Positions 1 through 64,000 of a DNA stretch of 64,000 nt are shown one piece after another. The notes beneath the pieces are model-generated. The model worked only from the letters and a program-made list of their open reading frames with translations. It was not told where the DNA came from and did no database searches. The stretch covers positions 3,534,001 to 3,598,000 of the forward strand of contig NZ_CP034570.1 in assembly GCF_003970695.1 (NCBI RefSeq), written 5' to 3'. The stretch is from Maribacter sp. MJ134 (lineage in GTDB: Bacteria > Bacteroidota > Bacteroidia > Flavobacteriales > Flavobacteriaceae). Position numbers and translations under genes: made by a program. Position 1 is the stretch's first letter, and each line of letters starts with the position of its first letter.

Positions 1-2
1 AC

Positions 3-443
3 GTGGACAAAGATTTAATTTATAATGAAGCGGGCAAACCTCATTTAAAAGATGGCAAATACATCTCAATAACCCATTCCCATAATTTTACGGGCATCAT
101 TATTAGTAGTAGTGATGAAGTGGGTATTGATATTGAAATGCAACGTGATAAGATATTAAGGATAGCACATAAATTCACTCCGTTTGAAGAATATAGGACT
201 TTGGCCAATACTGCGGCCATAGTTAGAAAGTTGACCATAGTGTGGGGGGCAAAGGAATCGCTTTATAAAATCTACGGACAACAAGGAATCAGTTTTTTAC
301 ATCATATAAACGTCTCCGATTTCTCTTTTTCGGACGAGAGCACCAGCGCAGAAATATTATATAAGGGAGACCGATCGCAATACAATATTAATTTTTTAGA
401 GTTTGAAGGGTTTACTTGTGTATATGCGCTGCGAGAGGTATAA
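3..443 (+). CDS. 4'-phosphopantetheinyl transferase superfamily protein, 5' end outside the window
   Basis: Transfers the phosphopantetheine arm of CoA to carrier proteins. The visible 146 residues hold the family's core: a KYISITHS stretch, GIDIE (metal/CoA-binding acidic residues) near residue 42 and WGAKES near residue 81, which carries the catalytic Glu-Lys pair. Related flavobacterial proteins are about 200 residues, so the first 50 or so residues lie upstream of the window and the frame is open to its first bases. The GTG at base 3 is therefore not the real start. It ends 52 bases before the next gene. Holo-ACP/Sfp-type assignment is good; the carrier-protein target is unknown. Confidence 0.85.
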   Translation: MDKDLIYNEAGKPHLKDGKYISITHSHNFTGIIISSSDEVGIDIEMQRDKILRIAHKFTPFEEYRTLANTAAIVRKLTIVWGAKESLYKIYGQQGISFLHHINVSDFSFSDESTSAEILYKGDRSQYNINFLEFEGFTCVYALREV

Positions 444-463
444 GACCTCACTATAATTTATAC

Positions 464-491
464 AACGAAAAACGAAAAACGAAAAACGAAC
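464..491 (+). repeat. 7-bp tandem repeat between genes
   Basis: Four tandem copies of a 7-base unit of the form AACGAAA (last copy AACGAAC) fill the gap just ahead of the start codon at 496. It is short, A-rich and could open and close by slippage, which would change the spacing upstream of the thiamine-binding gene. No function is shown. Confidence 0.5.
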
Positions 492-495
492 AACC

Positions 496-756
496 ATGAA
501 TATATCCGTAGAGCTTACATTCTCACCCTTGCAGGATGATTTCGAAGAACACATTATCAACTTTATTAAAAAACTAAGGAATTCTGGCTTAACCGTCCTT
601 GAGAATCCGCTGAGCACCCAGGTTTATGGCGAATACGATGCTGTAATGAAGGTTTTACATCAGGAAATAAAAATAGCCTTTGAACTTATGGATAAAGGCT
701 TATTGTACATGAAGTTGGTAAAATCTGACAGAAGCGATTATGAGCCTCTTTTTTGA
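496..756 (+). CDS. Thiamine-binding protein, DUF77/MTH1187-YkoF family
   Basis: An 86-residue cytosolic protein that looks like the single-domain MTH1187/YkoF-related family, whose members bind thiamine or its pyrimidine part. The pattern MNISVELTFSPL, then GLTVLENPLSTQVYGEYD and a C-terminal segment ending YMKLVKSDRSD, fits the ferredoxin-like fold of that family. It overlaps the next gene by 17 bases, so the two are translationally coupled. Thiamine binding is known for the family; here it is inferred. Its pairing with PnuC and a nicotinamide-riboside kinase means the ligand could also be another vitamin. Confidence 0.7.
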   Translation: MNISVELTFSPLQDDFEEHIINFIKKLRNSGLTVLENPLSTQVYGEYDAVMKVLHQEIKIAFELMDKGLLYMKLVKSDRSDYEPLF

Positions 757-1372
757 TTGGATTTTTGCCCAGTATCAAGATACACCATCACATCTAATCG
801 TATTGGAGATGATCGGGGTATTTTTTGGCTTTCTAAGCGTATGGTATTCCAAACAAGAAAATATCCTTGTATTCCCTACAGGGATTATAAGTACGGGAAT
901 ATTCGTTTATATTCTTCTGGTATTCGGTTTATTGGGAGATATGTTGATTAACGCTTACTACTTTTCCATGAGTGTATTTGGCTGGTACGTTTGGACAAGG
1001 AAAGTGGATGACAGTCATTTTACACCCGTTACAAGAACTACGCTGCAAGAAAAAAAATGGTCGGTTGCCCTCTTTGTATCCACGATCCTATTTGTTTGTG
1101 TTATCTATTGGATTTTTGATAAGTTCAATAACTGGACGGCATACGTAGACACCTTTACGACCGCTATCTTTTTTGTAGGGATGTGGCTCATGGCCAAGAA
1201 GAAGTTAGAAAACTGGATATATTGGATAATTGGAGATATCATATCTGTTCCTCTGTATTTGTACAAAGGACTTATATTTACATCGCTCCAGTTCTTTTTA
1301 TTTACCATTATTGCTATTTACGGTTATCTCGCATGGAAGAAAAGTATAAACAACAACCTTCAGACCTCTTAA
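740..1372 (+). CDS. pnuC: PnuC-family vitamin transporter, probably nicotinamide riboside
   Basis: A 210-residue inner-membrane protein with about seven hydrophobic helices. It has the PnuC landmarks: a tryptophan-rich helix ending FGWYVW near residue 85 and an FVGMWLMAKKKLENWIYWII segment in the second half. PnuC proteins pass nicotinamide riboside by facilitated diffusion, and the kinase then traps it. The kinase gene overlaps the 3' end by 40 bases, which strongly supports the riboside as substrate. A second PnuC paralogue at 14605 sits in a thiamine operon. The upstream thiamine-binding gene leaves some doubt about this one's ligand. Confidence 0.85.
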   Translation: MSLFFDWIFAQYQDTPSHLIVLEMIGVFFGFLSVWYSKQENILVFPTGIISTGIFVYILLVFGLLGDMLINAYYFSMSVFGWYVWTRKVDDSHFTPVTRTTLQEKKWSVALFVSTILFVCVIYWIFDKFNNWTAYVDTFTTAIFFVGMWLMAKKKLENWIYWIIGDIISVPLYLYKGLIFTSLQFFLFTIIAIYGYLAWKKSINNNLQTS

Positions 1373-1896
1373 AAGTTGTCCTTTTCGGGCCGGAATCAAC
1401 AGGAAAAACGACCCTTTCGGAGCAGTTGGCCAGACATTATAATACAGTCTGGGTGCCAGAGTACGCACGGGAGTACTTACAGCGAAAATGGAACAATGAG
1501 CGGAAGACCTGTGAACCGCATGATTTGTTGCCCATTGCTGCTGGGCAAATGCGATTGGAAAATAGTCTGACCAAAAAAGCTACAGAAATTCTGATATGCG
1601 ATACAGATTTATTGGAGACCAAAGTATATTCGGAGGCCTATTATATTGGTAATTGTGACCCTATTCTTGAAAAACATGCCTTGCGGAACAAATATGACCT
1701 GTATTTTTTAACCTACATAGATATTCCCTGGGAGGCAGATGATTTACGGGATAAACCTGAGGAGCGAGAAGAAATGTTTTCTTATTTTAAAAATACATTA
1801 GAGAAATACGGGCGTAATTTTATTATATTAAAGGGAAATAAAAAGGAGCGTTTAAAAACGGCCATAGCACACATAGATAAATTATTAGAGAAATGA
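1333..1896 (+). CDS. NadR-like nicotinamide riboside kinase domain protein
   Basis: A 187-residue P-loop kinase matching the C-terminal kinase domain of NadR: VLFGPESTGKTTLSEQL at residues 14-30 is the Walker A loop, followed by VPEYAREYL and the acidic CDTDLLETKVY stretch. It lacks the helix-turn-helix and adenylyltransferase domains of E. coli NadR, so it should only phosphorylate nicotinamide riboside to NMN. The ATG at 1333 was chosen because it gives the usual short N-terminus; a longer in-frame reading only extends into pnuC. It overlaps pnuC and shares an ATGA junction with the next gene, so all sit in one operon. Confidence 0.85.
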   Translation: MEEKYKQQPSDLLKVVLFGPESTGKTTLSEQLARHYNTVWVPEYAREYLQRKWNNERKTCEPHDLLPIAAGQMRLENSLTKKATEILICDTDLLETKVYSEAYYIGNCDPILEKHALRNKYDLYFLTYIDIPWEADDLRDKPEEREEMFSYFKNTLEKYGRNFIILKGNKKERLKTAIAHIDKLLEK

Positions 1897-3431
1897 TGGA
1901 ATTTACGGAGAAAGATAAGGAACAGTTAAAGTCTAAAGGGATATCCGAAACGAAGGTAAGCGCACAGATTGAAACATTTAAGGAAGGAATCCCCTTCGTT
2001 AATTTACAACGCGCCGCGGTAGTCGGTGATGGTATTTATAGGTTTACCAAAGAAGAGGAAGAAGATTTGGTTCGTAGTTACGAAACTAATGCCAAGAACC
2101 TTTCCATATTAAAATTTGTTCCGGCTTCCGGTGCCGCCTCCCGTATGTTCAAAGCCTTATTCAATTTTCTGGATGCTTACGATCCAACGGAAGAAACCTT
2201 TGACGCATACTTAGAGCGATCCAATGATAAGGACCTTAAGGTATTTGCTGAAGGGATTAAAAACTTTCCTTTTTACCAAAAAGTCAAGGATAGGCTTAAT
2301 CAAGAAAGTGCTACCAAAGGTGAAGAGGTATATGCATTCGTTTCTGAAATGATGGGAGAAGATGCACTTAATTACGGTTTTTATCCAAAGGGGTTACTGC
2401 CTTTTCATCAATATGACAACAATACGGCAACGCCTTTTGAAGAGCATTTAAAAGAGGGCGCACTCTATGGCGCCTCCAAGGGCAATGCCAAACTTCATTT
2501 TACCATTTCTGAACAGCATGAGGAAATGTTCAAGGAAGAGTTTTCGCAAGTCGGGACTAGGGTTTCGGAAGCTACGGGAACGGCATTTACTGTGGGTTAC
2601 TCATTCCAAAAATCGGCCACCGATACTATTGCCGTAGATATGAACAACAAGCCATTTAGGAACAATGACGGCTCTGTTTTGTTTAGACCTGGAGGTCATG
2701 GCGCTTTGATTGAAAACTTAAACGAGCAAGATGAGGATATTATCTTCATCAAGAACATAGATAATGTAGCGGTGATGCGCGATGCGGATGCCGTGGCCCA
2801 AAGCAAAAAGATATTGGCGGGAGTATTACTAAATGCACAGAAAAAGGCGTTTGATTATATGAGATTAATACAAGGTGATGGTGTTGATGAGAACCAAAGT
2901 GCTGAAATAAAACAATTTTTAGAGTCCAAGCTTAATGCTAGATTCGCTGGCGATTATGATCGTCTTACAAAGGAAGAACAATTAAAAGCTCTTCAAGAAA
3001 AGTTGCAACGCCCCATTAGGGTCTGTGGTATGGTAAAGAATGAAGGTGAGCCCGGAGGTGGTCCGTTTTGGATAACGAATGCACAGGGAGAATTATCGCT
3101 TCAAATTATAGAATCGGCCCAAATAGATATGGACGACCAAAAACAGGTTGCTATCTTAAAGAATTCCACCCATTTTAACCCTGTAGATTTGGTTTGCGGG
3201 GTACGTAATCAGAAAGGGGAGAAACTGGACCTTTTAAAATTCGTAGATCACAAACAAGGCTTTATAACAAGTAAAACTAAAGATGGTAAGGAGTTAAAGG
3301 CCTTAGAGCTGCCTGGTCTATGGAATGGAGCCATGGCATACTGGAACACTATTTTTGTAGAGGTACCTTTGGTCACCTTCAATCCGGTAAAAACGGTAAA
3401 CGACTTATTAAAGCCCTCACATCAAGGTTAA
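1893..3431 (+). CDS. DUF4301 family protein
   Basis: A 512-residue soluble protein that I recognise as the DUF4301 family, found mostly in Bacteroidetes. Visible features are an N-terminal helical part, FVPASGAASRMFKAL around residue 74 (conserved Gly/Ala/Ser-rich loop), FRPGGHGALIENLN around residue 263 and GEPGGGPFWI around residue 384. No signal peptide or membrane segment. The glycine-rich loops resemble a nucleotide-binding enzyme, perhaps a sugar-nucleotide transferase, but this is only an inference. The start overlaps the stop of the kinase gene (ATGA), and a strong hairpin follows 20 bases after the stop, so this is the last gene of the operon. Confidence 0.8.
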   Translation: MMEFTEKDKEQLKSKGISETKVSAQIETFKEGIPFVNLQRAAVVGDGIYRFTKEEEEDLVRSYETNAKNLSILKFVPASGAASRMFKALFNFLDAYDPTEETFDAYLERSNDKDLKVFAEGIKNFPFYQKVKDRLNQESATKGEEVYAFVSEMMGEDALNYGFYPKGLLPFHQYDNNTATPFEEHLKEGALYGASKGNAKLHFTISEQHEEMFKEEFSQVGTRVSEATGTAFTVGYSFQKSATDTIAVDMNNKPFRNNDGSVLFRPGGHGALIENLNEQDEDIIFIKNIDNVAVMRDADAVAQSKKILAGVLLNAQKKAFDYMRLIQGDGVDENQSAEIKQFLESKLNARFAGDYDRLTKEEQLKALQEKLQRPIRVCGMVKNEGEPGGGPFWITNAQGELSLQIIESAQIDMDDQKQVAILKNSTHFNPVDLVCGVRNQKGEKLDLLKFVDHKQGFITSKTKDGKELKALELPGLWNGAMAYWNTIFVEVPLVTFNPVKTVNDLLKPSHQG

Positions 3432-3450
3432 TTAACTTTATTTCTTGAAC

Positions 3451-3483
3451 AACAGAAGTGTGTATGCGTTACACACTTCTGTT
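3451..3483 (+). terminator. Strong hairpin after the DUF4301 gene
   Basis: A perfect 14-bp stem (arms AACAGAAGTGTGTA and its complement) with a 5-base loop, followed by ATTTCT. The downstream T-run is weak, but the position right after the operon's last stop fits termination. Confidence 0.65.
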
Positions 3484-3626
3484 ATTTCTAGACAGTTTTA
3501 CCCATCCTTTTTAAATAGCTTTAGTTTGTAAAAATCTAATTTTCAAATAGTTATATCTATATATTTTTCTTGGTATAATTTTCCTAGCATACCAAGAAAG
3601 AATGTTTAATTTAAAATATAGATAAA

Positions 3627-3926
3627 ATGAAAAAGTTAGTTTATGTCATCGCAATCGTATTGGGAGGAATAGTTGTAAATGCCGCAGAGGCACCAAAAGT
3701 TCAGGATATGCTCATGGAAGAATTTATTATTCAAGATTTCACGGAGATTGCTACCTCCGACCTTCCGCAGGCAGTGATTGATGCTTTGACTACAGATTTT
3801 CCTAGTGCTACTTTAAACAAGGCCTACGTTAATAGCGAGGGACAGTATAAATTAGAAATCGCTAAAGAAGACGGTAGTACAGCAGCCTTATATGCAGATG
3901 CAGAAGGCAACTGGTTAGAAATGTAA
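3627..3926 (+). CDS. Small secreted PepSY-like protein, paralogue 1
   Basis: A 99-residue protein with a cleavable signal peptide (about residues 1-19, ending NAAEA) and one compact domain: DFTEIATSDLPQAVIDAL, FPSATLNKAYV, then QYKLEIAKEDGS and a C-terminal YADAEGNWLEM. This beta-strand/helix order is that of the PepSY-like fold, seen in periplasmic proteins of Bacteroidetes. The paralogue at 5105 shares most of these residues and the one at 4085 is more distant. It is a single-gene unit, with its own terminator 29 bases after the stop. Function unknown; an inhibitory or binding role is only a guess from the fold. Confidence 0.8.
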   Translation: MKKLVYVIAIVLGGIVVNAAEAPKVQDMLMEEFIIQDFTEIATSDLPQAVIDALTTDFPSATLNKAYVNSEGQYKLEIAKEDGSTAALYADAEGNWLEM

Positions 3927-3954
3927 TTGTTCTCTATAGTTTGTTAGTTTAGTT

Positions 3955-3980
3955 AAAAGCTGCTTCGGCAGCTTTTTTAA
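3955..3980 (+). terminator. Rho-independent terminator after PepSY-like paralogue 1
   Basis: AAAAGCTGC, loop TTCG, GCAGCTTTT and a run of T. A textbook intrinsic terminator with a UUCG tetraloop. Confidence 0.9.
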
Positions 3981-4084
3981 TTTTCCGATAGTTAAAAAAA
4001 TATAAAAGTTGGGTATGTAAACATCTGTAAGCCGCTAGCGTCCGTAAATAGGGTAGATTACAATAATCATATTAAAATTATAGA

Positions 4085-4390
4085 ATGAAAAGATACGCGA
4101 TACTAGCACTTGTTGCCATTGGAACGATTTTTAATGCAGGAGCCAAGGATATTATAAATTTAGGGGATGATTATTCTTACGTTGTTATCACAGATGACTT
4201 CAAAAAAGTAAGCTCAAAAGAACTAACTCCTCCTGTAGTTGAAGAATTATTGAAACAGTACCCTACTTCTAAACTCGGAGCCGTTTACAAAAATTCCAAA
4301 GGAGAATTTAAGCTTATTATGGTTTTAAAGAGCGGCACTAGAAGAACCGTTTATATAGATTCCTACGGTAATTGGTTCAAAAAGAAGTAA
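4085..4390 (+). CDS. Small secreted PepSY-like protein, paralogue 2 (diverged)
   Basis: A 101-residue protein with signal peptide (residues 1-20, ending NAGA) and the same C-terminal layout as its neighbours: LTPPVVEELLKQYPTSKLGAVYKNS, then EFKLIMVLKSGTRRTVYID and YGNWFKKK. The last residues are basic where paralogues 1 and 3 are acidic, so the mature protein likely has a different surface charge. It is preceded by 100 bases without a gene and followed at once by a terminator, so it appears to be its own transcription unit. Role unknown. Confidence 0.78.
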   Translation: MKRYAILALVAIGTIFNAGAKDIINLGDDYSYVVITDDFKKVSSKELTPPVVEELLKQYPTSKLGAVYKNSKGEFKLIMVLKSGTRRTVYIDSYGNWFKKK

Positions 4391-4408
4391 ATACGCTAAA
4401 AAAATATG

Positions 4409-4438
4409 AAAAAAGCTGCCTTACGCAGCTTTTTTTTT
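4409..4438 (+). terminator. Rho-independent terminator after PepSY-like paralogue 2
   Basis: AAAAAAGCTGC, loop CTTAC, GCAGCTTTTTT with further T. The stem core is the same as that of the terminator at 3955, as if the gene and its terminator were duplicated together. Confidence 0.9.
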
Positions 4439-4502
4439 GGCGAAAAGTGACTTCGTGAATATAAGCGTGTCTTATAAGATGTAGAACAAAAGAAAAAGAA
4501 AA

Positions 4503-4592
4503 ATGGTAACGATGGTGTTTGCAGCGGTAGGAACAGTGGTCTGTGTAACTTCTTTGTGTGTTATAGCAAGAATCTGTTGGGAAAAAGAATAA
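4503..4592 (+). CDS. Possible 29-residue membrane peptide
   Basis: An ATG-started frame encodes MVTMVFAAVGTVVC then a further hydrophobic stretch and a short charged tail ending CWEKE. It would be a single membrane helix. It lies 11 bases before the next small gene in the same direction, so the two may form a pair. No family is recognised; a frame this short can occur by chance. Confidence 0.3.
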   Translation: MVTMVFAAVGTVVCVTSLCVIARICWEKE

Positions 4593-4603
4593 TAAAAATA
4601 TAA

Positions 4604-4795
4604 ATGGAAGACATATCAAAATCACTTTTATTGGGAATCTTTACCATCTGTTTTTGGGTGGGGTCTTCCATAGTTTTAAATGAAGACAATAAAATAACTA
4701 CCGTTACAGATGAAGTAGTTGCGGAAAGAATAGAACATATAGATGAAACCTTTGTGGAAACACTAACCATTGACTATGAAGGTGCCACCAATTAA
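4604..4795 (+). CDS. Small single-helix membrane protein, unknown
   Basis: A 63-residue protein: one hydrophobic helix at residues 8-25 (LLLGIFTICFWVGSSIVL) followed by an acidic tail, VTDEVVAERIEHIDETFVE. Not recognised. It sits between PepSY-like paralogues 2 and 3 and is followed 100 bases on by a terminator, which supports it being transcribed. It could be a membrane-anchored partner of the neighbouring secreted proteins, but nothing in the sequence shows that. Confidence 0.4.
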   Translation: MEDISKSLLLGIFTICFWVGSSIVLNEDNKITTVTDEVVAERIEHIDETFVETLTIDYEGATN

Positions 4796-4895
4796 AACAT
4801 CCCCCCGACATTGAGTTGAAGCAGGATTTTTTTGAAGAATTAACCTGCAGATGTTTAAATAATGAGTTTAGAAGTTCGGTTTTTTTGGTTGGTTG

Positions 4896-4930
4896 TGAAG
4901 GGAGTCGCTTATGCGGCTCCTTTCTTTTTT
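4896..4930 (+). terminator. Terminator between the small membrane gene and PepSY-like paralogue 3
   Basis: GGAGTCGC, loop TTAT, GCGGCTCC with one G-T pair, then TTTCTTTTTT. The rest of the 310-base gap 4796-5104 is AT-rich and shows no gene. Confidence 0.85.
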
Positions 4931-5104
4931 GAGTAAAAGTTATACAGAAGGTTTCAAATGGAAACAGTTTTACCCAATTAAGATTCGCTCACTTTCAAGT
5001 AAATAACTGACTGTTAATGCCTTAAAATATATTCGACTTATGGCATTATTATTTCTTTTATAAAATTGAAATAGAATAGAAGTAAAACTTAAAAAAAAAG
5101 AAAC

Positions 5105-5413
5105 ATGAAGAAGTCGTTTTTAATAGGATTGTTCGCAATGGCCAGTATTTCAGTAATGGCACAGAATGCTCAGGAAGTGAAAGTATCAGCTGAGGCAGAA
5201 AATATTGAAATTATAAATCAGGATTTCTCAGAAATTGATGTTACTGAATTACCTACGGCGGTGACTGAAGCAGTAAGCAAAAATTACCCTATATCTACCA
5301 TAAACAAAGCCTACGTTAATGAGAGTAAACAATATAAGTTAGAAGTTTCTTTGGAGGATGGTACTTCGGGTACCTTGTATGCGGACGAGTATGGGAATTG
5401 GTTGGATATGTAA
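5105..5413 (+). CDS. Small secreted PepSY-like protein, paralogue 3
   Basis: A 102-residue protein with signal peptide (residues 1-19, ending SVMAQ) and a domain very close to paralogue 1: DFSEIDVTELPTAVTEAV, YPISTINKAYVNE, QYKLEVSLEDG, and a C-terminus YADEYGNWLDM. The close match suggests the 1/3 pair arose by a recent duplication with paralogue 2 as an older branch. It forms its own transcription unit with a terminator 36 bases after the stop. Periplasmic or exported; function unknown. Confidence 0.8.
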   Translation: MKKSFLIGLFAMASISVMAQNAQEVKVSAEAENIEIINQDFSEIDVTELPTAVTEAVSKNYPISTINKAYVNESKQYKLEVSLEDGTSGTLYADEYGNWLDM

Positions 5414-5448
5414 ATCGTAAAACTTGTTTGTATCAAGTTGGTTTGGTC

Positions 5449-5480
5449 AGAAAGAGGTAGCCTTGTGCTACCTTTTTCTA
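5449..5480 (+). terminator. Rho-independent terminator after PepSY-like paralogue 3
   Basis: AGGTAGC, loop CTTGT, GCTACCT flanked by A on the left and TTTTCT on the right. The remaining gap up to 5743 is AT-rich; no convincing promoter box or reading frame was found. Confidence 0.85.
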
Positions 5481-5743
5481 TTTTCTGAAGTGGGCACAAA
5501 ACATTGTGAAACGTAACTAATGCACATAGTTAACACTATTTCTGAAAAAATGTCATTAGGCCCGGTTTTGTAAATGTCAGACTGGCATTTTATTTTGCAT
5601 TTTTTTAATACTCTTTTCATAGAATTCTTAAATTATTTTAAAGGATAGCTGTCACTGGTGGGCAATAACTATTTTGGCATTTAATTTGTTTTTAAAAAGA
5701 AAGAATATTTGAATTATTGTTTAACCTAAAATTTATTGTAGTT

Positions 5744-6221
5744 ATGAGTAATCTAACAACGACAAGAAATGGAAGTAAGGCAAATGGAAATTCGAATAGC
5801 CTTACTTTACCCACATGGTCTTCATGGATCGATGAAGTGTTCAATAGGGACTTACCCTCAGTTTTTACATCAAATTTTAATACTGGCCTAACCATGCCTA
5901 AGGTAAATATCAGGGAAACTGCAGATGCTTACTTTGTAGATATGGCCGTGCCAGGTCTAAAAAAAATCTGATTTTCATATTGAGCTAGACAACCAATTAT
6001 TATCTATTTCTACGGAGATGGAAGAGAGCGATGGAAATCAAGAGGTGAGTTATACACGTAGAGAGTTTGGATATGCTTCTTTTAAACGTTCTTTCTCATT
6101 GCCGGAAACGGTAAGTGATGACAAAATTAAAGCAGAATATACAGACGGCGTGTTGAGCATTCACCTTCCCAAAAAGGAGGAGGCAAAACAGAAGCCTGCG
6201 AGAAGTATTAAAATCTCTTAG
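5744..6221 (+). pseudogene. Hsp20/alpha-crystallin small heat-shock protein, broken by one extra A
   Basis: A small heat-shock chaperone (about 158 residues if intact) that holds unfolded proteins. Frame one, starting ATGAGTAAT at 5744, encodes MSNLTTTRNG through MPKVNIRETADAYFVDMAVPGLKK and then meets TGA at 5969. The protein continues in another frame with SDFHIELDNQ, a start-like ATG at 6018, then FGYASFKRSFSLPE and the family's conserved GVLSIHLPK strand. The break is at eight A residues at 5959-5966; seven would restore the full alpha-crystallin domain. It may be a sequencing error, a real pseudogene, or a slippage site. The rest of the gene shows no other decay, and a terminator follows. 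Confidence 0.8.
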
Positions 6222-6229
6222 TTAAATTG

Positions 6230-6258
6230 AAGGAGGTCTGCACCGCTGACCTCCTTTT
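6230..6258 (+). terminator. Rho-independent terminator after Hsp20
   Basis: AAGGAGGTC, 9-base loop, GACCTCCTT then TTGCTATTTCC. Good stem, modest T-run. Confidence 0.75.
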
Positions 6259-6344
6259 GCTATTTCCACTTTTTTTAATTGATGCCCTTTCCATTATTAT
6301 AAAGACAGGAAAATATGAGGATGTTAAACCTAAAACTTTAGAAG

Positions 6345-6845
6345 ATGAAAAAGTTTGTTATAACGTTGTTTGTAGCACTTATGACTATAGGGTGCAATAG
6401 CCAAGAAAGCAACAAGAAAGAACTGAAAAAGAAAGAGAAAATTGGGATGGAAGAACCAGAAGGTAACTGGGAGGTGAATAAGGAATTTGACGAGGAGGGA
6501 AATATGATACGTTATGATTCCATTTATTCTTGGTCCTCCGGTAATGATTTAGATGAGTTAGCAACTTTTAATCGCGACAGCACTTTAAAGTCCTTGCAAT
6601 CTCGTTTCTATAGAAATTTTTCACAATTCGATTTTGACAAGGAAGGTTACGGAAAACTATTTACGGAAGACTCTCTATTTACAAAACGCTTTTTTAACAA
6701 TGATTTTTTTGAGAACGATTTTGGCAGGGATTTTATGAATCTAGACCAAATGCATGAGCGAATGATGGCTGTTCAAAGACAATTCCTAGAACGTTACCAA
6801 CCTTTGGTGAGGCCAGAATCGAAGAAAGATTCTCTACGTCAATAA
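6345..6845 (+). CDS. Predicted lipoprotein, unknown function
   Basis: A 166-residue protein with a lipoprotein signal (MKKFVITLFVALMTIGC; Cys17 would be lipidated). The mature part is very charged, with a lysine-rich stretch after the anchor and repeated acidic-aromatic motifs such as FNNDFFENDFGRDF near residues 118-131. No domain recognised. It is the first of two small envelope genes between Hsp20 and a two-component system, with no obvious terminator after it. Confidence 0.65.
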   Translation: MKKFVITLFVALMTIGCNSQESNKKELKKKEKIGMEEPEGNWEVNKEFDEEGNMIRYDSIYSWSSGNDLDELATFNRDSTLKSLQSRFYRNFSQFDFDKEGYGKLFTEDSLFTKRFFNNDFFENDFGRDFMNLDQMHERMMAVQRQFLERYQPLVRPESKKDSLRQ

Positions 6846-6936
6846 GGGTTAGCTAAAATGCGTTAGCACAATAATTTGCCTTTTTGTTCAAATAAGATTT
6901 TGATAGTAATTAATTGGTGATAAAGTAATTTTTACA

Positions 6937-7377
6937 ATGAAAATATTTTTTTTGCAGATACTCAAATTCAAATTTATGTTTATGTTATTTTTCCTGTGTA
7001 ACACATCGTTTTCACATGGGCAAACCTTATATGCGCTGAAGATAGATAGGAATATACGTAAAGAAGCCACAGAAATTACGGCTGAATATCAACCGCGTTT
7101 GGTAATGGGGGTAGATCAAACATTGGAATTTAAATCTACCGTTGCAAAATATTTGGTTAAAAAACAGGCTGTGAAATCAGATAACAGCCTATCTGCCAAA
7201 GCAAAGTATAATCTACTAAAGCGGTTGTCAAGTCAGGAATCTTCTGATATGGCCGATGTTCTAGAATCCTATCGTTTACAGGAGTACCTAAGGATTAAAC
7301 TAAAAATTCAACCCATACCTAAACCAAGGGCATACAAAGAAAACTTAATTGCACAGGATAATGGAGGTATTAATTGA
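6937..7377 (+). CDS. Secreted protein of unknown function
   Basis: A 146-residue protein with a hydrophobic N-terminus (about residues 3-28, ending SFSHGQ) that reads as a signal peptide. The mature part is helical and basic, with ITAEYQPRLVMG near residue 49 and a C-terminal PIPKPRAYKENL. Not recognised. It lies 113 bases upstream of the sigma-54 response regulator, in the same direction. A downstream start at the second or fourth Met of the leader is also possible. Confidence 0.6.
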   Translation: MKIFFLQILKFKFMFMLFFLCNTSFSHGQTLYALKIDRNIRKEATEITAEYQPRLVMGVDQTLEFKSTVAKYLVKKQAVKSDNSLSAKAKYNLLKRLSSQESSDMADVLESYRLQEYLRIKLKIQPIPKPRAYKENLIAQDNGGIN

Positions 7378-7490
7378 TAGTGAGGCGCTAGACTAATTTT
7401 TACACTGCTCTTAATAGGCTGTTTTTTGAAAGAGAGGTAGCTGTTTTCTGCTTTTTTTACGTAGATATAGGGAACACATACGATTGCCCC

Positions 7491-8852
7491 ATGCCCAAAA
7501 TCTTAATTATTGAAGATGATATCTCCTTCGCACAAATGCTCCAGAAGTTCCTAACAAGAAAAAATTTTCAGGTACATGTCAGTCACACAGGTCTAGATGG
7601 CGAGGAAAGATTAAAGAACCACCCTTACGATGTAGTCCTTGCAGACTTAAGACTTCCAGCATATGATGGGTTGCAGCTTTTCTCTCAAATAAGGGGGAAA
7701 ACCCAAGTTATAGTAATGACAGGCTATGCGGAGGTAACTACCGCAGTACATGCGATGAGGAAGGGGGCTTTCGATTATATTGCCAAACCCTTTGCACCAG
7801 ATCAGCTTCTTAATAGTATTGACAAGGCATTAAAGATGTCTGAATCCGAGGATAAGGAGAAGCACATGCATAATGAACAATCATCCCCAAAACAGGGATC
7901 ATCCTCAATCTTAAAAACAGGTTCTTCAAAAGGGAAGCTAAAGTTTATAAGTGATGCAGCCCAAGAGCTGAATAACTATATTTCTTTGGTGGCTCCAACC
8001 GATATGTCGGTTTTAATAGTAGGAGAAAGCGGAACGGGGAAGGAGGTTTCTGCAAAGGCTATTCATGCAAATAGTAAAAGAAAAGATAAAGCTTTTATTG
8101 CGTTAGATTGCGGCGCTATACCTAAGGAGTTGGCAGCCAGTGAATTTTTTGGTCATCTAAAAGGTAGTTTTACGGGTGCTATTTCAGATAAGATAGGAAG
8201 TTTTGAAGCGGCCAATGGAGGAACTCTTTTTTTGGATGAAGTAGGGAATTTATCCTATGAAAATCAGATACAGCTTTTAAGGGCGTTACAGGAACGTAAA
8301 ATAAAACGCATTGGGAGCAACAAGGAGATCAAGGTAGACGTACGGGTAATTTCCGCAACCAATGAAGATTTACAAAAGGGTGTTGCAAAAGGCACTTTTC
8401 GAGACGATTTGTACCATAGATTAAATGAGTTTTCTTTTCGTATTCCTGCATTAACAGAAAGGGAAGGAGACTTACCCGTCTTTGCCAATCATTTTTTAGA
8501 AGTATCCAACCTGGAACTGAATAAGCATATCTTGGGATTTTCTGAAGAAGCTTGGGATATTTTTAGAAACTATAATTGGCCGGGAAATATTAGAGAGCTT
8601 CAAAATGTCATAAAACGGGCCGTATTACTTTCTCAAGGGGAGAGAATAGAACCAAATGTTTTGCCCCAAGAATTGAGCAAGGGGTTAGAAAACGATGCGA
8701 ATAGGGACCTGTCCAAGGAAGAATTTGAAAAAGAACAAATATTAAAAGCTCTAAAACGTACTAATTATAATAAGTCCAAAGCGGCTAAGATGCTTAGGAT
8801 AACCAGAAAAACTCTATATAATAGAATTAGCCATTATAAACTGGAGATTTAG
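7491..8852 (+). CDS. Sigma-54-dependent response regulator, NtrC/AtoC type
   Basis: Activates sigma-54 promoters on phosphorylation. The 453 residues hold a receiver domain (residues 1-120; acidic pocket IEDD, phospho-acceptor Asp52 in VVLADLRLP, Lys in IAKPF), an AAA+ domain (Walker A GESGTGKE from residue 178; the GAFTGA loop that touches sigma-54 reads GSFTGA; Walker B GGTLFLDEVG) and a C-terminal Fis-type helix-turn-helix (NKSKAAKMLRITRKTLYNRI). All catalytic parts are intact. It converges with the hybrid kinase gene on the other strand, overlapping by 26 bases, and the pair is likely one signalling system. The controlled genes are unknown. Confidence 0.92.
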   Translation: MPKILIIEDDISFAQMLQKFLTRKNFQVHVSHTGLDGEERLKNHPYDVVLADLRLPAYDGLQLFSQIRGKTQVIVMTGYAEVTTAVHAMRKGAFDYIAKPFAPDQLLNSIDKALKMSESEDKEKHMHNEQSSPKQGSSSILKTGSSKGKLKFISDAAQELNNYISLVAPTDMSVLIVGESGTGKEVSAKAIHANSKRKDKAFIALDCGAIPKELAASEFFGHLKGSFTGAISDKIGSFEAANGGTLFLDEVGNLSYENQIQLLRALQERKIKRIGSNKEIKVDVRVISATNEDLQKGVAKGTFRDDLYHRLNEFSFRIPALTEREGDLPVFANHFLEVSNLELNKHILGFSEEAWDIFRNYNWPGNIRELQNVIKRAVLLSQGERIEPNVLPQELSKGLENDANRDLSKEEFEKEQILKALKRTNYNKSKAAKMLRITRKTLYNRISHYKLEI

Positions 8853-11292
8853 TCATGTCATTCTCTAGGGTTTCCAGTAGTTTATCTAGGAACCTATGCA
8901 GCTTATCAAAATCGATTTTTATATTTTTCCAGTTATCATAATCTAAGGGAATCTCCTCTAATACTTCTAAAATTGGAATGGCCTCTGTAATTTGAAGTTG
9001 ACGAAACATGGGCAACATTCTATGGGCTGCTGAGCTAAGGGTTGTCGCACTTTTGTTTAAAAATGCGATTTTTAAGGATTTCTGATTTTCAATGGTGTCT
9101 TTTCGGAACGTTTCCAAAAGTTGCTGAATGGCCATACCATCATCCCCGAGAAAGGATTCTAGCAAACCTGTATGATAAAGACCATTTCCCTTAAGACTTG
9201 CTGAAACTCCATGGTGAACCATCTTGTCAACTAGGTTCAAAATTCCCAGCTCCTGCAAAAGTTCCGATTTAGAGAAAGGTTTTCTTAACACCGTAAGGAA
9301 TCCTTTGGAGGTGAAAACTTCTTTTTTCAAATCTTTCCTCCCTGTCATAGCTAGGATGGGCTGATTTTTATAATGGTCATACTTTCCTTCGGGCAATTGC
9401 TTTACAATATCAAAACCGGAGACCTTAGGCATTTCAATATCGGTCAATACCAGGTCATAGGCTAGGTCGGCATCTGCCATGGGAACAAGGTTAAAATCGC
9501 TATAGAGTATTGGCGTAATGTTCTCGCTACGTAACATTTCCCCTAATAGATGAAGAAAGGCCGTATCGTCATCTATAATAAGTATTCGCAATGGTTTTTG
9601 AAGGGCAATAGGTGGTGCCTTGGTTACATTTTTTTGTTCTTCCTGTCCAAAAACGAGCGGAAACTTTAGGGTGAAAACACTACCTTTTCCTACTTCACTT
9701 TCTAGTGTTAGAGAACCTCCTAAAAGTTGGGTTAGTTTTTTGGCTATGGACAGACCTAGACCATAACCATGGTAATTTTTGCCTCTATGGTCCGGTGCTT
9801 GCTCAAATTCGTTGAAAATAACCTCTTGTTGTTCTTTTGAAATACCGACCCCGGTGTCGGAAATGGAAATTTGAACCAGATTGGGTTCTAGAGTGTCGAT
9901 GATATTTGCTTTTACCAAAATTTCTCCGACCAAGGTAAATTTAAAGGCATTACCGATAAGGTTTGCGATAATCTGTCGTATTCTAACCGGGTCGTTGACA
10001 ATAGGTCGTTCTAGGGTATTCTCAATCTTTAGAGTCAAGGAAATGTCTTCGTTGGCATGGGCCGTTGCGATATGCTGAGCTGTTTCGGTCAATAGGTCAG
10101 CAAGGTTGAAGTCAATTTTTTCGGGCTTCATTTTTTCCGCATCCAATTGCGAAAAATCCAACAGGTCATTGACCAGGTTGGTCATATAGCCTGTTGCCGA
10201 TTTTATGTTACTAATATAGTTCTGCTGTTGTTGTGAAATTTTTGAATCTTCCAATAGTGTCGTGTAACCTGAAATAGTGTTGAGAGGAGTGCGGACATCA
10301 TGACTCACAGTGCGGATTAAACGTTCCCTGCTTTTCAGTAAGACGTCCGTGAATTTTTTTTCCTTTTCTAATTTTTTACGGTAAAGATTGGCCTTCCAAA
10401 AATCTCTATTGAGAATAAAAATAAAAACCACCACAACTAAAAACCCTAGGAGGGCTGCACCGCTTGCTAACCGAATACTCCTTTTAAGGGCGGTTTCCTT
10501 TTTGATTGTATCGTTGATGCTATTTACCAAAATTTCCTTTTCAAAGGAAGCTAGAATATAGCCTAACTGTTGCGAGAGTTCCAAATTGGTTCTGTTGATA
10601 GTGCGTTCTTGCTTGGTCAAAGCTTGGAGGTTAAGCATGTTCTCTTCTTTCACCTCTCGCAACAAAGACCTTGAAACGTTTAAGACACTATCGGCTCGTC
10701 TTGCTTTATCCTCGTTGGATTCATCGGTTGGGATATTGCTGTTTAGGTAGTGGGCTACTTTTTCGATGGCTTCTTGAGCTTTAGGAGATAATTCTTCCAG
10801 ATTTGGAGCTAAACCCTCAGCAGTGATAACGCCTAGGTTGGCTTCCATTTGTTCAAATTGTTCCAAGGCCATATCAATAGCTGCGCTGGTCTGGTCTTGG
10901 GTCTTAAGCTTTCTAAGTACGTTTGTGTTAAGCACCTTTTGCTCCAATAATAGCTGTAGGCTGTCCAATAGCATCAATTGTTGTTCTTGGGTGCTCAACC
11001 CTCTAAGTTCATCAATGTCTTTGTATAGGGTCTCAATATGTTGTTTATAGGTATTGAAATCGCTCTTTTTTCGAGTTTGAAGTGCCAGTTCAGATAGGCT
11101 TTCCGCTTCGTATAATTGTGATACGAACGTATTTGTCTTAAGCAGTTTAACATCGTTTTCCGTGGTAGATTCTGTAGCGAGGTAATCACTAATTTCAGAG
11201 TACACGTAAGAAGAAGCGATAACGGCAAGTATCACCAGCAGCAAATAACTGATTATAATTTTTTGAGTAAGCTTAGTGCTGAATCCGCTCAT
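8827..11292 (-). CDS. Hybrid sensor histidine kinase with receiver and HPt-like domains
   Basis: An 821-residue membrane kinase. It has a first membrane helix (residues 10-29), a long helical extracytoplasmic sensor of about 240 residues, a second helix near 275-293, a DHp domain (VSHDVRTPLN, phospho-His331), an ATPase domain (N-box NLIGNAFKFT; GVGISKEQ and GYGLGLSIAKKL), a receiver domain (IIDDD; Asp618 in LVLTDIEMP) and a C-terminal histidine-phosphotransfer-like helix bundle with His757 in AAHRMLPM. This gives a full His-Asp-His relay that could end at Asp52 of the convergent response regulator. The sensor resembles a four-helix CHASE3-like input. The signal is unknown. Confidence 0.88.
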   Translation of the reverse strand: MSGFSTKLTQKIIISYLLLVILAVIASSYVYSEISDYLATESTTENDVKLLKTNTFVSQLYEAESLSELALQTRKKSDFNTYKQHIETLYKDIDELRGLSTQEQQLMLLDSLQLLLEQKVLNTNVLRKLKTQDQTSAAIDMALEQFEQMEANLGVITAEGLAPNLEELSPKAQEAIEKVAHYLNSNIPTDESNEDKARRADSVLNVSRSLLREVKEENMLNLQALTKQERTINRTNLELSQQLGYILASFEKEILVNSINDTIKKETALKRSIRLASGAALLGFLVVVVFIFILNRDFWKANLYRKKLEKEKKFTDVLLKSRERLIRTVSHDVRTPLNTISGYTTLLEDSKISQQQQNYISNIKSATGYMTNLVNDLLDFSQLDAEKMKPEKIDFNLADLLTETAQHIATAHANEDISLTLKIENTLERPIVNDPVRIRQIIANLIGNAFKFTLVGEILVKANIIDTLEPNLVQISISDTGVGISKEQQEVIFNEFEQAPDHRGKNYHGYGLGLSIAKKLTQLLGGSLTLESEVGKGSVFTLKFPLVFGQEEQKNVTKAPPIALQKPLRILIIDDDTAFLHLLGEMLRSENITPILYSDFNLVPMADADLAYDLVLTDIEMPKVSGFDIVKQLPEGKYDHYKNQPILAMTGRKDLKKEVFTSKGFLTVLRKPFSKSELLQELGILNLVDKMVHHGVSASLKGNGLYHTGLLESFLGDDGMAIQQLLETFRKDTIENQKSLKIAFLNKSATTLSSAAHRMLPMFRQLQITEAIPILEVLEEIPLDYDNWKNIKIDFDKLHRFLDKLLETLENDMTKSPVYNG

Positions 11293-11397
11293 ATATACTA
11301 TGTACGTTTTATGAGGCCCGCTAAGCCTTTAGCATATGTTAATTGTTTAGGAGCGATTTTTTTTCATTCTATGGTATGAAAGATGAAAATGCTGTCT

Positions 11398-11405
11398 TAC
11401 ATTTG
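11398..11405 (+). promoter_or_regulatory. -7 promoter box of the thiamine operon
   Basis: TACATTTG fits the Bacteroidetes -7 consensus TAnnTTTG and stands just before the riboswitch, so transcription would start around 11410, at the base of the aptamer. No clear -33 TTG was found at the usual distance. Confidence 0.55.
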
Positions 11406-11409
11406 TATC

Positions 11410-11525
11410 ATCTCAAAGGGGTGCTAAGTCCCGAACAAAAATCAGGCTGGTCCTGAACGGAGTTCAGGATAAAGCTGAGATTATACCCAAAGAACCTGGG
11501 CGGGTAATGCCGCCAAGGGAAGCGA
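11410..11525 (+). promoter_or_regulatory. TPP (thiamine pyrophosphate) riboswitch
   Basis: The conserved THI-element core is readable: GGGGTGC at the 5' side, GCTGAGA at 11474-11480, ACCC then GAACCTG, GGGTAATGCC and finally AAGGGAAG. A variable hairpin with arms TCCTGAAC and GTTCAGGA (11451-11468 or so) is the expected P3 extension. A weaker stem-loop at 11549-11577 (GTTGC...CCAAAA / TTTTGG...GCAAC) may be the expression platform. TPP binding normally lowers expression of the downstream genes. The receptor gene starts 110 bases later. Confidence 0.9.
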
Positions 11526-11635
11526 TAATCGCTATTAGGTAACGCACGGTTGCGCCAAAAAAGTTTTGGAAGGCAACTAAAAATTTAATTTTAACTTAGA
11601 ATAATAGCCCCTTTTATTCGTAAACTATTTTACGA

Positions 11636-13810
11636 ATGAAGTACACTATTTTCACAACATTGGCCATATTCGGCCTAACAATGGCCTCACAGGCCCAACA
11701 ACAACCAGCGGATTCCATAGAAGGTAAAAAAGTAGTGCTAGACGAGGTCTTCGTTTCCGCTATTAGGGTAACCAAGGAATCTCCCGTAACGTTTTCCAAC
11801 TTAACAAAGGAGGATATTAAACCTCGAAATTTAGGTCAAGATATTCCTATTTTGATGAACTTTCTACCATCTGTGGTCACCACCTCCGATGCAGGAGCGG
11901 GAATAGGGTATACCGGTATACGGGTACGTGGTAGTGATGCCACGAGGGTAAACGTAACCATTAACGGCATACCGTATAACGATGCCGAATCTCAAGGCAC
12001 GTTCTGGGTAAATATGCCAGACTTTGCTTCCTCTACGGAGAGTTTGCAGTTGCAACGTGGGGTAGGTACCTCTACTAACGGGGCGGGAGCCTTTGGTGCA
12101 AGTTTGAATTTATTGACAGATGGTTTTTCGGAAGAAGCCTATGCGCAAATTTCATCTTCCGTAGGAAGTTTCAATACCCTGCGGAGTAACATAAAATTCA
12201 GCACCGGATTATTGAACGATCATATAGAGATTTCCGGACGTTTATCACAAATAAACTCGGATGGATACATAGATCGGGCACGTGCCGATATGGATTCCTA
12301 CTTTCTGCAAGGAGCTTATAAGGATGATAACACCCTCATCAAGGCCTTATTGTTCGGTGGGCATGAGATTACCTATCAATCTTGGTTCGGTATAGACGCA
12401 GCAACATTGGAAAGTGATCGAACTTTTAATCCGGCAGGTATATATACGGACGAAAATGGAAATACACAATTCTATGATAACGAGGTAGATAATTACAAAC
12501 AGGATCATGCACAGTTGTTATGGAATGAACAAATATCCGATACTTGGAGTACTAACGTGGCCCTACATTACACTCGTGGGAGAGGCTTTTTTGAGCAATT
12601 CCGGGAAGATGACGATTTCGAGACCTATGGTTTTGAGCCGTTAACCGTTAATGGTGAGGTAGTAAATACGACCGATTTAATTCGCAGACGATGGCTGGAT
12701 AATGATTTCTATGGCACGGTGTTCTCCGCAAACTATGTTAAGGACAAACTAAACCTGATTATCGGTGGCGGTTGGAACAAGTATGAAGGAGATCATTTTG
12801 GGGAGGTAATTTGGGCACGTTTTGCTAGCGATAGTGAAATTAGGGATCGTTACTACGACGATAACTCTACCAAGACAGATTTTAACATGTACACCAAGGC
12901 CAATTACCAATTAAATACGCAATGGTCACTGTATGGAGATCTTCAATATAGAAGAGTGGGGTACCGTGCAAACGGGGAAGATACCGGTCTGGTAGACGAT
13001 ACCTTTAATTTTTTCAATCCCAAGGCAGGAGTTACCTTCGATTTAAACCGGAACAACAACTTCTATTTTTCCTATGCCGTAGCTAACCGCGAACCTAATA
13101 GAAACGACTACGAAAGCGGAAATCCAAGACCAGAAAGGCTTAACGATTTTGAACTGGGGTGGCGTTATGTATCTCCGGACATACAATTGAATACCAACAT
13201 CTATTACATGAACTATAAAGACCAACTGGTCCTAACAGGTGAATTAAACGATGTTGGCGCACCCTTACGGGAAAACGTAGGAGACAGTTATAGATTGGGA
13301 CTGGAGATTGATGCGTCCATTAGATTCAATGATAAATTCAGCATACAACCCAACATAGCCCTAAGCACAAATAAGAACCAGGATTTCGTTTTTCAGCGAG
13401 ATGGTGTGCTGCAGGAGTTGGGGAATACCAATATTGCATATTCGCCCAATATCATTTTTGGCAATATGTTTACCTATAGCCCTACCGATACTTTTCAAGT
13501 ATCCCTTTTATCTAAATATGTAGGGGAGCAATACATGGGCAACATCGATTCGGAGACATCTATATTAGATGCCTATTCCCAAACAGATTTTAATGTGCAG
13601 TATGAGTTAAAATGTGATGGTTTTTTAAAGAGTATCGTATTCTCCGGACTGGTAAACAACATATTTGATGCTAAGTTTGAGTCTAACGGATACTTCTTCA
13701 CTTTTGATGATGATTTCTCGGACCCAAATGTAATTACCACAATTGAAGGTGCTGGATTTTATCCGCAGGCGGGAATAAACTTTTTACTTGGGGCAACGGT
13801 CAATTTTTAG
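11636..13810 (+). CDS. TonB-dependent outer-membrane receptor, probably for thiamine or a precursor
   Basis: A 724-residue outer-membrane barrel that imports ligands using the TonB energy system. It has a signal peptide (residues 1-20, ending ASQAQ), a plug domain (VVLDEVFVSAIRVTKESPVTF; then GIRVRGSDATRVNVTINGIPYNDA; LQLQRGVGTSTNGAGAFGASLNL) and a beta-barrel ending in the aromatic residue of NFLLGATVNF. There is no carboxypeptidase-like N-terminal extension and no SusD partner. Its place directly under a TPP riboswitch points to thiamine, a phosphate ester or a breakdown product as ligand; such receptors under TPP control are known in Bacteroidetes. It is the first gene of a four-gene run. 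Confidence 0.9.
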   Translation: MKYTIFTTLAIFGLTMASQAQQQPADSIEGKKVVLDEVFVSAIRVTKESPVTFSNLTKEDIKPRNLGQDIPILMNFLPSVVTTSDAGAGIGYTGIRVRGSDATRVNVTINGIPYNDAESQGTFWVNMPDFASSTESLQLQRGVGTSTNGAGAFGASLNLLTDGFSEEAYAQISSSVGSFNTLRSNIKFSTGLLNDHIEISGRLSQINSDGYIDRARADMDSYFLQGAYKDDNTLIKALLFGGHEITYQSWFGIDAATLESDRTFNPAGIYTDENGNTQFYDNEVDNYKQDHAQLLWNEQISDTWSTNVALHYTRGRGFFEQFREDDDFETYGFEPLTVNGEVVNTTDLIRRRWLDNDFYGTVFSANYVKDKLNLIIGGGWNKYEGDHFGEVIWARFASDSEIRDRYYDDNSTKTDFNMYTKANYQLNTQWSLYGDLQYRRVGYRANGEDTGLVDDTFNFFNPKAGVTFDLNRNNNFYFSYAVANREPNRNDYESGNPRPERLNDFELGWRYVSPDIQLNTNIYYMNYKDQLVLTGELNDVGAPLRENVGDSYRLGLEIDASIRFNDKFSIQPNIALSTNKNQDFVFQRDGVLQELGNTNIAYSPNIIFGNMFTYSPTDTFQVSLLSKYVGEQYMGNIDSETSILDAYSQTDFNVQYELKCDGFLKSIVFSGLVNNIFDAKFESNGYFFTFDDDFSDPNVITTIEGAGFYPQAGINFLLGATVNF

Positions 13811-13818
13811 GGGAAAGG

Positions 13819-14604
13819 ATGTTTCAGGATTTGAAACTACATCATAGGGATGGTTTTATAACTACCAATATCCCTGCTTTAAAGGATAGTAAGCTAAGAG
13901 CCGCTTTACAACGGTTCTTAGTGCTGCCCTTATCTAAAAGAATGAAGTATTCCCAGAAGAAATTAGAGGTTGCATTTGATGGCTATTCCTATATGGGTCA
14001 GACAGACAGTCTAAACCAGTATGACAGCGATTTGTTACACTCCTTTGTGCTTTCTGATATAAGTGACCAAGAAAATTTCCCGCAACCTTTTCAGCAATAT
14101 TTAAGCCAAGAATTTCCGGAGCAGTTGCTTTTGATCAGAGAATTGGAGAAAGAAATATTAAAGAGACTAGGTTTTAGTAAGTTTAATATTTTCTATGAGA
14201 ACCACGTTAGCCACATGGTGTCCTGTAATTTTTATCCGGAGTTAACGAATAGCGTCCATAATATAGAACTCTCAGAACGACTTTCATACCACACCGATGT
14301 TTCTTTGTTTTCCATATTTCTCTTTGGACTTGAGTCTGGCTTTTCATACGAGAAATCCTCTGGAGATAAGGTTGTTTTAGACAGCATAGATGAGGTAGTG
14401 CTCTTTCCGGGTCATTTAATGGAACTAATGTCCAATGGAAAAATTAAGGCTTTGAATCATGGTGTAGTACTCCCGGAAAATAGAATGGAGCAACGATTTT
14501 CGTTTGCCTTCTTTTCCTTGCCGAAACCACAGGCCAATATGCAGTTCGGTTCGTTCAAAGGAAGTGGAAAAGACTATTATAAGCAGTACTTAAATCAGTT
14601 TTAA
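13819..14604 (+). CDS. Fe(II)/2-oxoglutarate-dependent oxygenase, IPNS-like, in the thiamine operon
   Basis: A 261-residue cytosolic protein that starts 8 bases after the receptor gene. It carries the iron facial triad and co-substrate residues of the isopenicillin-N-synthase-like oxygenase superfamily: His158-x-Asp160 (in LSYHTDVS), distal His214 (in KALNHGVV) and Arg226-x-Ser228 (in RFSFAFF), with correct spacing, plus the usual FPGHLMELMSNG strand-turn before the distal His. The family uses O2 and 2-oxoglutarate (or O2 alone) to hydroxylate or cyclise small molecules. Here the substrate is unknown, but the operon implies a thiamine-related compound. No known thiamine enzyme of this class comes to mind. 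Confidence 0.75.
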   Translation: MFQDLKLHHRDGFITTNIPALKDSKLRAALQRFLVLPLSKRMKYSQKKLEVAFDGYSYMGQTDSLNQYDSDLLHSFVLSDISDQENFPQPFQQYLSQEFPEQLLLIRELEKEILKRLGFSKFNIFYENHVSHMVSCNFYPELTNSVHNIELSERLSYHTDVSLFSIFLFGLESGFSYEKSSGDKVVLDSIDEVVLFPGHLMELMSNGKIKALNHGVVLPENRMEQRFSFAFFSLPKPQANMQFGSFKGSGKDYYKQYLNQF

Positions 14605-15195
14605 GTGAATACCGAAAATATAGCTTTAAGTCTAGAAATAATGGCGGTGGTATTCGGCTTGGCCTATCTTTATTTCTTGATACACGAAAAAAGAATATGC
14701 TGGTTGTTCGGCATAGCCTCCTCTTTATTAAGTATTGTTATCTTTTATCAGAACAATCTATATTCAGAAGCGGTCTTATTTGTTTACTATGTTATTATTG
14801 GCGTTTATGGGTTTTGGTTATGGACTACTAAGTACGAGCAGAATATACCCGTTACGATTGTTAAAATACCTAAGAAAACACTTTTGGTAAGCATTGTTTT
14901 AGGTAGTTTAGGTGCGATTTCCTTGGGTTGGTTCTTCTCGAATTTTACAGATGCGGATAGCCCTTATTTCGATGCCACTACAACGGGCTTCAGTTTTGTA
15001 GCCAGTTATTTAGAAGTTAAAAAGTACATAGCGGCGTGGCTATTTTGGATAGTAATCAACGGAGCTACTATTTATTTGTATTTAACAAAAGACTTGAACA
15101 TATATACTTTATTGACCGTAGTATATTTTGCCTTCTCCTTTTATGGTTTTTGGAATTGGAAAGTAAAATACAGGGATGCCGTTCTGCAGCCCTGA
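14605..15195 (+). CDS. pnuT: PnuT-type thiamine transporter (PnuC family)
   Basis: A 196-residue inner-membrane protein with seven or so hydrophobic helices and PnuC-family marks: ICWLFGIASSLLSI near residue 32, YYVIIGVYGFWLW near residue 60 and SYLEVKKYIAAWLFWIVIN in the second half. PnuC homologues under TPP riboswitches are known as PnuT thiamine carriers, so thiamine is the likely cargo. It starts with GTG directly after the TAA of the oxygenase gene, which fits translational coupling; an ATG at 14641 would cut off the first predicted helix. The receptor would bring the ligand into the periplasm and this protein into the cytosol. Confidence 0.85.
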   Translation: MNTENIALSLEIMAVVFGLAYLYFLIHEKRICWLFGIASSLLSIVIFYQNNLYSEAVLFVYYVIIGVYGFWLWTTKYEQNIPVTIVKIPKKTLLVSIVLGSLGAISLGWFFSNFTDADSPYFDATTTGFSFVASYLEVKKYIAAWLFWIVINGATIYLYLTKDLNIYTLLTVVYFAFSFYGFWNWKVKYRDAVLQP

Positions 15196-15221
15196 CAATA
15201 TTCACTTAAAAACGGAATAAT

Positions 15222-16115
15222 ATGAAAAAACTTAAAATTGCATTGGACTGGACTGCGAATACCAACCATACTGGTTTTTACGTGGCAAAAGAGAAGGGGT
15301 ATTACTCCGATTTAGGATTGGAAGTAGCTCTAATAACGCCGGATAGTGATAACTATTCGGTAACCCCCGTCAAAAAAGTGGAACTTGGTCAAGCAGATTT
15401 GGCACTTTGCCCTCTAGAAAGTATTGTTAGTTATAAAACTAAAAAACGACCTTTTGATGCCGTAGCCTTAGCCACAATTTTTAAGGAGGATATAAGTGCC
15501 ATTGCTGTTCTGGAAAAGAGTGCAATTCTTGGTCCTAAAGATTTGGATGGTTGCACTTACGCTTCTTACAAGGCCAGATATGAAGATGAGATAGTAAGGC
15601 AAATGATAAAGAATGATGGCGGAAACGGTACGTTTAAGATTACTTATCCGGAAAAGTTGGGCATTTGGGAAACCATCCTTAATGGTACGGCTGATGCTAC
15701 CTGGATTTTTACCAATTGGGAAGGAATTCGTGCACAGCAAGAAGGGATTAAATTAAACCTGTTTAAAATGGCGGACTATGGAATACCTTATGGATATTCG
15801 CCTGTAATTATGGCCAATAGGGAAACGGTGGATAAACAGAAGGAAATCTATTCAAAAGTTTTGAAGGCCACTAAGAAAGGGTTTTTATTTGCACAGAAAG
15901 AGCCGGAAATCGCCATAGAAAGCATTAAGCCATTTGTAGCAAAGGAAGATAACAATATCGATTTGGTAGCGAGTCAAATGTACACCTCCCCCTATTACGG
16001 AAATTCGGATAATTGGGGTATCATGGAAAAAGAGCACGTCAATAGCTTTTTATCTTGGCTTCAAAATAAGGGTTTGGAAAAAGCACCTTTATCCTATAAG
16101 GATGTGGTCTTTTAA
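15222..16115 (+). CDS. NMT1/THI5-like protein without signal peptide
   Basis: A 297-residue protein of the THI5/NMT1 and ThiY-type periplasmic-binding fold. The N-terminus (KIALDWTANTNHTGFYVAKEKGYY), GQADLALCPLES and GTADATWIFTNWEG match the pyrimidine-binding family. ThiY proteins are secreted lipoproteins with ABC partners; this one has no signal peptide and no permease or ATPase gene nearby. The fungal suicide enzyme THI5 uses a histidine (His66) and a CCCFC motif; the matching places here read CPLES and GIPYGYSP, so that chemistry is not supported. It may be a cytosolic pyrimidine carrier or an uncharacterised enzyme. It is the last operon gene, 26 bases after pnuT. Confidence 0.8.
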   Translation: MKKLKIALDWTANTNHTGFYVAKEKGYYSDLGLEVALITPDSDNYSVTPVKKVELGQADLALCPLESIVSYKTKKRPFDAVALATIFKEDISAIAVLEKSAILGPKDLDGCTYASYKARYEDEIVRQMIKNDGGNGTFKITYPEKLGIWETILNGTADATWIFTNWEGIRAQQEGIKLNLFKMADYGIPYGYSPVIMANRETVDKQKEIYSKVLKATKKGFLFAQKEPEIAIESIKPFVAKEDNNIDLVASQMYTSPYYGNSDNWGIMEKEHVNSFLSWLQNKGLEKAPLSYKDVVF

Positions 16116-16202
16116 AGTTTTTTTAATTCAATTGAATAAAAAGTAGGAATTTTCTTTATAGATTAAGTATCTTTAAGATAAACTCAGTGATGAAAATCCT
16201 CT

Positions 16203-17309
16203 ATGAGCGAATCTAAAAGGTTACAGGAGCTTTATGCATATCAAATTTTAGATACACCTTCGGAAAAGAAATTAGACGATATCGTAGAGATTGCCGCAAC
16301 GCTCTGTGATACACCTATTGCCGCTATTTCTTTTTTTGATAAGGATAGGCAATGGTTCAAGGCTAAAAAAGGAGTATTTATTGATGAAATAGCCTCACTA
16401 AATTATATTTGTACGTATGCCATAAAAAATCCTAGTAAGGTATTGGTCGTGGAAGATGCCGTACTCGATGTGCGCTTTACTCACATTAGTTCTTTTGATA
16501 TAGGAAAGAAATCCACTCGTTTTTTGGTCAACATACCGTTGACCACTTTAGACGGCCAAGTATTGGGAGTTCTTTCCGTAATGGACTTAAAACCGAGGCA
16601 AATAACACCTAGAAAAATAAACGCTCTAAAACTATTATCCTTAGAAGTAGGGCAGTATCTTGAGTCTAAAAAGGCGATTTATTCGCAAGAGGTCACGCTT
16701 AAAAAGGGGACAATGGCCTTGGAGCGTTTCTCTAATCAATCCACAAGTATATTTTTACAATTTGAAATAGATGCACAAGGGAAGTTGAATTTCCTATTCG
16801 TGAGTAAGGGTATCAATAAGATGCATGCAAGTTTAGATGATGAGAAAATCCTTAAGAACCCAGAAGAGATTTACACGATAATTCACCCAGATGATTTAAG
16901 TTATCTAAAACAGACCATTCTAGATTCTTGTGTAAACCTTAGGATGTGGCAGGCAGAATTCAGAATCGTATCAGAAAATGGGGATGTTTCTTGGCATGAA
17001 GGTATGGCGAAACCTGTTAAAAAAGAAGACGGAAAAGTGATGTGGTACGGTACATTTCAAGACATCTCCGGTAAAAAAGAATACATAAAAACCTTAGAGC
17101 AAATGTCTTTTGATATCTCCCACGTTCTTAGAAAACCGATAACTACCTTAATGAGCATTATTTCTGTAATAGAGATTGAGAAAGACATGGACGAGCAGTC
17201 CTTAAAGATGTATGCGGGCTATTTAAAAGCTGTGGGGGAAGAATTGGATAAGTTTACTAAAATGCTTAACGACAGCTATTACGATAAATGGATGGGAACG
17301 CAGCAGTAA
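16203..17309 (+). CDS. GAF-PAS protein with histidine-kinase dimerisation helix but no ATPase domain
   Basis: A 368-residue cytosolic sensor. The N-terminal GAF domain (residues 20-150; ISFFDKDRQWFKAKKG and NIPLTTLDGQVLGVLSVMD) is followed by a PAS fold (about 175-295; GTFQDISGKKEY) and a DHp-like helix with His307 in ISHVLRKPITTLMS. The protein ends about 60 residues later, before any N- or G-box, so it cannot phosphorylate itself. It may be a dimeric phospho-acceptor or signal adapter for another kinase, or a gene that lost its ATPase end. No frameshifted ATPase remnant is seen between its stop and the next gene. It starts 87 bases after the thiamine operon. Confidence 0.75.
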   Translation: MSESKRLQELYAYQILDTPSEKKLDDIVEIAATLCDTPIAAISFFDKDRQWFKAKKGVFIDEIASLNYICTYAIKNPSKVLVVEDAVLDVRFTHISSFDIGKKSTRFLVNIPLTTLDGQVLGVLSVMDLKPRQITPRKINALKLLSLEVGQYLESKKAIYSQEVTLKKGTMALERFSNQSTSIFLQFEIDAQGKLNFLFVSKGINKMHASLDDEKILKNPEEIYTIIHPDDLSYLKQTILDSCVNLRMWQAEFRIVSENGDVSWHEGMAKPVKKEDGKVMWYGTFQDISGKKEYIKTLEQMSFDISHVLRKPITTLMSIISVIEIEKDMDEQSLKMYAGYLKAVGEELDKFTKMLNDSYYDKWMGTQQ

Positions 17310-17325
17310 TGTCCTTGCCTAAGAT

Positions 17326-17763
17326 TTAGTTAGAGATGCTTACGGTGTTTCCGTTAAAGGTAGCCCTGTATTCTAGCATATCGTAGTAACGATTACCATC
17401 GTCCGGTCTGTTCAGCTGTTGCCCGGTAAAAAGGCTATATTGATACTCCTCGCATTCACAGGTAGCTACCTGTCCGTCTAGGACCATAGTGGAGCATGAA
17501 TTTGGCGCATGATTGGGGCAACTGGCCTCAAAGGCCCTAAACTGATTAAAACCTGCATTGACGATAAAAACACCACGAGTGCCCACACCGGTGCTCTGCA
17601 CCAGAACAACACTTCCCGTATTGGTTAAGGGACTATAGAGCGGTAAATTTAAATTGGCATCGAACCTAAAACCTATTTCTTGCAAGAACGGATTTCTGTT
17701 GGTCTGCTCATTGGAACAGGAGACTATCAATACCACTAAAAGAATCCCTAGAATACGGCTCAT
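17326..17763 (-). CDS. Rieske-like lipoprotein with a degenerate cluster site
   Basis: A 145-residue lipoprotein (MSRILGILLVVLIVSC, lipid Cys16) with a Rieske-type fold. The first half-site is intact: Cys82-x-x-His85 in SCPNHAP. The second, normally CPxHG, reads Cys102-Glu-Cys-Glu-Glu in TCECEEYQYSLFTGQ, so the second histidine ligand is replaced by Glu105. The YQYSLFTGQ strand after it still matches the family. It therefore either binds no 2Fe-2S cluster, uses other ligands, or is a structural relic. It is transcribed towards the GAF-PAS gene, with 16 bases between the stops. Function unknown. Confidence 0.7.
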   Translation of the reverse strand: MSRILGILLVVLIVSCSNEQTNRNPFLQEIGFRFDANLNLPLYSPLTNTGSVVLVQSTGVGTRGVFIVNAGFNQFRAFEASCPNHAPNSCSTMVLDGQVATCECEEYQYSLFTGQQLNRPDDGNRYYDMLEYRATFNGNTVSISN

Positions 17764-17813
17764 ATGCTGATATGGTTTTACTAAAACTTGAACAAATTTG
17801 CGTAAAAAATATG

Positions 17814-17821
17814 TATATTTG
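17814..17821 (+). promoter_or_regulatory. -7 promoter box upstream of greA
   Basis: TATATTTG, a match to TAnnTTTG, 75 bases ahead of the greA start. A TTG at 17788-17790 is 23 bases upstream, at the long end for a -33 element. Confidence 0.45.
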
Positions 17822-17896
17822 CGTTAAATCCTCTCTAAAAAAGCCCCGTTATTAGGGTAAAGCAGAGGATTTTCTTATTTATTAAACGAGTAAATT

Positions 17897-18373
17897 ATGA
17901 GTAACGTATCTTACTACACGGTAGAGGGCTTAAAAAAGCTAAAAGATGAACTGAATCATCTTAGAGATATAGAGCGGCCCAAAGCATCACAGGCAATAGC
18001 GGAAGCTCGTGATAAAGGAGATTTGTCTGAAAATGCAGAGTACGACGCGGCCAAGGAAGCACAGGGTCTGTTAGAAATGAAGATTTCTAAAATGGAAGCA
18101 ATTTTAGCCAATGCCAGATTAATAGACGAATCACAGTTAGATACCTCTAAAGTACTGGTGTTATCTACTGTAAAATTGAAGAACCAGACCAATGGTATGG
18201 AAGTAAAATACAAATTGGTGGCTGAAAGTGAAGCGGATTTAAAAACGGGAAAAATATCGGTCAGTTCTCCAATAGGTAAAGGTCTTTTAGGCAAGAGTGT
18301 TGGGGATACGGCAGAAATAACGGTGCCAAACGGAACTTTGAAGTTTGATATTCTTGAGATTACTAGGGAATAG
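17897..18373 (+). CDS. greA: Transcription elongation factor GreA
   Basis: Rescues backtracked RNA polymerase by stimulating transcript cleavage. The 158 residues show the N-terminal coiled coil with the family signature (LNHLRDIERPKASQAIAEAR, GDLSENAEYDAAKEAQ, with the acidic tip residues) and the C-terminal FKBP-like domain (SPIGKGLLGKSVGDTAEITVPNG). Length is exactly that of the family. It is preceded by a Bacteroidetes-type -7 box and followed by a strong terminator, so it is mostly its own unit. Confidence 0.96.
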   Translation: MSNVSYYTVEGLKKLKDELNHLRDIERPKASQAIAEARDKGDLSENAEYDAAKEAQGLLEMKISKMEAILANARLIDESQLDTSKVLVLSTVKLKNQTNGMEVKYKLVAESEADLKTGKISVSSPIGKGLLGKSVGDTAEITVPNGTLKFDILEITRE

Positions 18374-18395
18374 AGCCGTTTTAATAACTATATTT

Positions 18396-18427
18396 AATCC
18401 CGTTATGTCCCGTAACGGGATTTTTTG
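18396..18427 (+). terminator. Rho-independent terminator after greA
   Basis: AATCCCGTTA, 7-base loop, TAACGGGATT then TTTTTG. Ten base pairs followed by a T-run. Confidence 0.9.
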
Positions 18428-18447
18428 TTTCATATAATCAACCCGCC

Positions 18448-18840
18448 ATGGCAACCATATTCACGAAAATCATCAATGGGGAAATACCCTGTTACAAAAT
18501 AGCCGAAGACGATAATTTTCTGGCTTTTCTAGATATCAATCCTAATGCGAAGGGGCATACGCTATGTATACCCAAAAAGGAGGTAGATAAATTGTTAGAC
18601 TTAGACGAGGATACGTATGGCGCATTGATGGCTTTTTCCAGAAGGGTAGGTCTGGCCTTACAAAAAACCTTGGATTGTAAGCGGGTAGGGATGTCCGTTA
18701 TTGGATTGGAGGTGCCTCATGTACACGTACACTTAATTCCCTTGACCACAATGAAAGATGCCACTTTTCAACATAAGGTTAGTCTATCTCCAGAAGAATT
18801 TAAGGACATAGCCGCACACATTAGTGCTAAATTTGAATAG
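18448..18840 (+). CDS. HIT family nucleotide hydrolase
   Basis: A 130-residue histidine-triad protein: FTKIINGEIPCYKIAEDD at the N-terminus and the active-site triad in VPHVHVHLIPL near residue 94. HINT-branch members hydrolyse AMP-linked phosphoramidates; the precise substrate is unknown. The gene directly follows the greA terminator, with the start codon in a CCGCCATGG context, and its 3' end overlaps the convergent zinc-ribbon gene by 14 bases. Confidence 0.92.
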   Translation: MATIFTKIINGEIPCYKIAEDDNFLAFLDINPNAKGHTLCIPKKEVDKLLDLDEDTYGALMAFSRRVGLALQKTLDCKRVGMSVIGLEVPHVHVHLIPLTTMKDATFQHKVSLSPEEFKDIAAHISAKFE

Positions 18841-19183
18841 TTCCTCCCAAGGAAAAATACACCCCTATAGCTATGATTATCAGTACTATAATAATCAATA
18901 TGTAAAAGAGAAAGGTAGGTTTGCTCGATTTTTTCTCGGGCACCACTGTTTTTTGATAGTAGTTGAACATACGTTCAATATCGTCCGTCCATGCAACCGG
19001 ATATATCATAGAGCTACATTTACGACAAACGATTTGGTTACTTACCTCGTTGGTGGTTTTATGAAAAAAACGTCCGTAGGTATGTTTTTGATAAAAAGAA
19101 AGTTTTAGGTCCTGATTAAAACACTCGGGACAATTGTTGGTAAGGTCCGCTTCCTTTATAACAATCAATTTTTCCTTTGCCAT
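18827..19183 (-). CDS. Zinc-ribbon protein with C-terminal membrane anchor
   Basis: A 118-residue protein with one treble-clef or zinc-ribbon pair, CPEC near residue 18 and CRKC near residue 53, and a single hydrophobic helix near residues 90-111 (TFLFYILIIIVLIIIAIGVYF). It has the look of a tail-anchored metal-binding protein. No family name is recognised. It starts 2 bases after the stop of the histidine kinase gene upstream and is surely co-transcribed with it, which suggests a link to that signalling system, but no more can be said. Confidence 0.7.
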   Translation of the reverse strand: MAKEKLIVIKEADLTNNCPECFNQDLKLSFYQKHTYGRFFHKTTNEVSNQIVCRKCSSMIYPVAWTDDIERMFNYYQKTVVPEKKSSKPTFLFYILIIIVLIIIAIGVYFSLGGTIQI

Positions 19184-19185
19184 GA

Positions 19186-20334
19186 CTACTTGTGAGCTTT
19201 GAGGGAAATTTGCATTATGGTACCCTCTTTACCTGACGAAAGTACCTTTATTTTTCCGTTATGATATTCTTCAATGATTCTTTTTACCAGTGATAGGCCC
19301 AGGCCCCAACCTCGTCGTTTGGACGTTACGCCCGGATTAAAGATACTGGTAAAATTGCTTTTAGGTATTCCATGTCCCGTATCGGCAACCAAAATATTCA
19401 CGAATTTTCCGTCGGGAACAATATCTATGGAGATACTTCCTTTGCCTCGCATAGCATCAATACCGTTCTTAACTAGATTTTCTATAGTCCAATTATACAA
19501 AGAACTATTTATCAGGACCGATTGCGATTCTATTCTAGAATTGAAGGTGAAATGGATTAGCTTGGAACTTCTTTTCTTTAAATACTCGAATGCGGCCTTG
19601 GTCTCCACTACAATATCACTTTCGTAAAGTTTGGGTAATGAACCAATTTTGGAGAAGCGTTCCGTAATGGTCTCCAATCGGGCGATGTCCTTTGCTATTT
19701 CCTTGGTGATATCAGGATTTATATGTTCAGATTTCAATAACTCGTTCCAACCTAATAGTGAAGATAACGGAGTACCGATCTGATGTGCCGTTTCCTTGGC
19801 CATTCCTGCCCAGAGTTTATTCTGTTCTGAGGCTTTGTTTGTTCTAAACAGGAAATAGATGACCGCTCCGAACAGAAAGATAATTAATAGCAGGGCAATA
19901 GGATAATATTTTAACTTGTTCAATACCTCGGAATTACCGTAATATAACGTGGCCAGATGTTCGCCTTGTTGGTCGATGGATACCGGAGTGTTCTCGTTTT
20001 GAAATTGCCTTAATTTTTTTTGGATATAAACGGAGTCGGATGCTTTCTCGGCAGGAATATTATTTATCCTAATGGTACTATCTTTATTGATCAGTATCAT
20101 TGGGGTAGACGTATTGTTTTGGAACACCTTTAAATGTAGACTTCCCAAATCTACGTCCTCGGCAGAATGAAGGAATTCTGATTGTGCAGTGGCCCAAATC
20201 TCCATTTTTAGACGTTCTTCTTCCTTAAAGGTCTTGAAAAAACTATTGGTATTCAGCAAGATAAGGCTCACAACGATGAAGGAGCCTACTAATAAAAATA
20301 TATTGGAAATTTTACTCTTAGGATTAAATTGCAT
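19186..20334 (-). CDS. Membrane sensor histidine kinase
   Basis: A 382-residue kinase with a membrane helix at residues 10-28, a periplasmic part of about 110 residues, a second helix near 140-160, a DHp motif (AKETAHQIGTPLSSLLGW, with the phospho-His in AHQIGTP) and an ATPase domain (NLVKNGIDAMRG, VADTGHGIPKS, GWGLGLSLVKRI). No receiver domain. No response regulator lies next to it, so it is an orphan kinase sharing an operon with the zinc-ribbon membrane protein. The signal is unknown. Confidence 0.88.
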   Translation of the reverse strand: MQFNPKSKISNIFLLVGSFIVVSLILLNTNSFFKTFKEEERLKMEIWATAQSEFLHSAEDVDLGSLHLKVFQNNTSTPMILINKDSTIRINNIPAEKASDSVYIQKKLRQFQNENTPVSIDQQGEHLATLYYGNSEVLNKLKYYPIALLLIIFLFGAVIYFLFRTNKASEQNKLWAGMAKETAHQIGTPLSSLLGWNELLKSEHINPDITKEIAKDIARLETITERFSKIGSLPKLYESDIVVETKAAFEYLKKRSSKLIHFTFNSRIESQSVLINSSLYNWTIENLVKNGIDAMRGKGSISIDIVPDGKFVNILVADTGHGIPKSNFTSIFNPGVTSKRRGWGLGLSLVKRIIEEYHNGKIKVLSSGKEGTIMQISLKAHK

Positions 20335-20427
20335 CCATTTGATTTCTACTATTAAAGATAACCTAATTTGTAAAAAATTGTTGTGTTGTATTCATAGACT
20401 ATTGTTTTATTGTAGTGTCATTTTACG

Positions 20428-20435
20428 TATTTTTG
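20428..20435 (+). promoter_or_regulatory. -7 promoter box upstream of the DUF3127 gene
   Basis: TATTTTTG, a match to TAnnTTTG, 28 bases before the ATG at 20463. It implies a very short leader. Confidence 0.4.
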
Positions 20436-20462
20436 ATTTTTACAGTAAAAAGAGCGTTTAAG

Positions 20463-20840
20463 ATGGAAATAGAAGGAAAAGTGAAGTTGGTCGGAGAGAC
20501 CAAGACTTTTGGAAACAACGGTTTCAGAAAAAGAGAATTAGTAGTAACTACCGATGAGCAGTATCCGCAACATATTATGGTAGAATTTGTTCAGGACAAA
20601 TGTGATTTGTTGAACAGTTACGCTGTTGGTCAGGATGTTAAGGTCAGCATAAATCTAAGAGGTAGAGAGTGGACAAACCCACAAGGCGAGGTAAAATATT
20701 TTAACTCCATCCAAGGTTGGCGTATAGAGAACTTACAGCAGCAATCACAACCGGAAGGAATGCCACCTGTTCCTCCGATGGAAGCTTTTGAGCCTGCTGA
20801 TAATTTAAATGAAGAAGATCATGATGATCTTCCATTTTAA
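20463..20840 (+). CDS. DUF3127 protein, OB-fold-like
   Basis: A 125-residue protein recognised as DUF3127, a Bacteroidetes family. It begins MEIEGKVKLVGETKTFGNNGFRKRELVV, has VGQDVKVSINLRGREWTNPQGE in the middle and ends in an acidic tail with EEDHDDLPF. The strand pattern and acidic C-terminus ending in a Leu-Pro-Phe are like single-strand-DNA-binding proteins, which suggests an OB fold and nucleic-acid binding, but this is inference. The ATG at 20463 was preferred to an upstream start because it begins the conserved part and follows a -7 box. A terminator follows. Confidence 0.8.
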   Translation: MEIEGKVKLVGETKTFGNNGFRKRELVVTTDEQYPQHIMVEFVQDKCDLLNSYAVGQDVKVSINLRGREWTNPQGEVKYFNSIQGWRIENLQQQSQPEGMPPVPPMEAFEPADNLNEEDHDDLPF

Positions 20841-20901
20841 GGGTTACAGTATAAAATAACTGTTCAGAAGAGGTTTTACCTCTCGCATAAGGAAAAAAAC
20901 T

Positions 20902-20938
20902 AAAACTTGTTCGACTTAAAAAGTTAAACAAGTTTTTT
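20902..20938 (+). terminator. Terminator after the DUF3127 gene
   Basis: AAAACTTGTT paired with AACAAGTTTT (10 bp) around a small inner stem, then a T-run. Suitable as a terminator on either strand. Confidence 0.8.
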
Positions 20939-20973
20939 GCTTTCTAGACCTTTTTCCTAATTTGAGAATAAAA

Positions 20974-21645
20974 ATGGTGGAAGAGGAAACATCAGAGGGA
21001 CCAATTCATTTCCTTTCGGAGCGCTTGTACTTTCCTTCGGTGGAGAACGCCAATTCCGAAGGACTTCTGGCGGTAGGCGGTGATTTGTCCTCCGAACGGC
21101 TTTTATTGGCATATCAAAGTGGAATTTTTCCGTGGTTCAATGATGATTCGCTCATCATGTGGTGGAGCCCAAAGATGCGAATGGTATTGTATCCGGAAGA
21201 GGTTAAAATCTCTAAAAGCATGCAAAAAGTAATCCGTTCAGACCAGTTTCGTTTAACAAAGAACAAAAGATTTAAGACGGTTATTGAACAGTGTTCCGCC
21301 GTTCCCAGAAATGACCAGGAAGGTACTTGGATAACGGATGAAATGAAAAAGGCCTATCTGGAGCTACACCAAAAAGGTTTCGCCAAATCTTATGAAGTTT
21401 GGGAAGGAAATAATTTGGTCGGTGGTTTGTACGGAATTGATTTGGGACATATATTTTGTGGAGAAAGTATGTTTAGCTTAAAGCCTAACGCCTCTAAATT
21501 TGCATTTATAAAATTGGCGGAAGAACTACAGGAACAGCATTATAAGTTGATAGACTGTCAGCTATATACCGACCATCTGGCGAGTTTGGGAGCTAGGGAA
21601 ATACCCCGAAGCTTGTTTATGAGTAGGCTAAAGGGACAGAACTAG
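20974..21645 (+). CDS. aat: Leucyl/phenylalanyl-tRNA--protein transferase
   Basis: Adds Leu or Phe from tRNA to proteins with N-terminal Lys or Arg, marking them for the N-end-rule ClpAP pathway. The 223 residues show GLLAVGGDLSSERLLLAYQSGIFPWF, WWSPKMRMVLYPEEVKISKSM, GTWITDEMKKAYLELH and CGESMFS, all typical of the family. The ATG at 20974 is used; a TTG four codons upstream is less likely. Its 3' end overlaps the DUF2490 gene on the other strand by 18 bases. Confidence 0.93.
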   Translation: MVEEETSEGPIHFLSERLYFPSVENANSEGLLAVGGDLSSERLLLAYQSGIFPWFNDDSLIMWWSPKMRMVLYPEEVKISKSMQKVIRSDQFRLTKNKRFKTVIEQCSAVPRNDQEGTWITDEMKKAYLELHQKGFAKSYEVWEGNNLVGGLYGIDLGHIFCGESMFSLKPNASKFAFIKLAEELQEQHYKLIDCQLYTDHLASLGAREIPRSLFMSRLKGQN

Positions 21646-22317
21646 ATTTGTGATTAAGAACGCTACATTTTCCGTAACCGCATTATAATTTTCCGCTTGG
21701 TATTCCGCTCCAAGTTGAAATTTGGTTTTTTCACTGATCAACCAACCCAATTGTGCGGTTATACGTTGGTCATATTCCGGTCGCGTAGCTTTTCCTGCAC
21801 TCAGTAGAGACTCGGTGGTTAGTACTAAATAAGATTCGCCAATATCCAATTCAACACCCTGCAGGGGTAAATCCATTGCAAATCTATATCTAAACCTATG
21901 TATGGTAGCGGATGCCGTAATGCGTTGTTCCGTTCTTAACCTATGCCCAAATCTTAGAACTCTCGCTTTATGGGTAATGTTATACTGCTGCGTTATACGC
22001 AGTTCATTTTCTTTGTCCTGTTCAAAATTTTCACGAAATCTATATTGGAACCCTAAACCCAGACTTTGATTATCACTAATCTTAAGTTTAGAAAAATGTA
22101 CAAAGTCTAATTGTCTTATTTCAAAATCCAATGCAGAATCCTGGTACAGATAGGTGCGTTTTGCTAAGGAAAAGTTATGGGAGTAATTTGCGGTTACTTT
22201 GTAATTCAGGGCAAGTTGAGGTTGCCAATAGCCGGTCCAATTATCCTGTGCCTTTACGGTATGAAAAACGGTCCAAAAACAAATAAATAGAATACTGCTT
22301 TTCCTAGTAAAGAACAT
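21628..22317 (-). CDS. DUF2490 outer-membrane barrel-like protein
   Basis: A 229-residue exported protein with signal peptide (ending VKAQ at about residue 24) and a pattern of alternating strands ending in a final aliphatic-Leu (FLITNLVLSL), as expected of a small outer-membrane beta-barrel. The sequence layout (NWTGYWQPQLALNYKVTANY, FEIRQLDFVHFSKLKISDN) fits DUF2490. Role unknown. The start overlaps the stop of the upstream secreted-protein gene by 14 bases, so the two are coupled. Confidence 0.72.
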   Translation of the reverse strand: MFFTRKSSILFICFWTVFHTVKAQDNWTGYWQPQLALNYKVTANYSHNFSLAKRTYLYQDSALDFEIRQLDFVHFSKLKISDNQSLGLGFQYRFRENFEQDKENELRITQQYNITHKARVLRFGHRLRTEQRITASATIHRFRYRFAMDLPLQGVELDIGESYLVLTTESLLSAGKATRPEYDQRITAQLGWLISEKTKFQLGAEYQAENYNAVTENVAFLITNLVLSL

Positions 22318-22888
22318 GGTCGTAGTTAGGGGGTAATGACTTTCTTATCTTTTTGAAATTTCCTTCCGCATCAAAAAGGATTTCGTAATCAAAGTAGTTT
22401 TTATCAACTTTTCCGGCGACAATAAGTTCATAATTAAGTGAGGGCAGTAATAGATTTTGAAAGGCATTCCTAAACGTTTCTTTAAGTTGTTCTTGGTTTG
22501 CAGGATATTGCTGCTGTATTCTTTTGATTCGATATTTTGAGAATTGAGATTCAAAATAGGTTATCATTTTGGCCAAAGCATCGGATGGGATATCTACTTC
22601 CTTTATGAGTACCTCAATATCTTCCAGATGGCCTTTTTCGTCAAATTCTACACTGTACCAGAGTCTGTCTTTTTTGAATTTCGCTTCAAAACTGGTTTTG
22701 GCGCTATCGGTCTCTTTATAGAATTTGAGCCGTTTCACCTCTTGCAGTTCACTTTCCATCGCATCCAAGGCGGCGGTTGGAAATTGTGATTTTCGAATGC
22801 GGAATTCGCGTTCATATTTATCCTGTGACATAGTAAAAGAGCAACAGCAAATTATGATGAGGGACAGCCCGAATAATTTATTTTTCAT
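22304..22888 (-). CDS. Secreted protein with PepSY-like halves
   Basis: A 194-residue protein with signal peptide (ending FTMSQ near residue 21). The mature part seems to contain two similar halves, each with a helix followed by strands: FPTAALDAMESELQE with WYSVEFDEKGHLEDI, and YELIVAGKVDKNYFDYEILFDAEGNFKKI. The last phrase is typical of PepSY-like domains in Bacteroidetes. Function unknown. It is directly coupled to the DUF2490 gene and may act with it at the outer membrane. Confidence 0.6.
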   Translation of the reverse strand: MKNKLFGLSLIIICCCSFTMSQDKYEREFRIRKSQFPTAALDAMESELQEVKRLKFYKETDSAKTSFEAKFKKDRLWYSVEFDEKGHLEDIEVLIKEVDIPSDALAKMITYFESQFSKYRIKRIQQQYPANQEQLKETFRNAFQNLLLPSLNYELIVAGKVDKNYFDYEILFDAEGNFKKIRKSLPPNYDHVLY

Positions 22889-22900
22889 AGTTTCTAATAT

Positions 22901-23464
22901 CTAGACCTGGGTATACCTAAAGCAATTTATTTCATGATCGTTAACCATGCCCGTTGCCTGCATAAAGGCGTAGACCACGGTGCTTCCAACAAATTTAAAG
23001 CCTCTTTTTTTTAAATCCTTGCTAATTTGGTCGGAAAGCGGAGTATTCGCAGGGGCCTCTTTATAGTTCTGTATTTTGTTTATCATTGGTTTGTGGTCAA
23101 GAAAGTCCCAAATATATTTATGGAAACTTCCAAAAGTTTTCTGTACTTCCATAAAGGCTATGGCATTGGAGATAGTAGCGTTTACTTTAAGTTTGTTCCT
23201 GATAATACCGGCGTTCTGTAAAAGTTCTTCTTTTTTCTTGGTGTCGTACAAGGCAATTTTTTGATAATCAAAATTATCAAAGGCCTTTCTGAAGTTTTCT
23301 CTTTTTCTCAAAATGGTTATCCAGCTAAGACCCGCCTGAAAAGTCTCTAGAACAAGAAACTCAAATAGCGTAGCATCATCCTTGACCGGAACACCCCACT
23401 CCTTATCATGATAATCTTCATACAGCGTATCGCCAACACACCAGCCACATTTGTGTTTTTCCAT
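22901..23464 (-). CDS. tag: DNA-3-methyladenine glycosylase I
   Basis: Removes 3-methyladenine from alkylated DNA. The 187 residues carry the Tag signatures: zinc-binding KCGWC near the N-terminus, YHDKEWGVPVKDD, LVLETFQAGLSWITILRKRENFRKAF and a C-terminal GSTVVYAFMQATGMVNDHEINCF with the remaining metal ligands. Full family length. It starts 36 bases after the sbtA stop on the same strand and may be read through from that operon, with 12 bases to the next gene downstream. Confidence 0.95.
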   Translation of the reverse strand: MEKHKCGWCVGDTLYEDYHDKEWGVPVKDDATLFEFLVLETFQAGLSWITILRKRENFRKAFDNFDYQKIALYDTKKKEELLQNAGIIRNKLKVNATISNAIAFMEVQKTFGSFHKYIWDFLDHKPMINKIQNYKEAPANTPLSDQISKDLKKRGFKFVGSTVVYAFMQATGMVNDHEINCFRYTQV

Positions 23465-23500
23465 GCCCTTAAATTAGTAATTTAAAGGATAGGGCCAACT

Positions 23501-24463
23501 TTAAAAAGATTGCACTACCCACAAGTATAGCGGCATACCTAATGTTATGTTAAACGGAAAGGTAATGGCAAGGGCCATGGGCAGATATAAACTGGGATTG
23601 GCTTTTGGTGCCGCTAGCCGCATCGCTGCGGGCACGGCAATATAAGAGGCACTTGCGGCCAATATCGCAAAGAGAAAACGGTTTCCAACACTTTCTGTAA
23701 AAGCGGCACTTACGATGGCAACAGTAATACCGTTAATTAAAGGAATAATAATGGCGAATAGAAATGCGAACCAACCTTTCTTTAGAAAATCATTAAGTTT
23801 TTTACCACTGGTAATCCCCATATCTAGCAGAAATACAGCTAAAAATCCTTTAAATATATCCGTTGTAAAGGGCTCAATACCTCTCGCCTGTTGATCACTA
23901 GCTAAAAATCCAATCACAAGGCTACCTAGGATGAGGAGTACACTTCCGTTGGTCAAAGAGTGTTTTACCACCCCCGTTAAGCTTATCTGGTTTTTTTTAT
24001 CCTTTTGGAAATACGACATTAACAGCACGCCAATAATGATGGAGGGCGCTTCCATAAGTGCCATAACGGCTACCATGTGACCCCCGAACGGTATCTGTTC
24101 TATCTCCAAGAAGGAAACAGCGGTTACGAAGGTAACGGCGCTCACCGAACCGTAAGCGGCCGCTATAGCCCCGGAGTTGGCAACACTGAATTTTCTCCGA
24201 AGGATAAAATAACTGAATACCGGAACAAATAGCGCCAAGAAGACTCCGAACAATAATGACCACAGTATTTCTAGATCCAGATTGCTATGTGAAAGTTCCA
24301 TCCCACCTTTAAATCCAATAGAGAACATGAGGTAAAGGGATATGAATTTTGACGAATTGGCGGGTATTTCCAAATCGCTCTTTAAGGACACCGCCAAAAT
24401 ACCGAGAAAGAAAAAAAGTAAGGCAGGGTTGGTCAGGTTGTCAAGCAACAAATGTAAATCCAT
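23501..24463 (-). CDS. sbtA: SbtA-type sodium-dependent bicarbonate transporter
   Basis: A 320-residue inner-membrane permease with about ten hydrophobic helices, matching the sodium-dependent bicarbonate transport family: LTNPALLFFFLGILAV at the N-terminus, FKGGMELSHSNL, AAAYGSVSAVTFVTAVSFLE (with the bicarbonate-binding Gly-Ser-Val-Ser region), and LLDMGITSGKK. It is slightly shorter than cyanobacterial SbtA. It is the last gene of a four-gene minus-strand operon with two small paralogues and a 54-residue membrane protein, divergent from a LysR regulator. It probably feeds bicarbonate to anaplerotic enzymes or carbonic anhydrase. Confidence 0.85.
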   Translation of the reverse strand: MDLHLLLDNLTNPALLFFFLGILAVSLKSDLEIPANSSKFISLYLMFSIGFKGGMELSHSNLDLEILWSLLFGVFLALFVPVFSYFILRRKFSVANSGAIAAAYGSVSAVTFVTAVSFLEIEQIPFGGHMVAVMALMEAPSIIIGVLLMSYFQKDKKNQISLTGVVKHSLTNGSVLLILGSLVIGFLASDQQARGIEPFTTDIFKGFLAVFLLDMGITSGKKLNDFLKKGWFAFLFAIIIPLINGITVAIVSAAFTESVGNRFLFAILAASASYIAVPAAMRLAAPKANPSLYLPMALAITFPFNITLGMPLYLWVVQSF

Positions 24464-24492
24464 AAGTAAGTTGATTATTTAAAAAGGAGGTT

Positions 24493-24786
24493 TTAGGCCT
24501 TCTCATTGATAGCTATGAGTTTGATGGAAATGTCTCCATCAATTTGGAGTTTATAACCTTCGTTCCTAGCTCTTAGAATAAGGTCTTTTACACTGTTTTT
24601 AGATTTTTTGAGTGACGCTATGCGCTGTTCTGACCATTCCGTATTGGTATCTACTCCATTTTGAAGACTAAGAATTTGTAGATGATGAAACTTTATTTTA
24701 TCGCTTATGAGCGAAAAGAGTACATCCGCCGCTTCAGCGGGCGCAAACGTACCCTTTACAAGATTTATGGTTTGGTCTGGCTTCAA
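24493..24786 (-). CDS. Small soluble protein of the sbtA operon, copy B
   Basis: A 97-residue cytosolic protein not recognised as a named family. It is a paralogue of the protein at 24990: shared positions include INLVxGxF, EAxDVxxxLxxxKIxFHxLQxLSL, a charged middle with RI and L, and KDxxxxARxEGxxLxIDGxxxI. Both are helical and mixed charge, without membrane segments. It sits 29 bases upstream of sbtA and 10 bases after the small membrane protein. A regulatory or scaffold role for the transporter is an inference from context only. Confidence 0.65.
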   Translation of the reverse strand: MKPDQTINLVKGTFAPAEAADVLFSLISDKIKFHHLQILSLQNGVDTNTEWSEQRIASLKKSKNSVKDLILRARNEGYKLQIDGDISIKLIAINEKA

Positions 24787-24796
24787 TGGTTCTCTT

Positions 24797-24961
24797 TTAA
24801 GAATTACCTAGCGCTTTAACTACAAGGATACAGGAGATAATACCCAAGGCAACGAGCAGACGGTCCATGAATAGATTATCGTTTGTATATGAGGTAATAA
24901 GAAAACCGGCGATGGCTACAAAGCCAAGACCAAGATATAAGTGTGCTTTTTTAAGTGACAT
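24797..24961 (-). CDS. 54-residue two-helix membrane protein of the sbtA operon
   Basis: A short frame starting MSLKKAHLYLGLGFVAIAG and ending VVKALGNS with TAA at 24799-24797. It has two hydrophobic helices (about residues 7-24 and 34-52) joined by a polar loop TNDNLFMDR. It lies in the 203-base gap between the two paralogous small genes, 10 and 28 bases from them, in the same direction, and codon use looks coding. No family is recognised. By position it may be a small subunit of the bicarbonate transporter. Confidence 0.6.
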   Translation of the reverse strand: MSLKKAHLYLGLGFVAIAGFLITSYTNDNLFMDRLLVALGIISCILVVKALGNS

Positions 24962-24989
24962 AAGATTCTTTTTTGAAAGTTGTTTATGG

Positions 24990-25298
24990 CTATTTGTTCA
25001 CTGATATTTTAAGTACGCCGTCTATCTTAAGCGTTAATCCTTCTGCTCTTGCTTGTGCAAAGAAATCTTTTGCAATGGATTTTTCATGTTCTAATTCGGT
25101 GATGCGCTCATCCGGATATTTAGTATTAGCTTCAGAATGCCCTTCACATAAAGAAAGTCGTTGTAGCTTGTGAAAGTTTATTTTCTCATTAAGTAGGGCC
25201 AAAACTACATCAGAGGCTTCGGATACAGTGAAATTTCCATCCACTAAATTTATTTTTTGCATAGTTTTAGGTCTTACGTTTTCTGCTGTTGCTTTCAT
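24990..25298 (-). CDS. Small soluble protein of the sbtA operon, copy A
   Basis: A 102-residue cytosolic protein, paralogue of the one at 24493 (see there for shared residues). The sequence INLVDGNFTVSEASDVVLAL and INFHKLQRLSLCEG starts the common part. The start at 25298 is used; an ATG at 25262 would give a 90-residue protein that begins almost where copy B begins, and is a real alternative. It is the first gene of the minus-strand sbtA operon, 105 bases from the divergent lysR start, so it is probably the LysR-controlled end. Function unknown. Confidence 0.65.
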   Translation of the reverse strand: MKATAENVRPKTMQKINLVDGNFTVSEASDVVLALLNEKINFHKLQRLSLCEGHSEANTKYPDERITELEHEKSIAKDFFAQARAEGLTLKIDGVLKISVNK

Positions 25299-25403
25299 GA
25301 TTTGAATTTTTAGTTTAACTTATTCTTTAAGTCGGCACAAAGTTCAAAATAATAATCCATAAATTTTTATTTATATTTATTATATCAAACATTAATATTA
25401 TTT

Positions 25404-26324
25404 ATGAATTATACCTTACATCAACTTCAGGTTTTTCTCAAAGTGTCAGAAAAACAAAGTATTACAAAGGCAGCGGAAGAATTATTTTTAACGCAGCCTG
25501 CGGTATCTATTCAGTTAAGAAATTTTCAAGATCAATTCTCCATACCATTGACAGAGGTGGTAGGGAGAAAACTATATATTACGGATTTTGGAAGGGAAAT
25601 TGCCGAGGCGGCCGAAAAGATTTTGGACCAAGTCTATGCGATTAATTATAAATCATCATCGTACGAAGGTAATTTGTCGGGGAGGTTAAAGATTTCGATA
25701 GTCTCCACGGGTAAATACGTAATGCCCTATTTCCTTTCAAATTTTATAAAGGGTAATGAGGGGGTAGAGCTTTTAATGGATGTAACCAATAAATCTAAAG
25801 TGGTTAAGGCACTGGAATTGAATGAAGTGGATTTTGCGTTGGTTTCCGTATTGCCTACGCATTTGAAAATGGATAAGATAGCCCTGATGACCAATAAACT
25901 CTTTTTGGTGGGGGATATGAAACGCAGCTTTAATTCTAAGAATAAAAATAAGATTTTCAAGGACCTTCCATTGATTTATAGAGAACAAGGGTCCGCCACG
26001 AGGGGTGCAATGGAAGAATTTATAAGGAAGAACAATCTACCTACATCAAAGAAAATAGAATTAACATCAAATGAAGCCGTTAAGCAAGCTGTAATAGCAG
26101 GTTTAGGATATTCTATTATGCCTTTAATAGGAATTAAGAATGAATTACGTAACGGTGATTTACAGATTATAGAAGTTTCAGGTCTGCCTATAATTACTAC
26201 ATGGAATTTGGTGTGGTTACAATCAAAGAACCTTTCTCCTGCCGCCAATGCCTTCTTAGCATACGTAAAGGAAGAAAAAGAGGATATTATAGCAGAACAT
26301 TTCGATTGGTTCGAAAATATTTAA
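25404..26324 (+). CDS. LysR-family regulator, CbbR/CmpR-like
   Basis: A 306-residue transcription factor: winged helix-turn-helix at residues 1-60 (LHQLQVFLKVSEKQSITKAAEELFLTQPAVSIQLRNFQ), then the periplasmic-binding-like effector domain (about 90-295; VKQAVIAGLGYSIMPLIG). It is divergent from the sbtA operon with a 105-base AT-rich gap that should hold its binding site and both promoters. LysR regulators of the CmpR/CbbR group control bicarbonate and CO2 genes in other bacteria, which fits the neighbourhood. The effector is unknown. Confidence 0.88.
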   Translation: MNYTLHQLQVFLKVSEKQSITKAAEELFLTQPAVSIQLRNFQDQFSIPLTEVVGRKLYITDFGREIAEAAEKILDQVYAINYKSSSYEGNLSGRLKISIVSTGKYVMPYFLSNFIKGNEGVELLMDVTNKSKVVKALELNEVDFALVSVLPTHLKMDKIALMTNKLFLVGDMKRSFNSKNKNKIFKDLPLIYREQGSATRGAMEEFIRKNNLPTSKKIELTSNEAVKQAVIAGLGYSIMPLIGIKNELRNGDLQIIEVSGLPIITTWNLVWLQSKNLSPAANAFLAYVKEEKEDIIAEHFDWFENI

Positions 26325-26339
26325 AGAACTGAAGGCCAA

Positions 26340-26657
26340 TTAGACTTTGGCTGTGTTTTCCCTAATGAGCGAAGCGAGCTCCTCGTCCATATAAACAATA
26401 GGAACGGAATACAACATGGGCATGTTGGTTTTAAAGTTTGTTTTTAGGACATCGTTGATAGTTTTAAATAGAAGTGCTTTGGTCTTACCTATGATTAGGG
26501 TCTGTTTTGAACTTACAAGTTGGCCCTGAGCATTTTTTTTCTCGTATACCGTTTTTTCAGATACTACGGCCTGTAAAAGTAATTTTTGGTCCATCAATAG
26601 ATTTATGATTTTAAGCGCTTGGTTTCTATCCTTGGCAATGATGTGTGCTAGTATCAT
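26340..26657 (-). CDS. CutA/PII-like small trimeric-fold protein
   Basis: A 105-residue cytosolic protein with the CutA-like ferredoxin fold order: ILAHIIAKDRNQALKIINLLMDQKLLLQAVV, then the strand VYEKKNAQGQLVSSKQTLIIGKTKALLFKTINDVL and a C-terminal PMLYSVPIVYMDEELASLI. The spacing matches CutA1, though its hallmark cysteine/metal site is not obvious. PII-like trimeric proteins such as SbtB regulate SbtA in cyanobacteria, and this gene sits just past the lysR gene on the far side of the transporter. That link is an inference. It converges with lysR, 15 bases between stops. Confidence 0.5.
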   Translation of the reverse strand: MILAHIIAKDRNQALKIINLLMDQKLLLQAVVSEKTVYEKKNAQGQLVSSKQTLIIGKTKALLFKTINDVLKTNFKTNMPMLYSVPIVYMDEELASLIRENTAKV

Positions 26658-26672
26658 AATGTTTATTTTAAA

Positions 26673-26729
26673 ACACCGGTCATATTATAAAGGATATCTA
26701 GCGAAGAACTATCCTAATATGACCGGTGT
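26673..26729 (-). terminator. Long hairpin downstream of the small secreted-protein gene
   Basis: Arms ACACCGGTCATATT and its exact complement (14 bp), extended by AGGATA/TATCCT inside, with a 4-base bulge. On the minus strand it lies after the stop at 26763 and is followed by TTTTAAAATAAA, so it can end that gene before the CutA-like gene. Confidence 0.7.
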
Positions 26730-26762
26730 GAAGAACAAAAATTTATACGTTAAATAAATACT

Positions 26763-27128
26763 TTAGCGTGTCTCCTCAATGGGCTTGCCTACAGGTGTCA
26801 ACTTGGCATTGATAGTGGTTAAATGGTTAAAAAAGTTTTCACCGTCCTCTCTTCTGAGGACCGCCCTTCTAGTTCCATCAGAATTTAAATCTAAACTGTC
26901 GATAATAAATTTAGTACCAAAGACATTGATATAATTTCCGCCCCCGTCCCAATTGTTTAAACCACCTATAATAATGGCAGCGCCGTTCTGTTTCTTCGTC
27001 AAGTTAACCTGTTCAGTAGCAGACCGTCTATTGACCTCATTATCCTCAAACTGTATATAGAACATTTCTTGAGCCTGGCCAAATAGTGGAGATAATACGA
27101 TAAGTATCAATAGTAGAGTTTTCTTCAT
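26763..27128 (-). CDS. Secreted protein of unknown function
   Basis: A 121-residue protein with signal peptide (ending LFGQAQ near residue 20). The mature part is rich in strands and has GGLNNWDGGGNYINVFGTKFIID in the centre and SDGTRRAVLRREDGENFF later. Not recognised. It is divergent from the TetR regulator across 129 bases that contain a clear palindromic operator, so it may be under the same control. A terminator follows it. Confidence 0.6.
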   Translation of the reverse strand: MKKTLLLILIVLSPLFGQAQEMFYIQFEDNEVNRRSATEQVNLTKKQNGAAIIIGGLNNWDGGGNYINVFGTKFIIDSLDLNSDGTRRAVLRREDGENFFNHLTTINAKLTPVGKPIEETR

Positions 27129-27201
27129 ATCAAAAAATTTTATTCAATATAAGAAATTAGGAAGCTCATAAATGCAGCACTATCGTTAAATATTAGTTAA
27201 A

Positions 27202-27231
27202 CTATTATAATATAATAGCAATACTATTATA
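27202..27231 (+). promoter_or_regulatory. Palindromic operator upstream of tetR
   Basis: Three alternating 8-base arms: CTATTATA at 27202-27209, TATAATAG at 27211-27218 and CTATTATA at 27224-27231, giving two overlapping perfect inverted repeats (spacers of 1 and 5 bases). The last arm overlaps the -7 box at 27228, so a bound TetR protein would block RNA polymerase. It also lies between divergent genes. Confidence 0.6.
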
Positions 27232-27235
27232 TTTG
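27228..27235 (+). promoter_or_regulatory. -7 promoter box of the tetR operon
   Basis: TATATTTG, a match to TAnnTTTG, 22 bases ahead of the ATG at 27258 and overlapping the operator. Confidence 0.5.
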
Positions 27236-27257
27236 TTTGGAATCAAAATAGCGATTG

Positions 27258-27932
27258 ATGGAACATTTATTACAATCTGTTAAAATAAGAATTAACGAGA
27301 AGATTTTTTTAAAAGACCCGGAATCATCCGATTTGGGCAAGCGCATTGTTGAGAATAGTATCCTAATGATTAGCAAAATGGGTTTTGAGAGTTTTACTTT
27401 CAAAAAATTAGGGACTAAAATAGGATCCAATGAAAGCTCTATTTATAGGTATTTTGAAAACAAGCATAAATTGCTGTTGTATCTTACCTCTTGGTATTGG
27501 GGATGGTTGGAGTATCAATTGGTTTTTGCGACCAATGGTATCGCCGACCCTGAGGAAAAATTACGGAAGGCTATTGAGATCGTGACCAAAACAACAGTTG
27601 AGGACACCTCTTTTTCACATATTAACGAGGTACTTTTAAATAAAATCGTGATTAACGAATACTCCAAATCTTATTTGACCAAAGAAGTGGATACGGAAAA
27701 TAAAGAGGGTTATTTTGTAATCTACAAAAGGTTGGTGAACCGTCTTAGCAAAATGATACATGGTGTGGATTCCGAATATCCTTATCCTTCAAGCTTGGCA
27801 AGTACGCTTTTAGAGGGTTCTTTGCACCAGCACTTTCTTAGGGATCACTTTAGTTCTTTGACGGATTTCCGTGAAAATGACGATCAAAAACAATACTTCT
27901 TAAACCTAGTGTTCTCATCACTTAAATCCTAA
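27258..27932 (+). CDS. TetR-family regulator of the export operon
   Basis: A 224-residue repressor. The N-terminal helix-turn-helix (residues 25-70; IVENSILMISKMGFESFTFKKLGTK, then SNESSIYRYFENKHKLLLYL) is that of TetR proteins; the rest is a helical ligand domain. ATG at 27258 is used; TTG one codon upstream is possible. It stands 6 bases before the ABC gene and is the first gene of the TetR-ABC-HlyD-TolC run, with an operator over its own promoter. It probably represses the whole operon until a ligand binds. Confidence 0.85.
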   Translation: MEHLLQSVKIRINEKIFLKDPESSDLGKRIVENSILMISKMGFESFTFKKLGTKIGSNESSIYRYFENKHKLLLYLTSWYWGWLEYQLVFATNGIADPEEKLRKAIEIVTKTTVEDTSFSHINEVLLNKIVINEYSKSYLTKEVDTENKEGYFVIYKRLVNRLSKMIHGVDSEYPYPSSLASTLLEGSLHQHFLRDHFSSLTDFRENDDQKQYFLNLVFSSLKS

Positions 27933-27938
27933 AAAGGA

Positions 27939-29606
27939 ATGTCAAAAAATATTTTAACCGCTTGGCAGCGTCTCATAGGCATGCTACGTCTGGACAAGAG
28001 AGACGTTTTTCAAGTCTTTTACTATGCAATTTTTGCGGGAATCGTTAGTTTGTCCCTACCTCTAGGTATCCAGGCCATCATAAATTTAATACAAGGAGCC
28101 CAAGTGAGTACTTCTTGGATAGTACTGGTTGTATTGGTGACCTTGGGAGTTGCTTTTGTAGGCGTACTGCAATTGATGCAGATACGAATCATAGAAAACG
28201 TACAGCAGAAAATTTTTACAAGGGCATCGTTTGAATTCTCTTACCGTTTTCCCAAGATAAAGATGAGCGAATTACGTGATAATTATCCGCCAGAACTGGC
28301 AAACAGGTTTTTTGATATCTTAAATGTGCAAAAAGGTTTACCCAAGTTGTTGATAGATTTTCCGGCAGCACTTTTACAGATTATTTTTGGTCTGCTCTTG
28401 CTGTCGTTTTACCATCCCTTCTTCATCATCTACGGTATTTTGTTGATCGTTCTCATCTATGTGGTTTTTAAATTTACGGTACAGAAAGGCCTTGAAACAA
28501 GTTTGGCGGAATCTAAAAGTAAATATAAGGTAGCACATTGGATACAGGAGATTGCGCGTTCTATCGTTAGTTTTAAACTCTCTGGTAGAACATCGCACGC
28601 CTTGGACAAGACAGATACCCTTGTAGATAAATACTTGGTTTCTAGGGAAAGTCATTTTAGGATTCTAGTATTGCAATTTATTCAGATGATCGGTTTTAAG
28701 ATCTTGGTAACGGCTGGTCTTTTACTAATCGGTGGTCTATTGGTTTTGAATCAAGAAATGAATATTGGACAATTTGTAGCGGCGGAAATTATTATACTAT
28801 TGGTAATTGCATCGGTAGAGAAACTTATTTTAGGTCTAGAATCTTTTTATGATGTCCTTACCTCTTTGGAAAAGTTGGGACAGGTAGTAGATAAAGAATT
28901 GGAGCCACAGGATGGGGAATCTCCTTTCTTACATGATGATAAATTTAGCCTAGAGTTAAGTAACGTAAGTTATCACATTCCAAATTCCGAAAAGAAAATT
29001 ATTGATGATCTTTCTATTTTGATAAAGTCAAAGGATAGGGTGCTTTTAAGTGGACCCAATGGCTCGGGAAAATCGACATTACTGCGATTAATAGCGGGTA
29101 TTGTTGAGCCAACGGAAGGCACCATATACGTTAATAATATTTCCCTAAAAGGTCTGCATCTAAATTACTACAGGGCTCAATTGGGGCAGTCACTTACCGA
29201 AGAATCTCCTTTTGAAGGTACGCTCTTAGACAATATCACTTTTGGAGATAAGGAAATTCCGAAAGAGGACATTCGTTGGGCCATTGAAAAATCTGGTTTA
29301 AAACAATTTGTCAAAGAACAGAAGTTAGGACTAAAAACTGTTATTTATCCAGAAGGGAAACAAATATCAAGCACCATTGCTAAAAAGATAGTTTTAGCTA
29401 GAAGTATTGTTAGAAAGCCGAGACTATTAATTCTAAAGGACCCTCTTGACCAATTTGATTCTAAGGAGGCCACAAGAATCATGGATTTTCTTATTGATGT
29501 TGCACATCCTTGGGCTTTGATCGTTGTAAGTCAAAATCCAAATTGGGTGAAAAGGTGCGGTCGAATCTTGACCTTAAATGCAGGAAAATTAATTAGCGAA
29601 AAGTAG
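27939..29606 (+). CDS. ABC exporter protein with degenerate ATPase motifs
   Basis: A 555-residue half-transporter: a membrane domain of about six helices (residues 20-310), then a nucleotide-binding domain from about 335. Walker A is intact (GPNGSGKST from residue 372). The other motifs are altered: the Q-loop glutamine is replaced (LTEESPF), the signature LSGGQ reads ISSTI at 476-480, the Walker B Asp-Glu pair is Lys500-Asp501 (LLILKDPLDQFD) and the switch His is Gln532. It may bind but hardly hydrolyse ATP. It is 5 bases ahead of the HlyD partner, and no second ATPase gene is in the operon. Distantly RtxB-like. Confidence 0.85.
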   Translation: MSKNILTAWQRLIGMLRLDKRDVFQVFYYAIFAGIVSLSLPLGIQAIINLIQGAQVSTSWIVLVVLVTLGVAFVGVLQLMQIRIIENVQQKIFTRASFEFSYRFPKIKMSELRDNYPPELANRFFDILNVQKGLPKLLIDFPAALLQIIFGLLLLSFYHPFFIIYGILLIVLIYVVFKFTVQKGLETSLAESKSKYKVAHWIQEIARSIVSFKLSGRTSHALDKTDTLVDKYLVSRESHFRILVLQFIQMIGFKILVTAGLLLIGGLLVLNQEMNIGQFVAAEIIILLVIASVEKLILGLESFYDVLTSLEKLGQVVDKELEPQDGESPFLHDDKFSLELSNVSYHIPNSEKKIIDDLSILIKSKDRVLLSGPNGSGKSTLLRLIAGIVEPTEGTIYVNNISLKGLHLNYYRAQLGQSLTEESPFEGTLLDNITFGDKEIPKEDIRWAIEKSGLKQFVKEQKLGLKTVIYPEGKQISSTIAKKIVLARSIVRKPRLLILKDPLDQFDSKEATRIMDFLIDVAHPWALIVVSQNPNWVKRCGRILTLNAGKLISEK

Positions 29607-29611
29607 AGAAG

Positions 29612-30964
29612 ATGTTGAACATATCTAAAAATAGCTTAGCCAAGCGAGTAGATTTAAAAGGCTATCAATCCACCAACAGGGTTTTTCATCAAAGGTATTA
29701 CAAGTACTTTAATAGGTTCCTGAAAGGCTTTGGGATCATGATATTAATTCTTTTTTTTCTTCCATGGACACAGAACGTGACCGGTAAGGGATACTTAACT
29801 ACCTTGAAGCCGGACCAACGACCACAGACCATACAATCACCCATACCGGGTAGGATTGAAAAATGGTACGTACAAGAAGGGGACTATGTAAAGAAAGGAG
29901 ATACCATCCTCTTTATTTCTGAGATTAAAAATGAATATTTTGACCCTAACTTGGTTTCCCGTACAGGAGACCAAATAAGGGCAAAATCGGCATCCGTAGT
30001 CTCCTATGAAGGAAAGGTAAAAGCGCTACGTAACCAAATGTCGGCTTTGTCCAATGAGCGGGCATTGAAGTTGGAGCAAGCCCGCAACAAATTGCTGCAG
30101 TCTAAACTAAAAGTTCAGAGCGATAGTATTGATCTGGAAGCGGCTGAGACCAATATCAGAATTGCAGAAAGGCAGTTTAACCGAACGCAACAATTGCAGA
30201 GCGAAGGCCTTAAAGCCGTGACGGATGTAGAAGAAAAACGACTGAAACTTCAGGAAACTCAGGCAAAGCTAATCTCTCAGCAGAATAAATTACTCGCCGC
30301 AAGGAACGAGGTAATCAATGCAAGAGTAGAAATAAATCGTGTACAGAATGAATACACTAATAAAATTTCAAAAGCGGAGAGTGATATGTTCACCGCGCAG
30401 TCCAGCCAGTTCGATTCTGAGGCGCAAGTAACAAAACTAGAGAACGAGTTTACCAACTATTCCATGCGGAACGATATGTATTACGTGCGAGCGCCACAGA
30501 ACGGCTTCATTAACAAGGCCATTCAAGGGGGTATAGGTCAAACCTTCAAAGAAGGGGAGTCCCTTGTAGGTATTATGCCCGCGGATATTGATATGGCCGT
30601 GGAAACCTTTGTAAGGCCCTTGGATTTACCCTTGATGCATCTGGGTGAAAAAGTCCGTATTCAGTTTGATGGTTGGCCTGCAATAGTTTTTAGCGGTTGG
30701 CCCAACGTTTCTTACGGTACGTATGGGGGTGTTGTGGTGGCCATTGAAACCTTTATTAGTGATAATGGAAAATATAGAATTTTATTGGCGCCAGATCCGG
30801 ACGATCATGAGTGGCCGGCAGAGCTAAGAGCGGGTTCTGGTGCGGACACGATTGCACTTCTGGAAGATGTGCCCATCTGGTATGAAATATGGAGACAGTT
30901 AAACGGTTTCCCTCCAAATTATTATCAGCCCGAGGGAGCGCAAGGTAAACCAGTAAAGAAATAA
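29612..30964 (+). CDS. HlyD-family membrane fusion protein
   Basis: A 450-residue periplasmic adaptor that links an inner-membrane exporter to a TolC-type channel. It has one N-terminal membrane helix (residues 39-56, FGIMILILFFLPW), a biotinyl-lipoyl-like half (TIQSPIPGRIEKWYVQEGDYVKKGDTIL near residue 70), a long coiled coil of about 190 residues and the second lipoyl half (VRAPQNGFINKAIQGGIGQTFKEGE). The C-terminal part includes a beta-barrel with Gly- and Trp-rich segments. It sits 5 bases after the ABC gene and 2 bases before the TolC gene. Confidence 0.9.
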   Translation: MLNISKNSLAKRVDLKGYQSTNRVFHQRYYKYFNRFLKGFGIMILILFFLPWTQNVTGKGYLTTLKPDQRPQTIQSPIPGRIEKWYVQEGDYVKKGDTILFISEIKNEYFDPNLVSRTGDQIRAKSASVVSYEGKVKALRNQMSALSNERALKLEQARNKLLQSKLKVQSDSIDLEAAETNIRIAERQFNRTQQLQSEGLKAVTDVEEKRLKLQETQAKLISQQNKLLAARNEVINARVEINRVQNEYTNKISKAESDMFTAQSSQFDSEAQVTKLENEFTNYSMRNDMYYVRAPQNGFINKAIQGGIGQTFKEGESLVGIMPADIDMAVETFVRPLDLPLMHLGEKVRIQFDGWPAIVFSGWPNVSYGTYGGVVVAIETFISDNGKYRILLAPDPDDHEWPAELRAGSGADTIALLEDVPIWYEIWRQLNGFPPNYYQPEGAQGKPVKK

Positions 30965-30966
30965 GG

Positions 30967-32370
30967 ATGCAAAAATATATTGTTTGTTTATTTTTTGGAT
31001 TTTTCTTCGTGGCCCATGCCCAAGTACAGGATTCTTTAGAATTGGAGTTCAATGAATATCTGGGCTATGTAAAAAAGTTCCATCCAATTGCCAAACAGGC
31101 AGGTCTAACCCTGAGTATTGGTCAGGCAAATTTAATGAAAGCACGTGGAGGCTTTGACCCAAAGATAGAGGCAGGTTATGAGCGCAAGGAGTTCAAGGGA
31201 AGTGAATATTGGGATAGACTAAACGCCACCTTCAAAATACCAACTTGGTACGGTATAGAATTGAAAGGTAATTTTGAACAGAATCAAGGTGATTTTATCA
31301 GTCAAACAGAGACCGTTCCGGATAATGGTCTGTACAGTGCGGGTATATCAATGTCCCTTGCTAGAGGGTTGTGGATAAATGAGCGTATGGCTACCCTAAA
31401 GAAGGCAAAGTTTTTCAGGGAACAGACCAAGGCCGATCGTGATTTATTGGTAAACCAAATACTTTTTGATGCTTCTTTGGCCTATTTTGATTGGCTACAA
31501 GCTTATTTGGACAGGGAAGTGTTTACTAATTTTCTGAGTAATGCAGAAATTCGTTTCGAAGGAATCAAAAAAAGTGCCGAAGCTGGCGATAAGGCCGCAA
31601 TAGATACGGTAGAAGCTAAAATCGCTGTTCAGAACAGGGCCTTGGAATTAGAGCAGGCCAATGTTAGGTTTCGTAATAAATCTTTAGAATTATCTAATTT
31701 TCTATGGGGAAATGATAATATACCTTTAGAACTACAACCCAACGTATTCCCAGATACGGATTTGGCCGCGGATATAGACTATACGTTGGAAATTCTTGGC
31801 AAGCCCTTGGATAGTTTTACGGTAGAGAATCATCCTAAGATAAAATCATTAGGATTTAAGATTGACGGACTCCGGGTAGACAAACAATTAAAAACGAACA
31901 AATTACTCCCAAAAATAGATGTAGAATATAACTTTCTAACAGAAAGCCCAGATGTGCTCAATTCCTTTGTTACGGAGGAGTATAAAGGAGGTTTAGCGTT
32001 TCAATTCCCACTCTTTCTACGTAAAGAAAGAGGGGATTTAAGATTGGCTAAACTTAAATTGAACGATGCACAGTTTGAGTTGGACAATGCACAAATTGAG
32101 ATACGCAATAAAGTATTGGCAATCTATAATGAATTAGAGTCTTTTGAAACCCAAAATGTTCTGATTTATGATATCGTTTCTAATTACCAAACGATGCTCT
32201 CTGCGGAAGAAAGAAAGTTTAGTTTTGGAGAAAGTTCGCTGTTCTTGATCAATTCAAGGGAAAGTAAGTTGATAGATGCTGTTTTAAAACAGAATTCGGT
32301 TCAAAATAAATTCTATTCGGCAAAAGCAAAATTATTCAAAAGCCTAGCGGTTAATCCAGAGAATCTATAA
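30967..32370 (+). CDS. TolC-like outer-membrane channel protein
   Basis: A 467-residue outer-membrane efflux protein with signal peptide (ending VAHAQ near residue 19) and two long helical repeats: the EYLGYVKKFHPIAKQAGLTLSIGQANLMKARGGFDPK opening, QILFDASLAYFDWLQAYLDREV, then VENHPKIKSLGFKIDGLRVDKQLKTNKLLPKIDVEYNF. It completes the tripartite export system with the HlyD and ABC proteins. The substrate is unknown. Confidence 0.9.
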   Translation: MQKYIVCLFFGFFFVAHAQVQDSLELEFNEYLGYVKKFHPIAKQAGLTLSIGQANLMKARGGFDPKIEAGYERKEFKGSEYWDRLNATFKIPTWYGIELKGNFEQNQGDFISQTETVPDNGLYSAGISMSLARGLWINERMATLKKAKFFREQTKADRDLLVNQILFDASLAYFDWLQAYLDREVFTNFLSNAEIRFEGIKKSAEAGDKAAIDTVEAKIAVQNRALELEQANVRFRNKSLELSNFLWGNDNIPLELQPNVFPDTDLAADIDYTLEILGKPLDSFTVENHPKIKSLGFKIDGLRVDKQLKTNKLLPKIDVEYNFLTESPDVLNSFVTEEYKGGLAFQFPLFLRKERGDLRLAKLKLNDAQFELDNAQIEIRNKVLAIYNELESFETQNVLIYDIVSNYQTMLSAEERKFSFGESSLFLINSRESKLIDAVLKQNSVQNKFYSAKAKLFKSLAVNPENL

Positions 32371-32382
32371 TACGAAACGTTA

Positions 32383-33267
32383 ATGAAAAATGAGGCATCC
32401 AATAGCAGTTCAAAGAATGACTATAAGCTATGGTTAAAGGATTCATTTTTCATTGTTCTAGGAATCTTTTCAGCGGCGTTCGCCTTGGAGAGCTTTCTTT
32501 TGCCCAACAAATTCATTGATGGTGGTGCTACCGGAATATCCTTACTAATCGCCGAAACTTCGGATGTTCCACTGTATTTACTGATTTTATTAGTAAATAT
32601 TCCATTCGTAATACTGGGTTACAAGGTAATCGGGAAGTTGTTTGCGGTAAAAACAGCACTGGCTATACTTGGTTTGGCACTAGTGTTGCTTACCATTGAT
32701 TTTCCAGAAATAACACAGGATAAATTATTGGTTGCCGTTTTCGGCGGATTTTTTCTGGGCGCGGGAATCGGACTGTCCGTGAGAGGAGGAAGTGTACTCG
32801 ACGGAACCGAGGTTTTGGCAATATTTCTAAGTCGAAAGCTAGGAACTACAATCGGCGATATTATAATCCTCATCAACATTTTGGTATTCTTGGCAGCTGC
32901 TTATCTACTATCTATAGAAACGGCACTATACTCTATGTTAACGTATCTAGCGGCTTCAAAAACGCTGGATTTTGTGATAGAAGGAATTGAAGAATATACC
33001 GGGGTAACGATTATATCCGATAAAAACGAGGAGATAAGAGCCATGATCATTGATAAATTAGGTCGCGGTTTAACGATTTACAAGGCCAAGGGAGGCTATG
33101 GAAGGCATGGGGTCCATAAAGAGTATGACGTTATCTTTACTGTGATTACAAGACTGGAAATACGCAGGTTAAATATTGAGATTACTAAAATAGACCCTAA
33201 GGCATTCGTGGTAATGAGTAAAATAAATGATACCAGAGGGGGAATGATTAAAAAGAGGTCTATTTAA
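32383..33267 (+). CDS. YitT family membrane protein (DUF2179)
   Basis: A 294-residue inner-membrane protein with five or six helices (LWLKDSFFIVLGIFSAAFALESF, GGATGISLLIAETS, FGGFFLGAGIGLSVRGGSVLDGTEVLAIF, then helices to about residue 205) and a soluble C-terminal DUF2179 domain (GYGRHGVHKEYDVIFTVITRLEIRRL). The transported or sensed molecule is not known for the family. It starts 12 bases after the TolC gene and so may be part of that operon or the start of its own. Confidence 0.87.
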   Translation: MKNEASNSSSKNDYKLWLKDSFFIVLGIFSAAFALESFLLPNKFIDGGATGISLLIAETSDVPLYLLILLVNIPFVILGYKVIGKLFAVKTALAILGLALVLLTIDFPEITQDKLLVAVFGGFFLGAGIGLSVRGGSVLDGTEVLAIFLSRKLGTTIGDIIILINILVFLAAAYLLSIETALYSMLTYLAASKTLDFVIEGIEEYTGVTIISDKNEEIRAMIIDKLGRGLTIYKAKGGYGRHGVHKEYDVIFTVITRLEIRRLNIEITKIDPKAFVVMSKINDTRGGMIKKRSI

Positions 33268-33323
33268 TAACTTTGAATCAAAGGATTTAGAAGACATATA
33301 TTGTTCTACATGCTGAGAAATTC

Positions 33324-34496
33324 ATGATAATGCAGATAAACAGTACCTACCTTATAGCTATAACGCTTGTACAGACTTTTTTCATCGGCTCTTGTACCCA
33401 AGAAGAAAACCTCACCGAAGGCCAAGTATTGACAACCGAGCGTTCCACGGAGGATAACGAAGCACAACACCAATCAAGCACGGTAAAATTTATTGATGAG
33501 TTTGTACTTCCGGATGGTCAGGAATTCGGGAATACAATAGTGGGCGGATTATCCGGTATTGATTATGAGAATGGGAAGTGGGTGGTCATTAGCGATGATT
33601 CCAAGAGACCAAGATACTATACCCTTAATGTAGCTTACGATATAGATGGGTTCAGTTCTTTGGAAATTACAAGCGTAATTACGTTAAAGGATACCTTGGG
33701 GCGAGACTTTGGGTTGGAAACCGTAGATTCAGAATCCATTCGGATAGATGGTGATAAGTTCGTGTGGTCTAGCGAGGGGAATATCGGGGCCAAAATAAAT
33801 CCCTTCGTACGTACGTCGTCATTAGAAGGCGATTTCATAAAAGCAATGAGCTTGCCTTTAAAGTACAGCGCATCAGAGGAAGAAGAGAACGGACCTAGGC
33901 AAAATGGCGTTTTCGAAGGATTGTCACTAAGTTCGGACAAAAAAGGATACTGGGTGAGCATGGAATTGCCGTTAAAGGAAGATGGGGAACCGCCAACGAC
34001 CAATCTAGGAGCCCCGATTAGATTAGCTTATATTGATAAAGTTACGGGAGAGTTTGGAAAAGAGTTTGCTTATCCGTTGGACCCAGTAGCAAGGCCAGCG
34101 ATAAACGGTTTTTCCTTTGAATTGAATGGCTTGGTAGAGTTATTGGAATATGAGGAGAATAAATTCTTGGCCTTGGAACGTTCCTTCTCTGCCGGATATA
34201 CGGATGGTGGAAATATAGTAAAAATCTACGATGTAGACGCGAGAAGGGCAACCGATGTTAGCGCCATTACAACGCTTAAAGAGGCCGATATAACGATGGT
34301 GAAAAAGAAGCTACTTTTAGATTTTGATACCCTACGACCACAATTGACTAATGGAATAGTGGATAATATTGAAGGAATAACCTTTGGTCCAAATTTCTCC
34401 AACGGAAACAAATCGATCGTTGTGGTATCCGATAACAATTTTAGTAGACTTTATAAGCAATTGAATCAGTTTATACTTTTAGAACTTCGCGAATAA
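33324..34496 (+). CDS. Phytase/esterase-like lipoprotein
   Basis: A 390-residue lipoprotein (lipobox in VQTFFIGSC) with the esterase-like-activity-of-phytase family beta-propeller: VGGLSGIDYENGKWVVISDDS near residue 71, QNGVFEGLSLSSDKKGYWVSMELPL near 190, ENKFLALERSFSAGY near 275 and NIEGITFGPNFSNGNKSIVVVSDNNF near the end. Members are thought to cleave phosphate esters outside the cytoplasm, but activity is not shown for this one. It is 56 bases after the YitT gene; no terminator is seen between them. Confidence 0.8.
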   Translation: MIMQINSTYLIAITLVQTFFIGSCTQEENLTEGQVLTTERSTEDNEAQHQSSTVKFIDEFVLPDGQEFGNTIVGGLSGIDYENGKWVVISDDSKRPRYYTLNVAYDIDGFSSLEITSVITLKDTLGRDFGLETVDSESIRIDGDKFVWSSEGNIGAKINPFVRTSSLEGDFIKAMSLPLKYSASEEEENGPRQNGVFEGLSLSSDKKGYWVSMELPLKEDGEPPTTNLGAPIRLAYIDKVTGEFGKEFAYPLDPVARPAINGFSFELNGLVELLEYEENKFLALERSFSAGYTDGGNIVKIYDVDARRATDVSAITTLKEADITMVKKKLLLDFDTLRPQLTNGIVDNIEGITFGPNFSNGNKSIVVVSDNNFSRLYKQLNQFILLELRE

Positions 34497-34752
34497 TCTA
34501 ACAATTGAAGCTCGGTTTTGCATCTCATTGCAATAAAATAGTCATAAATAGTGTTAATTTTTAGATGAAACTATTCGCTTCCGAAAGAGATTTTTAGTCT
34601 GTTAACCTATGTTTTCATTATAAAATAATAGTAAAACTATTGAAATATAATATATTAACTGTTATTTAACGGATTAATACTATTAAAATAATTTTTACGT
34701 TGTATTTTTGTCATGTGAAATAAGCTATCCAATATTGGAGAAATAGAAAAGC
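34497..34752 (+). other. AT-rich gap with a possible AATAG/CTATT dyad and a -7 box
   Basis: 256 bases with no convincing gene. It contains AATAGTAAAACTATT around 34626-34641, a dyad of the same shape as the TetR operator core (AATAG-N5-CTATT), and TATTTTTG at 34703-34710, a good TAnnTTTG box for the next gene. Shared regulation with the tetR operon is a weak inference because the region is so AT-rich. Confidence 0.35.
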
Positions 34753-35112
34753 ATGAAAAAGAGAAGACCAGTATTTTATCCTGAGTTCAATGTCGAGGAA
34801 AAGGAATCAAAAGTAGAAGTGTTGGAATGGCAGCATATGAGGCCGGGTCAAAATTTAAAAATTGGGGACCCTTCCAATAAGTACTATCAATACATCTATA
34901 CTTCGTTAAACTTTGATGATCATAAGGTAGAGAACCTAAAGAAGTTATTGAATTTTAAAGGAATGGAAGTAGTGGTCATCAGTATTCTAAAAATGAAGGA
35001 TGGCAGTTTTTTCGCCGTATTGGAAAGAAAAGGAGAGGTTTTTACCGATAAAATTTCGAGAGTTTATGCAGATTTAAAAAATGCTTATTTAAGAAAAGAG
35101 TTAGTAGTATAA
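34753..35112 (+). CDS. Small soluble protein of unknown function
   Basis: A 119-residue cytosolic protein, very charged, no signal peptide and no recognised domain. Phrases include MRPGQNLKIGDPSNKYYQYIYTS near residue 29 and a basic C-terminus NAYLRKELVV. It has its own likely promoter (TATTTTTG at 34703) and lies 18 bases before a small secreted-protein gene. Function unknown. Confidence 0.6.
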   Translation: MKKRRPVFYPEFNVEEKESKVEVLEWQHMRPGQNLKIGDPSNKYYQYIYTSLNFDDHKVENLKKLLNFKGMEVVVISILKMKDGSFFAVLERKGEVFTDKISRVYADLKNAYLRKELVV

Positions 35113-35130
35113 ATAGATAAATATAAAAGT

Positions 35131-35508
35131 ATGATCAATAAAATGAAGTCAGTTGCAATAGTATTTGGATTACTGTGTACGTATAGCCTTAGCGCGAAAC
35201 CGGGAGAAGGTTCATCTTCGGAGAATACCGTTCCCATGAACAGTTGCTCAGCAGAGCAATTGATGCAAAAGTCACAATTAGCTACTGAAGATAGCTATGC
35301 ATTGGATTTAATAGAGATAGAGGAAGAAGAGGTAGACTTGGGTTATGATACCTATTTCTATCTGCCGGACAATTTTGATCCATATCAAGGAATGATAATC
35401 GATTTGGAGGAGATTACGGTTGAGGAGCCAGAAGAAAATATAGACCTAGGTTTTAGTACGGATAAATACTTACCAAAAGGATTCAACCCCTATTCTTGTT
35501 CAAATTAG
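35131..35508 (+). CDS. Secreted protein with two copies of a YLP-FxPY motif
   Basis: A 125-residue protein with signal peptide (ending SLSAKP near residue 24; a second ATG four codons in is possible). The mature part contains the same motif twice: DLGYDTYFYLPDNFDPY near residue 68 and DLGFSTDKYLPKGFNPY near residue 106, separated by an acidic linker with EEITVEEPEEN. I recall the motif as recurring in Flavobacteriaceae small exported proteins, but give it no function. A perfect palindromic terminator follows. Confidence 0.65.
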   Translation: MINKMKSVAIVFGLLCTYSLSAKPGEGSSSENTVPMNSCSAEQLMQKSQLATEDSYALDLIEIEEEEVDLGYDTYFYLPDNFDPYQGMIIDLEEITVEEPEENIDLGFSTDKYLPKGFNPYSCSN

Positions 35509-35513
35509 CTTTT

Positions 35514-35543
35514 AAAAGCCCTAACCTAGGTTAGGGCTTTTTT
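35514..35543 (+). terminator. Palindromic terminator after the YLP-motif gene
   Basis: AAAGCCCTAACCT and its exact complement, 13 bp each, with no loop base between (centre CCTAGG), then a T-run. It is symmetrical, so it could work on both strands. Confidence 0.85.
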
Positions 35544-35675
35544 AATATATTTAGTTTTTACGGTCTTCTCCGAAAAGTGCTGTAAGGTTTATGAATAATT
35601 ACTACTTATAAGAGCAATAGCGACTTTTAACGATTGACGCATAATAACTTAAGAGGTCATTAAGATTGTAACAGG

Positions 35676-36299
35676 ATGAGCATTAATACTATGATACGAA
35701 AGGAAGATACGCTGGTTACCGCTTTGGGTAATAGTTATTCTTATGAAGAATACAGGAACTTAGTAGAAAAATTAGCAGCGGAAGGAAAGTCAACCGGCCC
35801 TGTACAAACAGAAGCATTGGCCAATTATACCCAACTTAACGACAGGCGCATGAAACGTTGGGACAAAACCTTGAGATTTAGTGAGGAGGCGGTCTCTAAG
35901 ATTACCGCAGTTTCAAAAAAAATGACCTGGACGGTTCTTACGGAGAGCTGGTGTGGTGATGCGTCTCCGGCATTACCGGTAATGAATAAGATAGCGGAAC
36001 TTAATCCAAATATTGAATTACGGGTTGTGCTGCGTGATGAAAATACGGATTTAATGAATCAGTTCTTGACCAACGGCGGAATGTCCATTCCCAAACTCAT
36101 CGTACGAGATGATGTAAGCAATGAAGTGGTAGCGGACTGGGGCCCAAGGTCGGCTAATGCTACTAAATTAGTGGAAGACCACAAAGCGGTACACGGTATG
36201 ATAAAACCTGAATTTAAACAGGATATTCAAGTTTGGTACAACAGGGACAAAGGACAAAGTATTTTGGCCGACCTGTTGTTGCTACTTCCTTTGGAATAG
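35676..36299 (+). CDS. Thioredoxin-like protein, single-cysteine site
   Basis: A 207-residue protein with a thioredoxin fold in its second half: WTVLTESWCGDASPALPVMNKIAEL near residue 87 and GGMSIPKLIV near residue 138 (cis-proline loop). The active site is WCGDAS rather than WCxxC, with one cysteine only, as in the Thioredoxin_9 group. It may act in a mixed-disulphide or non-redox role. It converges with the TonB-like gene, overlapping by 18 bases, and is preceded by the palindromic terminator, so it is an independent unit. Confidence 0.8.
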   Translation: MSINTMIRKEDTLVTALGNSYSYEEYRNLVEKLAAEGKSTGPVQTEALANYTQLNDRRMKRWDKTLRFSEEAVSKITAVSKKMTWTVLTESWCGDASPALPVMNKIAELNPNIELRVVLRDENTDLMNQFLTNGGMSIPKLIVRDDVSNEVVADWGPRSANATKLVEDHKAVHGMIKPEFKQDIQVWYNRDKGQSILADLLLLLPLE

Positions 36300-37013
36300 G
36301 TACGTAATCGTTCCTTTTTGAGTAGTTTTGTCCGAAGCACTGAACTTTGCTCTTAGTGCATAGGTAATAGCATTATCTACCAAGCAACCGTTAGAGGTAC
36401 CGGAGCTTTTTTCATTGAAGTCTGCCTCGGTTACATTTCCGTATTTATCCACTTTAATGTTGATAACAACCTTACCTCCCTCAATGCAGGTGTAAATAGG
36501 CGGCGGCAACTTATAACTGTTTCGTTCTACCAGAGAATAGGAGATAGAGGTTCTTTTCGCTGCTAGATTATTGGTGAACTCTTGTTTTTGAGCTTCTTTT
36601 TCTCCAAGAAGCTGTTTCTTTTCCTCTCTCTTTTGGGCAAGTTCTTTTACTCTGGCGGCATACTCGGAATCTGAAATAAACTCGTCCGTTTGCTCTCCAT
36701 CGCTCATCGCAGCTTTCTCCTCCAAAATTTCATCAAGGGTTTTCAATGGCTCTGGATTACCGTAACTGGGTTTTGCAGTTTCATTAAAAGCCATATGGCT
36801 CTTAATGGTTTCGGCCTTTGAAATTTCCTCTAGTAGTTTTTCTTCTTCTTCGGTGAGTTCTTCCAATAGCTCCTCTTCCAAAAGCATTTCAACGACATAA
36901 TCGTCTTCTTGCTCTTCCTCTGCACCTAAATGAATGTTATAGAGCACCAATACGATAATCGCCATGGAGAACATGGTAATGATTAGCGATAGTTGTTGTC
37001 TATTTAAATTCAT
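36282..37013 (-). CDS. TonB-like energy transducer with an acidic linker
   Basis: A 243-residue protein with one N-terminal membrane helix (residues 8-27), a long acidic spacer (LLEEELLEELTEEEE and similar; no Pro-Lys repeats), a charged stretch and a TonB-like C-terminal domain: GGKVVINIKVDKYGNVTEADFNEKSSGTSNGCLVDNAITYALRAKFSA. Two cysteines in the end domain may pair. The acidic linker is unusual; classic TonB linkers are Pro/Lys rich. The ATG at 37013 was chosen as it gives the membrane helix at the start; an upstream reading would place 34 extra residues in the truB end. Confidence 0.7.
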   Translation of the reverse strand: MNLNRQQLSLIITMFSMAIIVLVLYNIHLGAEEEQEDDYVVEMLLEEELLEELTEEEEKLLEEISKAETIKSHMAFNETAKPSYGNPEPLKTLDEILEEKAAMSDGEQTDEFISDSEYAARVKELAQKREEKKQLLGEKEAQKQEFTNNLAAKRTSISYSLVERNSYKLPPPIYTCIEGGKVVINIKVDKYGNVTEADFNEKSSGTSNGCLVDNAITYALRAKFSASDKTTQKGTITYLFQRK

Positions 37014-37086
37014 GTTTATATAACCTTTTTTTGTGGAAATTAGTATGGTATAGCTTCCAAAGAAACTAAGCCATAGCATAAATTCT

Positions 37087-37785
37087 CTATGCTTTTCCCA
37101 ACAGTTGTTGTTCAAAGACCTCAGGGTCTAGGGCTATATCTACGTTATAATCTCCTATTTTGGTTCTTCTTAAGGCGGATAAATATCCGCCAGAACCTAA
37201 AGCAAGTCCAAAATCATGGGCAATAGAGCGAATGTATGTGCCTTTGCTACAAACAATTCTAAAATCAATTGCAGGAAGCGTTACCGCTGTTATTTCAAAC
37301 TCCAAAATACGTACGGCGCGCTTTTTAATTTCAATTTCTTCTCCTGCTCTGGCATATTCGTATAAACGTTTGCCATCCTTTTTTAGGGCTGAGAATATGG
37401 GTGGTGCCTGTTGTATGTCGCCCAGAAATTGCTCCGTAGTTATGCGGATTAATGCTTCGGTTATGTGGGCCGTTGGGTAGGTTTTATCCAATTCTGTTTC
37501 CAAATCATAGGAGGGTGTGCTTGCTCCCAATGTAATTGTACCGGTATACTCTTTTACCAAACCTTGGAATTCAGGTATCCGTTTCGTGAATTTCCCCGCG
37601 CAGATAATAAGAAGCCCAGTTGCTAAAGGGTCTAAGGTTCCGGCGTGGCCAATTTTGATTTTTTTTAGCTGAAATTTTTTACGAATGGCCCATTTCAGTT
37701 TGTTCACGGCTTGGAAAGAAGACCAGCCTAAGGGCTTGTCTATAAGAAGTACTTGACCGTTTAAAAAATCTTCCTTGGTTTTCAA
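37087..37785 (-). CDS. truB: tRNA pseudouridine(55) synthase TruB
   Basis: Makes pseudouridine at position 55 of tRNA. The 232 residues show QVLLIDKPLGWSSFQ, KIGHAGTLDPLATGLL with the catalytic Asp, and YEYARAGEEIEIKKRAV and GTYIRSIAHDFGLALGSGGYLSALRRTKIG. It lacks a PUA-type tail, as in other Bacteroidetes. The start is TTG at 37785-37783, overlapping the TGA of the small membrane gene (TTGA junction), a translational-coupling arrangement. Confidence 0.93.
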   Translation of the reverse strand: MKTKEDFLNGQVLLIDKPLGWSSFQAVNKLKWAIRKKFQLKKIKIGHAGTLDPLATGLLIICAGKFTKRIPEFQGLVKEYTGTITLGASTPSYDLETELDKTYPTAHITEALIRITTEQFLGDIQQAPPIFSALKKDGKRLYEYARAGEEIEIKKRAVRILEFEITAVTLPAIDFRIVCSKGTYIRSIAHDFGLALGSGGYLSALRRTKIGDYNVDIALDPEVFEQQLLGKA

Positions 37786-37940
37786 ATTTTTTCTTCTCTG
37801 GTCAAATTTTTTTCTTTCATAGCTTTATGGTATCCAGCTTTTTTTCCAATAAAATAGGCCAAAACAAAAAGGCCGATAGGAAATATCAGTGCAACTAAAA
37901 GTACTATTAAAACTTGCCAAGGACCAATCACTAAACTCAT
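37782..37940 (-). CDS. 52-residue single-helix membrane protein between uppP and truB
   Basis: A short frame: MSLVIGPWQVLIVLLVALIF, further hydrophobic residues to about position 30, then a basic tail KKAGYHKAMKEKN. It reads as a small inner-membrane protein. It starts 12 bases after the uppP stop and its TGA overlaps the truB start, both signs of a real gene. No family name recognised. Confidence 0.6.
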   Translation of the reverse strand: MSLVIGPWQVLIVLLVALIFPIGLFVLAYFIGKKAGYHKAMKEKNLTREEKI

Positions 37941-37952
37941 AGAAGTTATTTA

Positions 37953-38750
37953 TTAGGTAGAACTGTAGCCGTAAACAATGGCGATTAGGCCAACAACAAG
38001 ACAGTAAATCGCAAAATAAGTCAGCTTGCTTTTACGCACTAATTTAATCATCCACGTACAGGCTGCTAGTCCCGCGACGAACGCAGCAATAAATCCGGCA
38101 CCCATGGCTAAATTATTGTCTCCGCTAAAGGTCAGGTCGCCGCTAAAGAGGTCCTTGGCGATTTTTCCAAAAATTAACGGAACCACCATTAAAAATGAAA
38201 AACGGGCGGCCTTGGACTTATCTACCCCCAATAAAACGGAAGTTGATATGGTAGCGCCGCTACGGGAAATACCGGGAAGCATAGCTATAGCTTGTGATAT
38301 ACCAACGATGAAGGCATTTTTGAAGCTTACCTTCTTTTCGGTATCCTTAGCTTTATCGGCAAAATAAAGAAGTACAGCAGTAACCAACAGCATAAAACCC
38401 ACAAAACGCACGTTACCGCCAAAAAAGGCCTCTAGTTGCTCTTCAAAAAAGAGTCCGACTAAAACAGCGGGTAGCATGGAAATAATAATTTTAAGGGAGA
38501 ATTGACCTTCTTCGTTCCATTGAAATTGAAACAATCCTCTTAAGATTTCCCAAACATCTTTTCTAAAAACTACAATGGTGCTCAAAGCGGTAGCAAAGTG
38601 AAGTACAACCGTAAAAAGTAAGCTCTCTTCGGGAACGGAATTATCACCTAAAATAGCCTTGCCAAGTTCTAAATGGCCACTAGAGGAAACAGGAAGAAAT
38701 TCTGTTAATCCCTGTATTATACCAAGGATAATAGCATCTAGGGTATCCAA
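37953..38750 (-). CDS. uppP: Undecaprenyl-diphosphate phosphatase UppP/BacA
   Basis: Recycles the undecaprenyl carrier for cell-wall synthesis. The 265 residues carry both active-site motifs: LTEFLPVSSSGHLELGK near residue 15 and MLPGISRSGATIS near residue 157, and about eight membrane helices. The start is TTG at 38750 (LDTLDAIILGI if read literally), directly after the TAA of the DUF3098 gene, and gives the normal N-terminus. Part of a tight minus-strand run from ftsX to truB. Confidence 0.95.
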   Translation of the reverse strand: MDTLDAIILGIIQGLTEFLPVSSSGHLELGKAILGDNSVPEESLLFTVVLHFATALSTIVVFRKDVWEILRGLFQFQWNEEGQFSLKIIISMLPAVLVGLFFEEQLEAFFGGNVRFVGFMLLVTAVLLYFADKAKDTEKKVSFKNAFIVGISQAIAMLPGISRSGATISTSVLLGVDKSKAARFSFLMVVPLIFGKIAKDLFSGDLTFSGDNNLAMGAGFIAAFVAGLAACTWMIKLVRKSKLTYFAIYCLVVGLIAIVYGYSST

Positions 38751-39014
38751 TTAGTTTTTCTTTTTGTGAGGATTCAACAAAATTGCGTACACCTCGATTC
38801 CTAGACCAATGAGTACTAATGTAGGTGCTAGTCTTATTCTTCTAAAGTTGTATATCTCAGGATTAAAGACATTGGGGTCGTCCGTTCCCCCGCCACTCAT
38901 CAAAATAAAACCTAAGGCAATACAGGCCAAACCAATGAACATGAACAAGTAGTTTTTCTTTTGAAAAATAAACTCCTGTTTAGGTGCTTGCTCAATTTTA
39001 TTCTTTTTACCCAT
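38751..39014 (-). CDS. DUF3098 membrane protein
   Basis: An 87-residue protein with two hydrophobic helices (YLFMFIGLACIALGFILM and LAPTLVLIGLGIEVYAIL) around a GGGTDDPNVFNPEIYNFRR loop, typical of DUF3098, a small Bacteroidetes family often found between ftsX and uppP. Probably an envelope accessory protein; function unknown. It starts 9 bases after the ftsX stop. Confidence 0.85.
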   Translation of the reverse strand: MGKKNKIEQAPKQEFIFQKKNYLFMFIGLACIALGFILMSGGGTDDPNVFNPEIYNFRRIRLAPTLVLIGLGIEVYAILLNPHKKKN

Positions 39015-39023
39015 GAAGCAAAT

Positions 39024-39902
39024 TTAGTAATATAATTCGTCCGTTCTTAAATTTAAAAAACGCTGTGTAGCGAAATAGGTACTTATAAGGGAGATAAGGA
39101 TGCCTAAAAGAAAAACACCGACCAATAAAATTATCAGTATGGACGGTTCTTCCAAAAGGCCTAAATCCTGAAAATTAGTATTAACGTAATAAACCACACC
39201 TCCTATGGCAATAAGCGCTAATAAAGCACCAAGCATACCTAGTTTTATGTTTTGCCAAATAAAGGGCCTTCTTATAAAGGTTTTTGTAGCGCCCACCATT
39301 TGCATCGTTTTAATGATAAAGCGTTTAGAGTATATAGATAGGCGTATGGAACTGTTGATGAGGAGTACCGCTATAAAGGTAAAAATGCCACTCGCCACCA
39401 ATATCCAAAACCCGATTTTCTCAACACTTTTGGCTACCATGCTCACAAGTACCTTATCATAACTTACTTCATCGACATAACTTTTTTCGGAAAGTTCATC
39501 CGCTATTTCCGTAACTTTTTCAGCAGTAACAAAGTCAGCGTTCAATTTTACATCAATGGAGTTTTTAAGCGGATTGTAACCTAGATAGTCTACAAAGTCT
39601 TCCCCGATTTCTTGGCTATGTTGTTCCGCAGCTTCCTCTTTGGATACATAGGTTGCTGATTTCGTATAATCGGACATGGCTAAGGTTTTCCGAAGTTGTT
39701 CAACTTCGATTTCTTTAGCGTCTTCCTTTAAAAAAACTGAAATCGTAATCTGTTCTTTAGACCGATCGGCCATCTTTTTAGTGTTGAGCACTAAAAGACC
39801 TAATATCCCTAAAAGAAAAAGTACCAAAGCAATACTCAGTACTACAGAGAAATAGGATGAAATAAGCTTTCGCCTTTGATAATTTTCAAAAGAAGTACTC
39901 AT
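39024..39902 (-). CDS. ftsX: FtsX-like permease of the cell-division ABC complex
   Basis: A 292-residue membrane protein with an N-terminal helix (residues 22-41), an extracytoplasmic domain of about 130 residues and three C-terminal helices, the four-helix FtsX plan. Key phrases are FLGILGLLVLNTK, SVEKIGFWILVASGIFTFIAVLLI and KLGMLGALLALIAIGGVVYYV. With FtsE it controls septal cell-wall hydrolases. The ATG at 39902 gives MSTSFENYQRRK, the usual start; longer readings enter the T9SS gene. No ftsE is in the window. Confidence 0.88.
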   Translation of the reverse strand: MSTSFENYQRRKLISSYFSVVLSIALVLFLLGILGLLVLNTKKMADRSKEQITISVFLKEDAKEIEVEQLRKTLAMSDYTKSATYVSKEEAAEQHSQEIGEDFVDYLGYNPLKNSIDVKLNADFVTAEKVTEIADELSEKSYVDEVSYDKVLVSMVAKSVEKIGFWILVASGIFTFIAVLLINSSIRLSIYSKRFIIKTMQMVGATKTFIRRPFIWQNIKLGMLGALLALIAIGGVVYYVNTNFQDLGLLEEPSILIILLVGVFLLGILISLISTYFATQRFLNLRTDELYY

Positions 39903-39969
39903 AGCTAGTAATCGAATTGTAAAAATAGCAAAGTAATGTGAAATGAGCGAGAACTCTAGAATATACCGT

Positions 39970-41847
39970 TCAACGCTTAAGCATAAAAGCTCCCTTGAAC
40001 TCGGAATCCTCAATCTTAAGTCGGTACCAATACGTGGTGGCAGGTAAATTTTGGCCTTGAAAAGTCCCGTCCCAACTTAGATTATTTTCATTTGTACTTC
40101 TAATCAGTTTTCCAAATCGATTAAATATGAAAAGGCTACTGCTATTAAAAAACTCAACCCCTTGGATTTGAAACACATCATTGATGTTATCACCGTTCGG
40201 AGTAAAAAATTTAGGAATGACCAAATGGATAAAATCTTGTGTTACCACACCACAATCTTCTCTTCCCCTAGCGTAAATAGTGTATCTGCCTCCTGGTAGC
40301 GCATCAAATATCGGGGTGCTTTGATAACTAATATTATCTATGGAATACTCGAAATCTCCCTGGTTGGCCGTAGTTATTATTATAGATGGACCGTCAGAGA
40401 TGATAGTTTGTATCACAGGAAGGTCTATCTGTTCTAGAAGGATGAACTTGGTGTTGGAACAGCCATTGGTGTCCGTCACCAAAACACTGTATTCACCTGG
40501 CGTAGCAACGACAATCTCCTTTGTGTTTTCTCCAGTGTTCCATACGTAGGTGGCATTATCCAAATCTGCAGAAAGTGTTGCGGAGCCATCTTCGCAAAAA
40601 CGAACAGTCTCGTCCTCAACTTGTGGAACTGGGTTTATGGTCAAGGAAACGGCAGTTCTATTCGTAGATGGGCATGTTATGATCGGGGAATTTACCTCTG
40701 CGTAGTAAGTGCCTGCCTGCGAAGGAGAAAAACTAGTACTATTCTCTAAAAGTAGTGTGCCCCCAATCGGCGCATCGTACCAATTAACGATCAAGTCTCC
40801 GGGAACAGTTACGGTTAAAGGTGTATCCTCATTTTCACAACGAATTATATCGCCTTCGCTTACGGCATCAAGTGGTATGGGGAGTATCCGAAGTTCAAAC
40901 ACGTCAGACAAAATATTACAAAGATCGTTGTTCACATTAATGGGGTCTTCTGCAATTTTAGCCCTGAAGAAGGTAGTGCTATTTACACCTGTTGCGGTGT
41001 AATTATTAGCTGTAGCACCAGATATATCAGTCCACGTTAACAAATCAGGACTTTCTTGCCACTGATAGGCATGAGACGTAAAAATGGAGAAGTCGGGTGT
41101 AGCGGTTAGCGTGGTGGTTACAGAACCTTGATCTTCGCATAAAATGATAGCACTTTCCTCTTGGTCATTGGCCACGGAAACGGTATCACCGCAAGATATA
41201 AATACTATATCGTCAATGGCCAAATCATTACCACATCCACCATTACTATTGTTTCGCATTTTTAGAATCACCGAAGTTTGGCCGGGAAGTGTTTTAAAGA
41301 CGAGGGCATATTGTTCCCACAATGGGGTAGTTCTGTTCGGAATATCACCGGTATCTCCTTGCGCTAGCAAATTGGTATCCGTTTCATCCCAGATTTGAAA
41401 TCTTACATTTACAGGGATTCCATTTCCTTCACATCCAGTTTGTCTTTGTAGGTTTATAAGCCAAGAGGAGAATTCATAAGTAGTATTTTCACATAGTCCG
41501 GAAACCTCTCTTCTGTAAAACTCACCAGCGGTAAAACTTGCGTTTACGATAAACGATTTGCCATTGTTGTCGCCAGGGGTATGGTCTTGTACGCTGAACC
41601 AATCAAAATAATTGGTAGTACTAGATATCGTATAGTCCCCATCGTTTGGTGTAAAGTCGGCATAATTGTATGTGGTTGTTCCAGCAGGTAATGCTGGACC
41701 GTTGGTTAGACCAGAACCAAAATCTTCCGAGAATATAGGGTCGCCAGAACTACCACCACAGAAACCTAATTGCGCGCTGAGTTCTGTTGTTATACCACAA
41801 AGAATAAAAAGGATGCATACGAAAGATTTGAAGGACCGGATTTTCAC
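39970..41847 (-). CDS. Large secreted protein with type B T9SS sorting domain
   Basis: A 625-residue exported protein with signal peptide (ending TELSAQ near residue 26), a galactose-binding-like or carbohydrate-related first domain (ENTTYEFSSWLINLQRQTGCEG; DLAIDDIVFISCGD), Ig-like or PKD-like segments (YAEVNSPIITCPSTNRTAVSLTINPVP and ATYVWNTGENTKEIVVATPGEYSV) and a C-terminal gliding-motility/T9SS type B domain (FFTPNGDNINDVFQIQGVEFF, with final GAFMLKR). It would be secreted by the type IX system and held at the surface or released. Function of the N-terminal part is not known. Confidence 0.88.
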   Translation of the reverse strand: MKIRSFKSFVCILFILCGITTELSAQLGFCGGSSGDPIFSEDFGSGLTNGPALPAGTTTYNYADFTPNDGDYTISSTTNYFDWFSVQDHTPGDNNGKSFIVNASFTAGEFYRREVSGLCENTTYEFSSWLINLQRQTGCEGNGIPVNVRFQIWDETDTNLLAQGDTGDIPNRTTPLWEQYALVFKTLPGQTSVILKMRNNSNGGCGNDLAIDDIVFISCGDTVSVANDQEESAIILCEDQGSVTTTLTATPDFSIFTSHAYQWQESPDLLTWTDISGATANNYTATGVNSTTFFRAKIAEDPINVNNDLCNILSDVFELRILPIPLDAVSEGDIIRCENEDTPLTVTVPGDLIVNWYDAPIGGTLLLENSTSFSPSQAGTYYAEVNSPIITCPSTNRTAVSLTINPVPQVEDETVRFCEDGSATLSADLDNATYVWNTGENTKEIVVATPGEYSVLVTDTNGCSNTKFILLEQIDLPVIQTIISDGPSIIITTANQGDFEYSIDNISYQSTPIFDALPGGRYTIYARGREDCGVVTQDFIHLVIPKFFTPNGDNINDVFQIQGVEFFNSSSLFIFNRFGKLIRSTNENNLSWDGTFQGQNLPATTYWYRLKIEDSEFKGAFMLKR

Positions 41848-42038
41848 GATTATAAATATAAGTCTTTTGTGTAAACCTACCTGTTTTTAAAGGGTTAAGG
41901 GCTAGAGTGGTGTAAATCGGCATTATCTTTTTAACTTTCGTCGAATACACCTATTTTTGCGAGAATTAAGGGAAGGATATGTAAAAGATGTGGTACACTG
42001 CATTGAAAGCATGATCCTTTATTTTTTACAAGTATTTT

Positions 42039-44921
42039 ATGATGTACGATTTCAATAAAATAGAGCAAAAGTGGCAGGATTATTGGGCCAAAAATGAGAC
42101 CTTTAAAGCAGAAAACAATTCTGAAAAGGAAAAGTTTTATGTGTTGGATATGTTTCCTTATCCTTCAGGAGCTGGATTGCATGTAGGGCATCCTTTAGGG
42201 TATATTGCCAGTGATATTTATGCGCGTTACAAGAGGCATAAAGGTTTCAATGTCCTGCATCCACAGGGATATGATTCTTTTGGTCTGCCTGCGGAACAAT
42301 ACGCTATACAAACGGGTCAACATCCGGCAATTACCACGGAAGCCAATATAAAGACCTATAGAAGGCAGTTAGATCAATTAGGTTTTTCGTTTGATTGGAG
42401 CCGCGAGGTGCGTACTTCTGACCCTAGTTATTATAAATGGACACAGTGGATTTTTATACAATTGTTCAATTCTTGGTACAATCTAGATTCCGATAAGGCG
42501 GAAGATATCACTACTTTGATTGCGATTTTTGAGGCTGATGGCAATGCTGGGGTACATGCGGTCTGTGATGATGATGTAGCGCCATTCTCGGCTTCGGATT
42601 GGAAAGGATATGCTAACAAAGAGAAACAACAGTTATTACTGCAATATAGATTAACCTATTTAGCGGAGAGCGAAGTGAACTGGTGTCCGGCATTGGGAAC
42701 GGTGTTAGCGAACGATGAAATAGTAAATGGAGTTTCCGAACGAGGTGGTCACCCGGTTATCCGGAAAAAAATGACCCAATGGAGCATGCGTATCTCGGCG
42801 TATGCCCAACGTTTGTTGGATGGTTTGGAGAAAATTGATTGGCCACAGCCACTTAAGGATTCCCAGACAAACTGGATAGGTCGTTCGCAAGGTGCTTCGG
42901 TAATCTTCTCCATTCTACCCCCGTCTTCCTCCAAAGGAGGGATTGAGGTCTTTACGACCCGCCCGGATACTATTTTTGGTGTTTCTTTCATGACTTTGGC
43001 TCCAGAGCACGAGTTGGTGGCGAAGATCACGACAGACGAGCAAAAAGCAGAGGTGGAAGCTTATGTTGAGGCAACGGCAAAACGCTCTGAGCGCGATCGT
43101 ATGGCAGATGTAAAAACCATTACCGGCGCATTTACAGGTGCCTATGCAGAGCATCCGTTTACCAAGGAGGCCATACCAATCTGGATCGGGGATTATGTCC
43201 TAGCAGGGTATGGAACCGGTGCGGTGATGTCCGTTCCTTGTGGAGACCAGCGGGATTATGATTTCGCCAAACATTTTAATATTCCAATCCCTAATATTTT
43301 CGAGGGGGTAGATATTTCTGAAGAAGCCTTTGCCGATAAAGAAAAAACGGTTATTACTAATTCTGACTTTTTAGACGGATTGGGATATAAAGAAGCCTCT
43401 AAAATTGCCATACAGACGCTGGAGACCTTAGGCCAAGGAGAAGGTAAAATAAATTACCGTCTGCGGGATGCGGTATTTAGCAGGCAGCGGTATTGGGGAG
43501 AACCTTTTCCGGTGTATTATGATGCGGATGGCATGCCACAGATGTTGGACGAAAAATTCTTGCCTTTGGAACTTCCTGAGGTCGATAAATATTTACCTAC
43601 TGAAACCGGTGAACCCCCTTTAGGAAATGCAAAAGAGTGGCACTGGCTACAATATGGCGATGAAGGAAAAGTAGTTTCGGAAGAAGCGTTCAACAAAGCC
43701 ATCTTGGATGCTGAGCGTAGTCGAAGTACCGAGATCAAGGGAGGCCCTCTTGAACTGAATACCATGCCCGGTTGGGCAGGGAGTTCGCAGTACTTTAACA
43801 GATATATGGATCCGCACAACACGGAAGCTATTTTCTCTGAAGAGGCCATTAATTACTGGCAAGACGTAGATTTATATATTGGGGGTAGCGAGCATGCTAC
43901 AGGACATTTATTGTATGCCCGTTTTTGGCAGAAGTTTATGTTTGATAAAGGTTTGGTGCCCAAAGATGAGTTCGCCAGAAAACTTATAAATCAAGGTATG
44001 ATTACGGGAACGAGTGCTTTTATTTATAAAGAAATGGAGTCTAATAAGGTCTATTCTAAAGGAAAATCAAAAGGTAGAAATGTTATTCCTATTCATGCAG
44101 ATGTTTCGCTAGTGAATTCTTCGGATGAATTAGATATTGAGGCTTTTAAAAAATGGCAACCCGATTATGAAAATGCAGAATTCATCTTAGAGGATGGAAA
44201 ATACGTCGTGGGTCGCGAAGTCGAAAAAATGTCCAAGTCCAAATACAATGTTGTAAATCCCGATGCTATTTGTGAGGAATATGGGGCGGATAGTTTGCGT
44301 TTGTACGAGATGTTCTTGGGGCCTTTGGAGCAATCCAAACCGTGGAATACGGCAGGTATTACGGGAACACACTCTTTCCTGAAGAAAATGTGGCGTTTGT
44401 ATCATCAAGGTCCGGATAATTCATTTCACGTTAACGATTCTCCTCCTTCGGAGAGGCTAGGAAAGGCTTTGAAAACCCTCCACAAAACCATTAAAAAGGT
44501 AGAAGAAGATATAGAGCACTTTAGTTTCAATACCTCCGTATCTACTTTTATGATATGTGTTAATGAGCTTTCTAGTCAGAAGTGTACGAGTCGTGCTATT
44601 TTAGAACCGTTGGCTATTCTGGTTTCGCCCTATGCGCCTCATATTGCCGAGGAGCTTTGGGAAAAGTTAGGACATTCGGAATCTATCGCCACGGCGCCTT
44701 TCCCAAAATTTGAAGCGAGTTATTTAGTGGAAAGCGCTAAAGAATACCCTATATCCTTCAACGGAAAAATGCGCTTTAAGCTAGAACTGCCTTTAGACTT
44801 GAGCAAGGAAGAGATAGAGGCCAGGGTCATGGCACATAAAAAAACACAGGAACAGTTGCAGGGCAGAACACCCAAAAAGGTAATTGTAGTTCCGGGGAAA
44901 ATTGTAAATATCGTAGGTTAG
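42039..44921 (+). CDS. leuS: Leucine--tRNA ligase
   Basis: Charges tRNA-Leu. The 960 residues hold the class I HIGH motif (PSGAGLHVGHPLGY), the CP1 editing domain (VFTTRPDTIFGVSFM), the KMSKS loop (VEKMSKSKYNVVNP) and the anticodon-binding end. The length fits Bacteroidetes LeuS, which is longer than that of E. coli. Two short stretches look like extra insertions: LPPSSSKGG just before VFTTRPD, and NDSPPSER in the C-terminal part; each is coded by a mini-palindrome (see repeats). Start ATG at 42039 or the next codon. Confidence 0.96.
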   Translation: MMYDFNKIEQKWQDYWAKNETFKAENNSEKEKFYVLDMFPYPSGAGLHVGHPLGYIASDIYARYKRHKGFNVLHPQGYDSFGLPAEQYAIQTGQHPAITTEANIKTYRRQLDQLGFSFDWSREVRTSDPSYYKWTQWIFIQLFNSWYNLDSDKAEDITTLIAIFEADGNAGVHAVCDDDVAPFSASDWKGYANKEKQQLLLQYRLTYLAESEVNWCPALGTVLANDEIVNGVSERGGHPVIRKKMTQWSMRISAYAQRLLDGLEKIDWPQPLKDSQTNWIGRSQGASVIFSILPPSSSKGGIEVFTTRPDTIFGVSFMTLAPEHELVAKITTDEQKAEVEAYVEATAKRSERDRMADVKTITGAFTGAYAEHPFTKEAIPIWIGDYVLAGYGTGAVMSVPCGDQRDYDFAKHFNIPIPNIFEGVDISEEAFADKEKTVITNSDFLDGLGYKEASKIAIQTLETLGQGEGKINYRLRDAVFSRQRYWGEPFPVYYDADGMPQMLDEKFLPLELPEVDKYLPTETGEPPLGNAKEWHWLQYGDEGKVVSEEAFNKAILDAERSRSTEIKGGPLELNTMPGWAGSSQYFNRYMDPHNTEAIFSEEAINYWQDVDLYIGGSEHATGHLLYARFWQKFMFDKGLVPKDEFARKLINQGMITGTSAFIYKEMESNKVYSKGKSKGRNVIPIHADVSLVNSSDELDIEAFKKWQPDYENAEFILEDGKYVVGREVEKMSKSKYNVVNPDAICEEYGADSLRLYEMFLGPLEQSKPWNTAGITGTHSFLKKMWRLYHQGPDNSFHVNDSPPSERLGKALKTLHKTIKKVEEDIEHFSFNTSVSTFMICVNELSSQKCTSRAILEPLAILVSPYAPHIAEELWEKLGHSESIATAPFPKFEASYLVESAKEYPISFNGKMRFKLELPLDLSKEEIEARVMAHKKTQEQLQGRTPKKVIVVPGKIVNIVG
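42913..42947 (+). repeat. Mini-palindrome embedded in leuS (editing domain)
   Basis: Reads as CCCCCGTC then TTCCTCC-AAA-GGAGGG, an inverted repeat of 5-6 bp with a three-base loop, plus flanking C-runs. It codes for the LPPSSSKGG segment. It resembles in inverted orientation the element at 44438 in the same gene. Confidence 0.45.
44438..44470 (+). repeat. Mini-palindrome embedded in leuS (C-terminal part)
   Basis: Reads as TCTCCTCC-TTC-GGAGAGGCTAGG, an inverted repeat (CTCC/GGAG and outwards) with a three-base loop, coding for the NDSPPSERLG stretch. It resembles the copy at 42913 and the intergenic GC-rich palindromes common in flavobacteria. Confidence 0.45.
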
Positions 44922-44941
44922 CCAAAAGCGAAACAGGAAGA

Positions 44942-45196
44942 ATGGATTATATTGAAATTCTAGGTCTAGTTGCGGCCACATTGACCACCGCCGCCTTTAT
45001 CCCACAAGTGTATAAAACCTGGAAAGAAAAATCCACCAAGGATATTTCCTTAAGTATGTATGCTGTGCTGTTAACGGGGTCATTACTTTGGTTAACCTAC
45101 GGATTTTTCATAGAAAGTTTACCCATCATTTTAGCCAACACCATTACTGCAGTTTTGCTGATATGTATGGTATTAATGAAATTAATTTATAAATAA
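44942..45196 (+). CDS. SemiSWEET sugar transporter
   Basis: An 84-residue protein with three membrane helices, the SemiSWEET half-unit that works as a dimer to pass sugars. The PQ-loop-like motif (AAFIPQVYKTWKEKSTKDIS) is in the first helix-loop and LTGSLLWLTYGFFIESLPIILANTITAVLL follows. The start is 20 bases after leuS, so it may be read from the same promoter. Sugar substrate unknown. Confidence 0.92.
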   Translation: MDYIEILGLVAATLTTAAFIPQVYKTWKEKSTKDISLSMYAVLLTGSLLWLTYGFFIESLPIILANTITAVLLICMVLMKLIYK

Positions 45197-45203
45197 TATC
45201 CCC

Positions 45204-45226
45204 CACCCCCTAAAAAATAGGGGGTG
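45204..45226 (+). terminator. GC-rich hairpin after the SemiSWEET gene
   Basis: CACCCCCTA, A-rich 5-base loop, TAGGGGGTG: a perfect 9-bp stem but with no T-run. It may be a terminator or a copy of the GC-rich intergenic palindromes of this group. Confidence 0.5.
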
Positions 45227-45337
45227 TATATTCAAAAAGATTAATTTATAACCAACAACCCCTGCATTTTATCGAAAAATTCTTTCAGTATTGTTTTAAT
45301 TGTCACAACTTAGCGACTTAATTTAAAACATGTAACA

Positions 45338-46438
45338 ATGATTGTTGGTATTCCTAAAGAGATTAAGAATAATGAAAGCAGGGTTGGTATGACGCCGGCC
45401 GGTGTTTTTGAACTGGTTAAAAATAACCACACGGTTTATGTACAATCCACCGCAGGCGAAGGCAGTGGTTTTTTTGATCAAGATTACCAACAGGCGGGAG
45501 CGTTAATATTGGATACTATTGCTGAGGTCTACGCCATGAGCGAAATGATCGTAAAGGTCAAGGAACCTATAGCAGAGGAATATAATTTGATTAAAGAAGG
45601 TCAGCTACTGTTCACTTATTTCCATTTTGCTTCTAGTGAGCCTTTGACGAAAGCCATGATCAAACAAAAAGCGATTTGCATTGCTTACGAAACTGTTGAA
45701 GATGAGGAAGGAACTTTACCGCTATTAACACCAATGTCCGAGGTGGCCGGTAGAATGGCCATTCAGCAGGGCGCAAAATACCTAGAGAAACCGGTAAAGG
45801 GCAGAGGGGTGCTTTTAGGAGGTGTGCCAGGAGTTGCTCCAGGTAGGGTTTTGGTCTTAGGAGCGGGCGTAGTGGGGATACAAGCTGCTAAAATGGCAGC
45901 TGGTCTAGGTGCTCACGTAACCATCATGGATATTAATATGAAAAGACTCAGGTATGCCAATGATGTAATGCCGCCACATGTAGTTACGGAGTTTTCCAAT
46001 GAATATAATATCAGAAAACATATTAAAAGTCATGACCTTATTATCGGAGGAGTTTTGTTAAAAGGAGCCAAAGCGCCTAACCTGATTACTCGGGATATGC
46101 TTAAGGAAATGCGTCCGGGAACGGTTATCGTAGATGTTGCCGTGGACCAAGGCGGATGCGTAGAAACGACGAAACCCACGACACATGAGGACCCTGTGTA
46201 TATCATAGATGATGTAGTACATTATTCTGTGGCAAATATGCCAGGTGCCGTGCCGTATACCTCTACCGTGGCCTTAACCAATGTTACCTTGCCTTATGCC
46301 TTAAAACTTGCCAATTTAGGCTGGGAGGCAGCCTGTGAAAAAGATGCAAGTCTTCATAAAGGGTTGAACATCGTTTCGGGAAAAGTAGTTTATAATGAGA
46401 TAATTGAAGCATTTGGCTGGGAAGAGGCTTTTGCCTAA
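45338..46438 (+). CDS. ald: Alanine dehydrogenase
   Basis: Interconverts alanine with pyruvate and ammonia using NAD. The 366 residues show MIVGIPKEIKNNESRVGMTPAGV, the substrate-site LPLLTPMSEVAGRMAIQQGAKYL, the Rossmann loop VLVLGAGVVGIQAAKMAAGLGAHVTIMDI near residue 170 and DVVHYSVANMPGAVPYTST. Full length and clear identity. It has its own upstream gap of 140 bases and a strong terminator after it. Confidence 0.95.
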   Translation: MIVGIPKEIKNNESRVGMTPAGVFELVKNNHTVYVQSTAGEGSGFFDQDYQQAGALILDTIAEVYAMSEMIVKVKEPIAEEYNLIKEGQLLFTYFHFASSEPLTKAMIKQKAICIAYETVEDEEGTLPLLTPMSEVAGRMAIQQGAKYLEKPVKGRGVLLGGVPGVAPGRVLVLGAGVVGIQAAKMAAGLGAHVTIMDINMKRLRYANDVMPPHVVTEFSNEYNIRKHIKSHDLIIGGVLLKGAKAPNLITRDMLKEMRPGTVIVDVAVDQGGCVETTKPTTHEDPVYIIDDVVHYSVANMPGAVPYTSTVALTNVTLPYALKLANLGWEAACEKDASLHKGLNIVSGKVVYNEIIEAFGWEEAFA

Positions 46439-46462
46439 CCGTACATTTTGTCAGTAAAAATA

Positions 46463-46510
46463 GCCTCGCCAGGCCCTTTGTTTAATTAAAAGGGTTTGGC
46501 GGGGTTTTTG
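46463..46510 (+). terminator. Rho-independent terminator after ald
   Basis: CCTCGCCAGGCCCTTT and AAAGGGTTTGGCGGGG pair with one mismatch/G-T pair around a GTTTAATTA loop, then a T-run. Confidence 0.8.
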
Positions 46511-46583
46511 CTTTTCCATGATTAGATTTCGTTTAGAAGCCGGAATCTTTAGTATATTTAATAAGTTTTAAAATTGAAAAGTT

Positions 46584-47279
46584 ATGATGGGATATTATAT
46601 TTTGATAGGTGCAATCGCTTTGGTGAGCTGGTTGGTGAGCAGTCGCTTAAAAAGCAAGTTCAAGCACTATTCAAAGGTTCATTTACAAAATGGGATGAGT
46701 GGAGCAGAAATTGCTCAGAAGATGTTGGATGATCACGGTATTAGAGATGTAAAAGTGGTTTCTACGCCTGGGATGTTAACGGACCATTACAATCCAAAGA
46801 ACAAAACGGTAAACTTGAGCGAGGGTGTTTATAACCAAAGAAATGCATCTGCCGCTGCGGTAGCTGCGCATGAAGTAGGTCATGCCGTACAGCATGCTAC
46901 GGCCTATGAGTGGCTGGGAATGCGTTCCAAGTTGGTTCCTATAGTAAGCGTAACATCCAGCATGTCTACCTGGATAGTTTTTGGTGGTTTGGCACTTGGA
47001 GCGGCCGCTGGCGTTGGACTTGGATATTGGGTAGCGGTCGCCGGATTGGTGATGATGAGTTTCGCTACCTTGTTCAGCTTTATCACACTACCCGTAGAAT
47101 ATGATGCTAGTAATAGGGCGCTTGCTTGGTTAAAGAATAAGAATATTGTTACGCAGGCGGAATATAAAGGATCTGAGGACGCTTTGAAATGGGCTGCTAG
47201 AACCTATTTAGTTGCGGCTATTGGATCCCTGGCCACTTTGGTCTATTGGGGTCTACAGGTTTTTGGTGGAAGAGATTAA
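46584..47279 (+). CDS. Neutral zinc metallopeptidase, membrane type
   Basis: A 231-residue protein with an N-terminal membrane helix, the zinc-binding HEVGH motif in VAAHEVGHAVQHATAYEW near residue 95, two hydrophobic helices after that (WIVFGGLALGAAAGVGLGYWVAVAGLVMMSFATLF) and a final helix. This is the YugP/Zn_peptidase_2 family. It probably cleaves membrane or envelope proteins; its target is unknown. A terminator follows. Confidence 0.9.
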   Translation: MMGYYILIGAIALVSWLVSSRLKSKFKHYSKVHLQNGMSGAEIAQKMLDDHGIRDVKVVSTPGMLTDHYNPKNKTVNLSEGVYNQRNASAAAVAAHEVGHAVQHATAYEWLGMRSKLVPIVSVTSSMSTWIVFGGLALGAAAGVGLGYWVAVAGLVMMSFATLFSFITLPVEYDASNRALAWLKNKNIVTQAEYKGSEDALKWAARTYLVAAIGSLATLVYWGLQVFGGRD

Positions 47280-47302
47280 ATTTTTGAACGTATAGATTAA
47301 AG

Positions 47303-47334
47303 AAAGGCCTATTTGAATAAATAGGCTTTTTTTT
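47303..47334 (+). terminator. Terminator between the zinc peptidase and LpxR-like genes
   Basis: GCCTATTT, loop GAAT, AAATAGGC and a long T-run; flanking A makes it usable on both strands for these convergent genes. Confidence 0.8.
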
Positions 47335-47335
47335 G

Positions 47336-48274
47336 TTAAAAACGATAACCGTAGGCGAGTATAATGTATTTATGTGCTTTGGCCAAAGGGCTTTCTGCGG
47401 TATTGTAGCGAATACCGAATTTAACGTCGCTCCGCTTGAACCGATTGTTAAAATCTAAACCAAGTCTCAATACGGAATTTGTGGCAGGCGTTGTGAAGGC
47501 CGCGTTATTGTTAATCAGGTTGCCTTCTAGAAGGCCATTATGAAAAACCTGCCGATACGAAAACCGAAATCCTACATATATTTCCCTATCTACGGATCTT
47601 ATCCTGTCATAAGCAATGCTTTGGGGAAGTTCATTTCTTTTTCCAAAATAAAATATTCCTTCGGGTTCTATGTATATATCGCGAGTGCCTAAGGCAAGAT
47701 TTGACTTAAAGGCAAAAAGAATGCCTAAGGGCGCTGAAGAGATATTCCATTCCTTAATCTGCGAAAAGTATAGATTTGCATGAAAACTATTCGGTAGTTC
47801 ATCTATCCATAAAGGAGATTCGGAGATATCCACCACATTATGAAACCATCTTTGAAAACCACCTGCCCCAGAATTAGGCCCTGCTACACCCAGTAATACA
47901 CTTGCTGATATTAGTTCGTTTTCTTTTGCTACAGACCATGAAGCGGTCAGGCCCGAAAACCCTGCGTAGGGTATATCAAAAACTTCTGGATTTGTAGCTT
48001 GGGTTTGAGAGGGAGTATATACTTCTTGACTTAGGCTAAATGACAGTTGTTCTTCACCTTTTTTTAAAAATCCCTTATTCAAAAGGGTGCGATAGGTTAT
48101 AAAAAGTCCTGAGGAATAATACCTGTCCGTTAAAAATAAAAAATCATTATCATGTCTAAATTCTATTTGGTGACTAGGGCCAGAATTATCTGCAAGACCT
48201 TGAGATATGATAGCTTCGGGGGCAAGTACACACCAAATACATAAACTCCAAAACAGGATTGAGTTGTTTAACAT
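47336..48274 (-). CDS. LpxR-like outer-membrane lipid A deacylase family protein
   Basis: A 312-residue outer-membrane barrel: signal peptide (ending SQG near residue 25), then HQIEFRHDNDFLFLTDRYYSSGLFITY, which holds the Asn-Asp pair and the Thr-Asp-x-Tyr motif of the LpxR catalytic site, and strands to KAHKYIILAYGYRF at the end. LpxR removes a 3'-acyloxyacyl group from lipid A. Activity here is inferred. The ATG at 48274 is preferred over a TTG 18 bases upstream that would overlap the next gene. Confidence 0.82.
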   Translation of the reverse strand: MLNNSILFWSLCIWCVLAPEAIISQGLADNSGPSHQIEFRHDNDFLFLTDRYYSSGLFITYRTLLNKGFLKKGEEQLSFSLSQEVYTPSQTQATNPEVFDIPYAGFSGLTASWSVAKENELISASVLLGVAGPNSGAGGFQRWFHNVVDISESPLWIDELPNSFHANLYFSQIKEWNISSAPLGILFAFKSNLALGTRDIYIEPEGIFYFGKRNELPQSIAYDRIRSVDREIYVGFRFSYRQVFHNGLLEGNLINNNAAFTTPATNSVLRLGLDFNNRFKRSDVKFGIRYNTAESPLAKAHKYIILAYGYRF

Positions 48275-48288
48275 TACCCCATAAGTCG

Positions 48289-48759
48289 TCAAATAGTGAT
48301 CTGCCTATCAATCTGTTGGGCTAAAGAGATAAAAGTTTCCGTTCTGGATACACCTTCTATTTGCTGTATCTCTTTGTTCAATACATGCATTAGGTGTTCG
48401 TTATCCTTACAAAGTATTTTAATGAGGATGGACCAATTTCCAGTGGTGTAGTGGCATTCCAATACTTCGGGTATTTTTTCTAATTGTTTTACGGCAACGG
48501 GATTGCTCATGGCTTTATCCAGATAAATACCGATATAGGCCATAGTAGTATATCCAATAATTTTAGGATTGATGATAAATTTAGAACCCGCCAACAGTCC
48601 GGAAGCTTCCAATTTGCGAAGACGTTGATGAATAGCTGCTCCGGAAATTCCGATACTTCGGGCGATTTCCAAAACGGGTTTACGGGCGTCGCTCATTAGA
48701 AACCTTAGGATTTTTTTGTCTATTCCATCAATCTTAACATTAGTGTTATTCAACTTCAT
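48289..48759 (-). CDS. Lrp/AsnC-family regulator
   Basis: A 156-residue regulator: helix-turn-helix at residues 10-55 (GIDKKILRFLMSDARKPVLEIARSIGISGAAIHQRLRKLEASG) and an amino-acid-sensing RAM domain (MSNPVAVKQLEKIPEVLECHYTTGNWSILIKILCKDNEHLMHVL). It is 78 bases from the saccharopine dehydrogenase gene on the same strand and may control it in response to an amino acid such as lysine. A -7 box lies 23 bases upstream. Confidence 0.9.
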   Translation of the reverse strand: MKLNNTNVKIDGIDKKILRFLMSDARKPVLEIARSIGISGAAIHQRLRKLEASGLLAGSKFIINPKIIGYTTMAYIGIYLDKAMSNPVAVKQLEKIPEVLECHYTTGNWSILIKILCKDNEHLMHVLNKEIQQIEGVSRTETFISLAQQIDRQITI

Positions 48760-48781
48760 ACTTCTGCTTTCAAATTAAGCT

Positions 48782-48789
48782 CAAATGTA
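48782..48789 (-). promoter_or_regulatory. -7 promoter box of the Lrp gene
   Basis: On the minus strand TACATTTG, a match to TAnnTTTG, 23 bases ahead of the start codon. Confidence 0.45.
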
Positions 48790-48837
48790 GAAATTAAATA
48801 CGAAAATGATAGATTGCCTTAAGAAACTGATTTCCTA

Positions 48838-50211
48838 TTACTGGTCCACGACATCAGGATTATAGCCAACATAGGGAACATCAAACTCCTTAAATCGAAT
48901 GCCATAATGTTCCAGCTCTTTCAATATGGGGTCGTACACTTCTTTGGTTATCGGAATCTGAACTCCGGGAGTACTAATTTTTTTATTAAGAATGAGCAAT
49001 GTTGCAATGGCGACGGGCAAACCCACTGTTTTTGCCATGGCCGTATGGGTCTGGTTTTTGCCGATTACCGCCATATTCGCATCAATTTGTTTCTTTTTAC
49101 CTCCTAGCTCGTAGCCAAATTTATGGTACATGACGATCATATCTTTGTCGTCTTCTTCTAGCGTCCAGCTATCTTCCAGAATTTTCTGGAGCATCTGGGC
49201 GGGGGTAGCATTTTTAAGGGCTATCTTTTTATTGGCATCGAATAAGTTAAGCTCCAGTAGCTTTCCCCACATAATATCATCCTGGTCGATTTTTAAATAA
49301 TGACGTAGTTTCAGTTCCACGGAATCCGTCGGGGAATAGGGTAGAAAAAGATTTACGAATTCTCGGTAGCTCATATTTTTGGAGTCCTTTACGGTATAAC
49401 TATCATCTGTCATTCCAAGTTGTACGAACATGTTCCAAGCTTTTGAAAACCCTACACGTCTCATAGTTCCCCTATAGATGGTCAGGGCATCTTGCAGGCC
49501 GTAGGCATCCCTATAATTTAAGGAATCCCTGTTGGCATACCCTTCAAAGGTTCCATATCCTTCAATTTTAAAAAACTCGGTACGTCTAAAGAGTTTGTGG
49601 TACGGAATATATTTATAGGTACCTTCTTGAATAAACTGTGCCGTTCCACCTTGTCCGGCTAAGACAACGTTTCTAGGGTTCCAGGTAAATTTATAATTCC
49701 ATAAGTTGTTGTCGCTCTCAGTAGCTACCAGACCACCGGTAAATGATTCGAACAGCACTATTTTGCCACCTTCCATGCGTATGCGGTCAATGACCTGCAT
49801 GGCACTCATATGATCTATGCCAGGGTCCAGACCTATTTCGTTCATGAAAACGAGGCCATGTTCTTTGACCTTTTCATCCAAAGCTTTTATTTCTTCACTC
49901 ACATAGGATGCGGTCACCAAATGCTTTTTGAAGTGTACACAATCTTTAGCCACCTTTATGTGAAATCTCGCGGGGAGCATAGATACAATGATATCCGCTT
50001 CTTGTATGGCCTTGGCCCTGTCCTCGTCATTGAAAACATCTAATGTAATGGCCGAACAATTATTATGGGAACTGATATGTTCCGGGATGGCCTTTGGATT
50101 TAAATCACCTATCGTAAGATGCAACTGCTCTTCTTCTGATTTTTCTAGAAAGTAATCCAATAAATAAGAGGTGGACTTTCCTGCACCTACAACCAAAATT
50201 TTTCTCGACAT
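48838..50211 (-). CDS. Saccharopine dehydrogenase-like protein
   Basis: A 457-residue NAD(P)-dependent enzyme: N-terminal Rossmann fold (KILVVGAGKSTSYLLDYFLE), VSMLPARFHIKVAKDCVHFKKHLVTASYVSEE, then the C-terminal saccharopine dehydrogenase domain (VFMNEIGLDPGIDHMSAMQVIDRI, GGLVATESDNNLWNYKFTWNPRNVVLAGQGGTAQFI). This is the LYS9-like type that splits saccharopine in lysine breakdown. No alpha-aminoadipate enzymes are near. The neighbouring Lrp-type gene could regulate it. Confidence 0.88.
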   Translation of the reverse strand: MSRKILVVGAGKSTSYLLDYFLEKSEEEQLHLTIGDLNPKAIPEHISSHNNCSAITLDVFNDEDRAKAIQEADIIVSMLPARFHIKVAKDCVHFKKHLVTASYVSEEIKALDEKVKEHGLVFMNEIGLDPGIDHMSAMQVIDRIRMEGGKIVLFESFTGGLVATESDNNLWNYKFTWNPRNVVLAGQGGTAQFIQEGTYKYIPYHKLFRRTEFFKIEGYGTFEGYANRDSLNYRDAYGLQDALTIYRGTMRRVGFSKAWNMFVQLGMTDDSYTVKDSKNMSYREFVNLFLPYSPTDSVELKLRHYLKIDQDDIMWGKLLELNLFDANKKIALKNATPAQMLQKILEDSWTLEEDDKDMIVMYHKFGYELGGKKKQIDANMAVIGKNQTHTAMAKTVGLPVAIATLLILNKKISTPGVQIPITKEVYDPILKELEHYGIRFKEFDVPYVGYNPDVVDQ

Positions 50212-50221
50212 GAGTATTGCT

Positions 50222-50229
50222 TACTTTTG
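50222..50229 (+). promoter_or_regulatory. -7 promoter box upstream of the DUF423 gene
   Basis: TACTTTTG, a match to TAnnTTTG, 64 bases ahead of the start at 50294. Confidence 0.4.
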
Positions 50230-50293
50230 TTTTAATAACGATGAACTAAGATATCAAATTGTTACATTTATAAAAAAACACATCTGTTAAGTT

Positions 50294-50698
50294 ATGAACA
50301 AAACAATTTTTGGAATAGCCTGTCTTCTAGGAATGTTGACTATTATCCTTGGGGCTTTTGGGGCCCACGGTTTGGAAAAGCTCATAACTGCTGATGCTAT
50401 TGAAACATTTGAAACCGGGGTGCGCTACCAAATGTACCATGTGTTTTTACTTTTTATTTTGGGTGTTTTACCCGGTTTGGCTCGTAATATAAGGCGTATA
50501 GTTTTCTATTTAATTGTTTCTGGGATTATATTGTTCTCTTTCTCGTTATATCTTTTAGCCATAAACGAATTGGTTGATTTTGATTTTAAGAAGATTGGTT
50601 TTTTAACTCCGATAGGAGGAACACTTCAGATAATGGCATGGGGAATCTTGGCCTATAATTTCTTGAAAATGAAGTCCAATACGCTCCAAAATGAATAG
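50294..50698 (+). CDS. DUF423 membrane protein
   Basis: A 134-residue inner-membrane protein with four helices: FGIACLLGMLTIILGAFGAHGLEKL, YQMYHVFLLFILGVL, IVFYLIVSGIILFSFSLYLLAI and FLTPIGGTLQIMAWGILAYNF, the DUF423 pattern. Function unknown. It overlaps the following SLC13 gene by 8 bases and is translationally coupled to it. Confidence 0.9.
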   Translation: MNKTIFGIACLLGMLTIILGAFGAHGLEKLITADAIETFETGVRYQMYHVFLLFILGVLPGLARNIRRIVFYLIVSGIILFSFSLYLLAINELVDFDFKKIGFLTPIGGTLQIMAWGILAYNFLKMKSNTLQNE

Positions 50699-52160
50699 AA
50701 CAAGACTGCTGGGCCTAGTTTTAGGGCCTATTTCATTTTTTCTGATATTATCATTTTTTCATCCAGAAGATTTATCAAAAGAGGCGAACGCCGTATTGGC
50801 TACTACGATTTGGATTGCCATTTGGTGGATTACCGAAGCCATACCAATTGCGGTCACCGCTTTGTTACCTTTAGTATTGTTTCCGTTATCGGGAGGTTTG
50901 GATTTACCGACCACTTCTGGCTCTTTTGGCCATAAGTATGTCTTCCTTTATATGGGAGGATTTATTATCGCCATAGCCATCGAGAAATGGAACCTTCATA
51001 AACGTATTGCGCTGAACATTATAAATTTTATTGGCTCGGACATTCGTAAAATTATACTGGGTTTTATGATGGCAACGGCATTTCTGTCCATGTGGATTTC
51101 CAATACCGCCACCGCGGTTATGATGTTGCCCATAGGAATTGCAATAATTAAACAGTTAAGGGACAATCCAGATACCATAGAAGATGAGAACCTCATATTC
51201 GGAAAAGCCTTGATGCTTGGTATAGCTTACAGCGCTTCTATCGGTGGGGTCGCTACCTTGATTGGTACGCCACCTAATTTGGTCCTGGCCGGTGTTGTTT
51301 TGGATACGTACGGTTATGAAATTACCTTTATGCAGTGGTTTACATTTGGGCTTCCCATTTCTATCATACTCCTCTTTATCTGTTGGAAATACCTTACCCG
51401 ATATGCATTTTCTTTTAAACAAACGGAGTTCCCTGGCGGTAAAGAAGAGATTAAAAGACAATTACAGCTTCTGGGAAAAATTAGCTATGAGGAAAAATCA
51501 GTTGGTTTTATTTTTGCGTTCACCGCTTTTTGTTGGATTACAAGGTCCTTTCTTTTGCAACAGTTTTTACCAGGATTGGACGATACCATAATTGCAATCT
51601 GTTTTGCCATAGTGCTATTCCTAATACCTGCCAGAAATAGAAAAGAACAATTGATCAATTGGGAAGAAGCGGTACAAATGCCTTGGGGGATTATTTTACT
51701 GTTCGGTGGCGGAATGGCCTTGGCCAAGGGTTTTGAGGTGAGCGGTCTGGCCGTGTGGATAGGAAGCCAAATGACATCCTTGTCCGGGCTATCCATTATA
51801 GTATTGATATTGGTATTGATTGCCGCGGTTAATTTTTTAACCGAGATTACCTCAAATTTGGCTACAACGGCTATGTTGCTGCCCGTTCTTGCGCCCATGG
51901 CACTAACGATAAATGTACACCCCTTTGCATTAATGGTGGGAGCAGCCGTGGCAGCATCCTGTGCCTTTATGTTGCCTGTAGCAACACCACCCAATGCCGT
52001 GGTATTCGGATCGGGGTATTTGCGCATCCCGGACATGGTCAAAAAAGGTCTTTTTATGAATATAATATCCATTCTTATACTTACCTTATTTGTTTATTTC
52101 GCCCTCCCGGTACTGTGGGACTTTGTTATTGAAGGGTTTCCGAATAGCTTAAAAAAATAG
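50691..52160 (+). CDS. SLC13/DASS sodium:dicarboxylate (or sulphate) symporter
   Basis: A 489-residue transporter with around eleven helices. It has the family signatures WIAIWWITEAIPIAVTALLPLVLFP, MWISNTATAVMMLPIGIAI (Ser-Asn-Thr of the first substrate loop) and LTEITSNLATTAMLLPVLAPMA (second Ser-Asn-Thr-like loop), and SIGGVATLIGTPPNLVLAG. Dicarboxylates such as succinate or malate are the likely cargo, given pckA downstream. It ends 268 bases before pckA. Confidence 0.9.
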   Translation: MNRTRLLGLVLGPISFFLILSFFHPEDLSKEANAVLATTIWIAIWWITEAIPIAVTALLPLVLFPLSGGLDLPTTSGSFGHKYVFLYMGGFIIAIAIEKWNLHKRIALNIINFIGSDIRKIILGFMMATAFLSMWISNTATAVMMLPIGIAIIKQLRDNPDTIEDENLIFGKALMLGIAYSASIGGVATLIGTPPNLVLAGVVLDTYGYEITFMQWFTFGLPISIILLFICWKYLTRYAFSFKQTEFPGGKEEIKRQLQLLGKISYEEKSVGFIFAFTAFCWITRSFLLQQFLPGLDDTIIAICFAIVLFLIPARNRKEQLINWEEAVQMPWGIILLFGGGMALAKGFEVSGLAVWIGSQMTSLSGLSIIVLILVLIAAVNFLTEITSNLATTAMLLPVLAPMALTINVHPFALMVGAAVAASCAFMLPVATPPNAVVFGSGYLRIPDMVKKGLFMNIISILILTLFVYFALPVLWDFVIEGFPNSLKK

Positions 52161-52428
52161 CAGATTTAGGTCTATTATATATCAAACTATTAAAAAAAAA
52201 TAGTGATTTTTATCATAATCGTAAATTATGCATTAGTAAAATGCTAAAGAATTTTCAATTTCATTAAAATAAAATAATGGATTTCCTGATAATCCGTCTA
52301 AAATTTTAAGAGATATATCCATACGGTAAGGATATAACAATTCAACGTGTATATTGGCTAATAAAACCTAAAATTAAGGCGCTTGGTATATTAATTATAT
52401 AGCTTTGCACAAACTAAATTTTATTTTT
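52161..52428 (+). other. AT-rich leader region of pckA
   Basis: No gene and no clear terminator for the SLC13 gene. TAGCTTTG at 52400-52407 fits the -7 consensus TAnnTTTG and stands 21 bases before the pckA ATG. The rest is AT-rich without a recognised motif. Confidence 0.5.
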
Positions 52429-54045
52429 ATGAGTGCAATAGACCAGAATACGAAAACGTTTTCGTTGAATGATTATGGAATTACGCATCGTAATGTGCAT
52501 TATCAATTAGATCCCATAGATCTTCAGAAGATAACTGTGGATAAGGATATGGGGACTGAAACCGCTAATGGCACCTTGGCCGTTAACACCGGAGAATTTA
52601 CAGGTAGGTCTCCTATGGATCGCTTTATCGTAAAGGATAAAATTACAGAAGATAAAATTTGGTGGGGACCGGTCAACATTCCTTTTGATACCGATAAGTT
52701 TGATAAGCTATATGATAAGGTCATTGCTTATCTTAACGAAAAAGAGTTATTTGTTAGGGATAGTTATGCCTGTGCAGACCCTGAATATCTATTAAATATC
52801 AGGGTGATTAACGAGTATCCCTGGTCAAATATGTTTGCCTATAACATGTTTCTTAGGCCTACGGAAGAAGAACTACATGACTTTGATCCGGAATGGACGG
52901 TCATCAATGCACCTGGATTTATGGCCGATGCTGATGAAGACGGAACGCGTCAGCATAACTTTGCCATTTTAAACTTCACAAAAAAAATTGCCTTAATAGG
53001 TGGTACGGGATACACGGGAGAAATTAAAAAAGGCATTTTTTCCGCTTTGAACTTTATATTGCCCGTTTATAAGAATACGCTACCCATGCATTGCTCCTCT
53101 AATGTTGGTGTTGATGGAGATACGGCCATATTCTTTGGTTTGTCGGGAACCGGTAAAACTACCTTATCTACTGACCCAAACAGAAAACTAATAGGAGATG
53201 ATGAACATGGTTGGACAAATGCCAATACCGTTTTTAATTTTGAAGGCGGTTGTTACGCCAAGGTAATCAACCTTTCAAAGGAGCAGGAGCCTGAAATTTA
53301 TGGGGCCATAAAACCAGGGGCAATATTGGAAAATGTGGTCTTGGACAATAATGGTAACGTAGATTTCGCGGATACGTCCATAACGCAAAACACAAGGGTA
53401 AGTTATCCCATACATCATATCGATAATATCCAAGAGCCTTCCATTGGTGAGAATGTTAAGAATATATTTTTCTTGACTGCCGATGCCTTTGGTGTACTAC
53501 CTCCAATATCTAAACTAACACCTAGCCAAGCGGCTTATCACTTTATATCTGGGTATACCGCTAAAGTTGCAGGCACTGAAGCTGGCGTTGTTGAGCCGGT
53601 GCCTTCCTTTTCGGCCTGTTTTGGAGCGCCTTTTATGCCTTTACATCCTACCAAATATGCGGAGATGCTTAGCAAGAAAATGAAAGAATCCGGTGTTGAT
53701 GTTTGGCTCGTTAATACGGGTTGGACAGGCGGACCTTACGGGGTGGGAACACGAATGAAGTTAAAATACACTAGGGCTATGATAAGTGCGGCCTTGAGCG
53801 GACAATTAGGCCTGTATTCCTATGACAACTATCACATCCATTCCGTTTTTGGAGTGGCACAACCAAGGGAATGTCCAGGGGTACCAACGAGCGTGTTGAG
53901 TCCCAGGGCTACTTGGAACAATGACGAAAAATATTATACTACAGCCTTTAAACTATCAAACGCATTTAGGGAGAATTTTAAAAAGTTCGAGTCCTATGCA
54001 AGCGAGGAAATAAGAAGAGGAGGTCCGCAGCGATATGCCTTTTAA
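52429..54045 (+). CDS. pckA: Phosphoenolpyruvate carboxykinase (ATP)
   Basis: Converts oxaloacetate and ATP to phosphoenolpyruvate, the first step of gluconeogenesis. The 538 residues hold TGEFTGRSPMDRFIVKD, HCSSNVGVDGDTAIFFGLSGTGKTTLS (P-loop), DPNRKLIGDDEHGW, and NTRVSYPIHHIDN. The ATG at 52429 (MSAIDQNTKTF) is chosen because it follows the -7 box and matches other Bacteroidetes PckA; an upstream reading is just 8 codons longer. Confidence 0.97.
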   Translation: MSAIDQNTKTFSLNDYGITHRNVHYQLDPIDLQKITVDKDMGTETANGTLAVNTGEFTGRSPMDRFIVKDKITEDKIWWGPVNIPFDTDKFDKLYDKVIAYLNEKELFVRDSYACADPEYLLNIRVINEYPWSNMFAYNMFLRPTEEELHDFDPEWTVINAPGFMADADEDGTRQHNFAILNFTKKIALIGGTGYTGEIKKGIFSALNFILPVYKNTLPMHCSSNVGVDGDTAIFFGLSGTGKTTLSTDPNRKLIGDDEHGWTNANTVFNFEGGCYAKVINLSKEQEPEIYGAIKPGAILENVVLDNNGNVDFADTSITQNTRVSYPIHHIDNIQEPSIGENVKNIFFLTADAFGVLPPISKLTPSQAAYHFISGYTAKVAGTEAGVVEPVPSFSACFGAPFMPLHPTKYAEMLSKKMKESGVDVWLVNTGWTGGPYGVGTRMKLKYTRAMISAALSGQLGLYSYDNYHIHSVFGVAQPRECPGVPTSVLSPRATWNNDEKYYTTAFKLSNAFRENFKKFESYASEEIRRGGPQRYAF

Positions 54046-54050
54046 TCACT

Positions 54051-54086
54051 AAAAAAGCCCGGTCAAATAAATGACCGGGCTTTTTT
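54051..54086 (+). terminator. Strong bidirectional terminator between pckA and hemD
   Basis: AAAAAAGCCCGGTCA, loop AATAAA, TGACCGGGCTTTTTT. A 14-15 bp stem with an A-run before and a T-run after, so it serves the convergent genes on both strands. Confidence 0.95.
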
Positions 54087-54101
54087 ATGATTACTTCTAT
54101 C

Positions 54102-54845
54102 TTACTTATTTACACTCGTGATATATTTTTGCAAGGCCATGGTCATGGAAGGTGTTTCTGGCGTCGGTGCTTTTATATCTATTCTGAGTCCAGCATCTGT
54201 GGCTGCGTCTACCGTGGAGTTTCCAAACACGGCTATTCTTGTGTCGTTTTGTTCAAAATCCGGGAAATTGTGAAGAAGGGATTCTATTCCGGATGGACTA
54301 AAGAATACCAATACATCATAATAAACATCCCTTAAATCCGAGAGGTCACTAATTACTGTTTTATAGAAAATACCACGTTGCCATGAGATTCCTAAGGTGT
54401 CCAATGTTTCCGGAACTGCAGGTTTTAGAACATCCGAGGATGGCAAAAAGAACTTTTCGTCCTTATATTTTTTAATCAACGGAACCAGTTCAGAGAATAA
54501 ACGTTTTCCAACATAAATCTTACGTTTTCTGTACACCACATATTTCTGAAGGTAATAGGCAACAGCTTCCGACTGGCAAAAATACTTCATACTATCCGGA
54601 ACCTTAAAGCGCATCTCTTCAGCTATTCTAAAAAAATGATCCACCGCATTTCTGCTGGTAAGTATAATGGCGCTGTAATCCTTAAGGTCAATTTTTTGCT
54701 GCCTTACGTTCTTGGCATCAACACCTTCTACGTGAATGAATGGTCTAAAATCCACCTTTACTTTTTCCTTGTCGATAAGTTTGGAATAGGGAGAATTTTC
54801 CATTTTCGGCTCGGGCTGAGAGACCAAAATTGTCTTTACTTTCAT
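54102..54845 (-). CDS. hemD: Uroporphyrinogen-III synthase
   Basis: Closes the tetrapyrrole ring in heme synthesis. The 247 residues match the family by layout rather than by strict motifs: KTILVSQPEPKMENSPYSKL at the start, AIILTSRNAVDHFFRI near residue 60, FLPSSDVLKPAVPETL in the middle and DVLVFFSPSGIESLL then IAVFGNSTVDAATDAGLRIDIKAPTPETPSMTMAL at the end. ATG at 54845 is used; a GTG three codons upstream is possible. It starts 8 bases after the DUF4271 stop. Confidence 0.85.
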   Translation of the reverse strand: MKVKTILVSQPEPKMENSPYSKLIDKEKVKVDFRPFIHVEGVDAKNVRQQKIDLKDYSAIILTSRNAVDHFFRIAEEMRFKVPDSMKYFCQSEAVAYYLQKYVVYRKRKIYVGKRLFSELVPLIKKYKDEKFFLPSSDVLKPAVPETLDTLGISWQRGIFYKTVISDLSDLRDVYYDVLVFFSPSGIESLLHNFPDFEQNDTRIAVFGNSTVDAATDAGLRIDIKAPTPETPSMTMALQKYITSVNK

Positions 54846-54853
54846 ATAGTGCA

Positions 54854-55507
54854 CTATTTAAGGAAGCTTCCCATAATTACTAAGGGTGCAATTTCGAGTG
54901 CGCAAAGGTACAAAATAAAATAGAAAAAGTAGGAAGTTATCAATTTTTGGTGATTCTTTAAAACTGTAACCCAACCTATTATGTTAACTCCTAAGAATAA
55001 AATTAAGGCCAATACCACAATTGTTTTGGAATCTACATAAACGAAGCTTAAAACGATATTGGCAATAAATAGGATTAATCCCGAATAATTTAAATACGAG
55101 AGCTTTTTAAAAATAATTTCCGAAAAAGTCTTTTGAGAACCGAATATGAAACCATTGGTAAGTTGCAATAATACCTTTACCGTCAAAAAAAGAAAAAACA
55201 CCAATAAAATGATTGGAAAAATAAAGGGATAGTTATTTGATTCTGGCTTTTCATAGCTTTTCCATGCCAAGAATAAAAACAGAGACGTATTGATAACCTG
55301 AAAAATGGTGAACAATATATGGAACCAGTTGTATAGCTTTTCCTTTTTATTGTACATAAAAATGTACTTGTTATTGAAAGGTAAAATCATAAAATTTAGA
55401 AAACGGGAATAGAACATAGTTTTAGCGGCCAACACAAAGAGAAGGCTACCAAAAAGAATTATGGTAATCCAATCTTCAGAATTTGCCGCTCTAAGTATAG
55501 GTTCCAT
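54854..55507 (-). CDS. DUF4271 membrane protein
   Basis: A 217-residue inner-membrane protein with six or so helices, of the DUF4271 family from Bacteroidetes, usually encoded next to hemD. Phrases: DWITIILFGSLLFVLAAKTMFYSRF, LLQLTNGFIFGSQKTFSEIIFKKLSYLNYSGLILF and the C-terminal YFFYFILYLCALEIAPLVIM. Function unknown. Its ATG overlaps the stop of the GT39 gene by one base (TAATG junction). Confidence 0.85.
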   Translation of the reverse strand: MEPILRAANSEDWITIILFGSLLFVLAAKTMFYSRFLNFMILPFNNKYIFMYNKKEKLYNWFHILFTIFQVINTSLFLFLAWKSYEKPESNNYPFIFPIILLVFFLFLTVKVLLQLTNGFIFGSQKTFSEIIFKKLSYLNYSGLILFIANIVLSFVYVDSKTIVVLALILFLGVNIIGWVTVLKNHQKLITSYFFYFILYLCALEIAPLVIMGSFLK

Positions 55508-57180
55508 TACTGCAAAGGTATGGGTTTACCGTTAAGACCAAAGTATAGGCCGTTCTCTGATATTACGATTCTCACATAGCCAAGACTATCTTTTTTAGTT
55601 TTGGGAAGTATTGTAGTGAAATTTGTAGTGTCCTTTGAAATTAAGACGGTCGTAGTGGAATCCATTGGAGAAACCAAAATAGGAATTACATGTTGCGTTT
55701 TTTTATAATTGTCCAGGTAGGCCGCTGCAAATTTTAAGGTGTTAAGCTTAATGTCAAATTCATAGGGATTATAGACTTTTAGCGATATCTCCTGCCCGAC
55801 ACTTACTTTTTCTTCACTCGTCTCTACGATACATTCTAATTTGCGATAGGAATTGAAATTTTCAATGTAATTGGCGTGAAATACACTACCATCAGTTTTG
55901 GTGTAGTCAAAAGTTCCGTCGGTAATATATTTTGAAACGTAAAGCACCTCTCTATTCCTGACCTCTTCTTCCGTATCTTCTATGGAATATTGATTTTTGC
56001 GGTACTGTACGTTATTCAAGGAAAAGGAAGTGTTTCCGCCAGAATAAAAGGCGTACATAGGTGCCCTTCGATAGGAATTTTCGAAAACCACGGGCATATC
56101 TCCAACCTCATCTTTAATCTGTTTTACCCAATCTTTATTCCCGTGGCTTTCATAGAAAACATTAAAGAGTAAAGGTTGGTGGACTAGGCCCACTCGCAAA
56201 TACAGAATAACGACCACATTGGCCAAACCCAGTCTATAGATCCATCGCATAGAAGTTCTGTTGACTAGCATATAATTAAACGTTATAATAACCATTGGAA
56301 TACAAATAATAATTATCCATTGCGTTTGTATTCTCCTGTTAAAACTGGAAATGAAAAAGAAAATAAGAACTCCATACGTTAAAAATAACAGCGCTTTGTT
56401 GAACAGGGAACTTGCTTTGGTCTTGAATAAAGCATAATAGATAAAGGGGAAAGTCAACCCAAAAATAGCAACGAGATTTACAAAATAACCCAATGTATAT
56501 TTCTCAAAACTATAGGCGCCATTAGGGCGTTCATAGAGGTGATATTTAATGGAAACCAAGTTATTGTCATATAGCCAATAGAAATGAGGCATATAGCATA
56601 GTAAGGCCACGATTACGGCATACCAGGCAAATCTGTTTTTTAGAAGCTTAAAGTTGGATAATAACACAAATAAGATGACCAATACGGCATGGTATTTACT
56701 GTACATTAAACAGGCCATGACAATGCCTAATAGGACGGACAGCCCTAAGGAAGGCTTTTCAATGAACTTTTTATAGATCAATAAAAAGCATGATGTAAAG
56801 AATAGCAACGGCGTATCTGGTAGAGTGAAAAATCCGTACGCGTTAAGCAGCGTCATGGAGAACGTTAGTACAAAGAAATGAACAACGTAGTCTTTCTTCT
56901 TAGGGTGGTCTATCAGCAACCAAAGAACGATTAGGTTTGCGGCGGAAAGAAGGCAGCTCATAAAACGTACGCCCAGTTCTCCATCAAAAAAAAGACTGCT
57001 TATTTTAATGAGGAGTGCTACCATAGGAGGGTGGTCAAAGTACCCCCAGGCCATGTTCTGACTATAATACCAGTAGTAAGATTCATCAAAGATGAGTTCC
57101 GTAAAATAGGATTGAACTAGGTTGAGTAACAGAAAAACTGAAAGAAAATAATAAAATGGTTTGGGTATTTTCTTAAACAT
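55507..57180 (-). CDS. GT39-type membrane glycosyltransferase
   Basis: A 557-residue PMT/ArnT-like enzyme with roughly a dozen helices. The first loop has the catalytic acidic residue in ELIFDESYYWYYSQNMAWGYFDHPPMVALLIKIS, as in the family. It transfers a sugar from a polyprenyl-phosphate donor to a lipid or protein on the outside of the inner membrane. Divergent from the polyprenol-phosphate mannose synthase gene, which can make its donor. The ATG at 57180 is used; the TTG at 57201 would lie within the promoter. Confidence 0.88.
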   Translation of the reverse strand: MFKKIPKPFYYFLSVFLLLNLVQSYFTELIFDESYYWYYSQNMAWGYFDHPPMVALLIKISSLFFDGELGVRFMSCLLSAANLIVLWLLIDHPKKKDYVVHFFVLTFSMTLLNAYGFFTLPDTPLLFFTSCFLLIYKKFIEKPSLGLSVLLGIVMACLMYSKYHAVLVILFVLLSNFKLLKNRFAWYAVIVALLCYMPHFYWLYDNNLVSIKYHLYERPNGAYSFEKYTLGYFVNLVAIFGLTFPFIYYALFKTKASSLFNKALLFLTYGVLIFFFISSFNRRIQTQWIIIICIPMVIITFNYMLVNRTSMRWIYRLGLANVVVILYLRVGLVHQPLLFNVFYESHGNKDWVKQIKDEVGDMPVVFENSYRRAPMYAFYSGGNTSFSLNNVQYRKNQYSIEDTEEEVRNREVLYVSKYITDGTFDYTKTDGSVFHANYIENFNSYRKLECIVETSEEKVSVGQEISLKVYNPYEFDIKLNTLKFAAAYLDNYKKTQHVIPILVSPMDSTTTVLISKDTTNFTTILPKTKKDSLGYVRIVISENGLYFGLNGKPIPLQ

Positions 57181-57198
57181 TGATGGTTGTTGAAGGTG

Positions 57199-57206
57199 CA
57201 AAATTA
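57199..57206 (-). promoter_or_regulatory. -7 promoter box of the GT39 gene
   Basis: On the minus strand TAATTTTG, a match to TAnnTTTG, 19 bases ahead of the ATG at 57180. Confidence 0.5.
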
Positions 57207-57271
57207 CGAATTCATTTTTTTAAAAATATCATAAAGCCGGCGAAGGCATTTTACCACCACCATTAAAGTAG

Positions 57272-57279
57272 TACTTTTG
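57272..57279 (+). promoter_or_regulatory. -7 promoter box of the mannose synthase gene
   Basis: TACTTTTG, a match to TAnnTTTG, 20 bases ahead of the start at 57300; it is divergent from the box at 57199. Confidence 0.5.
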
Positions 57280-57299
57280 TTGATATACGTTATTTTTTT

Positions 57300-58028
57300 A
57301 TGTCTAACAGTATTGTAATAATTCCGACATACAACGAAATTGAAAACATTGAGGCTATCATTAGAGCGGTGTTTCAATTACCGAAACAGTTTCATGTTTT
57401 GGTGGTAGATGATAATTCTCCAGATAAGACCGGAGCATGTGTAATAGGTTTACAGGAGGAATTTAAGGGCCGCTTGTTTTTAGAGACAAGAACGGAGAAA
57501 GCTGGTTTGGGAACGGCCTACATACATGGTTTTAAGTGGGCAATAGCGAAGCGGTACGACTATATTTTTGAAATGGATGCCGATTTTTCACATAATCCAA
57601 CGGATTTACTTCGCTTGTTGAAAGCCTGTGAAAATGGCGCTGATGTTGCGGTAGGGTCTAGATATAAAAAAGGAGTAAATGTTGTAAACTGGCCATTATA
57701 TCGCGTGTTGTTATCCTACGGCGCATCCTTTTATGTAAAGATGATTACGGGGATGCGGGTACATGATCCAACAGCGGGTTTTGTTTGTTATAAGAGACAT
57801 GTATTAGAGCATATTAATTTGGACTCCGTGCGTTTTGTTGGTTACGCATTTCAAATAGAAATGAAATTTAGGGCGTATCTAAAAAACTACAGGATAGAGG
57901 AGGTTTCCATTATATTTAAGGACCGTGTATTGGGGAAATCCAAAATGAGTTCTTCCATAATCAGTGAGGCCATTTGGGGAGTCTTGTCAATGAAATTAAG
58001 GAGTTTGTTTCAGAAAAATAGATTTTAA
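57300..58028 (+). CDS. Polyprenol monophosphomannose synthase (GT2)
   Basis: A 242-residue enzyme that moves a sugar from a nucleotide sugar to polyprenyl phosphate. It has the GT2 signatures: IVIIPTYNEIENIEAII, HVLVVDDNSPDKTGACV, GLGTAYIHGFKWAIAKRYDYIFEMDADFSHNPTDL with the metal-binding DAD, and the product-binding HDPTAGFVCYKRHVLEHI. No C-terminal membrane domain, as in the soluble DPM1 type. Its product is the likely donor for the divergent GT39 enzyme. It is followed after 2 bases by dihydroorotase. Confidence 0.93.
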   Translation: MSNSIVIIPTYNEIENIEAIIRAVFQLPKQFHVLVVDDNSPDKTGACVIGLQEEFKGRLFLETRTEKAGLGTAYIHGFKWAIAKRYDYIFEMDADFSHNPTDLLRLLKACENGADVAVGSRYKKGVNVVNWPLYRVLLSYGASFYVKMITGMRVHDPTAGFVCYKRHVLEHINLDSVRFVGYAFQIEMKFRAYLKNYRIEEVSIIFKDRVLGKSKMSSSIISEAIWGVLSMKLRSLFQKNRF

Positions 58029-58030
58029 GT

Positions 58031-59368
58031 ATGGGAAGAATACTTTTGAAAAATGGAAAAGTTGTCAATGAAGGTGCAATTCAGGAGCTAGATGTTCTGG
58101 TTGATGGGGATATAATTTTAAAAATTGCAAGGGACATTTCCGATACTTCTGCAAAAGTTATAGATGTACAAGGTAAACATATTCTGCCTGGTGTAATCGA
58201 TGACCAGGTACATTTCCGAGAACCGGGATTAACCCATAAAGGAAATATAGCCACAGAAAGTAGAGCGGCCGTAGCTGGCGGTATTACTACTTTTATGGAA
58301 CAACCCAATACCAATCCGCAATCTACAAGTATTGATGCTTTAGAAGCTAAGTTTGCTACAGCGTCTAGAAGTTCCTTTGCCAATTATTCTTTTTTGTTCG
58401 GCGGCACGAACGACAATCTGGAAGAGTTGAAGCGGTTGGATAAAAATTCCTGCTCAGGAATAAAATTATTTTTAGGTTCGTCTACGGGAAATATGCTTGT
58501 AGATAATGAAAAAGTCATTGAAAGTATTTTTAGAAATACGGATATGGTCATTTCCGTGCATTGTGAGGATGAAACCACCGTGCGACAAAATTTAGAGCAA
58601 TACAAGGCAGAATATGGAGAGGATATACCTGTAAAATATCATCCTTTGATTAGGAGTGAAGAGGCCTGTTACTTATCATCTTCTAGGGCTATTGCCCTTG
58701 CGGAGAAAACAGGGGCACGACTCCATGTTTTTCACTTGTCTACGGGAAAAGAGACGGCATTGTTCAGAAATGATATTCCCCTGCGTGATAAAAAGATTAC
58801 GGCAGAGGTTTGTATTCATCACCTTTGGTTTTCCGATAACGATTATGAAAACAAAGGAACATTGATAAAGTGGAATCCCGCTGTAAAAACTGCCCAAGAT
58901 AGGGATATGCTCTGGGAGGCACTCTTGGACGATAGGATTGATGTAGTTGCTACGGACCATGCTCCGCATACCATGGAAGAAAAAGATAATGTATACACCA
59001 AAGCTCCTAGCGGCGGTCCTTTAGTACAACACGCATTACCCGCTATGCTAGAAAAACATTTAGAAGGTAAGATTAGCTTGGAGACGATTGTTCAGAAAAT
59101 GTGTCATAATCCTGCCATATTATTTCAAATTGATAAAAGAGGTTACGTTAAAGAGGGTTATTTCGCCGACCTCGCCGTAGTAGACTTACAAGAATCGTGG
59201 AAAGTGACCAAAGAAAATATAGCTTACAAATGCGGATGGTCTCCTTTTGAAGGAACTTCATTTAAATCTAAGGTTACCCACACTTTGGTCAATGGTCATT
59301 TGGCCTACGAAAAAGGTGTTTTTTCAGAAGAACGTAATGCGAAGAGACTTACATTTAACAGATTATGA
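58031..59368 (+). CDS. pyrC: Dihydroorotase
   Basis: Cyclises N-carbamoyl-aspartate in pyrimidine synthesis. The 445 residues show the amidohydrolase fold: GVIDDQVHFREPGLTHKGN near residue 57, KLFLGSSTGNML (metal-bridging Lys), SVHCEDETTV, RLHVFHLSTGKETALF, and VVATDHAPHTMEEKDN with the catalytic Asp. In the first metal motif the usual His-x-His is Gln59-x-His61; I recall this change in other Bacteroidetes dihydroorotases. It follows the mannose synthase by 2 bases and shares an ATGA junction with the next gene, so the three are co-transcribed. Confidence 0.9.
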   Translation: MGRILLKNGKVVNEGAIQELDVLVDGDIILKIARDISDTSAKVIDVQGKHILPGVIDDQVHFREPGLTHKGNIATESRAAVAGGITTFMEQPNTNPQSTSIDALEAKFATASRSSFANYSFLFGGTNDNLEELKRLDKNSCSGIKLFLGSSTGNMLVDNEKVIESIFRNTDMVISVHCEDETTVRQNLEQYKAEYGEDIPVKYHPLIRSEEACYLSSSRAIALAEKTGARLHVFHLSTGKETALFRNDIPLRDKKITAEVCIHHLWFSDNDYENKGTLIKWNPAVKTAQDRDMLWEALLDDRIDVVATDHAPHTMEEKDNVYTKAPSGGPLVQHALPAMLEKHLEGKISLETIVQKMCHNPAILFQIDKRGYVKEGYFADLAVVDLQESWKVTKENIAYKCGWSPFEGTSFKSKVTHTLVNGHLAYEKGVFSEERNAKRLTFNRL

Positions 59369-59772
59369 TGAAACGGGTAATGTTATTCGCGAGTATTGTC
59401 TTTCTTGTTTCCTGCGGCGAGAAATTAATAGAGCAACCAGAGAATTTAATCGCTAGGGATCAGATGGTACTTATATTAAAGGACATGGCCATCGTAAATG
59501 CCGCTAAAAGTACCAATATCGGAAAATTGAAAGAAAATGGTATAGATCCTACCACCTATGTCTTTGACAAATATAATGTTGATAGCACTAGGTTCGTAGA
59601 TAGCGATAGATACTACGCATCCATACCATTGGAATATGAAGGTATTTATAAAGAGGTAGAAAGTTTACTGGAAGAGGAGAAACAACGGTTAAAGGAATTA
59701 AAAGAGCGTAACGATAGTCTAAAACTCCTGCAACGGGAAGAAAAGGATTTACTGGATAATCAAGATTTATGA
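59365..59772 (+). CDS. DUF4296 lipoprotein
   Basis: A 135-residue lipoprotein (lipobox in IVFLVSC) of the DUF4296 family, which is usually found next to dihydroorotase in Bacteroidetes. After the anchor come EQPENLIARDQMVLILKDMAIVNAAK and GIDPTTYVFDKYNVDSTRFVDSDRYYAS, then a basic coiled coil (LEEEKQRLKELKERNDS). Function unknown. It overlaps pyrC by 4 bases; the 108-base gap after it shows no gene. Confidence 0.85.
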   Translation: MMKRVMLFASIVFLVSCGEKLIEQPENLIARDQMVLILKDMAIVNAAKSTNIGKLKENGIDPTTYVFDKYNVDSTRFVDSDRYYASIPLEYEGIYKEVESLLEEEKQRLKELKERNDSLKLLQREEKDLLDNQDL

Positions 59773-59880
59773 TGTTCCGAAGCTTGCGTCCAAATAAATG
59801 TTGGCTCTGCTTCTAATGGCTCTGGAGCTTTACCCGAGGTCATTTACTACAGCAAAAAGATGTTCAACTACCTACGCATA

Positions 59881-60888
59881 CTAAGACTGTTCCTCAATAT
59901 ATTTTTGACAACTCAATTCAATCGTATCGTTAAGGGAATCAAATTTGAACTCTAATGTTCGCTTAATTTTTTCGTTACTGTAGGTTTCCTGATGTAGTAG
60001 GGAGTAGATGGTATTTTTTGTAATTTTTCTTTCACTTCCCGTAATTAGGGCCTTTAACCAGTCAACAATTCTTCCTATTTGTAGTTGCCAAACCTGCAAT
60101 TGTTTTGTTGGCTTTGGTCGCCCGAATTCTTTGGCTAAACGGATTAGGATTTCCTGATAACTAAGATTTTCCCCTACAAGTATAAAACGTTCATTAACAA
60201 TTGAAGAATCCATTAGTTCTAACATCGATTTTACTACATCAAAAACTGTCACGAAACCTGTACCACCGGGTGGAAAATAGGAGTACCCTTTAAATGCGGT
60301 GGAGAATAACTTCCCGCTACCACTTTCCCAATGGCCGGGACCTAGAATTACGCCAGGGTTTACAATAACTACCGGTAAATTTTCTTGAGAACCGCGCCAG
60401 ACCTCCAACTCGGCATCATATTTGCTCAGGGCATAGACATTGGTATGTTGTTCCGTCCATTCGTTTTCTTCGTTGGATACAAGACCAGGTGTGCTTCTTC
60501 CTATTGCCCCTATGGTACTCACATAGCAGAGTTTTTTTACGCGATATGCAATACAAAGATTTACAACATTAGCGGTGCCTTCGACATTAACTTTGCGCAA
60601 TAATTTATAGTCTCTCGGGTTAAATGAAATTAGGGCGGCGGCATGGTAGACCTGATCTATTTCTTTAAATGCCAGTTCCATGGACGGTAGGTCTAAAATA
60701 TCTGCTTTTACCCATTCAATTTTATCAAAGAGAAGTTCTGGAATATCAGTGTAATAGGAGAAGGTCTTCTTAACCCGTTCCAATGTAGCATCTGACCTAT
60801 ATATGGCCCTAACGTTTTTATTTGATGACGTTAATCTATAAAGTAGATGTGCACCCACCAATCCAGTACCGCCGGTAACGAGAATCAT
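59881..60888 (-). CDS. NAD-dependent epimerase/dehydratase (extended SDR)
   Basis: A 335-residue short-chain dehydrogenase with the Rossmann motif ILVTGGTGLVGAHLLYRL at the start, KADILDLPSMELAFKEIDQVYHAAALISF, the active site NVYALSKYDAELEVWRG (Tyr-x3-Lys) and NPGVILGPGHW. It resembles dihydroflavonol-4-reductase-like sugar or lipid enzymes; substrate unknown. The TAnnTTTG box at 60893-60900 lies just 5 bases ahead of the ATG, so the mRNA may be almost leaderless. Confidence 0.88.
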   Translation of the reverse strand: MILVTGGTGLVGAHLLYRLTSSNKNVRAIYRSDATLERVKKTFSYYTDIPELLFDKIEWVKADILDLPSMELAFKEIDQVYHAAALISFNPRDYKLLRKVNVEGTANVVNLCIAYRVKKLCYVSTIGAIGRSTPGLVSNEENEWTEQHTNVYALSKYDAELEVWRGSQENLPVVIVNPGVILGPGHWESGSGKLFSTAFKGYSYFPPGGTGFVTVFDVVKSMLELMDSSIVNERFILVGENLSYQEILIRLAKEFGRPKPTKQLQVWQLQIGRIVDWLKALITGSERKITKNTIYSLLHQETYSNEKIKRTLEFKFDSLNDTIELSCQKYIEEQS

Positions 60889-60892
60889 AAGC

Positions 60893-60900
60893 CAAAGTTA
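60893..60900 (-). promoter_or_regulatory. -7 promoter box of the epimerase gene
   Basis: On the minus strand TAACTTTG, a match to TAnnTTTG, directly before the start codon at 60888. Confidence 0.4.
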
Positions 60901-60959
60901 TGCATTACTACTGGATAAATTCTTGAAGTGTTCAGTAAGAGCGACAGCATTTTTCCTTT

Positions 60960-60967
60960 TATATTTG
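60960..60967 (+). promoter_or_regulatory. -7 promoter box of tyrS
   Basis: TATATTTG, a match to TAnnTTTG, 23 bases before the start codon at 60991. Confidence 0.5.
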
Positions 60968-60990
60968 TAATTCATATATATTGAAAAAGA

Positions 60991-62289
60991 ATGGCTTCAA
61001 ATTTTGTCAAGGAATTGGAATGGAGGGGAATGTTGCATGATGCGATGCCCGGAACGGAGAACTATCTTATGGAGGGCATGCAGTCTGCCTATGTTGGTAT
61101 TGACCCCACTGCAGATTCTTTACATATAGGTCATTTGGTGGGTGTTATGATGTTGCGACACTTTCAATTGGCGGGTCATAAACCTTATGCATTAATCGGG
61201 GGAGCTACGGGCATGATTGGTGACCCTTCCGGGAAGTCGGCCGAGCGAAATCTTTTGGACGAGGAGACCCTTAGACATAATCAAGCAGCGCTAAAGGAGC
61301 AGTTATCTCGTTTTCTGGATTTTGAAAGTGATGCGCCCAACGCCGCAGTTTTAGTGAACAACTACGATTGGATGAAAGATTTCTCCTTTCTCGATTTTAT
61401 CCGCGATGTTGGTAAGCATATTACGGTAAATTATATGATGTCCAAAGACTCTGTAAAAAAGAGGCTATCCGCGGAGGCTAAAGAGGGAATGTCCTTTACG
61501 GAGTTTACCTATCAACTGGTCCAAGGATATGATTTTTTACATCTTTACAAAGAACACAACTGCACCCTACAAATGGGAGGTAGTGATCAATGGGGAAATA
61601 TTACTACGGGAACAGAGCTGATTAGAAGAATTGGGGGCGGAAAAGGCTATGCGTTAACATGCCCCTTAATTACAAAAGCAGATGGAACCAAGTTTGGTAA
61701 GACTGAAAGTGGTAATGTGTGGCTAGACGCAGACCGTACATCGCCATATAAGTTCTATCAATATTGGTTAAATACCTCTGATGCAGATGCTGAAAAGTAT
61801 ATAAAGATCTTCACGTTTATTTCTAAAACTGATATTGAAGAACTCATCTCAAAGCATCAGGAAGCGCCCCATTTAAGATTGCTTCAAAAGAAACTGGCCG
61901 AGGAAATTACGGTGATGGTCCATTCCCAAGAAGATTTGGACAATGCCATAAAAGCAAGTGCCATTCTTTTTGGAAAATCTACATCGGAAGACTTAAAGGG
62001 GTTGAACGAGAAAACGTTTTTAGACGTTTTTGAAGGTGTTCCGCAAGCAGAGGTTTCTGCGGCCGATTTGGAAGATGGTATGGATATGATCGCTGCTCTC
62101 GCCGCTAAGACAGGTTTTTTGGCCTCTAATGGCGAAGCGAGGAGAGAGCTCAAACAAAATTCAATATCGGTAAACAAGGAAAAGGTCAAAGAGGATTTTT
62201 TAATCAAGAAGAACGATCTAATTGACGGTAAATATGTGTTGCTTCAGCGTGGTAAAAAGAGTTACTTTGTGCTCGTAGTAGCCTCGTAA
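60991..62289 (+). CDS. tyrS: Tyrosine--tRNA ligase
   Basis: Charges tRNA-Tyr. The 432 residues include the HIGH-like motif in [35 protein letters not shown] near residue 195, the KMSKS-like loop in [19 protein letters not shown] and a C-terminal S4-like RNA-binding domain ([21 protein letters not shown]). Length fits the TyrS1 type. The start is 23 bases after a -7 box and the gene is divergent from the epimerase. Confidence 0.97.
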
Positions 62290-62307
62290 TAATAACTTAA
62301 ATTGTAT

Positions 62308-62703
62308 ATGATGAAGAAATGGTTGGTTTTAATGGGTATACTGTGTATTTCGTTTTCGTGCTCTAATGATGAGGTTGGCGACCCGGAAGACGATGCTCTA
62401 GCAGGGGAATGGGTATTGACTAACATAACTTGTTTCTGTTTTTTTGAGGAGGGCACCGATTTCTCCACCACAAGACTAATTTTTGATACCGATGCCAATA
62501 AAGTCACTGTTGAGAATTCTGGTCGCGACACCTATTTTAAAGAATCAGGAACGTACGCTTATAGTGGTGAAGAAAGCCGGTTACAGTTTTCCGACGACGA
62601 AGCCTACACATTTACCGTTAAAGGCACTTCGTCGCTCCAATTGGTTTTCGAGGACAACCCTAATCTCTCCGATGATGAGGTCACGTATTCTTTTAGAAGA
62701 TGA
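62308..62703 (+). CDS. Lipocalin-like lipoprotein, copy 1
   Basis: A 131-residue lipoprotein (lipobox in ILCISFSC) with a short acidic linker and a lipocalin-like beta-barrel: LAGEWVLTNITCFCFFEEG near residue 28, then STTRLIFDTDANKVTVENSG and ESGTYAYSGEESRLQF strands. Three cysteines in the first strand may form a disulphide. The pattern is like copy 3 at 63384. Start ATG at 62308 or the next codon; a TTG upstream is less likely. It is 18 bases after tyrS. Function unknown. Confidence 0.7.
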   Translation: MMKKWLVLMGILCISFSCSNDEVGDPEDDALAGEWVLTNITCFCFFEEGTDFSTTRLIFDTDANKVTVENSGRDTYFKESGTYAYSGEESRLQFSDDEAYTFTVKGTSSLQLVFEDNPNLSDDEVTYSFRR

Positions 62704-62777
62704 ACGAGTGCTGATTAAACCCTTTTATATTCAATAATCAGGGCTTTCTGGCGTTAGTGTACTATAAAACTGTTTAT

Positions 62778-63311
62778 ATGTTGCGCCATACACTTTTCAC
62801 TTTATTTATTGTCATAACATTTTATAGTTGTGATAAACTAGACGAGCTCACCAAATTTGATATAGAATACAGCCAAAGGGCCACCATTCCTTCTTCAACC
62901 GGTGTAGACTTGCCTTTTGATGTTTTTACTCCAGAAACGGAGACGAATTCGGAATCAGAATTTGAGATTAACGATACAAGAAAAGACCTCATAGAGGAAA
63001 TAAAATTAACACAATTAGAGTTGGTCATTATTTCTCCGGATGGGGCCGATTTTAGTTTTTTGGAGTCAATTTCAGTTTTCATTTCTGCAGACGGTCTAGA
63101 TGAGATTCAAATTGCGTCACTGGCGGAGGTTTCAGATAACACCGGAACAAGGTTAAACCTAGATACTTCGGATATAGACCTTAAGGATTATATTAAGTCC
63201 GACAAGTTTAGCCTTCGTCTGAACACCGTTACGGACGAACTACTTAGCACAGATCATGAACTAGAAGTGAATTCTATGTTTTTCGTAGATGCAAAAATCT
63301 TAGGGCTTTAG
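62778..63311 (+). CDS. Lipoprotein of unknown function
   Basis: A 177-residue lipoprotein (lipobox in VITFYSC near residue 18). The mature part has a Ser/Thr-rich segment, DLPFDVFTPETETNSESEFEINDTRKDLIEE, and strands ending in a compact C-terminus. Not recognised, though the acidic pattern is common among exported flavobacterial proteins. The ATG at 62778 is preferred over a GTG upstream because it gives a normal lipoprotein leader. It is 74 bases after copy 1 of the lipocalin-like gene. Confidence 0.65.
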   Translation: MLRHTLFTLFIVITFYSCDKLDELTKFDIEYSQRATIPSSTGVDLPFDVFTPETETNSESEFEINDTRKDLIEEIKLTQLELVIISPDGADFSFLESISVFISADGLDEIQIASLAEVSDNTGTRLNLDTSDIDLKDYIKSDKFSLRLNTVTDELLSTDHELEVNSMFFVDAKILGL

Positions 63312-63383
63312 AGGTATTATTCATAGACAACGCAACTAATCCTGCCATTCCGCATCTTAGTTTAAATTGCAATAGTCTTCTTT

Positions 63384-63833
63384 ATGAGAAATAGCCTACT
63401 AAGTATTCTCTTAAGTATCTGCCTTTTCACGTGTTCCAATTCTGAGGACTTGGAAACTGGTGAGATAGATGTGCTTTATACGGCACAAAAATGGCAATTG
63501 GTACGTATGTCCGGAAGTTTTGAAAACGCTGAAACGACGGGAGAAAATATGGAATGGCAAGAATTTTACGTGTTTAATCCGGACGGCTCTTTCCTTAAGA
63601 GAAGAGAAACAGCGGGTGCTGTTTTTGAAGCTACGGGAACATTCGTTTTAATGGAGTATGGTAATGATGAGGCAGACTATCTAGAGCTCACCTATGCTAG
63701 TGGTGAAAACTTAATAGGAAGCTGCAATGGCGATAGAACCGAGGTTCTGGTATTCCGCTCCTCAATTGCTCTCTCTAACACATGGCAGGCTTGTGATGGA
63801 CCAGGCTTGGACTATGTGCTTGTGAAAGACTAA
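63384..63833 (+). CDS. Lipocalin-like lipoprotein, copy 3
   Basis: A 149-residue lipoprotein (lipobox in ICLFTC near residue 16) with strands like those of a lipocalin barrel: TAQKWQLVRMSGSFENAE, WQEFYVFNPDGSFLKRRET and GAVFEATGTFVLMEYGNDE. Two later cysteines (GSCNGD; QACDGPG) may pair. It is the third small lipoprotein in a row after tyrS. Its stop overlaps the stop of the minus-strand gene at the window edge by a few bases. Function unknown. Confidence 0.68.
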   Translation: MRNSLLSILLSICLFTCSNSEDLETGEIDVLYTAQKWQLVRMSGSFENAETTGENMEWQEFYVFNPDGSFLKRRETAGAVFEATGTFVLMEYGNDEADYLELTYASGENLIGSCNGDRTEVLVFRSSIALSNTWQACDGPGLDYVLVKD

Positions 63834-64000
63834 AGCGCCATTAAATTGCATCCCCTTATATCGGAATGGTCAAAACGGCCAAGAATTTCAAAAGTACCAT
63901 CAGCATAGGTTTTTCCTAAATCTTGAGTGGCGATAAAGGAGCAAGAATTTATATTGGCCAAATCTATAATATTTAGTCCCCCTGTTTTCTTAAATCCGTT
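63830..64000 (-). CDS. 3' end of an unidentified gene, cut by the window
   Basis: An open frame of 56 codons runs from the right edge to a TAG at 63832-63830, with no stop inside. It reads NGFKKTGGLNIIDLANINSC at the left and ends DIRGCNLMAL. The composition looks coding, and the stop overlaps that of the lipoprotein gene on the other strand. The start is outside the window; no family is recognised from this end. Confidence 0.55.
   Translation of the reverse strand, partial: NGFKKTGGLNIIDLANINSCSFIATQDLGKTYADGTFEILGRFDHSDIRGCNLMAL

What the first reader, a model, noticed from the sequence alone, without database searches (positions are those of the whole stretch)
11398..16115. TPP-riboswitch operon containing an Fe(II)/2-oxoglutarate oxygenase of unknown role
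Seen in sequence: a TPP riboswitch core followed by TonB receptor, a 261-residue protein with His158-x-Asp160, His214 and Arg226-x-Ser228 (the IPNS-type oxygenase signature), a PnuT-type transporter and a THI5-like protein, with gaps of 8, 0 and 26 bases. Known: TPP switches control thiamine uptake and synthesis, and PnuT carries thiamine. Inference: the oxygenase modifies an imported thiamine-related compound (for example an oxidised or alkylated pyrimidine or thiazole), making a salvage route not described to my knowledge. This is the strongest candidate for an undescribed system here.
Basis: partly seen in the sequence, partly recalled or inferred. Interest (0 to 1): 0.8.

Follow-up and report, generated by a model that had tools for sequence, protein, structure and literature searches.

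The report
Oxygenase paired with vitamin B1 uptake
A marine bacterium that seems unable to make vitamin B1 carries, inside its B1-uptake operon, an oxygen-using enzyme of unknown substrate that travels with B1-type transporters in several distant bacterial groups, so it may help the cell use some modified form of the vitamin.

Summary
A divergent TPP aptamer (11407-11538) precedes a TonB receptor, a 261-aa Fe(II)/2-oxoglutarate oxygenase with intact His158-Asp160-His214 and Arg226-x-Ser228, a PnuC/PnuT-family carrier and an NMT1/THI5-fold protein, gaps 8, 0 and 26 bases. Twelve homologous loci were found, in Bacteroidota, Pseudomonadota and Chloroflexota. In 9 of 12 the oxygenase adjoins a PnuT of one clade; in a tenth (Caldilineaceae) it ends a TPP-led operon with a thiamine-type ABC transporter. 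The five residues are invariant in 12 of 12. The link to thiamine uptake is thus well supported. The THI5-like protein lacks the Thi5 catalytic residues (recalled); its closest solved relative was solved with thiamin bound. Best reading: a rare accessory enzyme that oxidatively turns an imported, intact but modified thiamine into usable thiamine. The substrate is unknown, no activity is shown, and structure prediction never ran. I found no description in the open-licence papers searched.

The parts
11407..11538 (+). TPP riboswitch aptamer (RF00059), divergent, with a long insertion in a variable arm
   Evidence: 36.5 bits, E 1.1e-5, model 1-105/105, below the gathering score of 54.3; only TPP match with E below 1 in the genome; syntenic match in 13 of 13 congeneric loci given to cmscan
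11636..13810 (+). TonB-dependent outer-membrane receptor, probably thiamine-type
   Evidence: PF00593 and PF07715; TPP aptamer directly upstream; match at E 1e-120 in 34 of 36 genus genomes
13819..14604 (+). Fe(II)/2-oxoglutarate oxygenase, the subject; triad H158, D160, H214; 2OG residues R226, S228
   Evidence: PF03171 43.7 bits; the five residues invariant in 12 of 12 homologues; dN/dS 0.12 against the Maribacter antarcticus copy
14605..15195 (+). PnuC/PnuT-family carrier of the oxygenase-linked clade (called PnuT2 here)
   Evidence: PF04973 157.5 bits; in an 18-row clade with support 100/99 that holds all nine oxygenase-adjacent carriers
15222..16115 (+). NMT1/THI5-fold protein without visible signal peptide; probable cytoplasmic thiamine-type binding protein (inference)
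   Evidence: PF09084 163.5 bits; best solved match 4nmy, E 1.7e-36, described as thiamin-bound; the protein starts MKKLKIALDW
496..756 (+). Thiamine_BP homologue in a separate cluster
   Evidence: PF01910 26.5 bits, cut-off 24.9
740..1372 (+). Second PnuC-family carrier, outside the oxygenase-linked clade
   Evidence: PF04973 178 bits; 26% identity to the first; separate branch in the tree
1333..1896 (+). NadR-like P-loop kinase, candidate thiamine kinase (inferred); start estimated from the 187-aa homologue in L008, ORF listed as 1183-1896
   Evidence: 87% to the L008 copy; PF13521 153 bits; a homologue adjoins the PnuC gene in 19 of 19 oxygenase-free loci L088-L106

Best explanation
The oxygenase is an accessory enzyme of thiamine acquisition. 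When TPP is low the riboswitch lets the TonB receptor, oxygenase, PnuT2 and the thiamine-binding-like protein be made. Receptor and PnuT2 bring in thiamine or a thiamine-type compound. The oxygenase uses Fe(II), O2 and 2-oxoglutarate to oxidise a group on an intact but modified thiamine, so that usable thiamine is released; the NMT1-fold protein may hold substrate or product in the cytoplasm. Thiamine is then phosphorylated (candidate kinase 1333-1896) and finished by ThiL. Shown: the gene order, the recurring link to thiamine-type transporters in three phyla, the invariant triad, purifying selection, and, in this genome, no match to ThiC, ThiE or TPK with ThiL present. Inferred: co-regulation, that the substrate is an intact thiamine derivative, the direction of the reaction, and every chemical step. 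One concrete substrate guess, from general chemistry and untested, is a C2-substituted thiamine such as 2-(1-hydroxyethyl)thiamine, whose oxidation would give an acyl-thiamine that hydrolyses to thiamine.
For: Oxygenase beside a PnuT2-clade gene in 9 of 12 loci, and last + strand gene of a TPP-led Thiamine_BP/permease/NMT1 binding protein/ATPase operon in a tenth. PnuT2 clade support 100/99. Triad and Arg-x-Ser invariant in 12 of 12. TPP aptamer leads the oxygenase's strand in window, L008 and L014, and lies in the same cluster on the receptor in L012, L013 and L015. ThiC absent in 10 of 12 genomes, ThiE in 9, TPK in 9; ThiD matches above 170 bits in only 3; ThiL over cut-off in 10. The NMT1 protein is closest to a thiamin-bound structure. 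Expression at low TPP, usual for TPP switches (general knowledge, direction untested here), fits salvage better than breakdown.
Against: No activity, substrate or structure is shown. The gene is rare (3 of 196 order genomes, 2 of 36 genus genomes, 1 of 395 phylum genomes, each count including the window's own), so most relatives do without it. L010 and L009 show no thiamine gene beside it, and G196 and G199 have ThiC, ThiE and ThiD. Eight of the 18 carriers of the PnuT2 clade come from genomes without an oxygenase match, so PnuT2 does not need it. Six of 12 loci have no TPP aptamer near the oxygenase. I know of no abundant natural modified thiamine that is an obvious substrate. Absence of thiamine synthesis is common in marine bacteria and no baseline was run, so it counts against half-molecule salvage but is not itself evidence of enrichment.
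Confidence: 0.42

Rival explanations
1. Detoxification: the oxygenase destroys thiamine antivitamins (for example methoxy- or oxo-analogues) that enter through the same uptake system.
For: Rare, sporadic distribution and an extra gene set at the end of an existing uptake operon fit a defence-like accessory gene; the profile's solved relatives include O-demethylases (5o7y, 9vgi).
Against: A TPP aptamer leading the oxygenase in three loci ties it to vitamin shortage rather than to the presence of a toxin; in 10 of 12 loci its partner is an importer.
Confidence: 0.17
2. One reading: salvage of a modified pyrimidine or thiazole half.
For: Thymine dioxygenase 5c3p is among the profile's solved relatives (E 4.7e-10); three oxygenase genomes have ThiE and a ThiD match above 170 bits (G196, G197, G199); half-molecule vitamers (HMP, AmMP, FAMP, HET, cHET) are measured in seawater work (PMC10881298, passages).
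Against: In the window's genome and 8 other oxygenase genomes ThiC and ThiE gave no match and no ThiD match exceeds 49 bits, so known enzymes could not join the halves.
Confidence: 0.12
3. The PnuT2-oxygenase pair handles another compound (another vitamin or nucleoside-like molecule) and sits in the thiamine operon only for regulatory reasons.
For: PnuC-family members carry several vitamins (recalled); six loci have no TPP aptamer near the oxygenase; the window has a second PnuC gene beside the candidate kinase.
Against: In G034 and G022 the oxygenase-linked carrier is the only PnuC-family match at E 1e-10 while a TPP-led receptor and the kinase lie elsewhere, so it may well be the thiamine carrier there; the Caldilineaceae operon has no PnuT but has thiamine-type ABC parts.
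Confidence: 0.13
4. Oxygen-dependent alternative synthesis of the pyrimidine, the THI5-like protein acting as a Thi5-type HMP-P synthase with help from the oxygenase.
For: NMT1/THI5 fold, no visible signal peptide and an O2-using neighbour.
Against: Lys62, His66 and the CCCFC motif of Thi5 (recalled) align with unlike residues; no ThiE match and only a weak ThiD one to use HMP-P; an NMT1 gene was found in the oxygenase's operon in only 3 of 12 loci (window, L008, L014).
Confidence: 0.03
5. Thiamine breakdown: oxidation of the methylene bridge cleaves thiamine.
For: Hydroxylation next to nitrogen is typical dealkylation chemistry of the superfamily (recalled).
Against: An apparent thiamine auxotroph would be breaking its own vitamin under a TPP switch.
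Confidence: 0.04

Closest known systems
Bacteroidetes TPP-regulated thiamine uptake operons (OMthi, pnuT, tnr3; PMC5613172, passages read)
   Same: TPP aptamer, TonB receptor and PnuT-family carrier together
   Different: Here no TPK/tnr3 match in the genome, and an oxygenase plus an NMT1 protein are added; 'oxygenase' and 'oxoglutarate' occur nowhere in the main text of that paper
Fe(II)/2-oxoglutarate oxygenases of the PF03171 type (plant dioxygenases, thymine dioxygenase, DAOCS)
   Same: Triad, Arg-x-Ser and an N-x-Y-P segment; profile E 4.1e-12 to 4xae, 4.7e-10 to 5c3p
   Different: Its own invariant N-terminal segment F53-D54-G55-Y56-S57-Y58-x-G60-Q61 with S64, N66 and Q67; no NCBIfam family matched at E 1 or better
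ThiY and the thiamin-bound binding protein 4nmy
   Same: NMT1 fold; 4nmy E 1.7e-36, ThiY 3ix1 E 5.2e-19
   Different: No visible signal peptide and no ABC partner genes beside the window's protein
Thi5/Thi13 HMP-P synthase
   Same: NMT1 fold; 4esw E 9.4e-7
   Different: Catalytic residues (recalled) not kept; no ThiE match and only a weak ThiD match in the genome

Membership tests
TPP riboswitch (RF00059) | Full-length match of the aptamer model | tested here: met
   Model 1-105 of 105, E 1.1e-5
TPP riboswitch (RF00059) | Score at or above Rfam's gathering cut-off | tested here: not met
   36.5 against 54.3 bits; 13 congeneric leaders also score only 30.6-44 bits, so I call it a divergent TPP-like aptamer
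TPP riboswitch (RF00059) | TPP binding and control of the operon | not testable with these tools
   -
Fe(II)/2-oxoglutarate oxygenase (PF03171) | H-x-D...H triad and R-x-S 2OG site | tested here: met
   H158, D160, H214, R226, S228 invariant in 12 of 12; PF03171 over cut-off in the window's protein and the 3 homologues scanned
Fe(II)/2-oxoglutarate oxygenase (PF03171) | Double-stranded beta-helix fold | not tested
   Prediction queue full at all 11 tries
Fe(II)/2-oxoglutarate oxygenase (PF03171) | 2OG-coupled oxidation of a substrate | not testable with these tools
   -
PnuT (thiamine carrier of the PnuC family) | PnuC-family transporter | tested here: met
   PF04973 157.5 bits; 4qtn PnuC E 1.6e-12 with profile A2
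PnuT (thiamine carrier of the PnuC family) | Closer to characterised PnuT than to PnuC, and thiamine transport | not tested
   No characterised PnuT sequence was at hand; NCBIfam names the protein PnuC (TIGR01528, 86.8 bits, cut-off 42.45)
Thi5-type HMP-P synthase | Lys62, His66 and CCCFC motif (recalled) | tested here: not met
   Alignment with 4esw (in which position 66 reads Gly)
ABC binding protein of the ThiY kind | NMT1 fold related to ThiY | tested here: met
   3ix1 E 5.2e-19 and 4nmy E 1.7e-36
ABC binding protein of the ThiY kind | Signal peptide or lipobox, and adjacent permease and ATPase genes | tested here: not met
   Judged by eye: protein starts MKKLKIALDW; neighbours are PnuT2 and a GAF/PAS-like protein

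The most novel reading that the evidence does not exclude
An undescribed oxygen-dependent route of vitamin B1 salvage: a dedicated Fe(II)/2-oxoglutarate oxygenase subfamily, spread among Bacteroidota, Pseudomonadota and Chloroflexota, repairs intact but modified (for example C2-substituted or alkylated) thiamine that thiamine auxotrophs import through PnuT2 or an NMT1-type ABC system.
Probability: 0.38. Interest if true: 0.75.

Novelty: new variant of a known kind. Interest (0 to 1): 0.58.

Why it matters
Up to 78% of bacterioplankton taxa were B1 auxotrophs in one coastal system (PMC10881298, abstract as shown), and the salvage routes named there (tenA, thiM) deal with the two halves of the molecule. 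An enzyme that rescues intact modified thiamine would mean that gene-based scoring of auxotrophy and the measured list of vitamers miss a usable pool. The recurring PnuT2-oxygenase pair is a defined two-gene system to test.

Tried and rejected
Chance co-location: rejected, because importers recur beside divergent homologues (36-45% identity to the window's protein, 68% in M. antarcticus) in different arrangements: co-directional, divergent and ABC operon.

Half-molecule salvage and Thi5-like synthesis: ranked low for lack of ThiE and of a good ThiD match in this genome and of the Thi5 residues. ThiG, TenA, ThiN, ThiK and ThiM were not searched as families; ThiM was seen only in passing.

ThiC absence (10 of 12) is not used as evidence of enrichment: no baseline was run in relatives.

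Plasmid search with the oxygenase: no match. A strict hand-made aptamer pattern matched only 4 of 30 genus leaders; I replaced it by cmscan on 13 of those 30 loci, 13 of 13 positive but all below the gathering score.

Structure and fold search: never ran; 11 submissions met a full queue, so no fold evidence is offered.

Sampling limits: the search for related loci relied on two short peptide patterns and confirmed 9 of 33 stretches, so the family size is a lower bound. In one search at most 6 candidates a genome were scored and the limit was E 1e-15. In one search, 143 of 196 order genomes matched, but loci came only with the 30 best matches. The tree has 40 rows; L077 (the window's own gene), L082 and L083 (the same genes as L005 and L006) were left out. 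Two of the oxygenase-free PnuT2 genomes are incomplete (G083 65%, G091 66%).
Full report
What is there. The window (G000:C1:3534001-3598000) holds a TPP aptamer 11407-11538, TonB receptor 11636-13810, oxygenase 13819-14604, PnuT-like 14605-15195 and NMT1-like 15222-16115, all on the + strand with gaps of 8, 0 and 26 bases. Pfam confirms the four proteins. No terminator-like site was found on the + strand between 11300 and 16300 (the three found are on the - strand); promoter-like sites did not exceed shuffles (14 found, mean 13.1). The best-scoring one on the + strand lies at 15192-15221, just before the NMT1 gene, so an extra promoter there is not excluded. The aptamer scores 36.5 bits, below Rfam's gathering score; 13 of 13 congeneric loci given to cmscan, of 30 fetched, have a TPP match upstream of the same receptor (30.6-44 bits).

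The organism. The nearest named relative is Maribacter antarcticus DSM 21422 (L008, 68% identity, same four-gene order). Of 36 genomes held for the window's genus, 2 carry the oxygenase, own included. The other, G564, has its gene at the same contig coordinates as L008 and I count the two as one.

The homologues. Order search: 3 of 196 genomes at E 1e-10. Phylum search with a 12-row profile: 1 of 395 at E 1e-15, the window itself. Pattern scan of genome contigs (84,980 species): 9 confirmed loci. Together 12 distinct loci: window, L005, L006 and L007-L015. They come from Flavobacteriales, an unclassified Bacteroidetes MAG, Saprospiraceae, Halieaceae/Pseudomonadales, Francisella and Caldilineaceae. 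All 12 keep H158, D160, H214, R226 and S228 and an invariant N-terminal segment around F53-Q67. Between the two Maribacter copies dN is 0.217 and dS 1.781, ratio 0.12.

The neighbourhoods. Window and L008: TPP, receptor, oxygenase, PnuT2, NMT1. L011: oxygenase then PnuT2, co-directional. L005, L006 and L007: PnuT2 and oxygenase divergent. L012, L013 and L015: PnuT2 and oxygenase divergent, with a TPP-led TonB receptor convergent on the other side. L014: TPP aptamer (locus 6850-6979, computed from the contig coordinates), Thiamine_BP, permease, NMT1 protein, ATPase, oxygenase, all on one strand. L009 (4.3-kb contig) and L010 (20.7 kb) show no thiamine gene beside it; in the genome of L009 a receptor behind a weak TPP match (26.6 bits, E 0.019) and a PnuT2 lie on another contig (L045). 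So 10 of 12 adjoin a thiamine-type importer, 9 of them PnuT2. A TPP match exists in 12 of 12 genomes at E 0.1, over the gathering score in 5 of 12. It leads the oxygenase strand in 3 of 12, lies in the same cluster on the receptor in 3, and elsewhere in the genome in 6; cmscan at E 1 found none in L047, L048, L011, L007, L009 and L010.

PnuT2 is a clade. In a 40-row tree the nine oxygenase-adjacent carriers, the G198 carrier and 8 carriers from genomes without an oxygenase match form one group with support 100/99, apart from the PnuC genes beside a NadR-like kinase. The kinase-linked type is the usual arrangement in the order: in 19 of 19 loci L088-L106 a NadR-like kinase adjoins the PnuC gene, and in 16 of 19 the TonB receptor is also on the fetched piece. 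Five genomes of family f8 have PnuT2 without an oxygenase match; in L078, L080 and L081 it stands beside the same SecA-like neighbour (named by eye) as in G034 and G022, with no oxygenase gene on the other side. The oxygenase is therefore an optional partner of PnuT2.

The slot in the genus. The receptor was matched in 34 of 36 genus genomes and loci were fetched for 30 (L109-L138). After the receptor they show: oxygenase-PnuT2-NMT1 in 2, NMT1 alone in 1 (L119), a ThiM gene in 1 (L123, after a gap of about 550 bases), a 221-aa protein in 15 (one of them a short 83-aa ORF; judged by the printed first 45 letters), no extra gene in 10, and 1 cut off (L120). The operon end is a place where genes come and go.

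Vitamin genes of the 12 genomes. ThiC absent in 10 (present in G196 and G199). ThiE absent in 9 (present in G196, G197 and G199). TPK absent in 9 (present in G196, G199 and G203). ThiD: G197 alone passes the curated cut-off; G199 (201.8 bits) and G196 (172.9) come close; G204, G198, G201, G202, G203, G200 and G000 have matches of at most 48.5 bits, and G034 and G022 none. ThiL over cut-off in 10, not in G199 and G203. Completeness is stated only for G000 (99.99%), G034 (97%) and G022 (99%). The window's organism thus has no known means of using free pyrimidine or thiazole and should need thiamine or TMP from outside. As no TPK matched and ThiL needs TMP, a thiamine kinase is needed if free thiamine is imported; the NadR-like kinase at 1333-1896 is the obvious candidate (inference).

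The NMT1 protein. Its best solved match is 4nmy (E 1.7e-36), listed as an ABC binding protein 'with thiamin-bound' (PMC10586155, passage). It shows no signal peptide by eye, and Thi5's catalytic positions (recalled) are not kept in the alignment with 4esw. I see it as a cytoplasmic thiamine-type binding protein rather than a Thi5 enzyme.

Mechanism. TPP switches usually allow expression when TPP is short (general knowledge). The importer brings in a thiamine-type compound and the oxygenase oxidises a substituent so that thiamine results. This is inference from context. Breakdown of thiamine under shortage makes little sense; detoxification of antivitamins remains possible. The profile's solved relatives (plant hydroxylases and demethylases, thymine dioxygenase) do not decide the substrate.

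Literature. Searches (listings). Passages of PMC5613172, PMC10470507, PMC10881298, PMC12442306, PMC12236431 and PMC5301498 were seen. 'Oxygenase' anywhere in a word, 'hydroxylase' and 'oxoglutarate' occur nowhere in the main text of the first four; PMC12236431 has only ammonia-monooxygenase. PMC5301498 reports a TPP element before pnuC/pnuT genes in acI Actinobacteria; its one dioxygenase is for retinal. PMC8247775 and PMC9741282 turned up in listings and were not opened. The library holds open-licence papers only, so this is weak evidence of absence.

Verdict. A recurring but rare association, undescribed as far as these searches show; an added enzyme in a known kind of operon. Interest 0.58.

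Noticed in passing
496-3431: Thiamine_BP homologue, second PnuC, NadR-like kinase and DUF4301 form a cluster; no TPK or ThiE matched in the genome but ThiL did, so the NadR-like kinase is a candidate thiamine kinase. A homologue adjoins the PnuC gene in 19 of 19 oxygenase-free loci L088-L106.
   Followed up: partly
11616-11637: Perfect hairpin (ATTCGTAAA-CTAT-TTTACGAAT) overlapping the receptor's ATG; could be the translational expression platform of the riboswitch (sequence, fold).
   Followed up: no
L127:3760-4425 and 14 other Maribacter loci: A 221-aa protein (83 aa in L121) follows the TPP-led TonB receptor in 15 of 30 genus loci; only a sub-threshold Pfam match (PF00834, E 0.0082).
   Followed up: partly
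L119, 3707-4612 in the orientation: NMT1 protein directly after the TonB receptor without oxygenase or PnuT2, so it can occur in the operon alone.
   Followed up: no
L123:141-942 (- strand): ThiM gene downstream of the same TonB receptor in one Maribacter genome.
   Followed up: no
3627-3926, 4085-4390, 5105-5413: Three short, similar-looking ORFs of about 100 aa with signal-like starts between DUF4301 and a regulator gene.
   Followed up: no
L022 (G199:C40:90438-90533): TPP aptamer (69.9 bits) upstream of what looks by eye like a PQ-loop-type membrane protein in the Francisella genome; perhaps another kind of thiamine carrier.
   Followed up: no
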